52,204 bases of DNA from Clostridia bacterium (lineage in GTDB: Bacteria; Bacillota; Clostridia; Christensenellales; SZUA-584). Positions 1-52,204 of this stretch are shown here, piece by piece; within the stretch, counting starts at the first letter, position 1, and every line of letters starts with the position of its first letter. The notes below the pieces were generated by a model. That model saw nothing but the letters and a program-made list of their open reading frames with translations, did not search any database and had not been told where the DNA came from. The stretch lies in the NCBI GenBank assembly GCA_018648645.1, contig JABGQS010000004.1, forward strand, positions 72,976-125,179. The letters run 5' to 3'. The translations under genes were made by a program, and so were the position numbers.

Positions 1-762
1 TTTGCCAACGTCCATGTATGCACTGGCAGTAAGAGCCAATGGGCCCGATACGCCTGTGTGCGTAAACAGCATTTCGCCTTGCTGCGAGTAAACATTGCGG
101 TTATTTTGCATAAGAGATAGGTTTACATTTTTGAGTGTTAGCCCAGCTAAAGCGCTTACATCCTCTTTAGTCTGCAAACCGACGAGTGATGCGGTTGGGG
201 TCTTTATAGTGTGTCCGGCAGATTTCGCAAAATCTAACCCGTCGCCGCTCGAGCCTGTTGACGGGTATGATGTGCCGCCGGTAGCGATAATTACGCTGTC
301 AAAGCGCATATCCTTACCGTCAGCAACGATGCCGACAGCACGGTTGTCCTCAATAATTAACCGCTGTACGACCACATTAAGTTTTACGTTTACGTTAACG
401 CTGTGCATTGCCTTTTTTAGCGCTGAAATTACGTCGCTCGATTTATCGGAAACGGGAAAAACGCGACCGCCACGCTCGACCTTTGTCTGCAATCCGAAGG
501 AGTTCAGCAGTTCTATTATTTGGGTGTTCGAAAATGTGTAAAAAGCGCTGTATAAAAAAGAGCTGTTAGTAACAACAGCGTCAAAAAACTCTGAAATGTC
601 TGCATCGTTTGTGATATTGCATCTGCCTTTGCCGGTGATGTAAAGCTTTCTCCCGAGCTTATCGTTCTTTTCAAAAAGAGAAACGCTGTGACCGTTAAGC
701 GCAGCAGAATAAGCAGCTATCATGCCCGCAGGACCGCCTCCTATCACGCAGATGTTCTTCAT
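1..762 (-). CDS. BaiN/HI0933-family FAD-dependent oxidoreductase (3' end outside window)
   Basis: The first 254 codons of a flavoprotein whose C-terminus lies beyond base 1. Translation of the minus strand from the ATG at 760-762 begins MKNICVIGGGPAGMIAAYSA, a dinucleotide-binding GxGxxG/A fold for FAD, followed by GRKLYITGKGRCNITN, the signature of the HI0933/BaiN (aminoacetone oxidase-like) family, and later IIATGGTSYPSTGSSGDG, the second FAD contact motif. Members are soluble flavoenzymes; the physiological substrate is generally unknown, so BaiN-type bile acid activity should not be assumed. The start codon abuts the TAA of the upstream RpiR-type regulator (763-765), so the two are almost certainly co-transcribed and translationally coupled. 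Family assignment is confident, reaction is not. Confidence 0.88.
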   Translation of the reverse strand, partial: MKNICVIGGGPAGMIAAYSAALNGHSVSLFEKNDKLGRKLYITGKGRCNITNDADISEFFDAVVTNSSFLYSAFYTFSNTQIIELLNSFGLQTKVERGGRVFPVSDKSSDVISALKKAMHSVNVNVKLNVVVQRLIIEDNRAVGIVADGKDMRFDSVIIATGGTSYPSTGSSGDGLDFAKSAGHTIKTPTASLVGLQTKEDVSALAGLTLKNVNLSLMQNNRNVYSQQGEMLFTHTGVSGPLALTASAYMDVGK

Positions 763-1626
763 TTACTCGTCATCCTTGCCCGTGTATACGTGATGCCTGT
801 GCCACAAGTCCTCCAGCATCTCGAAGTTGTGACGCAGACCGTCCTGTTTTCGCATTCCGACAAGAAGCACCAGCATATTGATAACGCTGATGGGTGCGAC
901 TATTGAGTCAACAAACAAGTTCATGTCCGTGTTGATAAAAATACACTCGTCCGCAATATCGCTTAGGGGCGATTGCTCGTTGTCGGTTATCGCGATAATT
1001 TTTGCGCCGTTCTTTTTGGCAAATGCCGCGCCGTCAAATGTGCGCGTTGAGTACCTTGGGAAGCTGATACAAACAACAACGTCGTCGTTTTTGGCATGCA
1101 TCAAGTTGCCAAACACATCGCTGAAACCAGATGTCGCAAGCTGTGCATTGTCTACTATATAGTTAAGATAGTACCATAAAAACTGTGCAAGCGGCGCGCT
1201 TGATCGCAGCCCCATTATAAACAATTTACGAGAAGAGATGATGATGTCGGCAACCTTTTCGACTTGCTTATAGTCGAGTATTGATTTTACGTGCCGCAAA
1301 CTAGTTATATCTGTTCGCAGTGACCACTTCATCAAGTCTTCTTCTGACATGTCGATCGCAAGACCCATTCTCTGTACGTTGGTGAGCCTTGTTTTTATTA
1401 GTTTTTGGAGGTTTTTTTGTAACTCGGGGTAGCCGTCAAACCCAAGTGCACAAGCAAAACGCACAACTGTCGATTCGCTAACACCAACCGTGTCACCCAG
1501 CTTTGATGCGGTAATGAAAGCGGCGGAGTCGTAGTGTTCTAAAATATATGAAGCAATGGCTTTGTGACCTTTACTCATTGTGTCTGAATGTTTTTCTATG
1601 ATTTTAATAATATCTGCGTCTTGCAT
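763..1626 (-). CDS. MurR/RpiR family transcriptional regulator
   Basis: 287 residues, usual for the family. Residues about 1-75 form the RpiR-type helix-turn-helix (KLGDTVGVSESTVVRFACAL is the recognition helix region), and residues about 125-265 form a SIS phosphosugar-binding domain (GLRSSAPLAQFLWYYL, then VVCISFPRYSTRT and IIAITDNEQSPLSDIAD, typical SIS ligand-loop sequences). Such proteins sense phosphorylated sugars or amino sugars and control their catabolism; no sugar pathway is adjacent here, so the effector cannot be inferred. The ATG at 1626 has an AGGAGG site six bases upstream. It lies 45 bases after surE, with a possible own promoter, and touches the downstream flavoprotein gene. 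Confidence 0.9.
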   Translation of the reverse strand: MQDADIIKIIEKHSDTMSKGHKAIASYILEHYDSAAFITASKLGDTVGVSESTVVRFACALGFDGYPELQKNLQKLIKTRLTNVQRMGLAIDMSEEDLMKWSLRTDITSLRHVKSILDYKQVEKVADIIISSRKLFIMGLRSSAPLAQFLWYYLNYIVDNAQLATSGFSDVFGNLMHAKNDDVVVCISFPRYSTRTFDGAAFAKKNGAKIIAITDNEQSPLSDIADECIFINTDMNLFVDSIVAPISVINMLVLLVGMRKQDGLRHNFEMLEDLWHRHHVYTGKDDE

Positions 1627-1658
1627 ATTTCCTCCTCATAGTGCGTTTCATTCGATAT

Positions 1659-1686
1659 ATTGTATCATATTCTAGGAGAAATGCAA
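1659..1686 (-). promoter_or_regulatory. Candidate SigA promoter for the RpiR-type regulator
   Basis: Reading the minus strand: TTGCAT (1681-1686), 16-base spacer, TACAAT (1659-1664). The -35 lies inside the last codons of surE. It would give a leader of roughly 25 bases before the start at 1626. Seen by eye only; read-through from surE is equally possible. Confidence 0.4.
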
Positions 1687-2451
1687 TTTTATTTTGTCAA
1701 TCTTGCAAGATAACTGCGAAATCTCTTCTTTTGCGGTCAAATCGTATTTAATCGGTGTCACAGAAGCATAGCCGCGCCTTACAAGACTCACGTCTGTGTC
1801 ATCGACAACATTGCTTTCAGTGAGCTTTCCGGCCATCCAGAAATACTTATTGCCGCGCGGGTCTACTCGAACCTCGATAGCGTCCTCATACACCGTTATG
1901 CCCTGCCTCGTTGCCCGAACACCCTTGATTTGCTCCAAAGGAAGGTCCGGTACATTAAGATTATAAAGTGTCCCATTTGGAGGACCGTCAAACAGACCCT
2001 CGTCGATAAGACGCGCAGCAACTTGTGCCACCGCATCAAAATGAACAGGTGTGTATGAGCTGACAGAAACCGATAATGCCTTGAATCCCATAATGACAGC
2101 ATCCAGCGCAGCCGCGACTGTGCCTGAGTATAGTATGTCTGAGCCTAGATTGTGTCCGTGATTTATCCCCGAAACAATCAAGTCTACCTCCCCTTTGGTT
2201 ATATGCGAAAGCCCAATCTTCGTGCAGTCCACAGGAGAGCCGTCTATCATATAGCAAGGCAGACCGCCCATCAAGTTTGGGCGCACTTTTGTGACACGAA
2301 GAGGTCTGTTAAGCGTAACAGAATGAGATGTTGCGCTTTGCTCTGTTGCCGGTGCAACTACTGTAACCTCGTGCTTTTTTGCCAATTCAGCCGCTAAAAA
2401 CCCTATACCTTTTGCGTTAATACCGTCATCGTTTATAACTAAAATCCGCAT
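1672..2451 (-). CDS. surE: 5'/3'-nucleotidase SurE
   Basis: 259 residues, normal for SurE, which dephosphorylates nucleoside 5'- and 3'-monophosphates (and short polyphosphate in some species) in the cytoplasm with a divalent metal. The N-terminus MRILVINDDG carries the metal-binding Asp8-Asp9. Ser39 sits in ATEQSATSHS, Asn97 in SGINHGHNLG, and the conserved SGTVAAA loop at 109-115 completes the active site. The ATG at 2451 is preceded by a GGAGGG site seven bases upstream. It is divergent from the NlpC/P60 gene and likely co-transcribed with the downstream RpiR-type regulator. Confidence 0.95.
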   Translation of the reverse strand: MRILVINDDGINAKGIGFLAAELAKKHEVTVVAPATEQSATSHSVTLNRPLRVTKVRPNLMGGLPCYMIDGSPVDCTKIGLSHITKGEVDLIVSGINHGHNLGSDILYSGTVAAALDAVIMGFKALSVSVSSYTPVHFDAVAQVAARLIDEGLFDGPPNGTLYNLNVPDLPLEQIKGVRATRQGITVYEDAIEVRVDPRGNKYFWMAGKLTESNVVDDTDVSLVRRGYASVTPIKYDLTAKEEISQLSCKIDKIKLHFS

Positions 2452-2578
2452 ATATCTGCCCTCCGATTCTCATTCTACAGCAGCAGTTAATTTGTGTCAA
2501 CGATTTGCGCCAAAGTAAGAATGTTGGCTTGCAACTAGGCAATTCATCCGTACTAAATTGTTATTACGACGTCAAGTA

Positions 2579-2607
2579 TTGTATTTGAGTTTGATATTAT
2601 ATATAAT
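2579..2607 (+). promoter_or_regulatory. Promoter predicting a leaderless mRNA for the NlpC/P60 gene
   Basis: TTGTAT (2579-2584), exactly 17 bases, TATAAT (2602-2607). Only six bases separate the -10 box from the ATG at 2614, so transcription should begin at or next to the start codon, and no Shine-Dalgarno sequence lies between. The downstream reading frame needs this ATG, because the lysine/arginine-rich signal peptide start lies immediately after it. Confidence 0.6.
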
Positions 2608-2613
2608 AAGTAC

Positions 2614-3555
2614 ATGAAACGAACGTTGATTAAAACTTCATTAGTTGTGGGAACCATCATGGTGGTTTTGTTAATTCTGCTCATTTCATGCTCACGGTCG
2701 CAGTTTATTCAGCAGGCAGAGCTGAATTTGGTTTCGGCGCACGTTGAGCCGCAGCCCGTGCTTGCGTCGCGCAGCTCTGTACTGCCGCAAGTAGTCATAA
2801 ATTCTAATACTGAACCTGAAACTTTGGCGAACGAGATTATACACACCCCGGAGAGCTTTTTAGCTTATTTCGGAACTCAGGAAATTGATGAAGCGTACAA
2901 AATTGTGTTGACGGATGAATTCGTAGCTGAACTTATCGTATATCAAAAAGAGAAATTCGGAAATATTTATGCTGATGAAGCGCCGCCTTTACCAGTTGTT
3001 CGAGACATATTGCTGTTTATGGAGCGCGCTGTCGGCGGTCATTATATCTTTGGCGGGCAAGGCGATGTTTTGACAACGAAGCTGCTATACAGTACAAATC
3101 GTTTATACCCCGATTATATGAACGCCGGACGGCTTGAGTATTTTCTGGAAAGAACTGTCCCTATTGGCTTCGAAGGTATTGATATCCCACCTGTTTATCC
3201 AACGGATTTTGCTTGGGATTGCAGCGGTCTTTGGTGGGATTGTGTCAACACACTTGATCTATTTGAGACGTATACCGACAGAACTGCCATGACAACGTTT
3301 GAGGACTATTGTACACCTATCACAAAAGAAGAACTGCGACCCGGTGATTTGGTTTTCTATCGGCTGCCGAGTGGTAGAATATCGCATATGGGCATTGTCG
3401 GATACGACGGGTATGTTTATGAAGCGGCAAGCGGGTTTGTAGGCGTTGTTAAGACACAATCACTAGATGTGCGAATTTACGAGGATCTCGTGCGCGGCGG
3501 TTACTTGATTTTTCCGTTGTGGAACGAGTTTGGACGCCCGACTATCTACGAATAG
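2614..3555 (+). CDS. NlpC/P60-type cell wall hydrolase, putative lipoprotein
   Basis: 313 residues. The first 26 look like a lipoprotein signal: basic MKRTLIK, a hydrophobic stretch 10-24, then lipobox-like LISC with Cys26 as the possible lipidation site. The C-terminal part (about 130-305) has NlpC/P60 features: FAWDCSGLWWDC with the catalytic Cys203, LRPGDLVFYR, and ISHMGIVGYDG with catalytic His258. Enzymes of this family cut peptide bonds in peptidoglycan stems (usually D-gamma-glutamyl-diamino acid bonds). An insertion of about 50 residues between the usual YxFGG motif (HYIFGGQG, 143-150) and the Cys makes the domain longer than standard. It stands alone, divergent from surE, and ends at a bidirectional terminator. 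Exact substrate unknown. Confidence 0.8.
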   Translation: MKRTLIKTSLVVGTIMVVLLILLISCSRSQFIQQAELNLVSAHVEPQPVLASRSSVLPQVVINSNTEPETLANEIIHTPESFLAYFGTQEIDEAYKIVLTDEFVAELIVYQKEKFGNIYADEAPPLPVVRDILLFMERAVGGHYIFGGQGDVLTTKLLYSTNRLYPDYMNAGRLEYFLERTVPIGFEGIDIPPVYPTDFAWDCSGLWWDCVNTLDLFETYTDRTAMTTFEDYCTPITKEELRPGDLVFYRLPSGRISHMGIVGYDGYVYEAASGFVGVVKTQSLDVRIYEDLVRGGYLIFPLWNEFGRPTIYE

Positions 3556-3564
3556 AGTGAAACA

Positions 3565-3604
3565 AATAAAAACAGCGTTGCAATATATCAACGCTGTTTT
3601 TTTA
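3565..3604. terminator. Bidirectional intrinsic terminator
   Basis: Perfect 12-bp stem AAAACAGCGTTG (3569-3580) with CAACGCTGTTTT (3589-3600), 8-base loop, T-run on the plus side and A-run on the other flank. It serves the NlpC/P60 gene and the convergent nnrDE operon. Confidence 0.88.
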
Positions 3605-3611
3605 GTTTTAT

Positions 3612-5099
3612 TTATTCTGTCATTTCCTTCATAACGTCGCTGACATAGAAGAGCGTGTCGAGCGCTGTCATAGAATGCTCGCCCAGCTCAAAAGCCGCTT
3701 TCTCCCCAGCCTTTCCGCAAATATACGCGCCGTAAAGTGCAGCTGTAAAGCAATCTCTTCCGCACGCCATTTGACCGCCTATAACGCCTGTCAGCACGTC
3801 TCCGCTGCCACCCTTTGCCATGCCCGGGCTTCCCGTCAGCACGAAAGCTGTTTTCATGCCGTCAGTAACGATTGTTGTTGCACCTTTTAGCAGAAGTGTA
3901 ACGTTATATTTTTTGGCGAATTGCTGAGCTTGCTGCAACGGATTGACGATTGTCTCACCGCAAAGTCTCGCAAATTCAACTATATGCGGTGTTAATACAA
4001 TGTCTCCCGCTTTGCTAAGCAGTACATTTGTGTTGCATGATATGATATTTAATGCGTCCGCGTCGAAAACTTTACGTATATCATAGTTGACAATCATGTG
4101 TTCCACAGCCTTTTTTGCACCTATGCTTTGCGATAACCCACAGCCGGATGCTAACGCACTCTTACCGCTCATCAGCTCATCAATGCCTGGTAAACAGTTT
4201 TCTGACAATGCGCCGTCTTTGTCGTCCAGTGCATAAGTCATGCACTCCGGAACGCTCGCGCTGAAAATTCCCTGCAAACTGCTAGGAACACCAATCGTCG
4301 TTATCCCGGCGCCCGACCGCAGCGCGCCTTGTGCACACATGATGCCCGCGCCCGACATGCCCTCGCTTGCAACCACGCACGCCAGCTTGCCAAAGTTACC
4401 CTTGTGCGCGTTCGTTTCTCTGCGATTTAGCGTCAACCCTTCGCTGTATGCACTCATTTCGCCGAGGTCAAACTCGCCGAGAATGCCAATCTCTTTTACG
4501 CTCAGTTCCCCTGTGTGTTTGCGTCCGGGGAATATGAAATGTCCGCTTTTGGCACAAGCAAACGTGATTGTCTCGTCCGCCATAACGGCGGTGCCAAGAA
4601 CCTTGCCGCTGTCCGCTTCAATGCCCGATGCAATATCACACGCAATAACATATGCGCCGCTGTTGTTTATATTCTCAATAACATCGGCATGCAAACCGAT
4701 AACTTCTCTGGATAGTCCAATGCCGAAAATAGCGTCAATTATGATATCGGAATCGTTGAAATTAACTTGATTAGCGTCTGAGATTTCAACTATATATTCA
4801 TTAACCGTATCTGCGTTTGTTTTGGCGTCGCCTTTCAGTTCTTGTGTTTTGCCAACGAGATACACGCGCACATTATATCCTTTTGCTTTCAGCTGGCGCG
4901 CGCACGCAAAACCGTCGCCACCGTTGTTGCCAACTCCGCAAATAACAGAAATTTTAATGTTTGCGTCAAACTTGTCGCACACGGCAGAAGTTATGCCAAA
5001 CGCTGCGTTCTCCATTAGAAGCAGTGACGGTATCATCATTTTCTCAATCATGTGGTTGTCAAGCGATTGCATCGCCATTTTAGATACTACTTTGATCAT
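3612..5099 (-). CDS. nnr: Bifunctional NAD(P)H-hydrate repair enzyme (epimerase + ADP-dependent dehydratase)
   Basis: 495 residues from the ATG at 5099, chosen because GGAGGG sits eight bases upstream; an in-frame start at 5135 would overlap acpS more and lacks a site. Residues 1 to about 215 are the NnrE epimerase (GVGNNGGDGFACAR at 55-68, then DAIFGIG and CDIASGIEADSG). Residues about 220-495 are the NnrD ribokinase-like dehydratase (MAKGGSGDVLTGVIGG, with the catalytic-region GSGD ending at residue 434). The protein repairs S- and R-NADHX/NADPHX, damaged hydrated cofactors. It overlaps acpS by 20 bases and closes the recX operon, an arrangement common in Clostridia. Confidence 0.94.
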   Translation of the reverse strand: MIKVVSKMAMQSLDNHMIEKMMIPSLLLMENAAFGITSAVCDKFDANIKISVICGVGNNGGDGFACARQLKAKGYNVRVYLVGKTQELKGDAKTNADTVNEYIVEISDANQVNFNDSDIIIDAIFGIGLSREVIGLHADVIENINNSGAYVIACDIASGIEADSGKVLGTAVMADETITFACAKSGHFIFPGRKHTGELSVKEIGILGEFDLGEMSAYSEGLTLNRRETNAHKGNFGKLACVVASEGMSGAGIMCAQGALRSGAGITTIGVPSSLQGIFSASVPECMTYALDDKDGALSENCLPGIDELMSGKSALASGCGLSQSIGAKKAVEHMIVNYDIRKVFDADALNIISCNTNVLLSKAGDIVLTPHIVEFARLCGETIVNPLQQAQQFAKKYNVTLLLKGATTIVTDGMKTAFVLTGSPGMAKGGSGDVLTGVIGGQMACGRDCFTAALYGAYICGKAGEKAAFELGEHSMTALDTLFYVSDVMKEMTE

Positions 5100-5472
5100 A
5101 TGCGCTTCCCTCCGCGATTGCCTGCGCAGCCGCAAACTCCGCTATGTGCGTAATAGATATGTGAATGTGCTCTGCGCCAATTTCCTGTGCAAGCAGTTTC
5201 GCTTTACCGTGAAGGATTATATACGGCTCACCCGATTCTTTGCGCAGCACTTCGATATCTATGAGCGGCATATCGAAAAGCCCGTAACCGAGACATTTGA
5301 GAACCGCTTCTTTTGCTGCGAAGTTTCCTGCAACAACTTCAGGGTTGCTTTTTCGTGACTCAAACATTGCGATTTCGTCGCCGGTAAAGTTTTTTGTAAA
5401 GAAAAGCTCTGTCTGCATCGCTTTTTTGATGCGCTTAACTTCTATTAAGTCGAGACCTGTACCTATGATCAT
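5080..5472 (-). CDS. acpS: Holo-[acyl-carrier-protein] synthase
   Basis: 130 residues, usual for AcpS, which transfers 4'-phosphopantetheine from CoA to the serine of acyl carrier protein. The Mg-binding residues are visible: Asp8 in IIGTGLDLIEVKRI and Glu55 in GNFAAKEAVLKCLG. The tail LLAQEIGAEHIHISITH matches the trimer-interface strand and the ISxTH motif. The start overlaps the stop of the P1 peptidase gene by four bases, and its own 3' end overlaps nnr, so the three are translationally coupled. Confidence 0.95.
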   Translation of the reverse strand: MIIGTGLDLIEVKRIKKAMQTELFFTKNFTGDEIAMFESRKSNPEVVAGNFAAKEAVLKCLGYGLFDMPLIDIEVLRKESGEPYIILHGKAKLLAQEIGAEHIHISITHIAEFAAAQAIAEGSAYDQSSI

Positions 5473-6371
5473 GATTTGCTCACCGCGTTTTCTATAGCTC
5501 TTGCCGCAACCTCTGCCCCAGCTGCTAGAATAGCGTTTATATCGCTCTTCTTTTGCCCTGTGCCAAAAGCGAAAACTGTGTCACCGTCGAACATGGTGTG
5601 CGAAGGACGAACGCTTAGCGCGATACCATCCTGCCCAAGCTGCGCTAATTTGTTTGCCTGTTCTTTGCTTAAAATAGCGTTTGTGCCGACAACGCCGATT
5701 GTTGTGTTTTTGCCCGAAAAGTCGAACTTGGCGCCTTTGAGGAGCACGTTGTACGTTTTCATACCTTTCATTCCGGCAATTTTTTCTCCATTTGTGTGGT
5801 CATATATATCGCCAAAAGCGTTTACTGCAAAACATGCCGCGACAACAATTCCGCCGCCGAGACTGATTGACGCCGTGCCAAATCCACCTTTGCCCGCTAG
5901 TAGTTTGCCTGCTGCTTTGCCTGTTGTCGCTCCGGTACCAGCACCGACTTTGCCGGTTTCAATCACGTCATTCACAGCGTTTTGGCATGCGGTGTAACCG
6001 TTATCCGCGGTTGGGCGCACGTCCGCGCTGCCTACGGCGAGGTCGAACAGCACGGCTGCGCCTACGATGGGCACCTTGGCGACTCCTGTGTCAAAGCCCT
6101 GTCCGTTTTCCTCTAGGTAGCGCATCACGCCGTCAGCGCTCGCAAGCCCAAAAGCACTGCCTCCGCTAAGCACAAATGCGTTTGCTTTTTGCACCATTGC
6201 AGTCGGTCGCATCAAATCGGTTTCGCGCGTGCCCGGAGCGCTGCCGCGCACATCTACTCCGCACACACCGCCATTGTCTATAATTACAACGCTGCAGCCC
6301 GTCTTGTTTTTCGCGTCAGTATAGTGCCCAACCGACACACCTTCTATGTCTGTGATGCTGCCTTTATACAT
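5469..6371 (-). CDS. P1 family (DmpA/S58-like) self-processing peptidase
   Basis: 300 residues with typical family sequence: ITDIEGVSVGHYTD at the N-terminus, GSAPGTRETDLMRP at 43-56, LSGGSAFGLASADGVMRYLE at 68-87 and GKVGAGTGATTGK at 140-152. P1/S58 enzymes are N-terminal nucleophile aminopeptidases that cleave themselves into two chains; the likely new N-terminal nucleophile is Thr223 (Thr224 possible) in KNTTIGVVGTNA. The substrate cannot be read from sequence. It overlaps acpS by four bases and birA by eight. Association with the two cofactor-attachment enzymes BirA and AcpS is a position observation, not proof of function. Confidence 0.87.
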   Translation of the reverse strand: MYKGSITDIEGVSVGHYTDAKNKTGCSVVIIDNGGVCGVDVRGSAPGTRETDLMRPTAMVQKANAFVLSGGSAFGLASADGVMRYLEENGQGFDTGVAKVPIVGAAVLFDLAVGSADVRPTADNGYTACQNAVNDVIETGKVGAGTGATTGKAAGKLLAGKGGFGTASISLGGGIVVAACFAVNAFGDIYDHTNGEKIAGMKGMKTYNVLLKGAKFDFSGKNTTIGVVGTNAILSKEQANKLAQLGQDGIALSVRPSHTMFDGDTVFAFGTGQKKSDINAILAAGAEVAARAIENAVSKS

Positions 6372-7098
6372 ATCCGTTCTCTCCTCTTAGCGATATTTCT
6401 CCTGCAATAAAGCGATGTAGCTCGCCATTAATATCTATCACAATTGCGCCTGTATCGTCGAACCCAATAAGCGTTCCTTTGTATTCTTGGTTTGGCGCTG
6501 TCAATGTTACAGTACCTTTTATGGCACTTCTGCGCTTGAACTCTGTCATAAACGCAGTTAAACCCTTCTGCTGATACATATCGTATCCTTCAAAAAACCC
6601 GGTCACAACACGATTACATAATACCATCTTTTGTCTTTTTGTGCGAATACCCAGCGAATCGGCCTTGCTCGACAGCTCTACGCCAAATTTTTGATTTGTG
6701 TTGATACCGATGCCACAAACAACACGCTCAACTCCTTGCGCTCCAAAAACACTTTCAGTCAGTATACCGCAGACTTTTTTCCCGTTAACCAGCACATCGT
6801 TTGGCCATTTGATAGTGCATGATACGCCGCAAACACTCTCTATCGCGTTGCAAACCACAACAGCAACCATCAATGTTATACCGGGAATTTGTGCTGCTTC
6901 AATTGTCGGGCGTATCAAAAAGCTCATGTAAAGCCCTTCGTTCAAGCTAGACTGCCAAGCTCTGCCTTTGCTGCCCTTACCGGCCGTTTGCTCATCTGCA
7001 ACAAACACAGCCTCGGCATCGCCGGCTTTTTTCGCAATATCGTTCGTCGAAGTAACGCTTCCAAGATATTTTATGTTTTCAATTGCTTTCTCGTGCAT
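6364..7098 (-). CDS. birA: Biotin--[acetyl-CoA-carboxylase] ligase
   Basis: 244 residues, a group I ligase without the N-terminal DNA-binding domain, so it should not act as the classical biotin repressor. Catalytic motifs: AGKGSKGRAWQS (39-50; the GRGRxGR adenylate-binding loop), IKWPNDVLVNGKKVCGIL (96-113) and a C-terminal SH3-like segment with YKGTLIGFDDTGAIVI. It adenylates biotin and attaches it to the biotin carrier protein of carboxylases. Its start shares one base with the end of recX, and its end overlaps the P1 peptidase. Confidence 0.94.
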   Translation of the reverse strand: MHEKAIENIKYLGSVTSTNDIAKKAGDAEAVFVADEQTAGKGSKGRAWQSSLNEGLYMSFLIRPTIEAAQIPGITLMVAVVVCNAIESVCGVSCTIKWPNDVLVNGKKVCGILTESVFGAQGVERVVCGIGINTNQKFGVELSSKADSLGIRTKRQKMVLCNRVVTGFFEGYDMYQQKGLTAFMTEFKRRSAIKGTVTLTAPNQEYKGTLIGFDDTGAIVIDINGELHRFIAGEISLRGENGYV

Positions 7099-7733
7099 CA
7101 GTCCTCATCATCCTCAGACAGTATTGTATTGATTATATCATAGTCGAATCCGCGTCTTGCAAGTGCGGAAAATATTTTAGTGCGTTTTTTGTAGGCATCC
7201 TCATTCTGATACTTTTTATTTAGCGACAATAAATGTTTTTTTGCAGCTTGCTTCTCTTCCTTACCGGACAGCGCCTGCATCACTTCTTCTAAGGTGTCGT
7301 CATCTATACCCTTTTGCTTCAGTTTATATGCGATAACTTTTCTGCCGTACCTTCCTGCTTTTATCGCACTTTGCACATACTCATTAGCGTACTCCACGTC
7401 ATTCACATATCCGTACTTGTCCAGCTTTTGCATGGCTGCATCAACAGCCTGCTCGTCTATCTTCTTGGCGATCAGCTTATGTGTCAGTTCGGCTCTTGTG
7501 CGCATTTTGAAGGACAGCAGCGATATCGCGCTGTCGAAAGCGAACTGTGTGTTGTCGCTCATCACAGCGCGTTTTAGCTCGTCCTCTGCGATTTGCTTGC
7601 CGGGCTTTATATCGAAAACTACGCAGCTGTCTGCGCTTAGCGAGCATGAGTACTCGCCGTCTATATAAACGTTGTAGCGATCCTTCTTCTTTTTTTGCGG
7701 CTCAAGCGCGCTGATTACATATGTATTGTCCAT
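7098..7733 (-). CDS. recX: Recombination regulatory protein RecX
   Basis: 211 residues, the long Gram-positive form. Helical RecX repeats are recognisable: FAFDSAISLLSFKMRTRAEL, KLIAKKIDEQAVDAAMQKLD-like spacing, then GYVNDVEYANEYVQSAIKAG and GRYGRKVIAYKLKQKGIDDD. RecX binds RecA filaments and modulates recombination and SOS. No recA is nearby. It is the first gene of the operon recX-birA-P1 peptidase-acpS-nnr. The ATG at 7733 has no visible Shine-Dalgarno sequence, and the predicted -10 box ends seven bases before it, suggesting a leaderless message. Confidence 0.88.
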   Translation of the reverse strand: MDNTYVISALEPQKKKKDRYNVYIDGEYSCSLSADSCVVFDIKPGKQIAEDELKRAVMSDNTQFAFDSAISLLSFKMRTRAELTHKLIAKKIDEQAVDAAMQKLDKYGYVNDVEYANEYVQSAIKAGRYGRKVIAYKLKQKGIDDDTLEEVMQALSGKEEKQAAKKHLLSLNKKYQNEDAYKKRTKIFSALARRGFDYDIINTILSEDDED

Positions 7734-7740
7734 AATACTA

Positions 7741-7769
7741 ATTATATATCAATTCTTAAGAAACGAAAA
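7741..7769 (-). promoter_or_regulatory. Candidate promoter of the recX operon (leaderless)
   Basis: On the minus strand TATAAT lies at 7741-7746, with a weak TTTTCG (7764-7769) 17 bases upstream. The seven bases TAGTATT separate the -10 from the ATG, so the transcript would start at the start codon. Strength depends almost entirely on the -10 box. Confidence 0.45.
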
Positions 7770-7925
7770 GTGTCTATTTATTGCTATTTCGAACGATACG
7801 AGTAACTATGCAACCTTTTTTTCTAACGTTTTCTCTGCTATTTCTTTATTATTCATTCCAATTGCTAATATATCTTAATTATTGCAGTTTCTCAGATATT
7901 TATATATGCTTTTTCATTTGGTACC

Positions 7926-7954
7926 TTGCGTTGTGTGGTAGCGTGTGTTACTAT
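7926..7954 (+). promoter_or_regulatory. Promoter of the PadR-DUF1700-DUF4097 operon
   Basis: TTGCGT (7926-7931), 17-base spacer, TACTAT (7949-7954), leaving about 25 bases of leader before the TTG start at 7987 with an AGGAGGT site. PadR regulators commonly repress their own promoter, but no clear palindrome was identified here. Confidence 0.55.
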
Positions 7955-7986
7955 GTATTCATCAAATAATTATAGGAGGTGCAAAT

Positions 7987-8304
7987 TTGAACATACAACT
8001 TAAGAAAGGCGTGCTGGAACTGTGCGTTTTATCTCTTCTAAACTCGACGGACAGATATGGATACGAACTCGTAGCTGAAATATCAAAAACAATCGAAATA
8101 TCTGAGGGCACTATCTATCCCCTGCTGCGACGTTTAAAGAATGAAAAGTACGTAGAGACATATCTGGCAGAATCGAGCGAAGGTCCGCCAAGGAAGTATT
8201 ACAAGCTAACCGAGAAAGGCGAGCAGACAAGAGGGATATTCTTAACTGAGTGGAACGAGCTGGTTGCCGGCATCAATACTATTGTAGGAGGTACTGCCGC
8301 ATGA
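7987..8304 (+). CDS. PadR family transcriptional regulator
   Basis: 105 residues from a TTG start, chosen because AGGAGGT (7974-7980) lies six bases upstream; an upstream in-frame ATG at 7945 has no site and adds non-homologous residues. The winged helix is evident: LKKGVLELCVLSLLNSTDRY, GYELVAEI, ISEGTIYPLLRRLKNEKYVE (recognition helix and wing) and PPRKYYKLTEKG. PadR proteins are ligand- or stress-responsive repressors, often placed directly before DUF1700 (HAAS) membrane proteins as here. Its TGA overlaps the next ATG in the form ATGA, so the two are coupled. Confidence 0.93.
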   Translation: MNIQLKKGVLELCVLSLLNSTDRYGYELVAEISKTIEISEGTIYPLLRRLKNEKYVETYLAESSEGPPRKYYKLTEKGEQTRGIFLTEWNELVAGINTIVGGTAA

Positions 8305-8873
8305 AAAAGCAAGAATTCATGAAAAAACTTTCAGCGCATCTAAAGAAAATGCCTAAGCTGGACAGAGACGATATATTGGCAGACTTCGAAGAATACTTTG
8401 ATGCGGCACAAGCAGAGAACGAGAATGAGGAAACTTTGTGCGAAAGGCTTGGAGACCCGAAGAAAATTGCAAAAGAGTATTATATGCAAAAGTATATCGA
8501 GGAAGCCAACATGCAGAAGAGCTTCAAGTCGATGTCAAGAGCATTCGCAGCATCGGCAAGTCTGGGTATCGTAAACTTTTTCTACGTATTATGCGTAGTA
8601 ATCGTTGGATACATCGTGATCTCTGCGTTGTACATCGCGATATGCTCGATTGGTCTTGGTGCCATCGCAGCGTTTATTGCAGGGATTATCTTTGGCGGTA
8701 TGTACGGACCGCTGGCACTCTGGCTTGTTTTGTTTGGCAGTGTTGCCTTGCTCGCGCTTAGCGTTCTTGGGTTCATTGGCATCATGAAGCTGGCCAAGCT
8801 ATTTAGAAAAGCCAACATGCGCTTTTTGAACATGACGAGAAAAGGAATTATTAGGAGGAAGAACTATGAGTAA
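8301..8873 (+). CDS. DUF1700 (HAAS domain) membrane protein
   Basis: 190 residues from the ATG that overlaps the padR stop. The N-terminal 70 residues are soluble and match HAAS/DUF1700: MKKQEFMKKLSAHLKKMPK, DDILADFEEYFDAAQAE and LCERLGDPKKIAKEYY. Two to three hydrophobic segments follow (about 85-110, 115-145 and 150-170), then a basic C-terminus. Proteins of this class are thought to act with their PadR partner in envelope stress sensing; mechanism unproven. It overlaps the DUF4097 gene by eight bases. Confidence 0.88.
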   Translation: MKKQEFMKKLSAHLKKMPKLDRDDILADFEEYFDAAQAENENEETLCERLGDPKKIAKEYYMQKYIEEANMQKSFKSMSRAFAASASLGIVNFFYVLCVVIVGYIVISALYIAICSIGLGAIAAFIAGIIFGGMYGPLALWLVLFGSVALLALSVLGFIGIMKLAKLFRKANMRFLNMTRKGIIRRKNYE

Positions 8874-9849
8874 AACAGCAAAAGTCATTATCGTATTCTC
8901 ATCGATTGCATTGGTATGTTTAATCGGCGCGGGCATAGTGCTCGGTGTATATTTTAACGGTAGCAGGGATTTTGTGAGGTTCAGCGACATACTTGGGAAT
9001 GCAACCGAAATTGACGAAAGTGCGCAGTTGTCTTTAGATGATATTGATGCACTTGATATAGAATGTGTTTCGGGAAATGTAGTCTTTGTAGAGTCTGACA
9101 ACGCGCGGGTCACGCTAAAAGGTAGGATTTGGATCAAAAATCCGCTTGACAGTTATTTGGCAGTCTATGAAGAGGGAAGCAAGCTGCGCGCGGTTTTTGA
9201 ACTCGAGCGTCAGCAGCCATTCAATTTTGTTAATGCGGACATCGAGATGACAATCTATCTGCCAAAAGAGAACATGCTTGACTTAAACGTCGATAATACA
9301 TCCGGCAGTATTGAAATGGATGATATGAACTTTGACGACATTACAATAAAGAGCAGCAGCGGAAACGCGGTCATTACTAATGTAACTGCATCGAATGTCG
9401 ACTATAGCCTGACTTCGGGAAATACGACAATTAGCTCATCGCAGTTTGATTCGCTAAGCGTTAATTGCTCCTCCGGAACTGTGAAAATTTATGACACGGT
9501 TGCTGATACAAAAGTTGTGTGTACTTCCGGCAGTGTAGTTGTTGATGGAATTGACGGCGCTGTAGATGTGAGAGCTGCTTCGGGAAATGTGACTGTAACC
9601 GCGGCTAAAGTGGAAATAGAGCCAATTACTATTCGCATAACCAGCGGCAATTGCAAGCTGTACTTGTATGAGGGCAGCGCGTTTGATTTGGAGGCAAAGG
9701 TTACCTCGGGAAATATCAATTTCGATATGCCTGTGCAGATATCCGGCAACCAGAACCGCAAAGAAGTTAACGGAACTGTAAACGGTGGCGGAGTAACGGT
9801 CGATCTGAAATCAACATCAGGTAATGTAACAATATCAACGATAGACTAA
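8866..9849 (+). CDS. DUF4097 family beta-strand repeat protein, membrane anchored
   Basis: 327 residues. One N-terminal transmembrane segment (about 6-28, VIIVFSSIALVCLIGAGIVL) and then an extracellular repeat domain rich in short strands with the recurring motif (T/S)SGN(V/T/I): NTSGSIEM, SSSGNAVI, TSGNTTI, CSSGTVKI, CTSGSVVV, AASGNVTV, ITSGNCKL, VTSGNINF and STSGNVTI. This repeat predicts a right-handed beta-solenoid of roughly twenty residues per turn. DUF4097 proteins (LiaG-related) are linked to envelope stress modules. Third gene of the padR operon; a terminator follows directly. Confidence 0.88.
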   Translation: MSKTAKVIIVFSSIALVCLIGAGIVLGVYFNGSRDFVRFSDILGNATEIDESAQLSLDDIDALDIECVSGNVVFVESDNARVTLKGRIWIKNPLDSYLAVYEEGSKLRAVFELERQQPFNFVNADIEMTIYLPKENMLDLNVDNTSGSIEMDDMNFDDITIKSSSGNAVITNVTASNVDYSLTSGNTTISSSQFDSLSVNCSSGTVKIYDTVADTKVVCTSGSVVVDGIDGAVDVRAASGNVTVTAAKVEIEPITIRITSGNCKLYLYEGSAFDLEAKVTSGNINFDMPVQISGNQNRKEVNGTVNGGGVTVDLKSTSGNVTISTID

Positions 9850-9854
9850 GCAAT

Positions 9855-9895
9855 AAAAAAGCGTACGAGGTATTTATGCCTTGTCCGCTTTTTTT
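9855..9895. terminator. Bidirectional intrinsic terminator
   Basis: AAAGCG with TACGAGG pairs with CCTTGTC and CGCTTT (one mismatch, one G-U), loop TATTTATG, flanked by an A-run and a seven-base T-run. It separates the convergent DUF4097 gene and the aroQ end of the aromatic operon. Confidence 0.82.
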
Positions 9896-9902
9896 ATTTA
9901 CC

Positions 9903-10328
9903 TCAAACTTGCAGCAGAGCACTTACAGCGAGATAGTATGACGCAAACCCAAAGCCCGCGATCTGCCCGACGCAACCGGCAGCCGTTACTGACTTTTGTC
10001 GAAACTCTTCCCGCTCTGCAATGTGGCTGAGGTGAACTTCGACAGCAGGAATTGCAACCGCTTTAAGCGCGTCCAGTATCGCTATGCTATAGTGTGTATA
10101 TGCGCCGGGGTTGATGACAATTCCGTCAAAGGTGCCCAAAGCAGATTGAATTTTATCGACGATTTCGCCTTCAATGTTAGACTGATAGGTGTCAATGGCT
10201 ACATCGTTTTTGACGGCGCAGTCAGCAAGACCGCTCAGCAGCGCATTATAGTCCTCTTTTCCGTAAATGTCCGGTTCCCGCACTCCGAGCATATTGATAT
10301 TGGGTCCGTTAATTACGAGTATTTTCAT
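9903..10328 (-). CDS. aroQ: 3-dehydroquinate dehydratase, type II
   Basis: 141 residues from the ATG at 10328; longer in-frame starts would run far into aroE-aroK without homology. Type II signature: MKILVINGPNINMLGVREPD, then Tyr22 of the IYG motif, INPGAYTHYSIAILDAL and EVHLSHIAEREEFR with the catalytic His near residue 100. It converts 3-dehydroquinate to 3-dehydroshikimate, step three of the shikimate pathway, as a dodecamer in this family. Last gene of the aromatic operon, overlapping aroEK by 20 bases. Confidence 0.95.
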   Translation of the reverse strand: MKILVINGPNINMLGVREPDIYGKEDYNALLSGLADCAVKNDVAIDTYQSNIEGEIVDKIQSALGTFDGIVINPGAYTHYSIAILDALKAVAIPAVEVHLSHIAEREEFRQKSVTAAGCVGQIAGFGFASYYLAVSALLQV

Positions 10329-11631
10329 GTTTGCTTTCCTCCAATTTATTGATAATGTTTGCAATACAGCTATTAATATCCGCCGAGTTGACTGCGATAA
10401 TGTCTGCATATTTGCGGTACAAGCCATCTCTTTGCTCGTGCAATTTGACAAGCGCGCTTTTGCCATCGCTCAGCAGAGGTCTGCCGCAAATCTCAATATC
10501 TTCAAGCAGCTTATTAAGCGGTCTGTCGATAAACACAATAGTTCCGATTCGGCTTAACTCTGCCATGTTACGCTCGTCCAGTATTATCCCTCCGCCGGTC
10601 GATATCACAACATTCGAGCGATTTGCGGCTATTTGTGCCGCTTTGCGCTCGTAATCTCGAAATACGCTTTCTCCTTTTTGCTCGAATATCTTAACAATGC
10701 TGCCGTAATCCTCTTCAATAAGCGAATCGGTGTCGACAAAACCCATGTTTAGGTTGCTTGCTAATTGCATACCTATAGATGATTTTCCGCTACCCGGCAT
10801 ACCTATCAACACGATGTTGTCTTTGTGCTGTTTCATCATACTTCGCACGTAATCGAAAACATCTGTGTATATCGCTTGGCTGTACTCCCGGCTGGTCCAA
10901 ATCTCCTGCGCTTTAATTGCCTGAGCAACCAGCATAAGCAGCCCGTTTGCAGTTTTTATGCCAAACGATTCTGCTTTTCTCAACAGAAGCGTTTGCATCG
11001 GATTGTATATCAAATCGACAACCTGTGCACTTTTTTGTATCACACTGTCGCTAACAGTACAAACATCTACGTTAGGGCTCATACCAGCAGGTGTTGTGTT
11101 TATCAAAACGTCGATTAAATCGAGTTCGTCAAGTTTATCATACCCTATCGCGCACAGTTTCATGTCCGCTTTCTGCGGATTCCTGCTGACGACAACCCTC
11201 TCCCCTGCGCCAAAGTCGGCGGTTAGCTTATATGCACACTTTGCTGCGCCGCCTGTGCCCAGGATTACAACTCGTTTATCCTGCACATCTATTCTGTTTG
11301 TGCTCAGCAACATCTCTAAACCGTAATAGTCGGTGTTATATCCATATCGTTTGCCGTTTTTGAAGAGAATCGTGTTAACAGCCCCGATTTCACTTGCTTC
11401 TGCCGATATCTCATTTAGGTATTGCATCACTTCTGTTTTGTATGGAATCGTGACATTAAGACCGGTATAACCATTCTTTTCAAGATCATCCAGCAACGCA
11501 GAAAGACCGCCGACGGGCGTTTCAAACAGCTCGTAGCTTCCTTTTATGCCTGCAGTTTTATAGAACTTTTTATGAATTGCCGGAGACATGCTGTGCCCCA
11601 GTCTTTCGCCGATAAGCCCCGATTTGATCAT
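10309..11631 (-). CDS. aroE-aroK: Fused shikimate dehydrogenase - shikimate kinase
   Basis: 440 residues carrying two consecutive pathway enzymes. Residues 1 to about 265 are AroE: SMSPAIHKKF at 14-23, GLNVTIPYKTEV with catalytic Lys65, GYNTD with Asp101, and the NADP fold VVILGTGGAAKCAYKLT at 121-137. After a short linker, residues about 271-440 are AroK: P-loop GMPGSGKSS (277-285), VDTDSLIE with Asp302, FRDYE with Arg325, STGGGIIL at 345-351 and the RPLL lid at 384-387. The first domain reduces dehydroshikimate with NADPH and the second phosphorylates shikimate with ATP. Separate genes are the rule; a fusion in this order is uncommon. It starts one base before the end of the pheA coding region. 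Confidence 0.95.
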   Translation of the reverse strand: MIKSGLIGERLGHSMSPAIHKKFYKTAGIKGSYELFETPVGGLSALLDDLEKNGYTGLNVTIPYKTEVMQYLNEISAEASEIGAVNTILFKNGKRYGYNTDYYGLEMLLSTNRIDVQDKRVVILGTGGAAKCAYKLTADFGAGERVVVSRNPQKADMKLCAIGYDKLDELDLIDVLINTTPAGMSPNVDVCTVSDSVIQKSAQVVDLIYNPMQTLLLRKAESFGIKTANGLLMLVAQAIKAQEIWTSREYSQAIYTDVFDYVRSMMKQHKDNIVLIGMPGSGKSSIGMQLASNLNMGFVDTDSLIEEDYGSIVKIFEQKGESVFRDYERKAAQIAANRSNVVISTGGGIILDERNMAELSRIGTIVFIDRPLNKLLEDIEICGRPLLSDGKSALVKLHEQRDGLYRKYADIIAVNSADINSCIANIINKLEESKHENTRN

Positions 11632-12756
11632 TTATACGCTCTCTTTCGGATAGCACCCAAGATACGTGTACCCTGCCGACTGCTGCTTTACCCGCTCTAT
11701 CATTTCTGCGATGTCGCGCTCGTATATACAGCCTTCAAAATCGATGTGAAACTGATACTCAAACTGTCTGTCTTTAATCGGCCGCGACTCCAGCTTTAAG
11801 ATGTTGACGTTTGAGAAAACCTCCAACATTTCGTACAGCGCGCGCGGTTTGTGCAAAAGCATGATTACGATACTGGTCTTGCTGCAATCGTCGCCTTTAT
11901 AGGGTTGCTTTGCGACAACGACGAACCGAGTGGTGTTTGTGTCCTCGTTTTGTATGTCGTGTGCAAGCACCTGTAGTCCATAGATCTTTCCGGCATGTTT
12001 TGATGCGATACAGGCGGTACTTTTTTCTTGCATATCCGCAACAGTTTTAGCGGCGTGGGCAGAGCTTAGGCTGGAATACGCCTCGTACTTGTCGCCCAAA
12101 AACTCGCTGCACTGCGCAATCGGCTGCGGGTGAGAATACACTTTTTTGATGTCTTCGATTTTTGCACCGGGCACACCGAGCAGGCAATGCGCTACAGGCA
12201 GCATTTTTTCTCCCACGATATAGTAACCGTATCTCGCAAGCGCGTCAATTGCCGAAGCCACGCTCCCTGTCTGCGTGTTCTCTGTTGGCAGCATCGCATA
12301 GTCAACCTCGTCATTTTTTAGCCCTTCCAGTATCGCGTCAAAGCTTTGGTAGTTCTTAAGCACCGCGCTATCATCAAAACTCTCTGATGTCGCGATGTGC
12401 GAGTATGACCCTAGTATTCCGAGATACCCAACCCTTGCATTTTTTATCTCTGCAAAACGGCTTTTAACAGGACTTGCGTCCATCAACAGCTTTCGTTGGT
12501 TCTTTTTGCTGATGTCCATAATCGCGCGGAAAAACTCTTTTGTGGCCTGGCTTAGGTTTTTATCAACAAGCTGCGACGTTGCGCGCGAGATAACGTCGTC
12601 CTCGCGCTTTGCATCCAGCACATCCTTGCCGAACTGCTGCTTTAGCTTTGCAACGTCATCAATCGTTTTCATGCGCTGCTCGTAAAGCGACACCAGCTGC
12701 GAGTCTACATCGCTTATTCTTTCACGCAGAACTTTGATTTGCTCGTCATACCCCAT
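11632..12756 (-). CDS. pheA: Bifunctional chorismate mutase / prephenate dehydratase
   Basis: 374 residues from the ATG at 12756, which shares one base with the aroC stop and has AAAGAGG four to five bases upstream; longer starts would lie within aroC. Residues 1-90 are an AroQ-type chorismate mutase (LRERISDVDSQLVSLYEQRM, then AKREDDVI). Residues about 107-285 are prephenate dehydratase (VGYLGILGSYSHIA; PTENTQTGSV at 157-166; TNTTRFVVV at 273-281, the catalytic TRF motif). Residues about 293-374 are an ACT domain with LESRPIKDRQFEYQFHIDFEG, the phenylalanine-binding ESRP motif, predicting feedback inhibition by Phe. It is the only chorismate mutase in the operon, so TyrA depends on it for prephenate. 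Confidence 0.95.
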   Translation of the reverse strand: MGYDEQIKVLRERISDVDSQLVSLYEQRMKTIDDVAKLKQQFGKDVLDAKREDDVISRATSQLVDKNLSQATKEFFRAIMDISKKNQRKLLMDASPVKSRFAEIKNARVGYLGILGSYSHIATSESFDDSAVLKNYQSFDAILEGLKNDEVDYAMLPTENTQTGSVASAIDALARYGYYIVGEKMLPVAHCLLGVPGAKIEDIKKVYSHPQPIAQCSEFLGDKYEAYSSLSSAHAAKTVADMQEKSTACIASKHAGKIYGLQVLAHDIQNEDTNTTRFVVVAKQPYKGDDCSKTSIVIMLLHKPRALYEMLEVFSNVNILKLESRPIKDRQFEYQFHIDFEGCIYERDIAEMIERVKQQSAGYTYLGCYPKESV

Positions 12757-13835
12757 TAGTGACCTCTTTCCATCATCATATCCAGTATGCAAATGCAAGC
12801 AGCAGCTTCTATTACGGGAACAGCCCGCGGTACAATACACGGATCGTGTCTGCCTTGAACTTTTAGTGTTTCCTGCTGTTTGCTAACCAGATTGACAGTT
12901 TGCTGAGGCAGGGATATTGAAGCTGTCGGTTTGATTACCGTACGGAAAACAATCGGCATTCCGTTTGTGATGCCGCCGATCAGTCCGCCATTGTTGTTGG
13001 TTTTTGCGGTAATTTTATCCCCATCCATCGTGTAAGCATCGTTCGCTTCACTGCCTTTCATGCCGGCAAATGCGTTTCCTGCGCCAAATGACAATGCTTT
13101 GACAGCTGGTACAGAGAATATCAGCGAAGACAATCTGCTTTCCACACCGTCCATCATAGGGCTGCCAATGCCAGCAGGAACACCGAGCACTGCGCATTCG
13201 ATCTCGCCGCCGACAGAATCACCAGCCGACGCCGCATCCATGATACACTGCTCCATTTTCTGCTTGCAACCCTCGCTATTGAGTGCAAGCCGCATTGTTT
13301 TCAGCCTGTCCGATTCTTGCTTTGTTATGCTAACAAGATCAAAAGCGTTGTCGAAAACACCCGCAATTTGTGAAATGTGCGTTGCGGCATATATGCCTTT
13401 ATCCTCGAGAATCTGGGCTGCAACAGCGCCTGCAAAAACAAGAGGTGCTGTCAACCTTCCCGAAAAGTGACCTCCGCCTCGCGGGTCGGCAAATCCGCCA
13501 TATCGGACATTACCTGTGTATTCTGCGTGACCGGGGCGGTTGATGCCTTGCTGATAGTCTTTCGACTTCGTGTCAGCATTATCCAGCAACATACACAACG
13601 GCGTTCCAGTCGTTCTGCCGTTGTAAAAACCGCTTACAATGCGCGGGATGTCCGCCTCTCTGCGTTTTGTTGACCACGTTTCGCCACCAGCGCGCCGCCT
13701 GTCCATAAACGCTTGGATTTTGTCCATATCGAGCTTAACGCCACTTGGCAGACCGTTTATTACTACACCAATATTGCTGCCGTGCGACTCACCAAAAATG
13801 TCTATTGTAAAAGTATGTCCGTATATACTGCTCAC
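12756..13835 (-). CDS. aroC: Chorismate synthase
   Basis: 359 residues, standard. Motifs: GESHGSNIGVVINGLPSGV at the N-terminus, RRRAGGETWSTKRREAD, then GGFADPRGGGHFSGRLTAP and RHDPCIVPRAVPVIEAAA near the C-terminus. It converts EPSP to chorismate using reduced FMN, which is not consumed. It overlaps aroA by four bases upstream and pheA by one base downstream, inside the aromatic operon. Confidence 0.97.
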   Translation of the reverse strand: MSSIYGHTFTIDIFGESHGSNIGVVINGLPSGVKLDMDKIQAFMDRRRAGGETWSTKRREADIPRIVSGFYNGRTTGTPLCMLLDNADTKSKDYQQGINRPGHAEYTGNVRYGGFADPRGGGHFSGRLTAPLVFAGAVAAQILEDKGIYAATHISQIAGVFDNAFDLVSITKQESDRLKTMRLALNSEGCKQKMEQCIMDAASAGDSVGGEIECAVLGVPAGIGSPMMDGVESRLSSLIFSVPAVKALSFGAGNAFAGMKGSEANDAYTMDGDKITAKTNNNGGLIGGITNGMPIVFRTVIKPTASISLPQQTVNLVSKQQETLKVQGRHDPCIVPRAVPVIEAAACICILDMMMERGH

Positions 13836-15091
13836 GATATTTTTCCTCCTACCGATACATAATCTTCGAAAAACTTCGGGTATGATTTGTTGATGCTGTC
13901 TTCTCCGCTGATGTCAACGATATCTGATGCGCAAAGCGCCGCCATAGAGAAAGCCATAGTGATTCTGTGATCATTGAACGAATCTATGCAGCCGCCCGAA
14001 AAAACTCCGCCTTCAATCGTTATGCCGTCGCTAAACACGGAAGTTTCAATGCCTAAATTGTTCAAATTAGTGCTGACTGACTCCAGCCTGTCCGATTCTT
14101 TTATACGAAGGCGCGCGGCGCCTGTAATCTGCGTTTCTCCTTTTGCCAGCGCAGCCGCAACTGCGATTGGCGGAACGATATCCGGGCATTGCGAAACGTC
14201 AACTTCTATGCCGCGAAGTGCCGATTTGCGTGCGCCTAAACCTTCGGTTGTGTATTCGATATTGCCGCCCATGCGACGAAGTATATCGACAATTGCTTTG
14301 TCTGGCTGGAGCGACTTCTCGCTTAGCCCGCGCACACAGATGTCGCCCGATATGCAGCCGCCGGTCAAAAAGAACGCCGCTTGAGAGAAATCGCCCTCAA
14401 CGCTCATATTTTGTGGCTTGTACTGCTGATTGCCGCGAATCGAGAACTTTTCTTTAGCGCAAACTATTTCTATTCCAAACTGCTCTAACACGCTTAGCGT
14501 GATGTCAACATAGCCTTTTGATTCAAATTTATTTACAATCGTAATGGTTGAATCAACATCCAGCATCGGCAGCGCGAACAACAAGCCTGTGATGTACTGC
14601 GAGCTGACGCTTCCGTCTATTACGTAATCCCCGCCCTTTAGCGTACCTTGCACAGTAAGCGGCAAGTTTGCTTCAGCCGGCTTTTTGTAGACGATACCGT
14701 CCTGCTCAAAAATCTCGAAGTACGCATCAATGGGTCTGATTGGTAAAAGTCCACTGCCGCTAAAGACCTTTGTGCCGCTTATCGCACATGCAATCGGTAT
14801 CAAAAACCGCATTGTTGACCCCGATTCACAGCAGTCGATTTTCGCAATGTCGTTAATATGTATACCGCCGTTGACAATAACCGTGTGATATGGTTCACCG
14901 TGCACTATTGATATTTCGCAGCCAAGCGCCTCACATGCGCGGATAGTTGCTTTGATGTCGCTGGATAAGTCAATATTAGAAATCTCGCTTTTACCGCGTG
15001 ATAACGCCGCGGCGATAATCGCCCTATGAGCTACGCTTTTTGACGGCGGTATCGTAACACTTCCGTGCATTTTTGATGGGTAAACTCTCAT
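13832..15091 (-). CDS. aroA: 3-phosphoshikimate 1-carboxyvinyltransferase (EPSP synthase)
   Basis: 419 residues. VTIPPSKSVAHRAIIAAALS carries the substrate-binding Lys-Ser, ESGSTMRFLIPIA is the PEP-site loop (glyphosate-contact region), GSVSSQYITGLLFALP, RIKESDRL and SFNDHRITMAFSMAAL follow. It joins PEP to shikimate-3-phosphate. The ESGSTMR loop has Ser where the glyphosate-sensitive LGNAGTA form has Gly-Asn-Ala, which places it with class II-type enzymes; sensitivity is not predictable by eye. Four-base overlaps with aroB and aroC. Confidence 0.96.
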   Translation of the reverse strand: MRVYPSKMHGSVTIPPSKSVAHRAIIAAALSRGKSEISNIDLSSDIKATIRACEALGCEISIVHGEPYHTVIVNGGIHINDIAKIDCCESGSTMRFLIPIACAISGTKVFSGSGLLPIRPIDAYFEIFEQDGIVYKKPAEANLPLTVQGTLKGGDYVIDGSVSSQYITGLLFALPMLDVDSTITIVNKFESKGYVDITLSVLEQFGIEIVCAKEKFSIRGNQQYKPQNMSVEGDFSQAAFFLTGGCISGDICVRGLSEKSLQPDKAIVDILRRMGGNIEYTTEGLGARKSALRGIEVDVSQCPDIVPPIAVAAALAKGETQITGAARLRIKESDRLESVSTNLNNLGIETSVFSDGITIEGGVFSGGCIDSFNDHRITMAFSMAALCASDIVDISGEDSINKSYPKFFEDYVSVGGKIS

Positions 15092-16158
15092 TTGAGATAC
15101 CTTTCTACTTCGCCGCTGTTTATTTCGTGGATATACACTTTGCCGATTTCATCAATTAATATGATATTCAGCATCTCCGCCATGTTCTTTTTATCAACAA
15201 GAATCCCCTGCAATATTTCGTCCTTGTCAAAACCGTCAATATCAGTCGGCAGTTCTTGCTTCTTCAGCACAGCGATTATACGCTCTGTTGTGCCGGGCAG
15301 CGTTTGCCCAAGCGCTTCACTTGCCGCAGTGATCGCTGCCATTCCGCGTGCTACGCCCTGCCCGTGTGTGATATGTCTGCCGCTTTTTGCGCACATGCGC
15401 TCCAGTCCATGTCCTATTGTATGCCCGTAGTTGAGTTTCATGCGCTCGCCTCTGTCAAGCTCGTCCTCAATGACAACATCGCGCTTGATTTGCAGGCATC
15501 TGACAATAAGTTCTTCGAGAATTTCTGAATTTGCGTCAATTTTATCCGATTCCTCCAGCGTTTCAAACATTTGAGCGTCCTTGATTGCAGCGTATTTAAT
15601 CAGCTCTGCCATGCCGTCAGCGAAATCCACACTTTTTAACGTTGTCAGAAAATCCATGTCAATATACACTGCGCTAGGTTGATAGAATGCTCCAACAAGG
15701 TTTTTGCCTTCGGGAATATTGATTGCAGTTTTGCCGCCAACGCTGCTGTCTATTTGGGCAAGAAGTGTTGTTGGTATCTGCACGAAGCTTATTCCTCGTA
15801 AATACGCCGAAGCCACAAAACCGGCGAGGTCGCCAACCACGCCGCCTCCGAGCGCCACTATAACATCCGCTCGATTATAGTTCTTTTGTGCAAGAAAGCT
15901 GTTGATATCGCTGAATACTGACATGCTTTTTGACTTTTCGCCTGGTTTTATGGTAATCACATCATAGCGCAAATCAAGCTCGTCAAACGTCTTGGCGATT
16001 TCTTTTTCGTAAAGCGCACTCACGTTGTCATCGGTGATGATTGCAAACTTTGATTTTGGGTACGTTTCTTTCAGCAGCCCCGCAATCTTGTGTTTGAACC
16101 CTCTGCCAACGGACAAAATATATTCATTTTGTGCTGTTTTAACTGTTATGCTTTTCAT
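15088..16158 (-). CDS. aroB: 3-dehydroquinate synthase
   Basis: 356 residues with the NAD-binding ALGGGVVGDLAGFVASAYLR, then QIPTTLLAQIDSSVGGKTAIN, the metal-ligand region MKLNYGHTIGHGLERM, and FVQIPT. It cyclises DAHP to 3-dehydroquinate using NAD and Zn or Co. Overlaps aroA and tyrA by four bases each, so translation is coupled through this part of the operon. Confidence 0.97.
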   Translation of the reverse strand: MKSITVKTAQNEYILSVGRGFKHKIAGLLKETYPKSKFAIITDDNVSALYEKEIAKTFDELDLRYDVITIKPGEKSKSMSVFSDINSFLAQKNYNRADVIVALGGGVVGDLAGFVASAYLRGISFVQIPTTLLAQIDSSVGGKTAINIPEGKNLVGAFYQPSAVYIDMDFLTTLKSVDFADGMAELIKYAAIKDAQMFETLEESDKIDANSEILEELIVRCLQIKRDVVIEDELDRGERMKLNYGHTIGHGLERMCAKSGRHITHGQGVARGMAAITAASEALGQTLPGTTERIIAVLKKQELPTDIDGFDKDEILQGILVDKKNMAEMLNIILIDEIGKVYIHEINSGEVERYLK

Positions 16159-17003
16159 TCATTCTCCTTATTGTCGCCGGACATTTCGGTTAAAAGTTTC
16201 TCCAGCTCATCTCTGTCGCCCGATTCAATTTTCTTCTCAAGCCGATTAAGCTGTTTTTTAAACTCTCCGATGCTTTGCAGCAGACTATCTTTGTTGTCGC
16301 TCATTAGCCCTGCCCAAAGCGCTGCGTTGACATCAGCTACGCGCGTTGCCGACTTATAGCTTCCGCCCGCAAATTGAGCGTTGTTGCTTTGCGGATACAT
16401 CGCCTTTAAGGCAAGCGCAATTACGTGCGGAACATGGCTAACGTGTGCAATCATCTCGTCGTGCGTTTTTGCAGCAAGCTCGACAATTTTCGTACACCCC
16501 ATAACCTCTTGCAGAACACTCACCCATTCTCTGGCTTTCTCCTGAGTTCGGACACTTGGCGTTATCACTAAAGTTGACCCAACAAACATGTCACCTTTCG
16601 AATACTTATAGCCCGTTTTCTCGCTGCCCGCCATTGGGTGAAGCGATAAAAGCTGGTGCGATTTTTCCATTGCGTCGTTTAGCTGCTGTATCATCACCGT
16701 TTTGATACCGCCGACTTCTGCGAAAACACCGTCCTGCTTCATAAGGTATGCTACCTCTTGATACAGCGGAATCACATAGATGGGCGACAAGCAGCAGAGT
16801 ACGAAATCGAACTTCGCCATATATCCGTCCAGCCTTGTAAAAGCCTCGCTGATAACGCCTTCATCTTTCGCTTTCTCCAGCGTGTCTAGGTTGTTGTCAT
16901 ATCCGTTTACGTCTGTAAACCCATAGTTTTTCAGCGCCTTTGCTATACTGCCGCCTATAAGACCAAGACCGGCAATTAGCACACGGCTGTTCTTTACATC
17001 CAT
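16155..17003 (-). CDS. tyrA: Prephenate dehydrogenase
   Basis: 282 residues. VLIAGLGLIGGSIAKALKNY is the NAD(P)-binding fold; LSLHPMAGSEKTGYKYSKGD carries the catalytic His and the prephenate contacts; AHVSHVPHVIALAL and SYKSATRVADVNAALWAGLM are family motifs. It oxidatively decarboxylates prephenate to 4-hydroxyphenylpyruvate. There is no C-terminal ACT domain, so tyrosine feedback through that route is not expected; the tail instead ends in a charged predicted helix. It starts one base after the aroF stop. Confidence 0.95.
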   Translation of the reverse strand: MDVKNSRVLIAGLGLIGGSIAKALKNYGFTDVNGYDNNLDTLEKAKDEGVISEAFTRLDGYMAKFDFVLCCLSPIYVIPLYQEVAYLMKQDGVFAEVGGIKTVMIQQLNDAMEKSHQLLSLHPMAGSEKTGYKYSKGDMFVGSTLVITPSVRTQEKAREWVSVLQEVMGCTKIVELAAKTHDEMIAHVSHVPHVIALALKAMYPQSNNAQFAGGSYKSATRVADVNAALWAGLMSDNKDSLLQSIGEFKKQLNRLEKKIESGDRDELEKLLTEMSGDNKENE

Positions 17004-17004
17004 T

Positions 17005-18021
17005 TTATAGTTCTCTCCCCATCATATCCGCTGCATCCTGCAGCTTGTGAACAAGCGCCGAGAATTTCTCCGGCAGCAGCGATTGCTTGCCGTCTGACAG
17101 CGCTTCCGAAGGGTCCTCATGAACCTCAATCATCACGCCGTCTGCGCCAACGCAAATGCCTGCCACAGCAAGCGGCTCGACCGCCCACCACAGACCAGTT
17201 GCGTGGCTTGGGTCCACTATCACCGGCAAGTGACTAAGGCGCTTTATGACCGGCACAGCGCTCAAATCCAGCGTGTTTCGCGTGAAAGTTTCGTATGTAC
17301 GGATGCCTCTCTCACAGAGTACCACATTTGGATTACCGCCCGCAACAATGTATTCGGCAGACATCAGCCATTCCTCAATTGTTGCAGACAGACCGCGCTT
17401 TAGCAGCACCGGTTTTTTCGTTTTACCAAGCTCGCTTAAAAGCACATAGTTCTGCATATTGCGTGCACCGACTTGAATCACGTCAATTTTTTCAACAAAT
17501 AGCTCGATCAATTCGACATTCGTAATTTCCGTTACTATCGGCAACCCGGTTTCAGCTCTTGCAGTTTCAAGATACTTGATTCCTTCCAAACCAAACCCTT
17601 GAAATCTGTATGGGTTAGTTCGAGGTTTAAATGCGCCTCCGCGAAGGAAATTTGCACCCGATGCTTTTACTTTTTTAGCCAATGAAACAATCTGCTCTTC
17701 ACTCTCTACAGAGCACGGGCCCGCCATCACAGCGAGCTTATTGCCGCCAATCTCAAAACCGTTGCCTTTAATAATCGTGTTGTCGGGATGGAACGCTCGG
17801 TTTACCTTTTTGTAAGGCTCCTGAATACGCATCACTTTCTTGACAACTTCCTTCTCTCGAATCGATTCGATTTCGAGCGCGACTGTGTCGCCGACCAGCC
17901 CCAGAACAGAGTAGTTTACACCATCAATTCTTTGAACTTGTATATTGTTGCTCTTCTGTAAATTATCTATAAGTTCTTGTATCTTTGCCTCGGGAGCGTC
18001 CGGTTTGAGAATAATAATCAT
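17005..18021 (-). CDS. aroF: DAHP synthase, class I beta with N-terminal regulatory domain
   Basis: 338 residues from the ATG at 18021, chosen for AAAGGA seven bases upstream over an in-frame TTG at 18045. Residues 1 to about 70 form the ferredoxin-like regulatory domain ([18 protein letters not shown]). The rest is the Thermotoga-type TIM barrel: [67 protein letters not shown] and [10 protein letters not shown]. It condenses PEP and erythrose-4-phosphate, the committed step. In relatives the N-terminal domain confers inhibition by Tyr or Phe. First structural gene of the operon, placed directly after the attenuator. Confidence 0.96.
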
Positions 18022-18059
18022 TGTTAGTGTCCTTTCGTTGTTCAAAATATAATATAAAA

Positions 18060-18114
18060 GGGAACTCGGTATGAGCTCCCTTGGTTACATAATTTCCTGT
18101 TTTACAGCTCATCC
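18060..18114 (-). promoter_or_regulatory. Attenuator (terminator and antiterminator) of the aromatic operon
   Basis: On the minus strand GGGAGCTC (18073-18080) and GAGTTCCC (18060-18067) form an 8-bp stem with loop ATACC, followed by TTTTATATTATATTTT: an intrinsic terminator just before aroF. The competing partner lies upstream: ATGAGCT within 18099-18114 is the exact complement of AGCTCAT, the 5' arm of the terminator, extended by GG:CC across one bulged A. A third segment, GTTTTTTAGC (18173-18182, leader codons 11-14), pairs with GCTGTAAAAC (18099-18108) with one mismatch. This is the 1:2, 2:3, 3:4 architecture of ribosome-mediated attenuation. The leader stop at 18119 is four bases before segment 2, so a ribosome finishing the leader would mask it. 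Confidence 0.82.
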
Positions 18115-18118
18115 GATA

Positions 18119-18214
18119 TCATTTTTTAAATTTTCTAAACGCAAAAAAACTAAAGCTAAAGTAATAGCTCTGGCTAAAAAACTTATTTGCATTTGCGGAT
18201 GTCGCTGCGTTCAT
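18119..18214 (-). CDS. Phe/Tyr-rich leader peptide of the aromatic operon
   Basis: A 31-codon reading frame (ATG at 18212-18214, TGA at 18119-18121) preceded by AAAAGGAG with five bases of spacing. Residues 12-29 read FFSQSYYFSFSFFAFRKF: eight Phe codons, all TTT, and two adjacent Tyr codons among 31. The two end products of the downstream operon are exactly these amino acids, so charged tRNA-Phe and tRNA-Tyr would be sensed by ribosome stalling. Known enterobacterial examples (the pheA and pheST leaders) use the same principle. Too short to be in a standard gene list. Confidence 0.85.
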   Translation of the reverse strand: MNAATSANANKFFSQSYYFSFSFFAFRKFKK

Positions 18215-18238
18215 GTGGTTCTCCTTTTGATACCGTTA

Positions 18239-18268
18239 ATTATACGCATAAATATGCGGTTTAGTCAA
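18239..18268 (-). promoter_or_regulatory. Promoter of the aromatic operon
   Basis: TTGACT (18263-18268), 18-base spacer, TATAAT (18239-18244), close to SigA consensus. Transcription would begin near 18232, giving about 18 bases before the leader peptide. The spacer contains a perfect inverted repeat CGCATA-AA-TATGCG (18245-18258 as read on the plus strand), a possible repressor site. Confidence 0.75.
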
Positions 18269-18318
18269 GACAATTATACAAAGTAATGAATACTATTTCG
18301 GTAATGAGTGGTATAAGC

Positions 18319-18732
18319 TCAGTTATTTAGACTTTTTAGAAAGTTTTGAGCGCGCAGCAGCATTTCGCCTGGATCGCTGACGTCATGTGCCAGCTTTTCC
18401 ATCGGGCATTTGTCGTTACCCTCACGATTTTTGATAAACGGTACTTTTATCTCATACTCAGCATCAATACCATATTGTTGAAGCACAGCAAGTGCCGCCT
18501 CCGAAATAACATTTGCGTACAAAACTTTGACACCGCAATGTGCGCATAAAAGCGCTGCGGCCTTGCCAATCACTTTGTCGGCTAAGAAAAGTTCATTTCC
18601 TCCGTTGTTCATATCGCACAGCTCAACAAGCGGCGCAATGCCTCTTTGCGTGGAGAAAAAGAATAAATCGTCATTTTTGAAAACAACTAATGCATAATCC
18701 CTAAGCTCTCGTTTTAACTGATTGCGATTCAA
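18319..18732 (-). CDS. DUF1893 domain protein
   Basis: 137 residues from a TTG at 18732, preferred because GTGGAGG lies eight bases upstream; the in-frame GTG at 18747 sits inside that site. The sequence matches DUF1893 throughout: YALVVFKNDDLFFFSTQRGI, LFLADKVIGKAAALLCAHCG, VISEAALAVLQQYGI, VPFIKNREGNDKCPMEKLAH. The family has a cytidine-deaminase-like fold with conserved Lys, Cys and Met residues in the CPME motif, and no established reaction. It overlaps the ECF S-component gene by 32 bases, implying a related role, perhaps in metabolism of the imported compound (inference). Confidence 0.83.
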   Translation of the reverse strand: MNRNQLKRELRDYALVVFKNDDLFFFSTQRGIAPLVELCDMNNGGNELFLADKVIGKAAALLCAHCGVKVLYANVISEAALAVLQQYGIDAEYEIKVPFIKNREGNDKCPMEKLAHDVSDPGEMLLRAQNFLKSLNN

Positions 18733-19255
18733 ATAACAGTCCTCCACGTTTTAGTAGTAGGTATATTGCTGGAATCAGCACAATTTGCAGCGCTATTCCC
18801 GGTAGTCCGGTGATTGTCGATGCTGCCACGGCGTCAATCGGACTCATTGGCAGCTTGAACAACCACACGCCGACGTACATAGCTAAACCGCCTGCGACTC
18901 TTCCTGCTATCATTGCAATAATTAGTTTTGGGTATATCGCCCATCTTTTGTTGTCGTATTTGATGCCAAAGCGTAAGAATCCGGCAACCGCGCCGTATAC
19001 TGCGAGCTCAAACATCATAAAAAACACTATGGGTATCGCGGGCATGCCCGCAAATGCAAAGCTGAGCAATGGCGTAATCAATCCCGCTATCATACCCTGC
19101 CAACCTCCGACAATAAATCCTATTAGAAATATACCGAGGTGCATGGGCAAAAACACACGCCCAACTGCCGGTCCTCCTATTAAATGAAATATCTGTGGCA
19201 GAAGTACGCTGATAGCAATCAGCAGTCCGGTCACTGTAAGTTTTCTTGTTCTCAT
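18701..19255 (-). CDS. ECF transporter S component
   Basis: 184 residues from the ATG at 19255 (AGGAGA five bases upstream). Predicted six-helix membrane protein: LTVTGLLIAISVLLPQI, VGRVFLPMHLGIFLIGFIVG, MIAGLITPLLSFAFAGMPAI, FFMMFELAVYGAVAGF, PKLIIAMIAGRVAGGLAMYV and a final helix ALQIVLIPAIYLLL. The MHLG...GxxGMxxGxxxPLLS..AGMP pattern is that of PF12822-type S components, which bind vitamins or related small molecules and use a shared energising module encoded elsewhere. Substrate cannot be assigned; no vitamin genes adjoin. It is preceded by a structured leader (19278-19332). Confidence 0.8.
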   Translation of the reverse strand: MRTRKLTVTGLLIAISVLLPQIFHLIGGPAVGRVFLPMHLGIFLIGFIVGGWQGMIAGLITPLLSFAFAGMPAIPIVFFMMFELAVYGAVAGFLRFGIKYDNKRWAIYPKLIIAMIAGRVAGGLAMYVGVWLFKLPMSPIDAVAASTITGLPGIALQIVLIPAIYLLLKRGGLLFESQSVKTRA

Positions 19256-19277
19256 CTGTTTCTCCTGACATATAAAA

Positions 19278-19355
19278 AGCCGCAAAGCTATATTTTATTA
19301 GCTTTCGCAGCTATGACATGCCTTCGTGGCACAAATGAATATTACCACGATTATA
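19278..19355 (-). promoter_or_regulatory. Structured leader with terminator-like hairpin before the ECF S component
   Basis: Minus strand, 5' to 3': TATAAT (19350-19355, weak -35), then hairpin GTGCC-ACGAA-GGCAT (19318-19332), then AGCTGCGAAAGCTA (19299-19312) pairing with TAGCTTTGCGGCT (19278-19290) in a 13-bp stem with one bulged G, loop of eight, followed by TTTTTATA. The 5' arm can alternatively fold on itself as AGCT-GCGAA-AGCT, which would break the terminator. The layout is that of a small riboswitch or attenuator in a transcript starting near 19343. It does not match any class I can recall, so the ligand is unknown. Confidence 0.5.
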
Positions 19356-19477
19356 GCGTTTTTGCAACAATTTTTGCGTTTTTTGTTTCATAAAATAAAT
19401 TGTGTTTATATATATATGTTAATGAGATATTGGTTATTATTTTTTTATTGTTTTTAACTGAATATTTTGCATAAATA

Positions 19478-19503
19478 CTGAACTTTTCACTTGTTTGGTC
19501 GTT
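19478..19503 (+). promoter_or_regulatory. Candidate ECF-type (autoregulatory) promoter of the sigma factor gene
   Basis: CTGAAC (19478-19483), 16 bases, CGTT (19500-19503), resembling the TGAAAC-N16-CGTA layout of ECF sigma factors, placed so that transcription starts about 18 bases before the GTG at 19527, with GAGAGGAG in the leader. ECF operons commonly transcribe themselves this way. Confidence 0.5.
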
Positions 19504-19526
19504 GTTATATATGAGAGGAGAACATT

Positions 19527-20096
19527 GTGTGCGCGCTAGATAAATTAATTGAAAAATACAAAATTGGAGATATCGAAGCAATGAGTATTCTTGTCGAAAC
19601 CTATAAGGACGAACTTTATAACCTGTGCTTTAGACTAACGTTTAATAAGCACGACGCAGAGGACTTGTTTCAGCAAACTTGGATCAAGGCTACTAAAAAT
19701 GCTACAAAATTTAAAGATACGGCATTTAGAGCGTGGCTGTTCAAAATTTGCGTGAACCAACATAAGGACAACTATCGACAGTTGATGAGACGAAAGAAGT
19801 TCCTTAAAGAGGACTTTAAGACCACGTATGCCAAGGATTATGTATTGGTGGTGTCAAACCGGGGAGAATCAGTAGAACAGGAAGTAGAAAAAAAGCATAT
19901 TCAAGCGCTACTTATATCTAATATTGATAAACTGCCCGAAAAACAAAAGATTCCTGTTGTGCTTCATTATTATCAACAAATGAAGTATAGCGAAATCGCC
20001 AATACACTCGACATTCCGGAAGGCACGGTTAAGTCTCGAATTAACGCAGCTAAGAAAAAGCTGAAAAGTGTAATGGAAGGTGAATTGTATGTTTGA
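19527..20096 (+). CDS. ECF subfamily RNA polymerase sigma factor
   Basis: 189 residues from a GTG start (GAGGAG six bases upstream). Region 2: LVETYKDELYNLCFRLTFNK, HDAEDLFQQTWIKATKNATK and FRAWLFKICVNQHKD (core binding and -10 recognition). Region 4: NIDKLPEKQKIPVVLHYYQQ, MKYSEIANTLDIPEGTVKSR, INAAKKKLK (-35 recognition helix-turn-helix). No extra domains. The stop overlaps the start of the membrane anti-sigma gene by eight bases, the usual ECF/anti-sigma coupling. Cell-surface signals are the expected input, given the partner's extracellular domains. Confidence 0.93.
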   Translation: MCALDKLIEKYKIGDIEAMSILVETYKDELYNLCFRLTFNKHDAEDLFQQTWIKATKNATKFKDTAFRAWLFKICVNQHKDNYRQLMRRKKFLKEDFKTTYAKDYVLVVSNRGESVEQEVEKKHIQALLISNIDKLPEKQKIPVVLHYYQQMKYSEIANTLDIPEGTVKSRINAAKKKLKSVMEGELYV

Positions 20097-22167
20097 TATT
20101 GATAAATATTTGGACGATATGAGAATAAAGGAATTTGAACCGTCAGAATCTCTCGTTCAAAAAACGAAAAAAGAATGCGAAAAAAATATGAAACCGCAAA
20201 AAGCACAACGCAGGTATCACAAGCAGACGAGCAGAAAATTCGGCAAGGGCGCGCTTATCGCAATCCCTGCTGCGGCGATGCTGCTTGTTGGAGTGTTTCT
20301 TGGGGCGTTTCTATTTGGAGAGAAAACAGACCCGTCTGTCGTGGCGTTTTATACGGTAGATATTAATCCGAGCGTCTGTGTGAATGTTGACGAAAACGAG
20401 ATTGTGCAAAGCGTAAAGTCGCAAAACGAGGACGCAGAAGCGCTGCTCAAAACCATCGATTGTGTTGGGCTTTCTGTGCCCGAAGCAGTTGCGAAGATTA
20501 TCGAAGCAGCTAAGCAAGCCGGGTTCCTTGACGGCGATCAGAAGTATGTGCTGATTGGACGGTTTGGAGAAGGCAACGAGCAAGCGCTTAGCGATTTGCA
20601 GACGCTCCTCGATACTAAGCTTGGTGATTTGATTGATTTGCTGATTGTCAGCGGGTCGCTTGAGGATAAGCTTAATGCGGATGGTTTGCATGTGTCTGCC
20701 GGTTTGCTGATACTAAGCCAAATGGCTGACGGCGTAGAGATCACCGGTGATGATAAAGTTGCCGATGTGGTTGACGAGGTAAACAACACCAACCAAGAGA
20801 AATACCTTGCGCCAACTTTGGAAGCCGGAGCAAACAGCGAAGGTGTTGTGCTTGAATGGAATGAGCTTGACTTTCAGAAAATGGGCTATACCGGCAAGGT
20901 CAGCTATCATATCATGGCAAGCAACAGCGAGCTGGGTATTAAGAACTTTGACGCTGTAAAAATTGGAAAACTGGACTTCATGTCTACCGATGATCAGCCT
21001 ACGAGATATTTCATAGACGTGGAAAAATGCGGTGTGAACGGCGAGAAGTATAAGTACTACGGTATTTACGCGGTGTATTCGGGCGACATATATGTGCAGA
21101 GCAACGTTGTTAAGGCTATTGTGCCGGGTCCCGAAGAGTCTCCGAAGCCTTCCCCGTCAACATCGCCCGAACCATCAGAAACACCTGCGCCCGAGCCTGC
21201 AGAAGGTTTGGTAAGCGGCTATGTTGATGGCGAGTTTGTGAAATTGAGCTGGGAGAAAAACTCAAAAGACGGTTTCACAGGGTACAAGATTGTTGCATCC
21301 AAGACGAACGAGAATCCTTCGTATCCCGAAGATGGGTATCTGAAGTATATTACAAACGAGGGTACGACCAGCAAGTCGCTTTACGAAGGATATGGCGGTC
21401 TTAAAGCTAACACGTACTACTACTTTAGCGTGACCTACCTTTACAGCGACGGCAGCAAGATTATCGGTAACGCAGTTTGGCTAAAGGTACCTGAAAAAGA
21501 GGAAGAACCCGATCCAACTGACCCGCCGAGCGGCGATATGGTAGCTACTACAATACGCGGCGAGATGGACGGAAGTGCGGTTTACGTAAGCTGGGACAAA
21601 ATTGAGCATGATCATTTTGCCGGATACAAGGTAGTATACTCATACTTAGACTCGACACCGGTGTACGGCGAATCCAACGTCTACTATACGTATATTACGG
21701 ATCCAAACGTCAACAGCAAGGTATACAGTGACATCACAGCGCTCAAAGACTATTCATCCGGCGCAACGTGCTACTTCTCGGTGACTGTGCTGTACAACGA
21801 TCCAAGCACAAAAGTTGCGGGCAACGTGATTTCATTTGTAGCACCAGAGTCGGTACCGTATCCATCGACGAATATCAGCGTTTCGCTGAGCGGTAACAAC
21901 GTTGCGACGAGTTGGACAGAAATTACTGACGAGCGGCTGCAAGGATACAAAGTCGTTGCTTCCTTCACGGATTCATCACCAAGCTATCCCGAAAATGGGT
22001 ATGCTACGTGGATTACCGATACAACTGTAACCGGCTATACTATTCTGGAAAGTTACATCAAATCACTTGACGGATATGAACCAGGTGCAACGTGCTACTT
22101 TGCAATCACGGCAGTATACGACGGTAAAAAAGTGACCGGAGATGCGGATTCACTGGTTTACCCTTAG
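20089..22167 (+). CDS. RsgI-like transmembrane anti-sigma factor with fibronectin III-like repeats
   Basis: 692 residues from the ATG at 20089 (AAGG eight bases upstream; a GTG at 20080 is possible). Residues 1-53 are cytoplasmic and basic, 54-76 span the membrane, and 86 to about 165 match the RsgI middle domain (AFYTVDINPSVCVNVDENEI, then LSVPEAVAKIIEAAKQAGFL). After a further beta-rich segment (240-345) comes a Pro/Ser/Glu linker (346-372) and three repeats of about 100 residues (373-467, 484-586, 594-692), each with a W near the start (LSWEK, VSWDK, TSWTE), GYK(V/I)V, YIT/WIT and (Y/C)YF(S/A)(V/I)T, i.e. fibronectin III-like modules. RsgI normally partners SigI; here the partner is an ECF factor. 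The repeats suggest binding of wall or surface polymers. Confidence 0.85.
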   Translation: MFDIDKYLDDMRIKEFEPSESLVQKTKKECEKNMKPQKAQRRYHKQTSRKFGKGALIAIPAAAMLLVGVFLGAFLFGEKTDPSVVAFYTVDINPSVCVNVDENEIVQSVKSQNEDAEALLKTIDCVGLSVPEAVAKIIEAAKQAGFLDGDQKYVLIGRFGEGNEQALSDLQTLLDTKLGDLIDLLIVSGSLEDKLNADGLHVSAGLLILSQMADGVEITGDDKVADVVDEVNNTNQEKYLAPTLEAGANSEGVVLEWNELDFQKMGYTGKVSYHIMASNSELGIKNFDAVKIGKLDFMSTDDQPTRYFIDVEKCGVNGEKYKYYGIYAVYSGDIYVQSNVVKAIVPGPEESPKPSPSTSPEPSETPAPEPAEGLVSGYVDGEFVKLSWEKNSKDGFTGYKIVASKTNENPSYPEDGYLKYITNEGTTSKSLYEGYGGLKANTYYYFSVTYLYSDGSKIIGNAVWLKVPEKEEEPDPTDPPSGDMVATTIRGEMDGSAVYVSWDKIEHDHFAGYKVVYSYLDSTPVYGESNVYYTYITDPNVNSKVYSDITALKDYSSGATCYFSVTVLYNDPSTKVAGNVISFVAPESVPYPSTNISVSLSGNNVATSWTEITDERLQGYKVVASFTDSSPSYPENGYATWITDTTVTGYTILESYIKSLDGYEPGATCYFAITAVYDGKKVTGDADSLVYP

Positions 22168-22212
22168 CGACAATAACCAATTAGAGGGGAAACTTAATAA
22201 ACTCGTGACCCT

Positions 22213-22246
22213 AGAGGGACAACGCAACAGTCTGCGTTGTCCCTCT
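22213..22246 (+). terminator. Perfect 14-bp hairpin after the anti-sigma gene
   Basis: AGAGGGACAACGCA (22213-22226) and TGCGTTGTCCCTCT (22233-22246) with loop ACAGTC. Stability is high but the flank is TCTACTAG rather than a T-run, so termination may be inefficient or the hairpin may protect the 3' end. Confidence 0.6.
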
Positions 22247-22363
22247 TCTACTAGCACGAATATTTAATATACTGTTAATGTTTCGTCTGCCTGTATATTT
22301 CATAGCGATTGCATGGTATAATCAAGTTATATCGAACATTAATTATTTTATTGGAGGACTCGC

Positions 22364-23278
22364 GTGAGGATCGTTTTCGACGCAATTCAATTTATAGAAA
22401 CTTCGCTGCTTTTCTCGGCATTCTTATTTTCGGCTATCATATATGCGCGGACAAGAGACAGCTTAGCTAAGCGAACGTTGTTCTTTCTGCTTCCGATATC
22501 CGCGGTTTTGTTTATATCGTATATGTACCGAATAAATCAAACCAATACGTTTATCGCCGACTCCAATATGCAGTGGCTCTCTCCCCTGTTTGCCTTACTG
22601 ATCATCGGACTAATCATGGTTTCGATCTTTGCAATAAGCTATTATGTTATCCAGCTGTTCCCTTTGAATAAGAAGCAGAAACGCAGGGCGCTTGTAGTTT
22701 CTGTGTTTCTTGTCAGTGTGCTGCTGATTGTCACAGGTGCATTGGTGATGTTTATCTCTAAGGCGGACTTATCCCAAGCAATCACTAACGCTTTGTGGGC
22801 GTTTTATCCACTATGCTCCTTAGTATTGTTTATTCAGGCGATAACGCTGCTGTTCGTTTATAAGAAAATCGATGACAAGAAAAACAAGAGAATGGCTCGC
22901 TTTTATATTATAGCGTTCCTGCCGCAGCTTTTGTTCAGCGTTGTTGACTTTTTTGTGCTTAAAAACAGCGTGTTCCAGTTTACTCATCTTTCCTACACGT
23001 TATTCTCGCTGCTGGCGTTTGTTTACCTTGGCGAGCACTTCTTTAAGCATTACAGCAGGGACACACGCGCATTGCAGGACACAGCGCGCTTAAAGCAGCA
23101 GTTCGCTTTGTCTGAGCGCGAGCTGGAAGTAATCCCTCTTCTCGTAGAGGGGATGTCTAATCAAAAAATTGGCGAACATCTGCACATATCGGTTAATACG
23201 GTAAAGTCGCACGTTAACAACATCTATAAAAAGCTGGAGGTTTCTAATCGCTTACAGCTAATCAACCGTCTTGGCTAG
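22364..23278 (+). CDS. LuxR-type regulator with seven-helix membrane sensor domain
   Basis: 304 residues from a GTG (GGAGGA upstream). About seven hydrophobic segments fill residues 8-215 (for example FIETSLLFSAFLFSAIIYA, WLSPLFALLIIGLIMVSIF, ALVVSVFLVSVLLIVTGAL, THLSYTLFSLLAFVYLG). After a short helical link, residues 249-304 are a LuxR/FixJ helix-turn-helix: LSERELEVIPLLVEGMSNQK, IGEHLHISVNTVKSHVNNIY, KKLEVSNR. It is thus a one-component membrane-bound transcription factor. The next operon, an MMPL exporter preceded by repeated operator-like sites, is the obvious candidate target; lipid-like or membrane stress ligands are plausible but unproven. Confidence 0.85.
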   Translation: MRIVFDAIQFIETSLLFSAFLFSAIIYARTRDSLAKRTLFFLLPISAVLFISYMYRINQTNTFIADSNMQWLSPLFALLIIGLIMVSIFAISYYVIQLFPLNKKQKRRALVVSVFLVSVLLIVTGALVMFISKADLSQAITNALWAFYPLCSLVLFIQAITLLFVYKKIDDKKNKRMARFYIIAFLPQLLFSVVDFFVLKNSVFQFTHLSYTLFSLLAFVYLGEHFFKHYSRDTRALQDTARLKQQFALSERELEVIPLLVEGMSNQKIGEHLHISVNTVKSHVNNIYKKLEVSNRLQLINRLG

Positions 23279-23290
23279 GCTTACTCCCCT

Positions 23291-23354
23291 ATCACCCAAA
23301 AGTACTAGATAAAAATCACCCGAAAATACAATATAAATCATCCGAGCGGGTAAT
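23291..23354. repeat. Three direct repeats ATCAYCCRA upstream of the MMPL operon
   Basis: ATCACCCAA at 23291, ATCACCCGA at 23315 and ATCATCCGA at 23337, spaced 24 and 22 bases (about two helical turns). The third is half of an imperfect palindrome ATCATCCG-AG-CGGGTAAT (23337-23354) ending six bases before the -35 box. This is a typical position for activator sites; the adjacent LuxR-type protein is the likely binder (inference). Confidence 0.55.
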
Positions 23355-23359
23355 GGTTG

Positions 23360-23388
23360 TTGCCTGTTTTTTTGTGTACCATTAAATT
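23360..23388 (+). promoter_or_regulatory. Promoter of the MMPL exporter operon
   Basis: TTGCCT (23360-23365), 17-base spacer, TAAATT (23383-23388). The weak -10 and the operator-like repeats immediately upstream fit an activated promoter. Leader of about 25 bases before the ATG at 23420. Confidence 0.5.
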
Positions 23389-23419
23389 AGCACAATATAT
23401 GTTGCTCGAAGGAGAAGGA

Positions 23420-25492
23420 ATGGAAAGAATTTTTAGTGCAATCGTAAAAAGGAAGAAAACAGTCATTATCGCTTTTGTTGTTATTTCAGTAGTTTGTGTT
23501 TTTCTGATGCTTGGAGTTGGGCAAAACTATGACATGTCAAAGTATCTGCCGAGCGACAGCGAATCAAAAGTCGGTATTGATATATTAACGCAGGAGTACG
23601 CATACAACGGCAGCGCTGTCATGATGGTGCAGGACAAAAGTATTGTACAAATACTAGAAATGAAGGAAAATATCGAGACAATCCCGGGCATTGAACGCGT
23701 TGTATGGCTGGACGACATTTATGATTTGAAACAGCCAATTGAACTTATTGACGAGGAGATACGCAATAACTATATGGTCGGTGACGACGCTTTGCTTCAG
23801 CTTGTTTTCACCGAGGACGACTATGCAGAGGGTACGCAGGCGGCAATTGATGAGTTAAAGGTCAGGTTTGGGGATGATGTTCTGATTTCGGGCAGCGCTG
23901 TTGACGCTTACATGAGCATCAAAATGATAAGCGGTAATATCTTAACAGGTATTTTGGCTGCTGTTGGTGCCATACTGCTAATTCTGCTGTTATCAACTAC
24001 GTCATTCTTTGAAGTGTTCCTGTTTCTTGTTACCATCGGAGTCGCGATACTGCTGAACATGGGCACAAACGTCATTTTTGGCGAAATATCTTATATGACG
24101 TTTGCTTGCGTCGCGATTTTACAGCTGGCGATATCGATGGATTACTCCATATTTCTGCTTCATCGGTTTGAACAAGAACGCAAAACGGAGCCGATTGCAA
24201 GTAAAGCTATGGTGAATGCACTAAAGGCCTCGTTCACCTCGATATTCTCGAGCGGGCTTACAACGATCGTTGGATTTCTGGCGCTGATATTTATGAGCTA
24301 TACCATTGGAGCTGATATGGGCCTCGTGTTTGCAAAAGGTATCTTCTTTAGCTTGTTGTCCGTGTTGACCTTTTTACCTGCGCTGGCCGTGCTTAGCGTA
24401 AAGCTTATCGACAAAACCAAGCATCGTAAAATACTGCCGTCTATGAAGCGTATTCAGCGGCTGCTTGGTGGCAAAGTAAAGTACGTAGTTCTTGGTTTGT
24501 TAGTGCTCATTTCGGTGATCAGCTTTATGGCACAAAGCAACAATACCTTTTTGTACTCGGCAGAAAACGGCGAAGCGGATGACGAAGTAACTGCATCACA
24601 GGTCATTGAGGAAAAGTTCGGCTCAAGTAACCTGTTTGTAGTGCTTGTCCCAAGAGGCAACGGCGCAGCGGAGTACGACATGTCTAGAGAGCTGGAGGAT
24701 ATTCCGGTGGTAAAAAGTGTGCAGGGATATTATTCGTTTATAGATTATGCTATGCCTACGCAGATTGTGCCTGATGATATAAGCAGCGAGTTTTTTAGTG
24801 AAGGTTACTCGAGATATATTGTTGAGGTCGATGTCCCTATCGAAAGCGATGAGTCGTTTAGGACTGTAGAGCAGGTGCGCAGTGTTGTAGGGTCTCGCTT
24901 TGACGAAGCGTACGTTACGGGTGCAACGCCCGTGACATACGATATCAAAGAGTCAGCATCGGGCGACTTTTCGTTGGTTACGTTGTTGTCTATACTTTTC
25001 GTAGGTATAATACTTCTGTTTACGTTTAAGTCGGCAACTCTGCCAATAATACTGCTGTTCGTAATCGAAACTTCGATATGGCTTAACATGTCGTTCCCAT
25101 ACTTTAGCGGGTCACCAATGAACTTTATCGGATTCATGGTCATTAGCGCGGTGCAGCTTGGCGCAACAATAGATTACGCGATACTAATGACCACCTTCTA
25201 TAGAGAAGGCAGGCTAACCTTGGGGAAACGTGAAGCAGCAGAATACGCCGCAGACAAGGCGGGAGCTTCCATACTGGTGTCCACGCTCGTACTCGCTTCG
25301 GCAGGCTTCATTGTCTCGTTTACATTGGTCATGCCTGCGATGTCACAACTTGGGGCGCTGATTGGAAGAGGCGCGCTGCTCTCGGGAGGTATTACGATAA
25401 TTATGCTGCCTCAGCTGCTGACGCTGCTCGATAAAGTTATAACTAAAACTACCATAAACAGAAAGTTGTTTGTTTCAAGGAGGAGAAAATGA
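23420..25492 (+). CDS. MMPL family (RND superfamily) transporter
   Basis: 690 residues from the ATG at 23420 (GGAGAAGG directly upstream; the longer frame from 23357 has no site). The duplicated RND layout is clear: TM1 at about 12-32, a large extracytoplasmic loop with DMSKYLPSDSESKVG, then helices 2-6 (ILTGILAAVGAILLILLLST, TFACVAILQLAISMDYSIFL with the proton-relay type SMDYSIFL, TTIVGFLALIFMSY). A second half follows with a loop and a matching set including VQLGATIDYAILMTTFYREG. MMPL proteins export lipids, lipid-linked molecules or drugs by proton motive force. It overlaps the next gene by four bases, implying a two-protein export unit. Confidence 0.92.
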   Translation: MERIFSAIVKRKKTVIIAFVVISVVCVFLMLGVGQNYDMSKYLPSDSESKVGIDILTQEYAYNGSAVMMVQDKSIVQILEMKENIETIPGIERVVWLDDIYDLKQPIELIDEEIRNNYMVGDDALLQLVFTEDDYAEGTQAAIDELKVRFGDDVLISGSAVDAYMSIKMISGNILTGILAAVGAILLILLLSTTSFFEVFLFLVTIGVAILLNMGTNVIFGEISYMTFACVAILQLAISMDYSIFLLHRFEQERKTEPIASKAMVNALKASFTSIFSSGLTTIVGFLALIFMSYTIGADMGLVFAKGIFFSLLSVLTFLPALAVLSVKLIDKTKHRKILPSMKRIQRLLGGKVKYVVLGLLVLISVISFMAQSNNTFLYSAENGEADDEVTASQVIEEKFGSSNLFVVLVPRGNGAAEYDMSRELEDIPVVKSVQGYYSFIDYAMPTQIVPDDISSEFFSEGYSRYIVEVDVPIESDESFRTVEQVRSVVGSRFDEAYVTGATPVTYDIKESASGDFSLVTLLSILFVGIILLFTFKSATLPIILLFVIETSIWLNMSFPYFSGSPMNFIGFMVISAVQLGATIDYAILMTTFYREGRLTLGKREAAEYAADKAGASILVSTLVLASAGFIVSFTLVMPAMSQLGALIGRGALLSGGITIIMLPQLLTLLDKVITKTTINRKLFVSRRRK

Positions 25493-27108
25493 AAATTAAA
25501 AGATTAATAAGCGTTGTCGTGATTCTGGTGCTTGTGCTAACTGTCGGTATAACATCGACCTATGCCGAGAAAGAGAAAAATGAAACGGTGTATGCGGTTC
25601 TCAACTATGACGGAAGCGTAAACGACATTTATGTTGTCAATCAGCTGTTTGGCGAGTATGTTGACTACGGTGAATACACAGACGTAAAAAACCTGTCTAC
25701 TGACAGTACACCAACAATTGATGGTGATAGAATTGCCTTTGAGGAGACTGAATCGCAAGGCGGTCTGTACTATCAAGGAACGATGATTGGCGAGCTGCCG
25801 ATGACTTTTGATATCGAGTATTTTATTGACGGCGAGCAAGTTGCCGGCGAGAATCTTGGCGGAGAAAGCGGACATTTAAAAATAACGATTGATTTCGCTG
25901 TCAATGAAAAGTGCGACGCGCAGGTTAGCGACGCCATAATGGCGCAGATAATGCTTACGCTGAACATGGATATCGCAGACAATATCGAAGTGAATAACGG
26001 CACAAGCGTTATCGTTGGCAACACAATGACGGTCAATTATACAGCGCTGCTTGGAGAAAGTGGTACGGCAACGCTTGAAGCGGACGTTACCGATTTTGAA
26101 ATGGCGGCAATATCGATTTCGATGCTCAAAAACACGTTTACGTTGGACGGTTATGAGGACACAATTGACGAGTTTAAGGACGGCTTTGCTGACATGGAAG
26201 ATGGAATGGTTGAGATGATTGACGGCACAACTGAGCTAAAGGACGGCACTGTTGATCTTATAGACGGTATTGGCGACTTAAAGAACGGACTGAGAAGGCT
26301 CAAGTCATCGGGAGGCGATTTCGCTGACGGTATGACAGTTTACGGTGACGGGCTGGGGCAGTACCTCTATGGTGTAACTCAGCTTGAACCGGGCTCTGCA
26401 CAGTTTGATGACGCACTAAATGCGTTGGCACAAAACGGCGGTGCTGTGTCAAACGGTGTGTCTCAAATCAGCGATGGCCTCTCGCAGCTCGCCGGTTCTA
26501 CAGCCGAGCTTGAAGCGTTGGCTACGGCGCTATTGTCCAGCACAGACCCAAGCGTGCAGGCGCTTGCTGCCGGGACACTAGAGACTTTGGCGACGCTTGA
26601 AGCGCTCTCGGGTGGTTTGAATACCGCAAGCAACGGAGTAAGCGAATACGTTGGCGGTGTAAGCGAAATAGCGATTGGCTATGGTGTGTTCCACGAAGGC
26701 ATTGTTCAGCTTAGCAGCAATGCTGATGCTATGAATGTCGGGTTTGAGCAAATTGCGTCCGGATATAACGAATACCTTACAGGAGTTTCGAAAAGTTCAA
26801 GCGGAATGAGTAAGTTGTACGCTTCTATAAAAACTATGCCGGACGATGTGCAGCTGCTGATAGACGGGCAAGTAGATTTTAAAGATGGTATTTCGGAAGC
26901 AAGCGAGTTGATTGATGATGAGCTGAGTGTGTTTTCTGCCGGTGACTCTGCAGCAGTGTCATTCACATCTCCTGAAAAAAACAATCCGGCAAGCGTTCAG
27001 TATGTTCTGACTACACCTGAGATTCGTGTGAACGAACAAGTAACTAAAGAGGATACAACCGTGAAGCAGGAAAACTTCTTTACGCGGTTTGCAGATTTGT
27101 TTAGATAA
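25489..27108 (+). CDS. Secreted or membrane-attached heptad-rich partner of the MMPL transporter
   Basis: 539 residues with an N-terminal signal sequence (basic MKIKR, hydrophobic 7-24, possible cleavage after STYA). Residues about 30-210 are beta-rich; residues about 215-500 are long helical repeats of the LxxGxxxLxxG kind (MEDGMVEMIDGTTELKDGTV, DLIDGIGDLKNG, LSQLAGSTAEL, SSSGMSKLYA), resembling the extracellular domain of YhgE/Pip proteins that often accompany MMPL exporters. No C-terminal membrane helix is obvious: the end is NFFTRFADLFR, a short amphipathic stretch. Likely an extracytoplasmic adaptor; function inferred from context. Confidence 0.7.
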   Translation: MKIKRLISVVVILVLVLTVGITSTYAEKEKNETVYAVLNYDGSVNDIYVVNQLFGEYVDYGEYTDVKNLSTDSTPTIDGDRIAFEETESQGGLYYQGTMIGELPMTFDIEYFIDGEQVAGENLGGESGHLKITIDFAVNEKCDAQVSDAIMAQIMLTLNMDIADNIEVNNGTSVIVGNTMTVNYTALLGESGTATLEADVTDFEMAAISISMLKNTFTLDGYEDTIDEFKDGFADMEDGMVEMIDGTTELKDGTVDLIDGIGDLKNGLRRLKSSGGDFADGMTVYGDGLGQYLYGVTQLEPGSAQFDDALNALAQNGGAVSNGVSQISDGLSQLAGSTAELEALATALLSSTDPSVQALAAGTLETLATLEALSGGLNTASNGVSEYVGGVSEIAIGYGVFHEGIVQLSSNADAMNVGFEQIASGYNEYLTGVSKSSSGMSKLYASIKTMPDDVQLLIDGQVDFKDGISEASELIDDELSVFSAGDSAAVSFTSPEKNNPASVQYVLTTPEIRVNEQVTKEDTTVKQENFFTRFADLFR

Positions 27109-27141
27109 TTGTTGAATAAGTAAAAAAGATTAGTATTTAAG

Positions 27142-27168
27142 AAAAGCCGTTAATCAAGCGGCTTTTTC
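27142..27168. terminator. Bidirectional intrinsic terminator
   Basis: AAAAGCCG (27142-27149) and CGGCTTTT (27159-27166) with a nine-base loop and T-rich flanks on both strands. It lies between the MMPL operon and the convergent lon-engB-phosphoesterase operon. Confidence 0.8.
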
Positions 27169-27212
27169 TGCACAAAAATAATGGCGTAAAGCCTGTTGAT
27201 TTCATGAACAGA

Positions 27213-27908
27213 TTATATAATTTGTGCAAGTTTGAAATCTGTAAAATCACAGGAAACGAGGTGGTACTCTACTCCTCTGAGCTTACCGGTTAGAACGCAG
27301 TCGGGATTAACAGAATGCAGGTGACCGTACACTACTTTGTAAACGCCGAATTCTTCAAATAGGTCGGTAAACAGCGTTTGCGAACCTTGCGCGTCGGTTG
27401 GCGGAAAGTGCATCATACCAATCAGCTGTTTGTCCGGCGCAATCTTTTTTGCGTGCTGCAAAGACATCTCAAGCCGTCCGGCTTCACGAAGATACAGTTT
27501 TTCGTCAACTTCTTTGTCGTAGCCGTTGCTGCCGGGGATAATCCACCCGCGCGAGCCTGCAAAAACATAGTCGCGCACATATAAGCTGTTGTTTTGTATA
27601 ATATACGTTTCGTTTGTAAGCAGCGCTTCGACTTGACTCAATGAGCTCCACCAATAGTCATGATTGCCTTTGAGAAGTATTTTTGTGCCCGGCATTGCGC
27701 AAACCCCGTCAATGTCGACTTTCGCTTCGCTGAGTTTCATTGCCCACGATAAGTCACCCGGAAGCAACACAACATCGCCGTCCTCCACAATCTCTGTCCA
27801 GTTTTGCTTTATATTTGCCCAATGCTCGCTCCAATGCTCTCCAAAAATGTTCATCGGTTTTGGCGTGAACCCAGACAAGTGCAGGTCGCCTATAGCATAT
27901 ACCCTCAT
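27213..27908 (-). CDS. Metallophosphoesterase
   Basis: 231 residues from the ATG at 27908, whose ATGA overlaps the engB stop; a longer frame to 28103 lies inside engB and is discarded. Calcineurin-like motifs in order: VYAIGDLHLSGFTP (metal-binding Asp and His), GDVVLLPGDLSWAM (GD), LLKGNHDYWW (GNHD), MMHFPPTD and VYGHLH. These ligands bind two metal ions. Relatives are annotated as serine/threonine phosphatases or phosphodiesterases; the substrate is unknown. Third gene after lon and engB. Confidence 0.9.
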   Translation of the reverse strand: MRVYAIGDLHLSGFTPKPMNIFGEHWSEHWANIKQNWTEIVEDGDVVLLPGDLSWAMKLSEAKVDIDGVCAMPGTKILLKGNHDYWWSSLSQVEALLTNETYIIQNNSLYVRDYVFAGSRGWIIPGSNGYDKEVDEKLYLREAGRLEMSLQHAKKIAPDKQLIGMMHFPPTDAQGSQTLFTDLFEEFGVYKVVYGHLHSVNPDCVLTGKLRGVEYHLVSCDFTDFKLAQII

Positions 27909-28486
27909 AATGCTTTTTCCACCTCGTCGAGCATCGCTTCTACACCAATTTTCTTGAGTGCAGATACAGCGATAATCGGATAATCTATGCCTGCGCCTAC
28001 TTGCTGTTTGATATCCCTTAGGCGAGCAAACCGCTTTGTTTTCGCAATCTTGTCCGCCTTTGTCGCCACGATAATGACATGCAGACCAAAATGCGCTGCC
28101 CACTGAAACATCAGCTTATCGTCTTCGTTCGGCGCGTGCCTAATATCAATCAATATCAAAAACGCGCGAAGATTCTTCGCAACGTTAAAATAACCTTCCA
28201 TCATTGCCGGCCACGAATTCTTCTCGGTTTTGGACACCTTTGCATACCCATAGCCCGGCAGGTCGACAAGCATAAACTCCTCGTTAATTACGAAAAAGTT
28301 GACCAATCTCGTTTTTCCGGGGCTGCCGCTAATCTTCGCCAGCTTTGAGTTGTTGGTAAGCAAATTTATTAGCGAGCTTTTGCCAACGTTGCTCTTCCCG
28401 CAAACCGCAATCTCGGGCAAATCCAGCTTTGGGTAATCTCTTGTTTTTTTCATGCTCGTCAAAAACCGAGCTTTTTTTATTCGCAT
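27905..28486 (-). CDS. engB: Ribosome biogenesis GTP-binding protein EngB (YsxC/YihA)
   Basis: 193 residues, normal length. G1 loop [15 protein letters not shown], switch region [21 protein letters not shown]3 [13 protein letters not shown]4 VATKADKI and G5-like AVSALKKIG. EngB is an essential GTPase for 50S subunit assembly. It follows lon by eight bases, a gene pair conserved in many Bacillota, and overlaps the metallophosphoesterase by four bases. Confidence 0.96.
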
Positions 28487-28494
28487 AACGTCCT

Positions 28495-30804
28495 CTATTT
28501 CTCTATCGCAATTTTCAGAACTTCGCTAAGCTCTGTTATCGGGATAAAGTTAATTTTTTTGCGCAGCAGTTCAGGCATTTCTGCAACATCCTTCTCATTT
28601 TCGGCAGGAATAATTATCGTTTTGATGCCCACTTTTAAAGCGGCAAGCGATTTTTCTTTCAGCCCGCCGATTGGAAGCACTCGCCCCGTCAGCGTAATCT
28701 CGCCAGTCATGGCAATGTCTGCCCTCACCTTTTTGTCGGACAGAACGGAAACCAGCGCCGTTGCCATTGTGATGCCTGCGGAAGGACCGTCCTTTGGTAT
28801 CGCACCCTCCGGCAAGTGTATGTGAATGTCGGTGGTGTCGATAAACGCTTCCTCTATGCCAAGCTCCTCGCTGTTCGCACGAACAAAAGACAGCGCCGCT
28901 TTTGCGGATTCCTGCATAACGTCACCAAGCTGCCCCGTCAGTGAGAGCTTGCCTTTGCCGTGCATTTTAATAGCCTCGACAACAAGCGTTTGACCACCGA
29001 CCGCAGTCCACGCAAGCCCCATTACAACGCCCACACGAGGCTTCTCTTGAGCCTTCGTCTGCGAAAACTTTGGCGCACCGAGATATTTGTGCACAAGTAC
29101 TTTATTAACCGAAATCGACTTCTTGCTGCTGCTCGACAATTCGACCACGCATTTCCTAAACACAGTTGCTATTTTGCGCTCCAGATTTCGCACACCCGCT
29201 TCTCGCGTGTACCTGTGTATAATCTCAAGCAAAGCTGTGTCGAGTATCTTGGCTTCCTTTTTCAAAAGCCCATGCTCTGCTCTTTGCTTCGGAATCAAGT
29301 GATTTTTTGCGATTCCCGTTTTTTCTTGCTCGGTGTAGCTAGAAAGCTCGATTATCTCCATCCTGTCAAGAAGCGGCGCAGGAATGCTACTGTAGCTGTT
29401 CGCCGTGGTTAAAAACATCACGTTTTCGAGGCTAAACGGTAAATCAAGGTAATGATCGCGGAACGTTGCGTTAATCTCCGGGTCTAGCACCTCCAGCATT
29501 GCGGACGCCGGGTCTCCCCTAAAGTCGCTCGACATCTTGTCGATTTCGTCCAGCAAGAATACCGGGTTTACTGTACCCGACTGCTTGATTGACGATATTA
29601 TACGACCGGGTATCGCGCCGATATACGTTCTTCTGTGTCCTCTTATCTCCGCTTCGTCGCGCAAGCCGCCCAATGAAGCGCGTACAAACTCTCGCCCGAG
29701 CGCTCGTGCAATCGACTTCGCTATTGAAGTTTTACCTGTTCCGGGAGGTCCTACAAAGCACAGTATCGGGCCTCGCATGTTTTGCTTGCGCTCCAGAACA
29801 GCAAGAAACTCTATGATTCTGTCCTTGACCTTTTCGAGACCAAAGTGGTCTTCGTCGAGTATCTTCCTCGCGTGCTTCAAGTTTAGGTTGTCCTCTGTCA
29901 TCTTGTTCCACGGCAGCTCGATTATAGTCTCAACATACGACATGATTACTCCAAGCTCCGGAGAGCCAAGCGACAATCTTTCCATGCGGGAAATCTCTTT
30001 TTCTGCTTTTTCGCGAACCTCGTCACTCACATCAATAGCCGCGAGTTTTTCTCTCAGCTCGTCCGCGTCGGACAACACGCCGCCTTCTTCACCAAGCTCG
30101 CTTTTGATCGCGCGCATTTGTTCACGAAGCACGTACTCTCGCTGCGACTTGTCTATCTGCTTTCTGACCTTGCCGCGAATCTCGTTTTCGATTACTGCAA
30201 TATCAAGCTCGCTGGTAAGCATTTCTATTAGCATATCCAGTCTTTTAGAAGTGTCGATACATTCAAGCACAGTCTGTTTGTCCTCGAGCTTAAACAGCAC
30301 GCTGGATGCGATTATGTCTGCCATCTGCCCAATGTCGTCAACGCTGTTTACTGATGCCATTGTTTCAGAAGATACTTTTGGGCTGATGTCGGCAAGCTGC
30401 TCAAACGTGTCCATCACCATACGCTTTAGCGCTGATTCCTTCACTTTGTCTGTCGATACTTCGTCGAAAACAAGCTCGCTCACAACAACGCTAAGATGCT
30501 CCTGAGTATCCAAATAGCCATCTATCCTTGCTCGGTAGACACCCTTTACAAGTACGCGGATAACGTTTCCCGGCAGTTTTAGAATCTGCTTGATGCGCGA
30601 AACTGTACCGATTTCGTATATTTCATCCGGCTTTGGGTCTTCGGTGTCTCTATCTTTTTGTGCAGCAAGAAAGATAATCTGATCGTTCTCCATAGCTTTC
30701 TCGACAGCCGCGACCGATTTGTCACGACCAACCTCGAAATGCAGCGCCATGTGCGGAAAAACAATTACGTCTCTCAATGCTACCATAGGTATATTCTTGC
30801 TCAT
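28495..30804 (-). CDS. lon: ATP-dependent Lon protease
   Basis: 769 residues from the ATG at 30804 (GGAGGG three bases upstream); the frame extended to 30858 covers the promoter and is rejected. N-terminal substrate domain about 5-200 ([20 protein letters not shown]), AAA+ module with Walker [10 protein letters not shown] (352-360), Walker B FLLDEID (416-422), and the protease domain with Ser675 in [10 protein letters not shown] and Lys718 in [10 protein letters not shown] forming the Ser-Lys dyad. It degrades misfolded and specific regulatory proteins in the cytoplasm. A palindrome over its promoter suggests a dedicated repressor. Confidence 0.97.
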
Positions 30805-30824
30805 AGTCCCTCCAATTTGTGTTC

Positions 30825-30858
30825 GCTGTATTATACAGCAAAATATATTCGCCTGCAA
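30825..30858 (-). promoter_or_regulatory. lon promoter with palindromic operator over the -10 box
   Basis: Minus strand TTGCAG (30853-30858), 17-base spacer, TATAAT (30830-30835). A perfect inverted repeat GCTGTAT-A-ATACAGC (30825-30839) covers the -10 and start region. It is not a CIRCE element (TTAGCACTC type) nor a CtsR heptamer repeat. Confidence 0.7.
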
Positions 30859-30989
30859 CTTGCATGTCGCTCTTTTTACAAAGGTTTCATAATTGCGCTG
30901 CGCTTACTGCACACTTTGCATTTGCTACAAAGAAAAGACTGCCACTTATGTGCCAGCCACTTACATCAATTTGAAATAATTGCGTGTGC

Positions 30990-31526
30990 TTACCTTACCA
31001 GCTTTGCACCCGCATCAAATGCCTTCTCGTTTAGCGCAATCAAATGCGCTTTGCTTTTGCCTAGGAACTTCTTGATTCCAATCATAATACTGTCTTTTGT
31101 GACCACGGCAGTCGCAGTCACATACGCGCCCAGCATAACCATGTTGGTTACTTTCGAGTTGCCGAATTTGATTGCCATTTCGCTGGCAGGTATGTTGTAG
31201 ACATCGATATCCTTACGTTTCGCTTTTTTCTCGACAATTGAAGAGTTGATAAACAACTTGCCACCCGGCTTAACCGTCTTTTCAAATTTGTCCAGCGAAG
31301 GACCGTTAAGCGCAATCACCGCGTCAGCATTAGTGACGACAGGAGAGCCAACAGGGTCACTAGATACAATAACGTTGCAGTTTGCTGTGCCGCCGCGCAT
31401 TTCCGGTCCATATGACGGCATCCAAGAAACGTGCTTGTCTTCTATCATTCCGGCATAAGTTACCAGCTGCCCCAAAAGCAACACACCCTGTCCGCCAAAT
31501 CCTGCGCTGATTAACTTGTTGATCAT
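30990..31526 (-). CDS. 2-oxoacid:ferredoxin oxidoreductase, gamma subunit
   Basis: 178 residues from the ATG at 31526 (AGGAGGT six bases upstream), not the longer frame that enters the beta gene. Opening ISAGFGGQGVLLLGQLVTYA is the GxGGQG signature of the gamma domain (PF01558), followed by SYGPEMRGGTANCNVIVSSD and GKLFINSSIV. This subunit contacts CoA in the complex. Four-base overlap with the beta gene; last of the four subunit genes. Exact substrate (branched-chain 2-oxoacids or 2-oxoglutarate) cannot be fixed from sequence. Confidence 0.92.
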   Translation of the reverse strand: MINKLISAGFGGQGVLLLGQLVTYAGMIEDKHVSWMPSYGPEMRGGTANCNVIVSSDPVGSPVVTNADAVIALNGPSLDKFEKTVKPGGKLFINSSIVEKKAKRKDIDVYNIPASEMAIKFGNSKVTNMVMLGAYVTATAVVTKDSIMIGIKKFLGKSKAHLIALNEKAFDAGAKLVR

Positions 31527-32263
31527 TCCTGTACCTCCTTGTATACGCCAAGTGGAAACACAGGTATCATGTTCTCTTTCATCCATTCTATCGATTCCAC
31601 AGGTGTCATTCCCCAGTTTGTCGGACAGTTGTTCAACATTTCTACCATGGTGAACCCTTTGCCCGCTAATTGTGCCTCGAACGCCTTCTTAACGGCTTTC
31701 TTGGCTTTGTTAATGTGTCGCACATCATGCAGCGAAACGCGCTCTATGTACGCGCTGCCGTCTATCGTAGCAAGCATTTCGGACATGCGTATCGGCGAGC
31801 CGCAAAGCTCCGGATCTCTGCCAAGCGGCGAAGTCGTCGTCTTTTGCCCAATCAAAGTAGTAGGTGCCATTTGTCCGTTCGTCATTCCGTATATTGCGTT
31901 GTTGATGAATATCGCCGTAATTTTCTCTCCTCTGGCAGCTGCGTGCACAATCTCGGCAGCTCCGATGGAAGCCAAGTCTCCGTCACCTTGATACGTAAAC
32001 ACAAGGTTTTCCGGGTGCACACGTTTTGCGCCTGTTGCAACTGCCGGTGCTCTGCCGTGCGCTGCCTCGTACATGTCAATGTCAAAATATTTATACGCGA
32101 ACACAGCACACCCAACAGGTGCGATGCCTATCGCTTTTTCTTTCATCCCAAGCTCTTCGATACACTCCGCAACGATTCTGTGCGCGATTCCGTGGGTGCA
32201 TCCCGGGCAATAATGAAACGGCACATCTGTGATGACATTGCTTTTCTTAAATACTACTGCCAT
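31523..32263 (-). CDS. 2-oxoacid:ferredoxin oxidoreductase, beta (TPP-binding) subunit
   Basis: 246 residues. FHYCPGCTHGIAHRIVAECI is the conserved N-terminal Cys motif; VFTYQGDGDLASIGAAEIVH with the following IFINNAIYGMTNGQMAPT is the thiamine diphosphate and Mg binding site (GDGD...N). It decarboxylates a 2-oxoacid and, with the other subunits, passes electrons to ferredoxin while forming acyl-CoA. One base separates it from the alpha gene; it overlaps the gamma gene by four. Confidence 0.94.
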   Translation of the reverse strand: MAVVFKKSNVITDVPFHYCPGCTHGIAHRIVAECIEELGMKEKAIGIAPVGCAVFAYKYFDIDMYEAAHGRAPAVATGAKRVHPENLVFTYQGDGDLASIGAAEIVHAAARGEKITAIFINNAIYGMTNGQMAPTTLIGQKTTTSPLGRDPELCGSPIRMSEMLATIDGSAYIERVSLHDVRHINKAKKAVKKAFEAQLAGKGFTMVEMLNNCPTNWGMTPVESIEWMKENMIPVFPLGVYKEVQE

Positions 32264-32264
32264 T

Positions 32265-33323
32265 TTACATGCCCTCCTCTATGTCTTGCAGCTCTTCCAA
32301 AACCATTTCGGGTGTTGGAACCATGCCGCCGGTGACGCCGACAAACAAAACAGGCTTTGCTCCGTTTACCGCCAGCCGTACGTCTTCGACCATTTGTCCC
32401 GTGCTCATCTCTACCGCCACAAAAGCTTTGCATTTCTCCGTGGCTTTCGCTATCATTTCGCTTGGGAACGGCCAAACCGTAATTGGTCTGATCAACCCAG
32501 CCTTTATACCAAGCTCTCTTGCTTTCTTGACAGCGTTTTTAACAATGCGAGACGTCGTACCATATGCGACAATGCATATGTCCGCGTCATCCATCATAAA
32601 CTCTTCGTATTGCGTTTCTTTTGCAGCAATTTTGTCATATACGCACTGAAGTCCCTTGCATACCGCGCTCATCTTTTCCGCCTCGATATGTATCGAGTTA
32701 ATCTGCGCTCTTGGTTTGGTGCCGTCATTACCTGTCGCTGCCCAGTCCTTTGGCGGCTGCTTTCGCTTTGTAATGGGTTTGAACTCGACCGGTTCCATCA
32801 TTTGTCCAATCATACCGTCTGCCAGAATGAGCGCAGGAACACGATAGTAATCCGAAGCCTCGAACGCTTCCATCACACAGTCCGCTGCTTCCTGTACAGA
32901 CGCCGGCGCGTATACAATCAATCGATAGTCGCCGTGTCCTCCGCCTTTGACAGCTTGAAAATAGTCTGCCTGTGCCGGCAAAATTCCACCGAGCCCCGGA
33001 CCGCTTCTCATGATATTGACAATTACGCACGGCAGCATCGCACAAGCGATATAGCTGATGCCCTCTTGCTTTAGACTTATACCCGGAGATGAACTGCTTG
33101 TCATAACCCGTGCACCTGCGCCGGATGCGCCGTAAACCATGTTTATAGCCGCGACCTCTGACTCTGCTTGAAGAAATGTGCCACCTACTTCAGGCATTCT
33201 TTTTGCCATATGCTCGGGAATTTGGTTTTGAGGGGTAATCGGGTATCCAAAAAAATACCTGCACCCGGCTTTAATTGCAGCCTCTGCAATCGCCTCGTTC
33301 CCTTTCATTAAAATCCTAGTCAT
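32265..33323 (-). CDS. 2-oxoacid:ferredoxin oxidoreductase, alpha subunit (VorB/KorA type)
   Basis: 352 residues with domain I/II of the oxidoreductase family: GNEAIAEAAIKAGCRYFFGY, PITPQNQIPEHMAKRMPEVG, FLQAESEVAAINMVYGASGA, MTSSSSPGISLKQEGISYIA, then the C-terminal transketolase-like part IVAYGTTSRIVKNAVKKARE. Clostridial homologues in the same four-gene order are usually called VorB (3-methyl-2-oxobutanoate dehydrogenase); close 2-oxoglutarate forms exist. Anaerobic cytoplasmic enzyme. Confidence 0.93.
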   Translation of the reverse strand: MTRILMKGNEAIAEAAIKAGCRYFFGYPITPQNQIPEHMAKRMPEVGGTFLQAESEVAAINMVYGASGAGARVMTSSSSPGISLKQEGISYIACAMLPCVIVNIMRSGPGLGGILPAQADYFQAVKGGGHGDYRLIVYAPASVQEAADCVMEAFEASDYYRVPALILADGMIGQMMEPVEFKPITKRKQPPKDWAATGNDGTKPRAQINSIHIEAEKMSAVCKGLQCVYDKIAAKETQYEEFMMDDADICIVAYGTTSRIVKNAVKKARELGIKAGLIRPITVWPFPSEMIAKATEKCKAFVAVEMSTGQMVEDVRLAVNGAKPVLFVGVTGGMVPTPEMVLEELQDIEEGM

Positions 33324-33346
33324 TATATAATCACCTTGTTAGTCTA

Positions 33347-33553
33347 TTATTTTTCGATTACAAATACAAAATCCGGGCACATCTTTGCACACGAACAACA
33401 TGCGTTGCAAAGCGACATGTCCGTCACTTCAATCGGGCTGTAACCTTTTTTATTCAATTCTGATTCGCTGAGAACAAGTATTTTCTTTGGGCAGACTATC
33501 TCGCATAGACCGCATCCCTTGCATGCTTCTTTATCTATAATTACTCTAGCCAA
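33347..33553 (-). CDS. 2-oxoacid oxidoreductase delta subunit, 2x[4Fe-4S] ferredoxin
   Basis: 68 residues from a TTG start (AAAGGAG upstream). Two cluster motifs: CKGCGLCEIVCP (Cys11, 14, 17, 21) and CNACCSCAKMCP, each CxxCxxCxxxCP, so it carries electrons from the TPP site to a free ferredoxin. First gene of the complex, preceded by its promoter; 23 bases before the alpha gene. Confidence 0.93.
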   Translation of the reverse strand: MARVIIDKEACKGCGLCEIVCPKKILVLSESELNKKGYSPIEVTDMSLCNACCSCAKMCPDFVFVIEK

Positions 33554-33595
33554 AATGTTTCTCCTTTGCTTAGGCTTATATCCTTCTGCTCAAAA

Positions 33596-33625
33596 ATAAT
33601 ATCATGAATACTGCGAACAAGTCAA
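33596..33625 (-). promoter_or_regulatory. Promoter of the 2-oxoacid oxidoreductase operon
   Basis: Minus strand TTGACT (33620-33625), 18-base spacer, TATTAT (33596-33601). About 35 bases of leader before the TTG start at 33553. The following 130 bases up to the secA promoter are AT-rich with no other signal noticed. Confidence 0.65.
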
Positions 33626-33753
33626 CGTATGTCAGCACTTTTTCTCGGTTGTATTGCATTTATTCACAGTTTGTTTTTATATTACAAATTCATAAAATTT
33701 TAAGCCAAATCGTTAATAAATTGTCAACATTCATATAGCACGCATTCTAACTG

Positions 33754-33782
33754 TTGCTTATCCTCGTTTCGAATGGTAAAAT
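33754..33782 (+). promoter_or_regulatory. secA promoter
   Basis: TTGCTT (33754-33759), 17-base spacer, TAAAAT (33777-33782), about 43 bases before the ATG at 33833 with GGGGTC as ribosome binding site. Confidence 0.7.
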
Positions 33783-33832
33783 AGCCAAGTTAAAACAAAC
33801 ACAAATTGCTAATTTATATAAAGGGGTCATAT

Positions 33833-36496
33833 ATGGGAATTGTACGAAATCTTTTGGGCGGCAGCAACGAAGCCAAAATAAAGAAACTTAGGAAAACCGT
33901 GGACGCGGTCGAGGTGCTGGAGCCTGATTTTGCTGCGCTTAGTGATAATGAGCTGCAGACAAAAACTGACGAGTATAAAAAACGCTACGAAAACGGCGAA
34001 AGTCTTGACGATTTGCTGCCCGAAGTGTTTGCACAGGTAAGGGAAGCTTCTGTGCGTGTGCTTGAGATGCGGCACTTCCGTGTGCAGATTATAGGCGGCA
34101 TAGTGCTGCATCAAGGACGCATCGCCGAAATGAAAACCGGCGAGGGTAAAACGCTTGCTGCAACACTTGCCGTTTGTTTGAACGCGCTTGCCGGAAACGG
34201 TGTGCACGTAGTCACGGTAAACGATTATCTCGCAAAGCGTGACAGTGAATGGATGGGTAAACTTTATGCGTTTCTTGGGTACACAGTCGGGCTGATTATA
34301 CACGAAGTGCCGGCGGAGCTTAGACGTGAGAACTACCGGGCCGACATCGTTTACGGCACAAACAACGAGTTTGGGTTCGACTATCTGCGCGACAACATGG
34401 TAATCCATAAAGACCGCATGGTGCAGCGCGATCTCCACTACGCCGTTATCGACGAAGTGGACAGCATTTTAATAGACGAAGCGAGAACGCCGCTTATCAT
34501 CTCTGGCGCAGGCGATAAAAGCACAGATATGTATGAGCGCGTCGACAGGTTCGTGAAAACGCTCGTTTTTGAGGACGACTTCACCGTTGACGAGAAGCAA
34601 AAAGCGATCAATTTAACTGAATCGGGCATTGCTAAATCCGAGCGCGCGTTCAATGTAGATAATTTGGCTGACATTGAGAACACCGAGCTTAACCATCACA
34701 TCAACCAAGCGCTGAAAGCCAACAATTTGATGAAACGCGATGCCGATTATGTCGTAAAAGACGGCGCTGTAACCATCGTTGATGAGTTTACAGGACGCAT
34801 GATGGTCGGGCGGCGATTCTCGCAAGGGCTGCATCAAGCGATTGAAGCAAAAGAGCACGTGCATGTTAAGCGCGAGAGCAGAACGCTTGCAACCATCACG
34901 TTCCAAAACTATTTTAGGATGTATAAAAAGCTTGCCGGCATGACGGGTACTGCAAAGACCGAAGAAGACGAGTTTTTGGGTATATACAACCTTGATGTTG
35001 CGCAGATACCGACCAACATGCCGATGATACGCGAGGACAACAACGATGTAATCTACGGCACGGAGCTAGGTAAATTCAAAGCTGTTGTGCAGGAGATTCT
35101 GCGCGTCCACGAGACAGGCAGACCAATCCTCGTGGGTACGGTATCAGTCGAAAAATCGGAGTACTTATCCGGTTTGCTGATGAAAACAGGCGTGAAACAT
35201 CACGTGTTGAACGCTAAGCATCACGATAAAGAAGCACTTATCGTTGCGCAGGCGGGCAGGAAAGATGCTGTTACAATTGCAACCAACATGGCCGGTCGTG
35301 GTACCGACATTATCCTTGGCGGCAACCCGGACTTTTCTGCGCGGGCAGACATGCGGCGCGACGATTATACAGACGAAATGATTGAGCAGGCTGTCGGTCA
35401 CGCTCATACAGATGACAAAGAGATACTAATCGCACGACAAACATACGCTTCGCTTTTGTCCTCTTATAAAAAGTCCATGCAGGCAGAGCACGACACTGTC
35501 GTAGAGGCGGGCGGATTGCACATCATCGGCACTGAGCGCCACGAGAGCAGACGTATCGACAACCAGCTGCGAGGTCGAAGCGGACGACAGGGCGATCCGG
35601 GCTCTTCTGTGTTCTTTATTTCGCTGGGTGACGACTTAATGCGGCTGTTTGGCGGAGAGCGCGCGCAGGGAATTCTTAATAACGTAAGCAAAGACGACGA
35701 TATACCGCTGGCTTTTGGGCTGCTGACAAAGCAAATTGAAGGCGCGCAAAAGAAAATCGAGTATCGAAACTTCGAAATACGAAAGCACGTGCTGCAATAT
35801 GATGACGTAATGAATAAACAGCGCGAGCTTATATACTCGCAGCGCAGATTGGTTTTAACGGGCGCCGATGTTAAGCAGAACATACTCGACATGCTCGACA
35901 CTTTGATAGAGGAATCGTTCCCAATATACTGCCCCGAAGGCGCGTTCGCCGAAGATTGGGATTTGGATGGGCTGATGGAGTACTATCATAAGATATTCCT
36001 GCCAAAAAGCCTTGAGCTGTTCAAGAAGGCTGATTTCGAGGATCTACATCACGGCAACGCTCTTGATACTATCAAAAACACAGCCTTGAAGCTTTATGCG
36101 ATGAAGGAAGCTGAAATGGAAGAAGCGAAGCAGAGTATGCGCGATATCGAGCGCATATTGCTGCTGCGCGTCGTTGACCAAAAATGGATGGCGCACATTG
36201 ACGCGATGGATCAATTAAGACAGGGAATCGGACTGCGGGCGTACGGTCAGCGCGACCCGATTATCGAGTATCGGCGCGAAGGCTTTGACATGTTCGAGGA
36301 GATGGTGCACGAAATTCAGGACGACACGGTCAGCATGGTTTTCCATGTGAAGATAACGTCGAGACCAACGCAGCGCGAAGCTCCAAAGCCTGTTGTCAAA
36401 AAGGTTGTTGATGCAAAGGGTCACAAGGTCGGCAGAAACGCGCCGTGTCCGTGCGGCAGCGGCAAGAAATTCAAAAACTGTTGTGGAAAGCAATAA
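33833..36496 (+). CDS. secA: Preprotein translocase ATPase SecA
   Basis: 887 residues from the ATG at 33833 (GGGGTC four bases upstream; the in-frame start at 33806 has no site). Walker A MKTGEGKT (100-107), [23 protein letters not shown]-like [20 protein letters not shown], the motif VI region [14 protein letters not shown], helical scaffold, and the C-terminal zinc/SecB tail [16 protein letters not shown] near 867-884. SecA drives export through SecYEG. It is followed by prfB after 14 bases, a conserved Bacillota order. Confidence 0.97.
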
Positions 36497-36510
36497 GGTG
36501 ATATAAATTG

Positions 36511-37608
36511 ATGCAGCTGGATGAAGCAAAACAACAACTTTCAAAAATAGAAGCGCTTGCCGAGCAAGCAGGGAGTGCTCTTGGTCTTGAGGCCTTGCAA
36601 AAGGAGCTTGATGAGTTGCGCACGAGCATGGAGCAGCCGGGTTTTTGGGATAACGTGAAGCAGGCGAACAAGGTTAACAAGAAGATTAAACCTATTGAGG
36701 ACAAGCTAAACCAATTCGATAAAATCAGCGGCAGGGTATCCGATGCTGCTGTGATGCTTGAGTTGCTTGAAGAGGAATACGACGAGGAGTCTGCTAATGA
36801 GCTGGAAAGCGAGCTTTCTGCTCTTGAGAAGGACACTACGGAGCTGCGGCTAAAAGCGCTGCTTAGCGGAGAATATGACTCCAACGGTGCGATACTCTCG
36901 CTGCACGCGGGCGCAGGCGGCACAGAAGCGCAGGATTGGGTGGAAATGCTGTATCGCATGTACACGCGATGGTGCGAGCGCAAAAAGTACAATATAAAGG
37001 TGCTCGACTTTTTGTCTGGCGATGACGCAGGTATCAAAAGCGTTACGTTTGAGGTTACCGGACTCAATGTTTATGGATATTTGAAAGCGGAAAAAGGCGT
37101 TCACAGACTGGTGAGAATATCTCCGTTTGATTCGTCCTCGCGCAGACACACTTCTTTTGCGTCGTTGGATGTTATGCCGGATATCGAAGATGACGACTCT
37201 GATATAGAAATTGCATCTGACGAGCTGCGCATAGACACTTATCGAGCTTCCGGAGCAGGCGGTCAGCACGTTAACAAGACAGACTCTGCCATACGGCTTA
37301 CTCACCTTCCTACCGGTATTGTTGTGCAGTGCCAAAACGAGAGATCGCAGATGCAAAATAGAGAGACTGCTATGCGTTTGCTAAAATCCAAACTCGTTGA
37401 GAAACGTGAAAGCGAAAAAATGCAGGAGATGCAAGAGCTTAAAGGTGAAATGAAGAAAATTGAGTGGGGCAGTCAAATTCGATCGTATGTGTTCCATCCG
37501 TACAGTATGGTAAAAGACCACAGGACAAGCGAGGAAACGGGTAATGTTGCTGCCGTTATGGACGGCGACATAGATGCGTTTATCAACGCTTACCTGATGG
37601 GGGTTTAA
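36511..37608 (+). CDS. prfB: Peptide chain release factor 2 (no programmed frameshift)
   Basis: 365 residues from the ATG at 36511 (an adjacent TTG at 36508 is also possible). Release factor features: SPF anticodon-mimic in VRISPFDSSSRRHTSF, the GGQ loop in SGAGGQHVNKTDSAIRL, and NERSQMQNRETAM. RF2 reads UGA and UAA. In many bacteria prfB needs a +1 frameshift at CTT-TGA-C near codon 25; here residues 20-28 (AGSALGLEA) are encoded in one frame with CTT-GGT-CTT at that point and no stop, so synthesis is not autoregulated by the usual device. It directly follows secA. Confidence 0.95.
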   Translation: MQLDEAKQQLSKIEALAEQAGSALGLEALQKELDELRTSMEQPGFWDNVKQANKVNKKIKPIEDKLNQFDKISGRVSDAAVMLELLEEEYDEESANELESELSALEKDTTELRLKALLSGEYDSNGAILSLHAGAGGTEAQDWVEMLYRMYTRWCERKKYNIKVLDFLSGDDAGIKSVTFEVTGLNVYGYLKAEKGVHRLVRISPFDSSSRRHTSFASLDVMPDIEDDDSDIEIASDELRIDTYRASGAGGQHVNKTDSAIRLTHLPTGIVVQCQNERSQMQNRETAMRLLKSKLVEKRESEKMQEMQELKGEMKKIEWGSQIRSYVFHPYSMVKDHRTSEETGNVAAVMDGDIDAFINAYLMGV

Positions 37609-37610
37609 TT

Positions 37611-38462
37611 ATGTATAAAGCAATCATTTTCTATTTCAGCGGCACAGGGAACACTTGGTGGGTGGCTGGCAAGATAAATATTATGCTTGATGCCAGAAGC
37701 GTCAATGCTGAATCTATATCGATAGAAACACTGATTGATGATGATATCGTCAATGTCAAGAAAGCCGATTGGCTCATAAAGGCTTCCGACCTTGTTTTTT
37801 TTGGCTGGCCCATGTACGGCTCAGATTTGCCGCATACGATGAAGCTTTTTATCGACAGCCTTGCGCCTCTGCAAAAGCAAAAGCATGTACACACTTTTTG
37901 TACGCAAATGATGTTCTCGGGCGATGGTGCATGGGTGTATCATAAACACTTTGCGGCAAAGGGATTGATTATCGACAGCTGTGCGCACTTTAATATGCCA
38001 ACCAACATGAGCGTATTGCACGGACCATTGTCACCTCCAAAAACTGATAAAAAAGCACAAATGATAATGAATCGCTGCGAACTGCGCATAGAAACCTATA
38101 TCAATGATTTGCTTACCGGTAAAGCTCGTAGAAAAGGTAAATTTTCCTATCCGCTTGGCATATTGCAACGCGCGCCGCATCGTCTCGTTTGGAATAAACT
38201 ACAAAATCTAGTTGGTGTAAATAAGGAGTTGTGTACAAAATGCGGACTGTGTGCAGATATCTGCCCAACTTCTAACATCGTCATGCGCGATTATCCTAAC
38301 TTTTCAGGCAAATGTGCATTATGTTTTCGCTGCTATTCCTACTGCCCTGCCGTTGCAATTACCGCGTGTGGGAGAGCACACAACACAAAGCAGCACGGTC
38401 TCCCTTATCGCCTTCGCGACAAACGGTTCAGCCCCTTTTTGCTAAAACCTAAAAAGAAGTAA
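37611..38462 (+). CDS. EFR1-family flavodoxin-like/ferredoxin protein
   Basis: 283 residues. N-terminal flavodoxin-like half (IIFYFSGTGNTWWVAGKI, the FMN phosphate loop SGTGNT, then FFGWPMYGSDLPHTMKLFID). C-terminal bacterial ferredoxin part with CTKCGLCADICPTSNI and CALCFRCYSYCPAVAI, two [4Fe-4S] motifs. Such proteins are common in anaerobes as electron carriers with unknown partners. It starts two bases after prfB, so probably in the same transcript. Its C-terminus is strongly basic. Confidence 0.88.
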   Translation: MYKAIIFYFSGTGNTWWVAGKINIMLDARSVNAESISIETLIDDDIVNVKKADWLIKASDLVFFGWPMYGSDLPHTMKLFIDSLAPLQKQKHVHTFCTQMMFSGDGAWVYHKHFAAKGLIIDSCAHFNMPTNMSVLHGPLSPPKTDKKAQMIMNRCELRIETYINDLLTGKARRKGKFSYPLGILQRAPHRLVWNKLQNLVGVNKELCTKCGLCADICPTSNIVMRDYPNFSGKCALCFRCYSYCPAVAITACGRAHNTKQHGLPYRLRDKRFSPFLLKPKKK

Positions 38463-38549
38463 TAATCTGATTCGAATATTGCTTGCCTTTATTGACCGGC
38501 ATGACATCCTTAAATTGGGGATATCCCGTGTTAAAATATGTTATTTTAC

Positions 38550-38578
38550 TTGCATAGCACTTTTTTATATGAGATAAT
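38550..38578 (+). promoter_or_regulatory. Promoter of divIC-ppx
   Basis: TTGCAT (38550-38555), 17-base spacer, GATAAT (38573-38578). Leader of about 37 bases before the ATG at 38623 with GAGGAA site. Confidence 0.6.
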
Positions 38579-38622
38579 ATTCGCGTAGAGGTGACACACC
38601 CGACGTGGTTTTGTGAGGAATT

Positions 38623-38913
38623 ATGAAAAACAGAAAAGTAAAACTTAGATTCAAGTTTTTAATACTTGCCGTATTTCTAACCTATGCCGGCATCGCTATC
38701 TTTGGGCAACAGGCAAAGATCAACGAGCTTAAAGCGCAGCAGGAAGCTTTGACCATTTCTGTTGAGCAGGCGCAGACCGAGTTAGACCGGCTAAAGCACA
38801 AAGAAGCTTACATGAACACGAACGAGTACGTTGAGAATACCGCAAGAGAGCGGTTTGGTCTCGTCTATGAGGACGAGCTTATTTTGGAAGACAATGAAGC
38901 AAGCGAGGATTAG
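38623..38913 (+). CDS. divIC: Septum formation initiator DivIC/FtsB
   Basis: 96 residues: basic N-terminus, one membrane helix (about 11-28, FLILAVFLTYAGIAIFG), a coiled coil (about 30-66, KINELKAQQEALTISVEQAQ) and the C-terminal ENTARERFGLVYEDELIL that is typical of FtsB/DivIC. It is part of the division complex with FtsL and FtsQ/DivIB. Placement just before a Ppx/GppA gene is common in Clostridia. Confidence 0.9.
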   Translation: MKNRKVKLRFKFLILAVFLTYAGIAIFGQQAKINELKAQQEALTISVEQAQTELDRLKHKEAYMNTNEYVENTARERFGLVYEDELILEDNEASED

Positions 38914-38974
38914 GCGCGATAAGCGTCTATTTTTTTGCAGCAAACGAGACATACACTGAAGCGGAGGTAATCGC

Positions 38975-39862
38975 ATGCACAAATACGCAGTCGTTGATAT
39001 CGGTACCAACTCAGTCAGGCTTATGATTGCGCGTGTGGACGATGGCTGTATTGTGTCGGAGTACAAGACATTGCGCACTATCCGTGTCGGCGAAGGTATG
39101 AGCGGACACCGCAGCATTAGCAGTGATGCGATGAAGCGTGCGCAAATCACTATTGATGAGTATATTAGGTTGTGCGCGGATTGCGACAACTTCTTCTGCT
39201 TTGCGACCAGCGCAGTAAGGGACGCACAGAATTCACGCGAATTCGCGAAGCATATTGAGAGCAACTGCGGCGTGACTGTTGACGTGATTTCGGGCGAGGA
39301 CGAAGCGTTGCTCGGGTTTGCGGGCAGTATCGTTGGATATGGCGGCATGTTTGACATCGGCGGCGGCAGCACCGAGGTTATGACTGGAACGCTGAATAAT
39401 GTGGAGTACAAGCGGAGTTTTGACCTGGGAGCTGTCAGGTTGCTGCAAATGTTCCCGAGCGTCGATTTTGCGGATTGCGATGCATATGAGCAGGCGCACG
39501 CATTAGCGTCCGAATTCTTAGCAAATGTCCCCCCAGCAGATGGTTTTGCTTACACGGGCATTGGTGGCACAGCAACTGCGATTGCCGCAATAGACTTGGA
39601 GCTTGTGCCGTATGACGCAAAACGCGTTCAAGGTCACATGATTAGCTTTGAGCGCGCATGCTCCCTATGCGATATGCTGAAAAACAAAACCAAGAAGCAG
39701 CGCGAGAAAATCGACAGCCTGCAAGACTCACGGGCTGACGTTATCGTGCTTGGTGCAATTATAATGCTGGAATTTATGAAAGCCTCGAAAAGCAGTTATA
39801 TTACCGTTAGTGACAGCGACAATCAAGAAGGGTATCTAAAAAAGAAGCTTGGATTGTTATAA
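38975..39862 (+). CDS. Ppx/GppA family phosphatase
   Basis: 295 residues from an ATG with GGAGG seven bases upstream. ASKHA-fold motifs: VVDIGTNSVRLMIARVDDG (phosphate 1), FFCFATSAVRDAQNSREF, VISGEDEALLGFAGSI, MFDIGGGSTEVMTG (phosphate 2), FAYTGIGGTATAIAAIDL. This is the short form with only the two catalytic domains and no HD region, as in many Gram-positive exopolyphosphatases that also act on pppGpp; specificity not predictable. Its last six bases overlap the end of the convergent symporter gene and no terminator lies between. Confidence 0.92.
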   Translation: MHKYAVVDIGTNSVRLMIARVDDGCIVSEYKTLRTIRVGEGMSGHRSISSDAMKRAQITIDEYIRLCADCDNFFCFATSAVRDAQNSREFAKHIESNCGVTVDVISGEDEALLGFAGSIVGYGGMFDIGGGSTEVMTGTLNNVEYKRSFDLGAVRLLQMFPSVDFADCDAYEQAHALASEFLANVPPADGFAYTGIGGTATAIAAIDLELVPYDAKRVQGHMISFERACSLCDMLKNKTKKQREKIDSLQDSRADVIVLGAIIMLEFMKASKSSYITVSDSDNQEGYLKKKLGLL

Positions 39863-41239
39863 ATCCGATTTTGGCTGATTTTGCTGAAACTCCGCAACTT
39901 TCTTCTTATTAAGAGTGTACTTGATAGTAAAATACAAAGCACCCAGAAAACATATTATAAAGCCTACAGGCATTATCAGACCAAGTTTGACATAAACCGA
40001 GTTGTCCTGCACAATATCGGCGTTAAACTTGATAATGTCGAGAAGAGCGCCGATGCTGAATATGGCAATCGCTTGAGATAATTTGTACATAAACGTGGCA
40101 AATCCGTAAAATACACCTTCTTTTCTAACTCCCGTGTTGTATGCATCCTTGTCAACTGTGTCCGATATCATGGAATACGGCAGGGCGATACTTCCGCCGA
40201 TTGAAAACCCCATAACGACAGAAAGGGGCACTATTGCCAAATAGTTCTCTGAAACCCATACATTATTTAGCACGTATATCAGAAACGCAATCGCTACGCC
40301 GAGATTTATAAATAGACACGCCTTTAGCGCGGTCTTCTTCTCAAACCGCCTTGCGATAATCACCCAGATAGGCTGGGCAATGAGTGCCATTGCAAACAAG
40401 CTCCCCAGAACAATCATCTTTTCTCTGTCACCCAGATAAAACGTAAATGAGAAAGTATGCAAACCGGCTGCACTAACAACTCCCATCGCCATATTGACGA
40501 AAAGCAGGGTGATGCTTATATTCCTGAAATCATTACATTTTAATGCAATTCCCGATTCCTTAAGAAGCCCGATAAAGCCGCTTCTTCTGGTTTTCTTAGC
40601 ACTCGGAAAAAGGCTTTTGCGGCGCGAAACCGCTATTGAAATAGCAGCGCATACAATAATAATTATTGAAGTGGTTAATGCAAATAATGAGAAATTTTCT
40701 GTATTGTCAGTTACTTTAAATATACCGAGACCCACAATGACAGGGAACATGAAACCCAGGAAATAGAAGGCGGTTCTAAACGATTGTACCGATGTTCGCT
40801 CGTCATAGTCGTTTGACAACTCTGCACCGAGCGCAAGATATGGTGTAGTAAAAATTGTCGAAAAGGTTTTAACAAGTATCAGCATTAATCCAAGTATGAC
40901 TGCCTTTGCAAGCCCGGGCAGCTTTACATCTATGCTCCACAAGAAAAAATTTGATATCGCCAAACCAATTGCACCAATAAAAACGTAAAAAAGCCGCCTG
41001 CCAAACAATACCTTTGGACTGGTTTTGTCAGAAATATATCCCATTATCGGGTCGGTAAATGCATCCCAAAAAATACTGACAGCGATAATTGTGCCGGACA
41101 GCGTACCCGAAATGCCAAGTACTGAGTTAGCATAAAAAAGAAAGAACCCTGAAATGATTTGAAAAGGTATGGCGTACGATAATGCACCGATGCCGTAACC
41201 CAGCTTCAACTTAACAGGAATCCTAATTTTTTTGCCCAT
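39857..41239 (-). CDS. MFS transporter, GPH (glycoside-pentoside-hexuronide) family
   Basis: 460 residues from the ATG at 41239 (AGGAGC four bases upstream). Twelve hydrophobic segments. Family hallmarks: LGYGIGALSYAIPFQIISGF, FWDAFTDPIMGYISDKT with the cation-coordinating Asp residues, GRRLFYVF, PYLALGAELSNDYDERTSVQ and the second-half IALPYSMISDTVDKDAYNTG. GPH carriers take up sugars or conjugates with Na or H; the substrate is not evident and no glycosidase is adjacent. Last gene of the plsC-gltS-like-MFS group, separated from the previous gene by 59 bases holding a hairpin. Confidence 0.88.
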   Translation of the reverse strand: MGKKIRIPVKLKLGYGIGALSYAIPFQIISGFFLFYANSVLGISGTLSGTIIAVSIFWDAFTDPIMGYISDKTSPKVLFGRRLFYVFIGAIGLAISNFFLWSIDVKLPGLAKAVILGLMLILVKTFSTIFTTPYLALGAELSNDYDERTSVQSFRTAFYFLGFMFPVIVGLGIFKVTDNTENFSLFALTTSIIIIVCAAISIAVSRRKSLFPSAKKTRRSGFIGLLKESGIALKCNDFRNISITLLFVNMAMGVVSAAGLHTFSFTFYLGDREKMIVLGSLFAMALIAQPIWVIIARRFEKKTALKACLFINLGVAIAFLIYVLNNVWVSENYLAIVPLSVVMGFSIGGSIALPYSMISDTVDKDAYNTGVRKEGVFYGFATFMYKLSQAIAIFSIGALLDIIKFNADIVQDNSVYVKLGLIMPVGFIICFLGALYFTIKYTLNKKKVAEFQQNQPKSDL

Positions 41240-41259
41240 ATGAGCTCCTAAGATAAATA

Positions 41260-41288
41260 GTGCGGCACGCAGGGTTTGCGCACCGCAC
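41260..41288 (-). promoter_or_regulatory. Strong intercistronic hairpin before the GPH symporter
   Basis: Minus strand GTGCGGTGCGCA (41277-41288) pairs with TGCGTGCCGCAC (41260-41271) through 12 pairs including two G-U, loop AACCC, followed by TATTTAT. Without a continuous T-run it may act as partial terminator or mRNA processing/stability element between the two transporter genes. Confidence 0.5.
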
Positions 41289-41298
41289 ACATTCATTT

Positions 41299-42831
41299 TT
41301 ATTTTTTAGCTCTGCGCTTTGCGTGTATCTTCTTGGTAAAGTAGACACCAAGGAAGCATACAATCGAATATACTGCAAACAACGCAAACGTCACCACAAA
41401 CAAATTAGGTTTATTTTCCGCCCAAGCCGTAATCGGAATTGCCAGTATCATCATAAGCGGAACGCCTATTATTGCAGCAAACCCGCTGCCGAGAACCAAG
41501 CTCTCCGGCACGCTCGTTTTACCTTTCGGATCAACTTCTTTTAGCAGCGCCATTCCTGTAACTATCGTGCCTGTAAACATTCCATAAAGCGCGACAGTAT
41601 GCTCCATCTTTTCTTCTCTGTACATCCATTTCGACATTTTGTGCGAGTATATCATCGTGAATATGCCGCCAAGCGTCGAGAGTATAAGCAGAGGAACAAT
41701 GTATTCACCAATCGTCTTAAGCGAAATCGCGCAGATTGACGCAATAATCATTACGTCGAAAGACGAGGACGCGACACGCTGAAGCAGATAGTTGTCGGCG
41801 TAATCGACTTTGACAATTTTCCTCTTCTGGAGTCTGTTGAGAACCATGCGGACAAGAAGCGCGATGAGCGTTCCCCATATGAACTGGAATCCCCATAGCA
41901 CGGTCATTAGTGTAGACCCTTTGCCGAGTATCGCCTGCAGCCCTATTAAGAACAGATATGTAAGCAGGAAGCATATGCCTATCAATACAATCTGTACAGT
42001 TAAGTCGTCAAGGAACAGCGTCCTTGGTACGTTCGCGGTGTGGTCACTAAGGTCCGGATCAACTTCTGCTGTTAGTTCATCCATGTCTTCCTTTTTCCGC
42101 TTATACTTTTTACGAAGAATGTTCATAAAAGGTATACCTGCAACAATGGCCCAAAGGAATCCAAAAGTCGCGAGCGCCATCCCTGCTTGAGCGCCGTTGG
42201 ACATGCCAAGAGCCTGCAGCGATTTACCGGTAGACAGCGCCTGCCCCGGACCCTGAGCAAACGAAAGCGGTAGCAGCACGCCGAATATGTTGTCAAATTG
42301 CGGCAATGCGAGCACAAGCAGCATCATAGCCCCAAGACCAATTATTGCTTGCAGAGTATATGTGTTGATTATTGCAAAGCCTGTAACTGCGATATTCTCC
42401 GTGTTCTTTTTAGGACGTTTTTTAAGCGCCATAGCGATAAACCCGACTGACATCGCGTGATATACAAGGTTTTGCAGCAGCGAAGTATCAAAGATTGGCT
42501 CCCATCCGAAGACCGGCCAAAGTACTTGTCCAATTACAAAACCGAGAAGCCCGCCAAACAAAGTTGTCGGTACAAGATGCTTTTTAAAGAACCCTATGTT
42601 GGCTTTAATAATCAGCGATATCCCTAGAAGTACCATCAAGTATGCAAATTGTCTAACCGGCGCCCAAACACTCTGCCAGTCAGTATCCTGATCAACTTCC
42701 TCTACCATTTCCGAGATCTGTGCCTCTTCGGGCAGCCCTTTCGAAGCTTCAACTATTTCCGGCAATGTGCTGAGTATAAACATTGCGAAAACTAAAACCA
42801 CCGAACCAATAATAATTAGAATTTTCTTCAT
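41299..42831 (-). CDS. GltS-like (ESS family) carrier
   Basis: 510 residues with about eleven membrane helices in two related halves. The first half has LLPLSFAQGPGQALSTGKSL, the second ALYGMFTGTIVTGMALLKEV, comparable to the two glycine-rich re-entrant loops of sodium:glutamate symporters. An N-terminal extracytoplasmic stretch (about 25-60) follows the first helix and a charged cytoplasmic loop (KKYKRKKEDMDELTAEVDPD) lies mid-protein. Distant member, so glutamate as substrate is uncertain. Starts two bases after plsC (GGAGG within its last codons). Confidence 0.65.
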   Translation of the reverse strand: MKKILIIIGSVVLVFAMFILSTLPEIVEASKGLPEEAQISEMVEEVDQDTDWQSVWAPVRQFAYLMVLLGISLIIKANIGFFKKHLVPTTLFGGLLGFVIGQVLWPVFGWEPIFDTSLLQNLVYHAMSVGFIAMALKKRPKKNTENIAVTGFAIINTYTLQAIIGLGAMMLLVLALPQFDNIFGVLLPLSFAQGPGQALSTGKSLQALGMSNGAQAGMALATFGFLWAIVAGIPFMNILRKKYKRKKEDMDELTAEVDPDLSDHTANVPRTLFLDDLTVQIVLIGICFLLTYLFLIGLQAILGKGSTLMTVLWGFQFIWGTLIALLVRMVLNRLQKRKIVKVDYADNYLLQRVASSSFDVMIIASICAISLKTIGEYIVPLLILSTLGGIFTMIYSHKMSKWMYREEKMEHTVALYGMFTGTIVTGMALLKEVDPKGKTSVPESLVLGSGFAAIIGVPLMMILAIPITAWAENKPNLFVVTFALFAVYSIVCFLGVYFTKKIHAKRRAKK

Positions 42832-42833
42832 CG

Positions 42834-44051
42834 TTAAATAGCCTCCTCCATATTACCAATAAATATTTTTATTATTCTACACCATTTGTAAACGGAAAAT
42901 TGATTGTTATCAAAAGAAACTCTGTAGTCCATAGATTTGTGGCGGAACGAGACATGCGAGCTCATATTGACAGCAACACCGTATACATCGGCTAAATCAA
43001 ACTTCTTATCACCGATTCTAAGTCCATCTTTCGCAATCGAAATGCTGCCTCTTGCAGCTTCCATAAACGGGTGTGCAACGTCGATCGCGCTTGTCAACAG
43101 CGCGCCAGGGTTGGTCATATAAACGTCTTGATCACTCTGCAGCTTTGCGTAAATCTCTTTTAGTTTAGTTAGCTGCCACTCGTTTAGCTCATCAACTCTG
43201 CCGGAAGGAAGCAGCCCTCTCTTGGAATGCAGGTACCCGTACTTGTCGATAACGTACAGCGCATCGCACTGCTTGCAGTTGATTTCACTGCCGGATGTGA
43301 CAAAGCTGTCCATTGCTCCGCACTGCGGGCAGGTATAGAGTAACGCTTCGAAGCCTTCCGCCAATGCTTTGCCGCGAAAAGCAATTTTTCTGCTCTCTTG
43401 CCAGTCATACTCGTTATGATACAGCTCATCTGAAATCGTCTTCTCTATCTGCTCAAGCGACATGTCAGCTAACGTCTCAGCGTCAATCAACGTTTTTATG
43501 TCAATCTCAATCTTGCCGAAACGCTGCGACTTTGACCATCTTGGTTCAGAAAGATACGCGCCTCTCATGTTAGCTGTAACAACAGGTATCTTAAGCAATT
43601 TTACCAGTTTGAACGTTGCCGGCGCAATTTTTACTGTTTTACCGTCCCAGCATCGTCTGCCCTCTGGGAAAATGCCAATCACTCCCCCGTTTTGGGATAT
43701 TCTTATAATTTGCTTGATTGCTTTTGTGTCGCTGACAAACTTCTTTTTTGGTATGTAGTTGACAACCGAAAAAATCTTTCTTACGTTCGGGTTTTTGAAC
43801 ACGCCATCGGAAATTACATAATGTATTGGTCTGCCGACAAGTCCCTGTATAAAAAACCCATCAAACGTGTTGCAATGATTTGCAAGCATTAGAGATGGTC
43901 CCCTTAGCTTGAACCCAGGCTCTTTGATTAGTTTCGCACGATAGGCTAAAATCAAGTACGCGCCGTAAGAAACTTTGAAAATCCCGAGTAATATATAATG
44001 AACTGTAATTTTAACAAGCCATATTCTACGTTGCTTGGATTGCCTACTCAA
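42834..44051 (-). CDS. PlsC-type acyltransferase with C-terminal zinc ribbon
   Basis: 405 residues from a TTG start (GAGGGG upstream). Acyltransferase block: LANHCNTFDG (His-x4-Asp catalytic motif), IFPEGRRCWDG (FPEG), and IPVVTANMRGAY, as in 1-acyl-glycerol-3-phosphate acyltransferases. After residue 235 there is a zinc ribbon CPQCGA-(about 14)-CKQC and an unassigned domain to the C-terminus. The enzyme part would esterify lysophosphatidic acid or a related lipid; the extension is unusual for PlsC. Upstream bases 44052-44279 are AT-rich, with TATAAT before this gene but no clear -35, and no terminator found. Confidence 0.82.
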   Translation of the reverse strand: MSRQSKQRRIWLVKITVHYILLGIFKVSYGAYLILAYRAKLIKEPGFKLRGPSLMLANHCNTFDGFFIQGLVGRPIHYVISDGVFKNPNVRKIFSVVNYIPKKKFVSDTKAIKQIIRISQNGGVIGIFPEGRRCWDGKTVKIAPATFKLVKLLKIPVVTANMRGAYLSEPRWSKSQRFGKIEIDIKTLIDAETLADMSLEQIEKTISDELYHNEYDWQESRKIAFRGKALAEGFEALLYTCPQCGAMDSFVTSGSEINCKQCDALYVIDKYGYLHSKRGLLPSGRVDELNEWQLTKLKEIYAKLQSDQDVYMTNPGALLTSAIDVAHPFMEAARGSISIAKDGLRIGDKKFDLADVYGVAVNMSSHVSFRHKSMDYRVSFDNNQFSVYKWCRIIKIFIGNMEEAI

Positions 44052-44279
44052 TTTAGCTACCCCTCATATTTATCTGCGAATTAAATTTATTATAGCATTA
44101 TTGCATATCTAAAAAAAGTTAAGCTTGTATGACGCTTTGCTTGCTGATGCAACAACTTTGACACTTTATATACAATACTTTACAATCTAGCCGATATCAA
44201 ATTATCATTATTAAAAAATGTATTTCTCAATTTGCCCGATATTTTTTTTTTTGAATCGGTGTACAACACAATCCTTAAG

Positions 44280-45719
44280 CTATTTTCTAATCTTATAGCT
44301 GTATCGCGGCTTTCTTCTTTTAGTAAATCTCTTGCGTTTGTGTTTCTTTGCAGAAATTACTCTAATCACCAGAAAAGCTACCAATCCGGCGGGGATAACC
44401 AACAGAATTAGCAATATGTTATTGCTTCTTTCCTTTTTTTCCTGCTCCTGTATCTGGATTTCCTCTGCAACTGTGGGTGGCATTGTCGCAACAGCCGTGT
44501 CCCCAAAATCGCCGTCTCCCCCGCTACTGTCCAGCACATCTCGCGATGCTACTAAATTGCCGCTGAGTATAACTGCGCCCGTTGTTTTGCTTTGGTACAA
44601 TACCGAGCCAACCACGTCGTTCTCGTATATCGGAGCTTGCAGCGGCAGCGGATCGTTGTACGTTTCCACTATCTCAATGGTGTCATCACCACTTGTAATG
44701 ATATCGGCTGTTTCCTTGTCCATTGTAATGTAGCGCTGCGTTGGCATCGGCTGTTGAAACTCGAGCAACCCATCAAAAATATCATTGTCCGCATAGTTTT
44801 CGACATGCGCGCTTATAGGCTCGCTCATATCAACGAGCGTCAAAACGTCCAGCGTGACATAGTTATCAAACCCAAAATCAAATAGGTCTTTTACTACCGA
44901 CCAACGCAGTGTTTTTCCATTTGACGTATCTCCAAAAACTACACAGATCAAGTTTGTGGTGCTGCCCTGCTCCTCTTTGGTCGCGCTGGACACAACACAG
45001 CCGCCGGCGCCCGGTGTAGAACCTGTTTTCATACCGTTGCCATATTGATAGAAAAACTCGCTATCGCTGCGAACTAAAAAATCAAAATTCACAACTTCCC
45101 TTTCCTTCTGCATGTTTGTTGCGGGAAGTCTGAACGACTCCAAACCTACGATGTCCATAAATGCAGCGTTTTTCATTGCATATGCTGCAAGCAAAGTCAT
45201 GTCTCTCGCAGTCACATAATGCTCTTCATCGTCTTTACCGTGCGGGTTAGCAAAATGACTTTGTGTCATGCCGATTTGCTCTGCCAACTCGTTCATAAGT
45301 GCAATAAAGCCTTCTTCAGTCTCGCCTACATGTTCGGCAACGGCTTTTGCTGCATCGTTTCCCGAGACAAGCATCATTCCGGTGAGAATATCTCTTAAAA
45401 CAAACTCCTCACCGGCTCTAATTCCTAGCTTTGATTCGCCCCCAGAAGCTTTAGCCGCATATGAGCTGACAGTGACTATATCGCTTAGATTGCTCTGCTC
45501 GATTGCCACAAGACACGTTAATATTTTTGTTGTACTTGCCGGTTTAATTTGTACATCGGCCTGCTGCTCGAACAAAACTCGACCGGAGTCTGCGTCGATA
45601 AGAAGCACAGCTAAATCGCTGTCAACATCTCCGCTATATTCTACAGCTGCCAAAGCGACACCCGCGAACATGCTTAAAACCATAAAAAAAACCAAACAAA
45701 TAGATGCAATTTTCTTCAA
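44280..45719 (-). CDS. D-alanyl-D-alanine carboxypeptidase (third of three tandem paralogues)
   Basis: 479 residues from a TTG with AAGGAG nine bases upstream. Signal peptide (MKKIASICLVFFMVLSMFAG), then the S11 catalytic triad motifs Ser62-x-x-Lys65 in PASTTKILTC, Ser119-Gly-Asn121 in MLVSGNDAAK, and Lys231-Thr-Gly in GMKTGSTPGA. A C-terminal PBP5_C-like beta domain, a membrane helix (about 436-456, NNILLILLVIPAGLVAFLVI) and a very basic tail (KKHKRKRFTKRRKPR) follow. It removes the terminal D-Ala of muropeptides. Separated by 165 bases from the second paralogue; TATAAT with a weak -35 lies in that gap. Confidence 0.93.
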   Translation of the reverse strand: MKKIASICLVFFMVLSMFAGVALAAVEYSGDVDSDLAVLLIDADSGRVLFEQQADVQIKPASTTKILTCLVAIEQSNLSDIVTVSSYAAKASGGESKLGIRAGEEFVLRDILTGMMLVSGNDAAKAVAEHVGETEEGFIALMNELAEQIGMTQSHFANPHGKDDEEHYVTARDMTLLAAYAMKNAAFMDIVGLESFRLPATNMQKEREVVNFDFLVRSDSEFFYQYGNGMKTGSTPGAGGCVVSSATKEEQGSTTNLICVVFGDTSNGKTLRWSVVKDLFDFGFDNYVTLDVLTLVDMSEPISAHVENYADNDIFDGLLEFQQPMPTQRYITMDKETADIITSGDDTIEIVETYNDPLPLQAPIYENDVVGSVLYQSKTTGAVILSGNLVASRDVLDSSGGDGDFGDTAVATMPPTVAEEIQIQEQEKKERSNNILLILLVIPAGLVAFLVIRVISAKKHKRKRFTKRRKPRYSYKIRK

Positions 45720-45884
45720 ACTCTACATCTCCTTAAAATACCTACTAAGCCAAAAACAAAGCTGTACGCTCTGAGCTGACTATTATTTTTTAAACTAAAG
45801 TCTGATTGAGATTATATCAGTAAAGCGTCGATTTGTATATAGAGAAATAATTGGCAGTGTAAACTCTGAATAATATACTTATGC

Positions 45885-47258
45885 TCACATTTGCGCATCT
45901 GTGTTTTTAAATAAAAGCCAATGAATCGTCACAAATGCCAAAAGTGTGATAATTACCCATATCGACGCAAATAATAGACTTGCGTGCGTAGTGGAGTCAT
46001 TGTCAACCATAGCAATTTGAAGCGCTAGAGGCGCTTCCTGCGGGCTGTGAGGTGTAGTTTCTGGCAACGCGGCCGCAAGTGCCGGTTTAGCCACATCTTG
46101 CGCCGCAATCAAAACGCCTTCAAAAAATACAACCCCTGTGTTTCGATTGATGTATGTAACGCTACCAATAACATCCCCTTTAAAAATGGGTGCTGTTATA
46201 TTATCGTATATTTCGCACCTAGCTTCAATTTCTCCACAAAGTATATCGTTTGCTGCAGCATTGGTCACCACTATATTGTGCTCCTCTATGCTTGGATACT
46301 CACACAATACAGTACTTTGCGCATTTGCAACGTTAATTTCTACCTGCGGTAAATCAAGCACCAACTCTCGGGCGTTCAATGTCGTATAGCGACTAAACCC
46401 GTATTCAAACAGCGACTTTACGATTTGCCATCGGGCTGAGTATCGGCTTGAACGATCGTTCATCACAACACACACCAAATCAATCCCATCCTTGCGCGCA
46501 GTTGCCACAAGGCTCCCCTTCGCCCTCGAAGAAGACCCGGTTTTTAGCCCGGTAATGTACTCATAGAAAAAGGGTGATTCCTCATCAAACAACAGATTTG
46601 TGTTGTGTACGGTTCTTTTAACGTTTTTGTTAGTTGCCGGCATATCATACTTGGATTGATTTGTAATAGCAGTAAGCTGCTCATTGCTCATCGCGTACAG
46701 AGCAAGTGTCAGCATATCTCTTGCCGTAGAATAATTAGTGCGGTCAGATATGCCAATCGGGTTTGTAAAATTTGATGAGCTCATGCCAATCCGCTGCGCT
46801 GTTTCATTCATCAGCTTGGCAAACTCTCGCTGGGAACCCGAAATATGCTCGGCTACAGCGTTTGCGGCATCATTGCCCGAGACCATCATCATGCCGTTGA
46901 GCAGATCCTTCATTTTAAGCTGCTCGCCTCGTATCAACTGCAAGGACGACCCGACACGACTGGCAGACCTGCTGCTGATTGTAACTATTTCGTCCATATC
47001 GCTGTTTTCGAGCGCAACAATACACGTCAGGAGCTTTGCCGTGCTTGCTGTTTTGGATCTTGTGTCTGCATTCTGCTCAAACAGAACCTCGCCGGATTCG
47101 GCGTCAAAAAGTATGATGCAAGCATCGCCTCGAGCTGACAGCGACTTTATCACATCGTCTATCGCCGGCGGTACATTTACTTCATCTGCAATTGCGGTGC
47201 AAATTGGCATCATAATTATTACCAACACCAATAAAAGCGCTACTTTTTTAACATGCAC
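45885..47258 (-). CDS. D-alanyl-D-alanine carboxypeptidase (second paralogue, divergent)
   Basis: 457 residues from a GTG with AGGAG six to seven bases upstream. Signal peptide, Ser-x-x-Lys in TASTAKLLTC, Ser-Gly-Asn in MMVSGNDAAN, Lys-Thr-Gly in GLKTGSSSRA, C-terminal beta domain and a final membrane helix (SLLFASIWVIITLLAFVTIH) with a short tail. Compared with its neighbours the active-site Pro before Ser is Thr and the STTK is STAK, so it may have drifted in specificity. It starts two bases after the stop of the first paralogue. Confidence 0.92.
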   Translation of the reverse strand: MHVKKVALLLVLVIIMMPICTAIADEVNVPPAIDDVIKSLSARGDACIILFDAESGEVLFEQNADTRSKTASTAKLLTCIVALENSDMDEIVTISSRSASRVGSSLQLIRGEQLKMKDLLNGMMMVSGNDAANAVAEHISGSQREFAKLMNETAQRIGMSSSNFTNPIGISDRTNYSTARDMLTLALYAMSNEQLTAITNQSKYDMPATNKNVKRTVHNTNLLFDEESPFFYEYITGLKTGSSSRAKGSLVATARKDGIDLVCVVMNDRSSRYSARWQIVKSLFEYGFSRYTTLNARELVLDLPQVEINVANAQSTVLCEYPSIEEHNIVVTNAAANDILCGEIEARCEIYDNITAPIFKGDVIGSVTYINRNTGVVFFEGVLIAAQDVAKPALAAALPETTPHSPQEAPLALQIAMVDNDSTTHASLLFASIWVIITLLAFVTIHWLLFKNTDAQM

Positions 47259-47260
47259 AA

Positions 47261-48625
47261 TTATCTCCTGCTTTTAATCAACGATATTGACAAAAACACA
47301 ATGACGCCTATCAGCAGCACGCCAAGCACCAGCCATAGCCATCCGATACCTAGCACAAAATTGCTTGATTTATCTTCAGTATCATCCTGCGGCTGCGGTG
47401 TCATTGTTGGCTCAAGCGGCTTTTGTGTCTCCTGCGTCACTTCAACTACAACTTCACCCATTATGTCTACGTCACGTGTAGCAGTAAGCTCTGCCTGACA
47501 TATGATTTCTTGGTTTATCGTGCTTCTGTACGTGACTATGCCAACCGTGTCTCCCTGCATGATAGGCGCAACAAGCTCATCGCCGCTGTAAAACTCAATT
47601 GTCGTTTCATACCCGCTATTGTTTAAAATGTCCTGAGCAACGCTTTTTTCGAGCGTTATCAGCTCATCCCCGATGTTGTGTGCGCTCAGCAAAAGAATAT
47701 CCTCATCCTCTACAGAGTTTGCGACCTGCACGTTTGTTTCAGGCATATTGTCGATTATGCTTTGCACGTTGACAGTGCTGTAATTCTCAAAGCCAAACTC
47801 AAACATATCCTTTGCCAGCGGCCAGCGGTCAACACCGTTTTTCGTCTTGTCACCAAAGATCAAGCACAAAAGTTTGGTGTCGCCGACCTGTGCAGCACTG
47901 ACAACACAGCGATACGCTTTAGGAGTCGATCCGGTTTTGATTCCGATTGCACTCTCATAATATGAGTCCTCATAATCAGTGCGAAGAAGCAAATTTGTAT
48001 TTTGTATGGTGCGCGCTTTATTCTTGTTCGTAGCAGGCATGTCATAGGTTTCTGTCCCCACGATTTTCATAAAGTCTTCGTTTTGCATAGCATATAGCGT
48101 TAGCTTCGACATGTCTCTCGCGGTAACTTCGTGGTCGTCCGTGTCAACGCCGTGCGGGTTGACAAAGTTCGTGTTGCTCATGCCAAGTTCGCTTGCTTTC
48201 CTGTTCATTAATCTTGCAAACGCGTCCACAGAACCTGATATATGAACCGCGACCGCTTCGGCAGCGTCGTTACCCGACACCATCATCAGCCCGGTTAAAA
48301 GGTCTTTCATTACAATTTCTTCGCCGTACCGTGTCCCCAGCAGCGAGTATCCTGAACCTGTCCAGTCGCCTTCGGGTCCCACAGTTACCACTTCGTCCAT
48401 CTCGGAATTCTCGAGAGCTACGATACACGTCATAATCTTTGTCGTGCTTGCGGGACGAATCACTTCGTCAGCGTTTTTCTCAAAGAGTATCTGCCCAGTT
48501 GTAGCATCGAGCAGCATTACAGCGTTCGGCGTTACATCGCCATCGTATTCCGGCGCGGCTAAAGCTGTGCCGATGCCAAGCGCGAATACCATTAAGACTA
48601 AGCAAATTACTACTATCTTCTTCAA
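47261..48625 (-). CDS. D-alanyl-D-alanine carboxypeptidase (first paralogue)
   Basis: 454 residues from a TTG at 48625, chosen because AAAGGGG lies five bases upstream and the signal peptide LKKIVVICLVLMVFALGIGT aligns with that of the third paralogue; the longer ATG frame crosses the promoter. Catalytic motifs PASTTKIMTC, MMVSGNDAAE and GIKTGSTPKA are intact. C-terminal beta domain, then a membrane helix (WLWLVLGVLLIGVIVFLSIS) and KSRR. Transcribed from a promoter shared as a divergent region with the HAD gene. Confidence 0.93.
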   Translation of the reverse strand: MKKIVVICLVLMVFALGIGTALAAPEYDGDVTPNAVMLLDATTGQILFEKNADEVIRPASTTKIMTCIVALENSEMDEVVTVGPEGDWTGSGYSLLGTRYGEEIVMKDLLTGLMMVSGNDAAEAVAVHISGSVDAFARLMNRKASELGMSNTNFVNPHGVDTDDHEVTARDMSKLTLYAMQNEDFMKIVGTETYDMPATNKNKARTIQNTNLLLRTDYEDSYYESAIGIKTGSTPKAYRCVVSAAQVGDTKLLCLIFGDKTKNGVDRWPLAKDMFEFGFENYSTVNVQSIIDNMPETNVQVANSVEDEDILLLSAHNIGDELITLEKSVAQDILNNSGYETTIEFYSGDELVAPIMQGDTVGIVTYRSTINQEIICQAELTATRDVDIMGEVVVEVTQETQKPLEPTMTPQPQDDTEDKSSNFVLGIGWLWLVLGVLLIGVIVFLSISLIKSRR

Positions 48626-48656
48626 TTTGTACCCCTTTAACGTTAATATACATGAC

Positions 48657-48685
48657 AGTATATCAGCTTTGTGCGCATTTGTGAA
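48657..48685 (-). promoter_or_regulatory. Promoter of the dac cluster
   Basis: Minus strand TTCACA (48680-48685), 17-base spacer, TATACT (48657-48662), about 30 bases before the TTG start at 48625. Confidence 0.55.
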
Positions 48686-48722
48686 CAATTTGTATGCGTA
48701 GCCGACAAGAAATATTTTTTTG

Positions 48723-48751
48723 TTTTCAAACATTGTCATTGCATGTATAAT
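48723..48751 (+). promoter_or_regulatory. Candidate promoter of HAD-hprK-glucokinase operon
   Basis: TTTTCA (48723-48728), 17-base spacer, TATAAT (48746-48751). Weak -35, consensus -10; divergent from the dac promoter. Confidence 0.45.
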
Positions 48752-48780
48752 AGAGTAATTAGGTAACCAACGGAGGCATT

Positions 48781-49572
48781 ATGTATAAGCTCATAGCAAT
48801 TGATATCGATGACACTCTTTTAAATGACGATATTAAGATTACCGACCGCGTTTTTGGCGCAATCAAAGCAGCACAGGACAAGGGCGTTATAGTCGTCCTT
48901 TGCACAGGGCGCACGCTCAAAGGCGGCGAGAGGTTTTATGAACAGCTTAAACTCGATACGTTATTCATTACTTCGGGCGGCGCAGAGATTTATGACAGCA
49001 ACCGCAGCCGAGTTTATGAAGATGAAGTTGATCCGGTGCTGGTTAAGCAAGTGTTGCAATACGCTTACGACAACGATATTCACGCCCAGGTCTACATTGA
49101 CGGCGAGCTGGTCTACAAGGAGCGCAACAAGTATTCTGCGCTTTACGAAATCCCGTACGGGCACCCCGGAATACTTATCCCTGACCTTATGGAGCACGAT
49201 GAGATATTAACGCCAAAGGTATTGTACGTGCTGGATGCGCACAGAGCGTCTGCGGTTAAGGAAGATGTGCAGCGAAAGTTTGCTACTCTCGCTATCAAGA
49301 CGAGCAAGCCGATGTTTATCGAGTTCGCTTCGGTGGGCGTCAGCAAAGCCGTTGGTCTACAGTTCGTTGCTGACTATTACAACATTGAGATAAAGGACGT
49401 TATCGCCATTGGCGACTCTCAGATTGACGCGCCGATGATTGAACTTGCAGGGCTTGGCGTTGTTATGCAAAACGCGCCGGAGGCACTTAAAGATATTGCA
49501 GATATCATCTGTCCTTCCAATGAGAATGACGGTGTTGCGTACGTAATAGAAAAATATATTTTGGAGGCATAA
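48781..49572 (+). CDS. Cof-type HAD-IIB phosphatase
   Basis: 263 residues, ATG with GGAGG four bases upstream. HAD motifs: IAIDIDDTLLNDDI (nucleophile and acid Asp), VVLCTGRTL (motif II), the IIB cap with ITSGGAEIYD, and C-terminal GVSKAVGLQFVADYY with VIAIGDSQIDAPMIELAGLG (motif IV; usually GDxxND, here GDSQID). Cof-type enzymes dephosphorylate sugar phosphates, FMN or other small phosphates. First gene of the operon with hprK and glucokinase, hinting at sugar phosphate homeostasis (inference). Confidence 0.92.
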   Translation: MYKLIAIDIDDTLLNDDIKITDRVFGAIKAAQDKGVIVVLCTGRTLKGGERFYEQLKLDTLFITSGGAEIYDSNRSRVYEDEVDPVLVKQVLQYAYDNDIHAQVYIDGELVYKERNKYSALYEIPYGHPGILIPDLMEHDEILTPKVLYVLDAHRASAVKEDVQRKFATLAIKTSKPMFIEFASVGVSKAVGLQFVADYYNIEIKDVIAIGDSQIDAPMIELAGLGVVMQNAPEALKDIADIICPSNENDGVAYVIEKYILEA

Positions 49573-49575
49573 CCC

Positions 49576-50508
49576 ATGAAAATAAAGCTAAACATCAATG
49601 AAATGGCTAAGGATTTAAAGCTGAGCGTGCTCTATCAGGGAGATGTTGAGTACGTTGAGATAAACACGTCCGACCTCAACCGACCGGGTTTGCAGATGGC
49701 CGGCTTTTTCGAGTATTTTGCCGACAATCGTTTTCAGCTGTTCGGCATGGTCGAAATGACGTATCTGCAAAACCTTGACCCCGATTTGAAGGCACAGAGG
49801 CTCGATCAGTATTTTAGAAGCGGACTGCCTTGCGTGTTGATTGGGCGTAATCTGACGCCTCCCGAAGCGATGCTGAATGCAGCAAAGAAGTATAACACCC
49901 CCATTCTTATGTCCGGGCTTACAACCACAAAACTCAGTCACAAAGCGACTGTTTATTTAGATAAGGTGCTTGCGCCGAGCATATCGCGACATGCAGGTTT
50001 GATGGATGTTTACGGAGTGGGTATAATGCTGACGGGCGACAGCGGTGTCGGAAAAAGCGAAACTGCGCTTGAGCTGGTCAAAAGAGGACATCGACTGGTT
50101 GCCGATGACGTTGTAGAGATTCACAAGCTGGCGGAAAACCAGCTTATGGGACGCTCTCCCGAAGTAATCCGTCACATGATGGAGATTCGCGGACTCGGGA
50201 TAATCGATGTCTGCACGCTTTACGGTCTTGGCGCTGTTATGCTGGAGAATCAGATAGAGCTTGCTATTAATCTGGAGCTGGGTGATGTACAAAATGTGGA
50301 TCGTCTTGGTACAGCGAACGAGTACTTAACTTTGCTTGGCGTAAAGGTGCCGACCATCACTATCCCCGTGCGCCCGGGCAGAAACCTAGCCATCATAATC
50401 GAAGTGGCTTCGATGAACTTCCGGCTAAAAAGCATGGGCGTTGTGACAGCAGAGCAGCTGGACAGCAAACTGCTCAACATCATCTCACCGCCGGACAAGG
50501 GAGAATAG
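49576..50508 (+). CDS. hprK: HPr kinase/phosphorylase
   Basis: 310 residues. N-terminal domain to about 130, then SISRHAGLMDVYGVG with His139, P-loop LTGDSGVGKSETALEL (152-167, core G154-S161), LVADDVVEI with Asp178, and the second signature MEIRGLGIIDV. It phosphorylates and dephosphorylates HPr at its regulatory serine, the central switch of carbon catabolite repression in Gram-positives. Three bases after the HAD gene and one base before the glucokinase, so one transcript. Confidence 0.97.
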   Translation: MKIKLNINEMAKDLKLSVLYQGDVEYVEINTSDLNRPGLQMAGFFEYFADNRFQLFGMVEMTYLQNLDPDLKAQRLDQYFRSGLPCVLIGRNLTPPEAMLNAAKKYNTPILMSGLTTTKLSHKATVYLDKVLAPSISRHAGLMDVYGVGIMLTGDSGVGKSETALELVKRGHRLVADDVVEIHKLAENQLMGRSPEVIRHMMEIRGLGIIDVCTLYGLGAVMLENQIELAINLELGDVQNVDRLGTANEYLTLLGVKVPTITIPVRPGRNLAIIIEVASMNFRLKSMGVVTAEQLDSKLLNIISPPDKGE

Positions 50509-50509
50509 T

Positions 50510-51448
50510 ATGTATTTTGCAGGAATAGATGTTGGAGGCACGAATTTAAAAGCAGGAATTGTAGACGAGGACTTTAATCTTGTTTGCACGGCCAGCGTGC
50601 CTACGAACGTTGGCAGAGACGCAAGAAAGATCATCAAGGACATGGCCGACCTCGTTAAAACACTTGCGAAGGACAGCGATATCGCGCTTACCGATATAAC
50701 CAGTATTGGGATAGGTATCCCCGGCGTTGCAAAAAACGGCGTTGTCGTAGCGTTACACAATCTTTTTTGGCAGGATGTACAGCTGAAAAGCATATTTAAC
50801 GAGTATTTGGATATTCCCGTATTTATAGATAACGACGCAACTGTTGCTGCGGTTTACGAGTATCACCTCGGTGTGCTTGCAGGCTGCAAAGTCGGCGTTT
50901 TCTTGACGCTCGGCACAGGCGTAGGCGGCGGCATTATTATAAACGGCAAGGCGTTTAACGGCGCGCATGGGCTGGGCGGAGAGCTTGGACACATTGCAGT
51001 AGTCCCCGACGGGTTGCAGTGTACGTGCGGCAACAAAGGCTGCCTGGAGGTGTACGCCTCTGCAACAGCACTTGTGAGGATGGGACGGCGCTGTGTGATA
51101 GAGCGCCCCGACAGCATGCTTGGCATAACCGCTGATGAGGATTATCACAATGTAACCGCAAAAATGGTGATTGACGTCGCAAAGCAGGGCGATCGCGTTG
51201 CCATATCCATCGTGGATGAGTACGCGAAATTCCTCTCTATCGGCATCACTTCTATCATCAACACGCTTGACCCCGAAGTTATTGCGCTTGGCGGCGGCGT
51301 TTCTCACGCCGGGAAATATCTGCTTGACAAAGTGATTGCTGCTTGTGACGAAAAGGGCGTGTTCGAAAACCAAAAGTATGCCGAAATCAAAATTGCAAAG
51401 TCGGGCAACGACGCCGGCATTATCGGCGCTGCTATGTTGACCGAGTAA
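50510..51448 (+). CDS. glcK: ROK family glucokinase
   Basis: 312 residues. FAGIDVGGTNLKAGIVDEDF (ATP phosphate site), IDNDATVAAVYEY with catalytic Asp109, TLGTGVGGGIIINGK, GGELGHIAV with His161, and the ROK zinc motif CTCGNKGCLE (Cys171, Cys173, Cys178). It phosphorylates glucose to glucose-6-phosphate; other hexoses cannot be excluded. Linkage with hprK ties it to catabolite control. Followed by a strong terminator. Confidence 0.93.
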   Translation: MYFAGIDVGGTNLKAGIVDEDFNLVCTASVPTNVGRDARKIIKDMADLVKTLAKDSDIALTDITSIGIGIPGVAKNGVVVALHNLFWQDVQLKSIFNEYLDIPVFIDNDATVAAVYEYHLGVLAGCKVGVFLTLGTGVGGGIIINGKAFNGAHGLGGELGHIAVVPDGLQCTCGNKGCLEVYASATALVRMGRRCVIERPDSMLGITADEDYHNVTAKMVIDVAKQGDRVAISIVDEYAKFLSIGITSIINTLDPEVIALGGGVSHAGKYLLDKVIAACDEKGVFENQKYAEIKIAKSGNDAGIIGAAMLTE

Positions 51449-51466
51449 ATCAAGTTAATTTTAAAT

Positions 51467-51503
51467 AAAAAGGCGACAGGTATATCCAACCTGTCGCCTT
51501 TTA
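51467..51503. terminator. Bidirectional intrinsic terminator
   Basis: Perfect 14-bp stem AAAAGGCGACAGGT (51468-51481) and ACCTGTCGCCTTTT (51489-51502), loop of seven. It separates glcK from the convergent ACT-domain gene. Confidence 0.9.
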
Positions 51504-51519
51504 TATTGTGATTCAAATG

Positions 51520-51885
51520 CTATTGCTTAATACTGTACCCGCTTGATTGAAGAGCTTCTAGCGCGAGCTGCAACTTTTTCTGCTTTACCAAGATGTAATC
51601 CGTGTCAAATGTCGATACTGCAAATATGCTGATTTTCACATCTGCCAAAACGCCGGATATTTTTGCAAGAATGCCTGTCAACGAGAAGTCGAGTACATCT
51701 GCGATACGCATCGCCGCAAAGCCCTTTTCGGCATCGCAGTCGGGCGGAGTTAACCCCTCTTCGCAAACCATCGAGATTTCGTTGTCCGTAACAGTCAGCG
51801 ATAAAAGCGCTGATGTTTGCGGAATCTGCGGCAAGGCACTCAGCTTGCACACTGCATAGCTGCCCTTTATCACTTCAATCGTCAT
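51520..51885 (-). CDS. ACT domain protein
   Basis: 121 residues, made of two ACT-like repeats: CKLSALPQIP...LLSLTVTDNE in the first half and FSLTGILAKISGVLADVKIS, IFAVSTFDTDYILVKQKKLQ, LALEALQSSGY in the second. The latter matches the short CASTOR/ACT_7-like small-molecule domain found in stand-alone Clostridial proteins. Probably senses an amino acid; no catalytic domain. It lies between the glcK terminator and the EF-G terminator and is transcribed alone or by read-through. Confidence 0.8.
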   Translation of the reverse strand: MTIEVIKGSYAVCKLSALPQIPQTSALLSLTVTDNEISMVCEEGLTPPDCDAEKGFAAMRIADVLDFSLTGILAKISGVLADVKISIFAVSTFDTDYILVKQKKLQLALEALQSSGYSIKQ

Positions 51886-51896
51886 TTTCTCTCCCT

Positions 51897-51931
51897 AAAA
51901 GAAAACAGAGCAACCAATGTCGATTGCTCTG
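51897..51931 (-). terminator. Intrinsic terminator after the elongation factor G gene
   Basis: Minus strand CAGAGCAA (51924-51931) and TTGCTCTG (51906-51913) with a ten-base loop, followed by TTTTCTTTT. It lies between the EF-G stop and the ACT-domain gene start. Confidence 0.8.
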
Positions 51932-51948
51932 TAGTGTACGCTATTTTG

Positions 51949-52204
51949 TTACTTTTCTTCCGCTTCTTTTTGCGCCTGCTCAATAACTTTGGATGCAAGG
52001 TTTCCCGGAAGCTCATCATAACGCTCGAAAGACATTTTGAATGTACCTCTGGCGTGAGACATGGAGCGCAAGTCGGTAGCGTATTTGAACACTTCGCTTA
52101 GCGGCACTTCTGCGACAACTTCCTGCTTGCCCTTTGCCGGGTTCATGCCGAGTATTCTTCCGCGTCTTCGGTTGATGTCGCCGATGATGTCGCCCATGAA
52201 AGCA
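51949..52204 (-). CDS. Elongation factor G, C-terminal end (5' part outside window)
   Basis: The last 84 codons only. MGDIIGDINRRRGRILGMNP is the start of domain V of EF-G-type translational GTPases, followed by VAEVPLSEVFKYATDLRSMS and HARGTFKMSFERYDELPGNL, both typical of EF-G. Domain V moves tRNAs during translocation. Whether this is the main fusA or a paralogue (fusA2-type factors are common in Clostridia and usually lie outside the str operon) cannot be decided here; absence of rpsL, rpsG or tuf downstream leans toward a separate locus. Confidence 0.9.
   Translation of the reverse strand, partial: AFMGDIIGDINRRRGRILGMNPAKGKQEVVAEVPLSEVFKYATDLRSMSHARGTFKMSFERYDELPGNLASKVIEQAQKEAEEK

Follow-up and report, generated by a model that had tools for sequence, protein, structure and literature searches.

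The shikimate operon of this Clostridia bacterium is preceded by what is very probably a ribosome-mediated transcription attenuator, built around a leader peptide rich in both phenylalanine and tyrosine codons. We demonstrate its parts, their conservation, their alternative pairings and their gene context, both in the window (the whole 52,204-nucleotide stretch of DNA analysed) and in related genomes. For Bacillota, the regulation of aromatic amino acid synthesis is usually described as T-box or TRAP/repressor based. Our results suggest that a peptide-leader attenuator takes this role in a large part of Clostridia. On balance, we favor the view that the element belongs to an RNA/peptide family not described before, found across Clostridia and further classes of Bacillota. 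In this view, it is a dual Phe and Tyr attenuator with a conserved hairpin in its regulatory codons, and it would be the principal transcriptional regulator of the shikimate operon in cells that read the same tRNA-Phe through a T-box on pheST.

The operon begins with aroF (17005..18021, minus strand, start ATG at 18021), which encodes a type Ib DAHP synthase (NF006421 and TIGR01361, above cut-off); the genome has no second DAHP synthase of this type. The remaining genes (9903..17003, minus strand, NCBIfam matches) complete the order aroF-tyrA-aroB-aroA-aroC-pheA-aroE/K-aroQ, where aroE and aroK are fused and pheA encodes a chorismate mutase-prephenate dehydratase according to NCBIfam. These open reading frames share one strand and overlap or abut, and all features of the switch lie upstream of aroF on that strand. 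Further upstream of the leader, at 18319-19285 and also on the minus strand, are genes for a DUF1893 (TM1506) protein and the substrate-binding component of an ECF transporter, which overlap each other and have the same strand as the aro operon.

Upstream of aroF is a sigma-A type promoter, TTGACT-18 bp-TATAAT (18239..18268, minus strand), with 11 of 12 consensus matches. It is followed by a Shine-Dalgarno sequence, AAAAGGAG, and a leader ORF of 31 codons (18214..18119, minus strand) that encodes MNAATSANANKFFSQSYYFSFSFFAFRKFKK and ends in a stop codon. Eight of the codons are Phe, all TTT, and two are Tyr, one TAT and one TAC, so that, as in an attenuator, a short translatable ORF rich in codons of the end products sits between the promoter and the first gene. 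Dinucleotide shuffles of the 300-nt upstream region gave a dense Shine-Dalgarno-preceded ORF (at least 7 Phe/Tyr in 12 codons) in only 4 of 20,000 cases. Segment 2, the 5' arm of the antiterminator (CGGATGAGCT, 18106..18115, minus strand), begins 3 nt past the leader stop codon. Between the leader ORF and aroF lies an intrinsic terminator formed by segments 3 and 4 (AAGGGAGCTCATACCGAGTTCCCTT, 18058..18082, minus strand), with a U-rich tail reaching to about 18044, again the arrangement of an attenuator. The 46-nt terminator piece folds at -17.3 kcal/mol (z -6.5), a stability reached by none of 200 shuffles, and the upstream region as a whole folds well below its shuffles (z -4.0). The motif ATGAGCT in segment 2 is perfectly complementary to AGCTCAT of the terminator 5' arm, and the duplex of the two segments in the window has -12.6 kcal/mol (p=0.033). 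A preliminary description of this DNA had recognized the leader, the near-consensus promoter, the terminator right before aroF and the pairing of segment 2 with its 5' arm, and all of these were borne out.

The competing partner of segment 2 had been placed at leader codons 11-14, an assignment we had to give up. That duplex reaches only -7.4 kcal/mol and never forms in the ensemble (0.0 expected pairs). Codons 3-7 take its place as segment 1 (GCAGCGACATCCG, 18196..18208, minus strand), pairing with segment 2 when the ribosome is absent; their duplex has -16.9 kcal/mol and ranked best of 301 against codon shuffles. This protector pairing of segments 1 and 2 is strong in the window but not significant across taxa (Fisher 0.07), and we rejected it as a universal feature; a hairpin within the leader ORF is the general one instead.

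We stepped a virtual ribosome along the leader and folded the RNA that remained free. For ribosome positions at codons 2-29, a stretch that holds every Phe and Tyr codon, and with segment 4 unmade, about 8.7 pairs are expected between segments 2 and 3. A ribosome on the stop codon covers segment 2, the expected 2:3 pairs fall to 0.5 and the terminator alone is left. Computed in this way, the antiterminator is free at the stalls and masked at the stop codon, as attenuation demands. When no ribosome is present, codons 3-7 vie for segment 2 (4.5 versus 4.8 expected pairs). At equilibrium the terminator beats the antiterminator, and the switch must therefore be kinetic, which is usual for attenuators.

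From these pairings, we infer how stalling, pausing and a response to Phe and Tyr may be linked. RNA polymerase would start near 18232, and a ribosome would enter the leader peptide. Were Phe-tRNA or Tyr-tRNA scarce, the ribosome would stall within the Phe/Tyr codons and displace segment 1. Segment 2, left free, would pair with segment 3 ahead of the synthesis of segment 4, and RNA polymerase would read on into the operon. Were both tRNAs charged, the ribosome would move on to the stop codon and cover segment 2, and the 3:4 terminator would form ahead of aroF. Without translation, the 1:2 and 2:3 pairings would be about equal, with termination favored. The hairpin within the ORF most likely pauses RNA polymerase, allowing the ribosome to keep pace. 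The working logic would resemble that of the enterobacterial pheA and trp attenuators.

Relatives were checked for loss of the leader, and all four of the same-family genomes keep the Phe/Tyr leader at the equivalent place (for example MNVKLSNRYFSFSSRSYYGFGYFTLNQYGLKRSWAAQ and MNISAGKYFFSFTSQGYYYSYWYFAFKKFIRRITEWVA) together with the terminator, nearly identical in all four, and the promoter. Their aroF genes are 76-80% identical, tyrA follows aroF in all same-family genomes, and the promoter TTGACG/T-18-TATAAT stands at the equivalent position in five of five genomes of the family. We also scanned 107 aroF upstream regions, mostly from Clostridia and other Bacillota, for a Shine-Dalgarno-preceded ORF holding 6 or more Phe/Tyr within 12 codons. 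Such a leader was present at 51 of these loci, compared with 0.4 expected from shuffles; the element is no oddity of one lineage but common in Clostridia and relatives, and more widespread than the preliminary description had supposed. Control windows elsewhere in the same loci yielded a leader in 3 of 1,700 cases, one of them a true aroF leader, which precedes the first gene of a tandem aroF pair in a member of the Acidaminococcaceae. In an Acidaminococcaceae tandem aroF pair (L034, 1511-1651 and 1861-4014), the Phe/Tyr leader and terminator were found at the first gene only.

With the cut relaxed to at least 5 Phe/Tyr, the scan gave 59 leaders, and a terminator followed 58 of them. The share was 21% for shuffles, and among loci that lack a leader 12 of 43 had a terminator. 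The segment between the Phe/Tyr codons and the terminator complements the arm of its own terminator at p<0.05 in 32 of 58 loci (Fisher 1e-25); taken one by one, roughly half of the loci fall short of significance. When terminators were swapped between loci, only 3 of 58 reached p<0.05 (Fisher 0.10). Because the terminators differ between taxa, this persistent complementarity amounts, in aggregate, to compensatory evolution, in keeping with the compensatory change in the stems that the preliminary description had looked to. The virtual-ribosome folding, the relatives and the cross-taxon complementarity together support its reading of the element as a ribosome-mediated attenuator.

At least two Phe plus at least two Tyr codons are found in 43 of the 51 leaders, and 21 of the 51 have Trp too. 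A peptide core, FWGFYFSAGYFFCKK, is strongly conserved among leaders from Clostridium and Clostridioides (L042, L045, L050, L069, L137 and L139); it includes a Trp codon, which possibly provides an extra Trp input. In several leaders with this core, the antiterminator strand, TTAATGAGT, encodes the C-terminal residues LMS.

Compared with codon shuffles, the leader ORFs form more stable folds (mean z -2.1, Fisher 8e-24), and in most of them the strongest local hairpin has an inner GCUA/UAGC stem around the Tyr/Phe codons and a variable outer arm. In the window, this hairpin is AGAGCUA-UUACUU-UAGCUUU (18152..18171, minus strand), and the same design within the ORF recurs in distant Clostridia. 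Among 27 sequences aligned in a fixed register, 79.6% of the stem's cells are paired, a figure biased upwards by picking the hairpins through folding; the codon-shuffle test is free of that bias. The covariation score of the same 27 sequences is 0.270, compared with 0.200 +/- 0.022 for shuffles and no more than 0.173 on sliding, which lends the hairpin moderate support, moderate because the hairpins were chosen by folding. RNAalifold on a MAFFT alignment did not recover the hairpin within the ORF, probably owing to a one-base difference between groups in the register of the outer arm.

We ran a covariance model of the hairpin, R1, as a blind search over 391 class-level and 398 phylum-level genomes (about 790; the samples overlap slightly). 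At E<=1e-6, 41 class-level and 13 phylum-level genomes matched, nearly always once each. Among 40 inspected loci, 36 had aroF, mostly 140-340 nt downstream of the motif, two had tyrA downstream, one had aroB downstream and one was false. The window scores 45.8 bits (match 18143-18180, with the hairpin as its core), and this score, like those of several other loci, proves nothing, as they belong to the training set of R1; matches outside that set do. Since the model finds shikimate operons without annotation, it could serve to curate a new RNA family. In the further set of loci found through the hairpin alone, a terminator was present in 31 of 32 tested, and complementarity reached p<0.05 in 14 of 31. 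The antiterminator pair in these loci is often TAATGAG/CTCATTA, and the ATGAGCT/AGCTCAT of the window is the same theme; because the loci share that pair, the swapped-terminator control in this set is not clean (Fisher p 0.01).

Three loci (L129, L142 and L144, at about 1501) have the leader hairpin and a Phe/Tyr leader before tyrA-aroB, tyrA-pheA and aroB, respectively, not aroF, and the element has therefore followed operon rearrangements. One match (L160), before a cupin-like gene, was a false positive of R1 with no leader there. Weaker matches in the window's own genome (22.8-27.9 bits) comprised one terminator-like hairpin and others within coding sequence; because these proved spurious on inspection, R1 matches are trusted only above about 34 bits.

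The retention of this hairpin across distant taxa, with some covariation, might instead point to a translation-independent aptamer, in which the conserved hairpin binds a metabolite or protein and sets the choice between the 2:3 and 3:4 pairings, the Phe/Tyr codons being coincidental. We consider this improbable. Phe and Tyr together make up 27% of residues across the leaders, and leaders without an R1-type hairpin still retain the Phe/Tyr codons and the terminator. Moreover, across 22 pairs of related leaders, synonymous changes account for 31.5% of the codon differences, compared with 22.8% expected (p 0.002), an excess that also speaks against an aptamer. It suggests translation of the leader with modest strength but in the right direction, modest because RNA structure constrains the sequence too.

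Even less probable is an uncoupled, constitutive terminator that sets only the basal level, the leader ORF encoding a small functional protein. Conserved peptide motifs such as FWGFYFSAGYFFCKK would suit such a protein, but the residues in which the peptide is rich are precisely those that the controlled pathway produces, segment 2 matches the terminator of its own locus but not those swapped in from others, and the blind search yields almost only shikimate genes. Ribosome-mediated attenuation accordingly remains our reading of the element.

Attenuation by peptide leaders is a known class of mechanism in Bacillota. His leader attenuators (PMC2965389, PMC9413887) and the Leu-rich ilv attenuator peptide of S. 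aureus (PMC5794164) have been reported from narrow lineages and act through another amino acid and operon. The preliminary description had thus gone too far in treating such control as unusual for Bacillota, while its suggestion that the element may be undescribed still appears correct for the widespread Phe and Tyr version on shikimate operons of this phylum. A literature search, with subscription journals mostly outside it, found no Phe/Tyr leader on aroF described in Clostridia. Like the enterobacterial pheA (pheL) and pheST attenuators (Rfam Phe_leader), the element has four-segment logic, Phe codons and an intrinsic terminator, but it has no sequence or structure similarity to them (no Rfam match), and they control pheA or pheST, not a whole shikimate operon.

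Two described systems come closer. In Corynebacterium glutamicum, the AroR leader controls aroF (Neshat et al. 2014, cited in PMC11802643). As summarized there, it too places codons for Phe and Tyr ahead of a DAHP synthase operon and attenuates via ribosome stalling, but it is from Actinobacteria and has Phe-Tyr-Phe only, and its reported response is to Phe and not to Tyr, a comparison made by description. The uORFC-13-1 motif, as outlined in PMC8632094, comprises 24 sequences from Acholeplasma and environmental samples only, with a U run coding at least one Phe. It likewise has a candidate Phe uORF ahead of aroF, together with a promoter, an RBS and a terminator, and it too comes from low-GC Gram-positives (Acholeplasma), but an antiterminator and Tyr codons are absent from that outline. 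Compared by description only, uORFC-13-1 may represent a small part of the family to which the element in the window belongs. A further element, gbs2033 of Streptococcus agalactiae, proposed as a new riboswitch, is also reported before aroFBC-tyrA of Enterococcus faecium (PMC4448216).

That a T-box riboswitch operates here, with uncharged tRNA-Phe or tRNA-Tyr binding the leader RNA and stabilizing the antiterminator, is the least credible explanation: T-boxes are common on Bacillota amino acid genes and the genome itself has eight matches, one of them before pheS-pheT, but the window has no match at the gathering score, the aroF loci of the family have none at a relaxed threshold, and a Phe/Tyr-dense translated ORF fills the place expected for the specifier stem. 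The search for a T-box (RF00230; stem I specifier, antiterminator bulge) found none at aroF with a method that detects the genome's T-boxes elsewhere, and on these searches a T-box at the shikimate operon can be regarded as excluded. Rfam 15, at gathering and relaxed thresholds and with the Phe_leader model included, gave nothing relevant at the leader and contains no family of this kind. The T-boxes of the genome lie before pheST, leuA, thrS and hisS, among others, and the one directly before pheS-pheT is at G000:C10:27471-27677 (L114, 1501-1707). With a T-box on pheST and a peptide leader on the shikimate operon, one genome therefore appears to sense the charging of tRNA-Phe twice, in two unrelated ways, which makes the choice between T-box and leader testable.

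Follow-up and report, generated by a model that had tools for sequence, protein, structure and literature searches.

The S-component gene of the window and its leader

The window, that is, the whole 52,204-nucleotide stretch of DNA analysed in this study, carries on its minus strand a gene for an ECF transporter S component (PF12822) at 18701-19255. The gene product scored 57.7 bits against the Pfam cut-off of 30.7, and the alignment and the tree place it in a clade with the motif LLPQIFHLIGG. Its end is overlapped by a gene for a DUF1893/TM1506 protein (18319-18747, minus strand; PF08973, 123.9 bits), which is probably co-transcribed with it. Downstream of this pair, the aromatic amino-acid genes for DAHP synthase, prephenate dehydrogenase and 3-dehydroquinate synthase occupy 15088-18045 of the same strand. 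Divergent from the S gene, the plus strand at 19527-22167 encodes a SigW-like ECF sigma factor and then an RsgI-type anti-sigma protein whose C-terminal part is long. The window genome has other PF12822 genes, and the leaders of two of them (L001 and L004) resemble FMN and cobalamin riboswitches by eye. A PDB search for relatives of the window S component found none; with the S component of locus L190, the search gave RibU at E 0.058.

The leader examined here lies in the gap between the S gene, its putative regulated gene, and the divergent sigma factor gene. On the minus strand we recognised by eye a putative sigma-70 promoter (19367-19339) with 8 of the 12 consensus bases, in which TTGCAA (19367-19362) and TAATAT (19344-19339) are separated by a 17-nt spacer. 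The transcript is expected to start near 19333, i.e. at the first hairpin; the interval of the initial annotation, 19278-19355, thus takes in the -10 region of this promoter. A promoter scan did not list the TTGCAA-17-TAATAT site at 19367-19339. It listed a minus-strand site inside the leader at 19319-19292 with 9 of 12 bases, where 2.6 sites were expected by chance in the region; this site, if used as a promoter, would bypass the hairpins.

Two small hairpins with ACGAA and GCGAA loops had been noticed in the initial annotation, and both were confirmed on the minus strand. Hairpin 1 (P1; 19333-19317) reads TGTGCC-ACGAA-GGCATG, and hairpin 2 (P2, the putative antiterminator; 19313-19299) reads TAGCT-GCGAA-AGCTA with a T-A closing pair. 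They are followed by a predicted intrinsic terminator (19312-19274), whose 13 pairs with one bulged base are formed by arms at 19312-19278 and whose T-run lies at 19278-19274, and by the ribosome-binding site AGGAGA (19266-19261). The 13-bp terminator had been described as sharing its 5' arm with the second hairpin. The sharing and the number of pairs held, but the overlap is fuller than was said, because every base of hairpin 2 but the first sits inside that arm. Hairpin 2 and the terminator are therefore mutually exclusive, and in the predicted fold 13 nt of hairpin 2 are paired within the terminator.

Folding gave -22.5 kcal/mol for hairpin 1 plus the terminator, compared with -10.8 for the two-hairpin state. 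The stretch 19345-19278 folded with a z-score of -3.36, which was equalled by 2 of 200 shuffles, and the two-hairpin part alone (19345-19296) was of ordinary stability (z -1.47, equalled by 18 of 200). In the predicted folds of two longer stretches, 19345-19265 and 19355-19278, hairpin 1 was replaced by other pairs. A simple terminator scan of the window listed no terminator at 19312-19274. The pair of hairpins itself is unusual: two [AG][CT]GAA hairpins of at least 5 pairs within a span of 60 nt occurred in none of 5000 dinucleotide shuffles of the 300-nt window leader.

Leaders with tandem A(N)GAA hairpins

Two genomes of the same family have homologues of the window S component that are 37% and 35% identical to it. 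Their leaders, L010 and L011, have the same layout as the window leader with unrelated stems, and in each the terminator extends over the second hairpin. The former contains CGGC-ACGAG-GCCG and GATACC-ATGAA-GGTATC, and the latter contains GCCGGC-ATGAA-GCCGGC and AATACC-ATGAA-GGTATT. We searched 200 genomes of the order for the S component and found a match in 108. From these, 92 leaders were taken, 60 of them fetched by place; the set analysed comprised the 91 of usable length, the window included, with L085 (24 nt) and the weakest matches left out.

The initial annotation had named the conservation of loops and stems in homologous leaders as the test of its own proposal. Of the 91 S-gene leaders, 28 contained one or more C-A(N)GAA-G hairpins of at least 5 pairs, against a mean of 0.33 and a maximum of 2 in 100 dinucleotide shuffles, and matches to covariance models were found elsewhere, so the loops and stems are conserved in other leaders. 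Two or more such hairpins occurred in 15 of the 91 leaders and in none of the 100 shuffles, and five control loop sets were found in only 1-3 leaders each.

Three covariance models were built: R1 from 17 leaders, R2 from 20, and R3 from 58 aligned matches. Among the alignments, A1 (misaligned) and A3 (three shifted rows) were dropped, A4 was rebuilt without L108, L100 and L040, and A5 has 58 rows. In A5, 94.8% of the cells were paired, compared with at most 44.4% in slid controls, and 155 cells were double-changed, compared with 45.4 in shuffles; the observed value for pairs changed on both sides was reached by 59 of 500 shuffles. The pairing in A5 is partly circular, because leaders with such hairpins were chosen as the seed and A5 was fitted to the model. 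For this reason we regard the matches that the models found elsewhere as the weightier evidence.

These matches were obtained in several scans, whose E-values are rough and are stated per search or per genome. With R1, 67 of 297 genomes of the order had a match at E 0.1 or better. Among the best 30 loci, an S homologue followed directly in 22, of which 16 belonged to the training set; 2 loci preceded other genes of transport or regulation, and 6 were judged to be noise. With R2, 29 of 391 genomes of the taxonomic class had a match at E 0.01; among the 28 new loci, 20 lay before an S component, 1 before a methyltransferase (by eye) followed by NikB-type genes, and 7 were noise. The R2 scan of 398 genomes of the phylum gave 19 loci (7 S, 4 nickel-type and 8 noise). 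Pooling these two scans, 27 of the 47 new loci stood before an S component and 5 before nickel-type genes, and 15 were judged coding or chance. In 398 relatives of genome G832, R3 gave 27 matches in 25 genomes at E 0.002; 15 were new, and 13 of these were leader-like. When R3 was run with sensitive filters on 40 genomes, nearly all of them chosen for earlier matches, 39 matched, 32 once and 7 twice, and some of the second matches were due to chance. Loci judged coding or chance were L152, L156-L160, L181, L183-L188, L195, L199-L203, L205, L207, L225 and L234 (the same place as L200) and, from the sensitive scan, L216, L217, L218 and L220. The membership of L236 is doubtful. R3 missed the leader of genome G007 (L240), which was counted as a carrier by eye.

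The hairpins of the class are mostly closed by a C-G pair and have A(N)GAA loops. They occur in two to four copies, and we call the last one P2. Among 58 rows, the P1 loops were AGAA (28), five-base ANGAA (15), CGAA (7), TGAA (4) and others (4), and the P2 loops were ATGAA (36), other ANGAA (12) and the rest (10). An optional, possibly flipped-out loop base would unite the AGAA and ANGAA forms. The closing pair was C-G in 54 of 58 P1 and 43 of 58 P2 hairpins, and the linker between P1 and P2 was 18-59 nt long (median 30). Three hairpins were found in L049, L058 and L061, and four, by eye, in L221. The last case, shared by L221 and L209 (G701), has three head-to-tail ATGAA-loop hairpins and a fourth at the terminator, before CbiM, and can be seen by eye as a natural variant of copy number. 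A loose promoter-like pattern, counted without a chance control, stood upstream of 46 of 59 leaders.

We folded the terminator in 60 leaders (the 58 rows of A5, the window and L066). In 40 of them it takes at least 4 nt of P2, and in these 40 the mean terminator fold was -19.0 kcal/mol compared with -4.1 for P2 alone. In 14 of the 60 the folded terminator spares P2, and in 6 none was found. In L063 and L101 a CTTCTCCC/GGGAGAAG helix lies over the ribosome-binding site instead, which by eye seems to be an anti-Shine-Dalgarno arrangement. We also tried mismatched P2/terminator-arm duplexes as a covariation test. It was weak because the P2 stems are too alike, and a leader's own duplex was better than the foreign mean in only 35 of 53 cases. 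It might be supposed that these leaders contain an ordinary unregulated terminator or an mRNA 5' stabiliser, as any hairpin followed by T's can act in that way. We consider this extremely unlikely, since leaders from the order up to the phylum keep the loop sequence, and P2 and the terminator exclude each other in those 40 leaders.

No relevant Rfam family was found for these RNAs. In the initial annotation the leader was unassigned, and a hit to a known Rfam class was to refute its proposal. The window leader had no match at the Rfam thresholds, the guanidine-II and NiCo models being among those unmatched. For 16 class leaders at E up to 5 there was no relevant family, only three weak eukaryotic matches, and for 10 further loci at gathering scores again no relevant family, with one fluoride riboswitch elsewhere in L235. 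The guanidine-II (mini-ykkC) riboswitch, which we take to be RF01068, resembles the class in its tandem similar stem-loops and its on-type logic. In that riboswitch both stem-loops carry ACGR tetraloops (PMC5486947). It had already been remarked of the window that such loops are lacking, and this was borne out: the window loops are pentaloops, and ACGR was found in 0 of 58 rows in either hairpin. Because ACGR is absent, the C-G/G-C loop-loop pairing of guanidine-II is impossible in the AGAA loops of the class. The genes are also different, and guanidine-II was rejected because it gave no Rfam match and its loop definition fails. Another known RNA, the NiCo (czcD) riboswitch, is a junction aptamer for heavy-metal efflux genes. 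It has the nickel/cobalt theme in common with the class, which unlike it stands before uptake and maturation genes, and with no Rfam match it too was rejected. Among the entries listed from the open-access full-text literature, and in Rfam 15, we found no such RNA class named; this negative is provisional. Judging from the sequences, the tandem A(N)GAA hairpins look like an apparently undescribed family of RNA switches.

The window leader probably belongs to this class. In the 52-kb window it was the only match to R3 (19.2 bits, E 0.0023). It was also the best match (E 0.0041) in a set of 28 loci, which consisted of the 8 PF12822 loci of the window genome (its own included), 18 S loci without a recognised RNA, L239 and L240. 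Hairpin 1 fits the definition of a C-G-closed A(N)GAA hairpin exactly, and it shares 16 of 17 letters (GTGCCACGAAGGCATG) with P2 of locus L193. Hairpin 2 has the loop GCGAA closed by T-A, and the same loop recurs in the first hairpin of locus L107. The last hairpin is exclusive with the terminator, as in most leaders of the class. In genome G146 (L066/L239), a similar close-set pair stands before another S gene with DUF3842 upstream; R3 scored it only at E 0.066, and its first stem has only 3 pairs by eye.

These facts have to be set against the possibility that the class is real but the window leader is a mere look-alike, in which a terminator lies between divergent genes and two GAA-loop hairpins have arisen by chance. 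The R3 score is weak; the genome-wide R3 search at E 0.05 did not find the window copy, and the window genome was the sole non-matching one among the 40 of the sensitive scan. R2 and R3 place hairpin 1 at the P2 of the model, with R3 putting a doubtful upstream stem at P1, and hairpin 1 is lost in the longer folds. In the tree, the window S component groups with 16 relatives lacking the RNA (1 carrier in 17 rows, support 96/88); 11 of these come from named genomes, and no leader match to R3 was found. Nevertheless, a look-alike is unlikely, as such a hairpin pair was absent from all 5000 shuffles, the strand, the position, the terminator overlap and the gene family are all right, 16 letters of hairpin 1 agree with P2 of L193, and the pair of G146 exists.

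The pairing of PF12822 with DUF1893, whose leaders had been put forward as the home of the RNA, was rejected. None of the 14 S loci from named genomes (11 with DUF1893) had the RNA before the gene, and the best R3 match, at E 0.13, lay elsewhere in L032.

Genes behind the RNA and the nature of the signal

In most cases the RNA of the class precedes a gene for an ECF S component (PF12822), and such genes often have DUF3842 upstream of them and a kinase-like gene on the downstream side. LarE, LarB, LarC and CooT are nickel proteins. In L211 (G832) the RNA is followed by two small ORFs and then by LarE, LarB and LarC, all over curated cut-offs. In L228 it is followed by DUF3842, CooT (94.3 bits) and, by eye, a CbiM-type ORF, and in L209 and L212 it stands before CbiM/NikM (PF01891). 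The best model for L210, L208 and L229 was the nickel ABC permease Opp2B/NikB, over the cut-off in L210 only; a gene of this permease type was seen by eye in L238. An OppD/NikD-type ATPase was found below the cut-offs in L223 and likewise by eye in L224, a methyltransferase-like protein followed by an SBP_bac_5 protein in L230, and a NicO match of 23.4 bits, below the cut-off of 27.7, in L226. L213 encodes a metal-sensing repressor (PF02583) that has a His-rich N-terminus and whose gene is divergent from CbiM, and L214 has EcfA heading the S operon. Among the loci of less clear bearing (L215, L219, L231-L233 and L237), L231, and by eye L237, have a Peripla_BP_2 protein. L222 has a TrmO-type protein and an ATPase, and L235 an ATPase; we read both ATPases as CooC-like, where the models give only the CbiA/MinD type.

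Several other loci deserve mention. The first small ORF of the RNA-led LarEBC operon (L211:339-746), which has no Pfam match, is a candidate nickel gene, and one of the two small ORFs of that operon is seen by eye again behind a second RNA copy (L215:4278-4784, G644). At L219:1449-5455 (G959), a CobN-type chelatase with a periplasmic binding protein lies behind a weak second match (E 0.029) that is RNA-like by eye; this context hints at a cobalt or tetrapyrrole use of the same signal. In L232 and L233 (G931 and G1016) the class RNA precedes an ABC-2 type transporter operon.

Taken together, the gene set of the class, as read from sequence, indicates that the signal reports nickel status, i.e. 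shortage or need, although CbiM, CobN and the PF02583 repressor could mean cobalt as much as nickel. A vitamin-type ligand, which had been suggested for the window, is doubtful because the carriers are another S-component clade and nickel genes. NikR, a DNA-binding repressor, has a comparable regulon of Nik transporters and nickel enzymes; the class differs from it in being an RNA leader. NikR-independent nickel control has been suspected in the field (PMC2667541).

We think it likely that a conserved cis-regulatory RNA class has a compact, diverged copy in the window leader, and that in this class a conditional transcription terminator is opened by a factor binding the loops, with nickel status as the signal. 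By default, the more stable terminator would form and transcription would stop; that is, the default state should be off because folding favours the terminator. When nickel status, shortage or need, is signalled to the leader, the factor on the loops would hold P2, the terminator would be blocked, and the S gene and its partner would be transcribed. The window leader had originally been called a compact riboswitch. The compact switch stands, with a terminator exclusive with hairpin 2, but the word riboswitch goes too far, since the on/off logic would suit a protein acting in trans equally well or better.

As a riboswitch in the strict sense, the loops would bind a small ligand (Ni2+, the nickel-pincer nucleotide or a precursor) and either hold P2 to turn the genes on or act under shortage by another route. 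In 40 regions no recurrent regulator gene was seen next to the RNA, the expression platforms seem by eye to vary, and guanidine-II binds its ligand with two tiny stem-loops (PMC5486947), so we regard such direct sensing as possible, if somewhat doubtful. Holding P2 means ON, which is the wrong sign for feedback on uptake or biosynthesis, and two to four hairpins are more like protein sites. LarC was present in 10 of 50 genomes taken as carriers (four of the 50, G007, G036, G125 and G149, being counted as carriers by eye only), compared with 12 of 30 without an RNA match. A pincer nucleotide would therefore have to be imported in the other 40, and the cell-made nucleotide was rejected as a universal ligand.

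The nearest protein-based model is that of the ANTAR targets of EutV, NasR and AmiR, where two small hairpins have conserved loop residues and closing pairs, P2 and the terminator are exclusive, and the default is off. In these targets, both hairpins have hexaloops with A1 and G4, and P2 excludes the terminator (PMC3369931). If an ANTAR response regulator were the factor, its dimer would bind both loops and hold P2 in the manner of EutV. The architecture is the same, the loops agree with ANTAR hexaloops in having A in the first and G in the third-last position, and an ANTAR gene is present in the window genome. However, the class loops are mostly of 4-5 nt with A(N)GAA sequences, and a six-base A..G.. 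loop occurred in 1 of 58 P1 and 1 of 58 P2 hairpins. The linker is long and variable (18-59 nt), compared with 5-12 nt in eut, where 14 nt already failed (PMC3369931), and up to four hairpins and nickel genes are found. Moreover, in a check of six genomes with an RNA match at E 1e-4 or better (G002, G003, G005, G008, G016 and G019), the carriers G005 and G016 had no ANTAR match at E 0.001. An ANTAR protein is thus very unlikely, and we rejected it as the factor because of these two genomes and the different loops and linkers.

Returning to the opened-terminator reading, we lean slightly toward a nickel-status RNA-binding protein that works like the ANTAR antiterminators, and less toward an RNA that itself senses Ni2+ or a nickel cofactor. 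An apo-protein antiterminator would fit the sign best, given that uptake genes are expected to be expressed under nickel shortage; for an RNA that senses directly, the coupling would have to be reversed or the signal to be one of shortage. If this is true, the class would be a regulatory RNA with a coherent nickel gene set, and would offer a short RNA in which to seek either a riboswitch for nickel or a new nickel regulator that binds RNA.

The S operon and its kinase-like partner

A recurrent gene order was seen in L241-L280: DUF3842, the RNA, the S component, and a protein with an unknown N-terminal domain and a P-loop-kinase-like C-terminal half (for example, L244:10687-11739 and L247:9352-9768). 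The kinase-like gene was within 2.5 kb downstream of the S gene in 27, and DUF3842 within 1.5 kb of it in 20, of the 40 regions taken as RNA-controlled. The support for calling it a kinase is modest: the Pfam uridine-kinase family was over the cut-off in 2 of 6 kinase-like copies tested, and NCBIfam kinase models matched all 4 copies compared with them, each below the cut-offs. By sequence, the relatives of the kinase-like protein in the PDB included uridine kinase (E 8.1e-6) and nicotinamide riboside kinase 1 (E 1.4e-4).

DUF3842 is also found in L228, where it separates the RNA from CooT, and in L238, where it lies upstream of the NikB-type operon; this ties the S gene to nickel. Nickel may thus be the business of the S component, by guilt by association. 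As a kinase adjoins the importer, a nucleoside-like substrate is suggested for the S component, and a nickel-pincer nucleoside would fit both the nickel theme and the kinase-importer pair.

We tentatively speculate further, on a reading that we hold to be rather doubtful, that the tandem A(N)GAA hairpins are a NikR-independent nickel regulator in many Bacillota-type bacteria. They would sense nickel or the nickel-pincer cofactor directly or via a protein and gate nickel uptake, LarEBC and CooT, while the S component and its NRK/uridine-kinase-like partner would serve the salvage of a nickel-related nucleoside by import and phosphorylation to the nickel-pincer nucleotide. Such a salvage route would explain why LarC is absent from 40 of the 50 genomes taken as carriers. 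If this is the case, there would be a testable pathway for the orphan PF12822 clade, the kinase-like partner, DUF3842 and perhaps DUF1893.

Finally, the gene clusters present in at least 6 of the 40 regions were the S component, the kinase-like gene, DUF3842, a MATE-like transporter and an ABC ATPase, the last two being named by eye.
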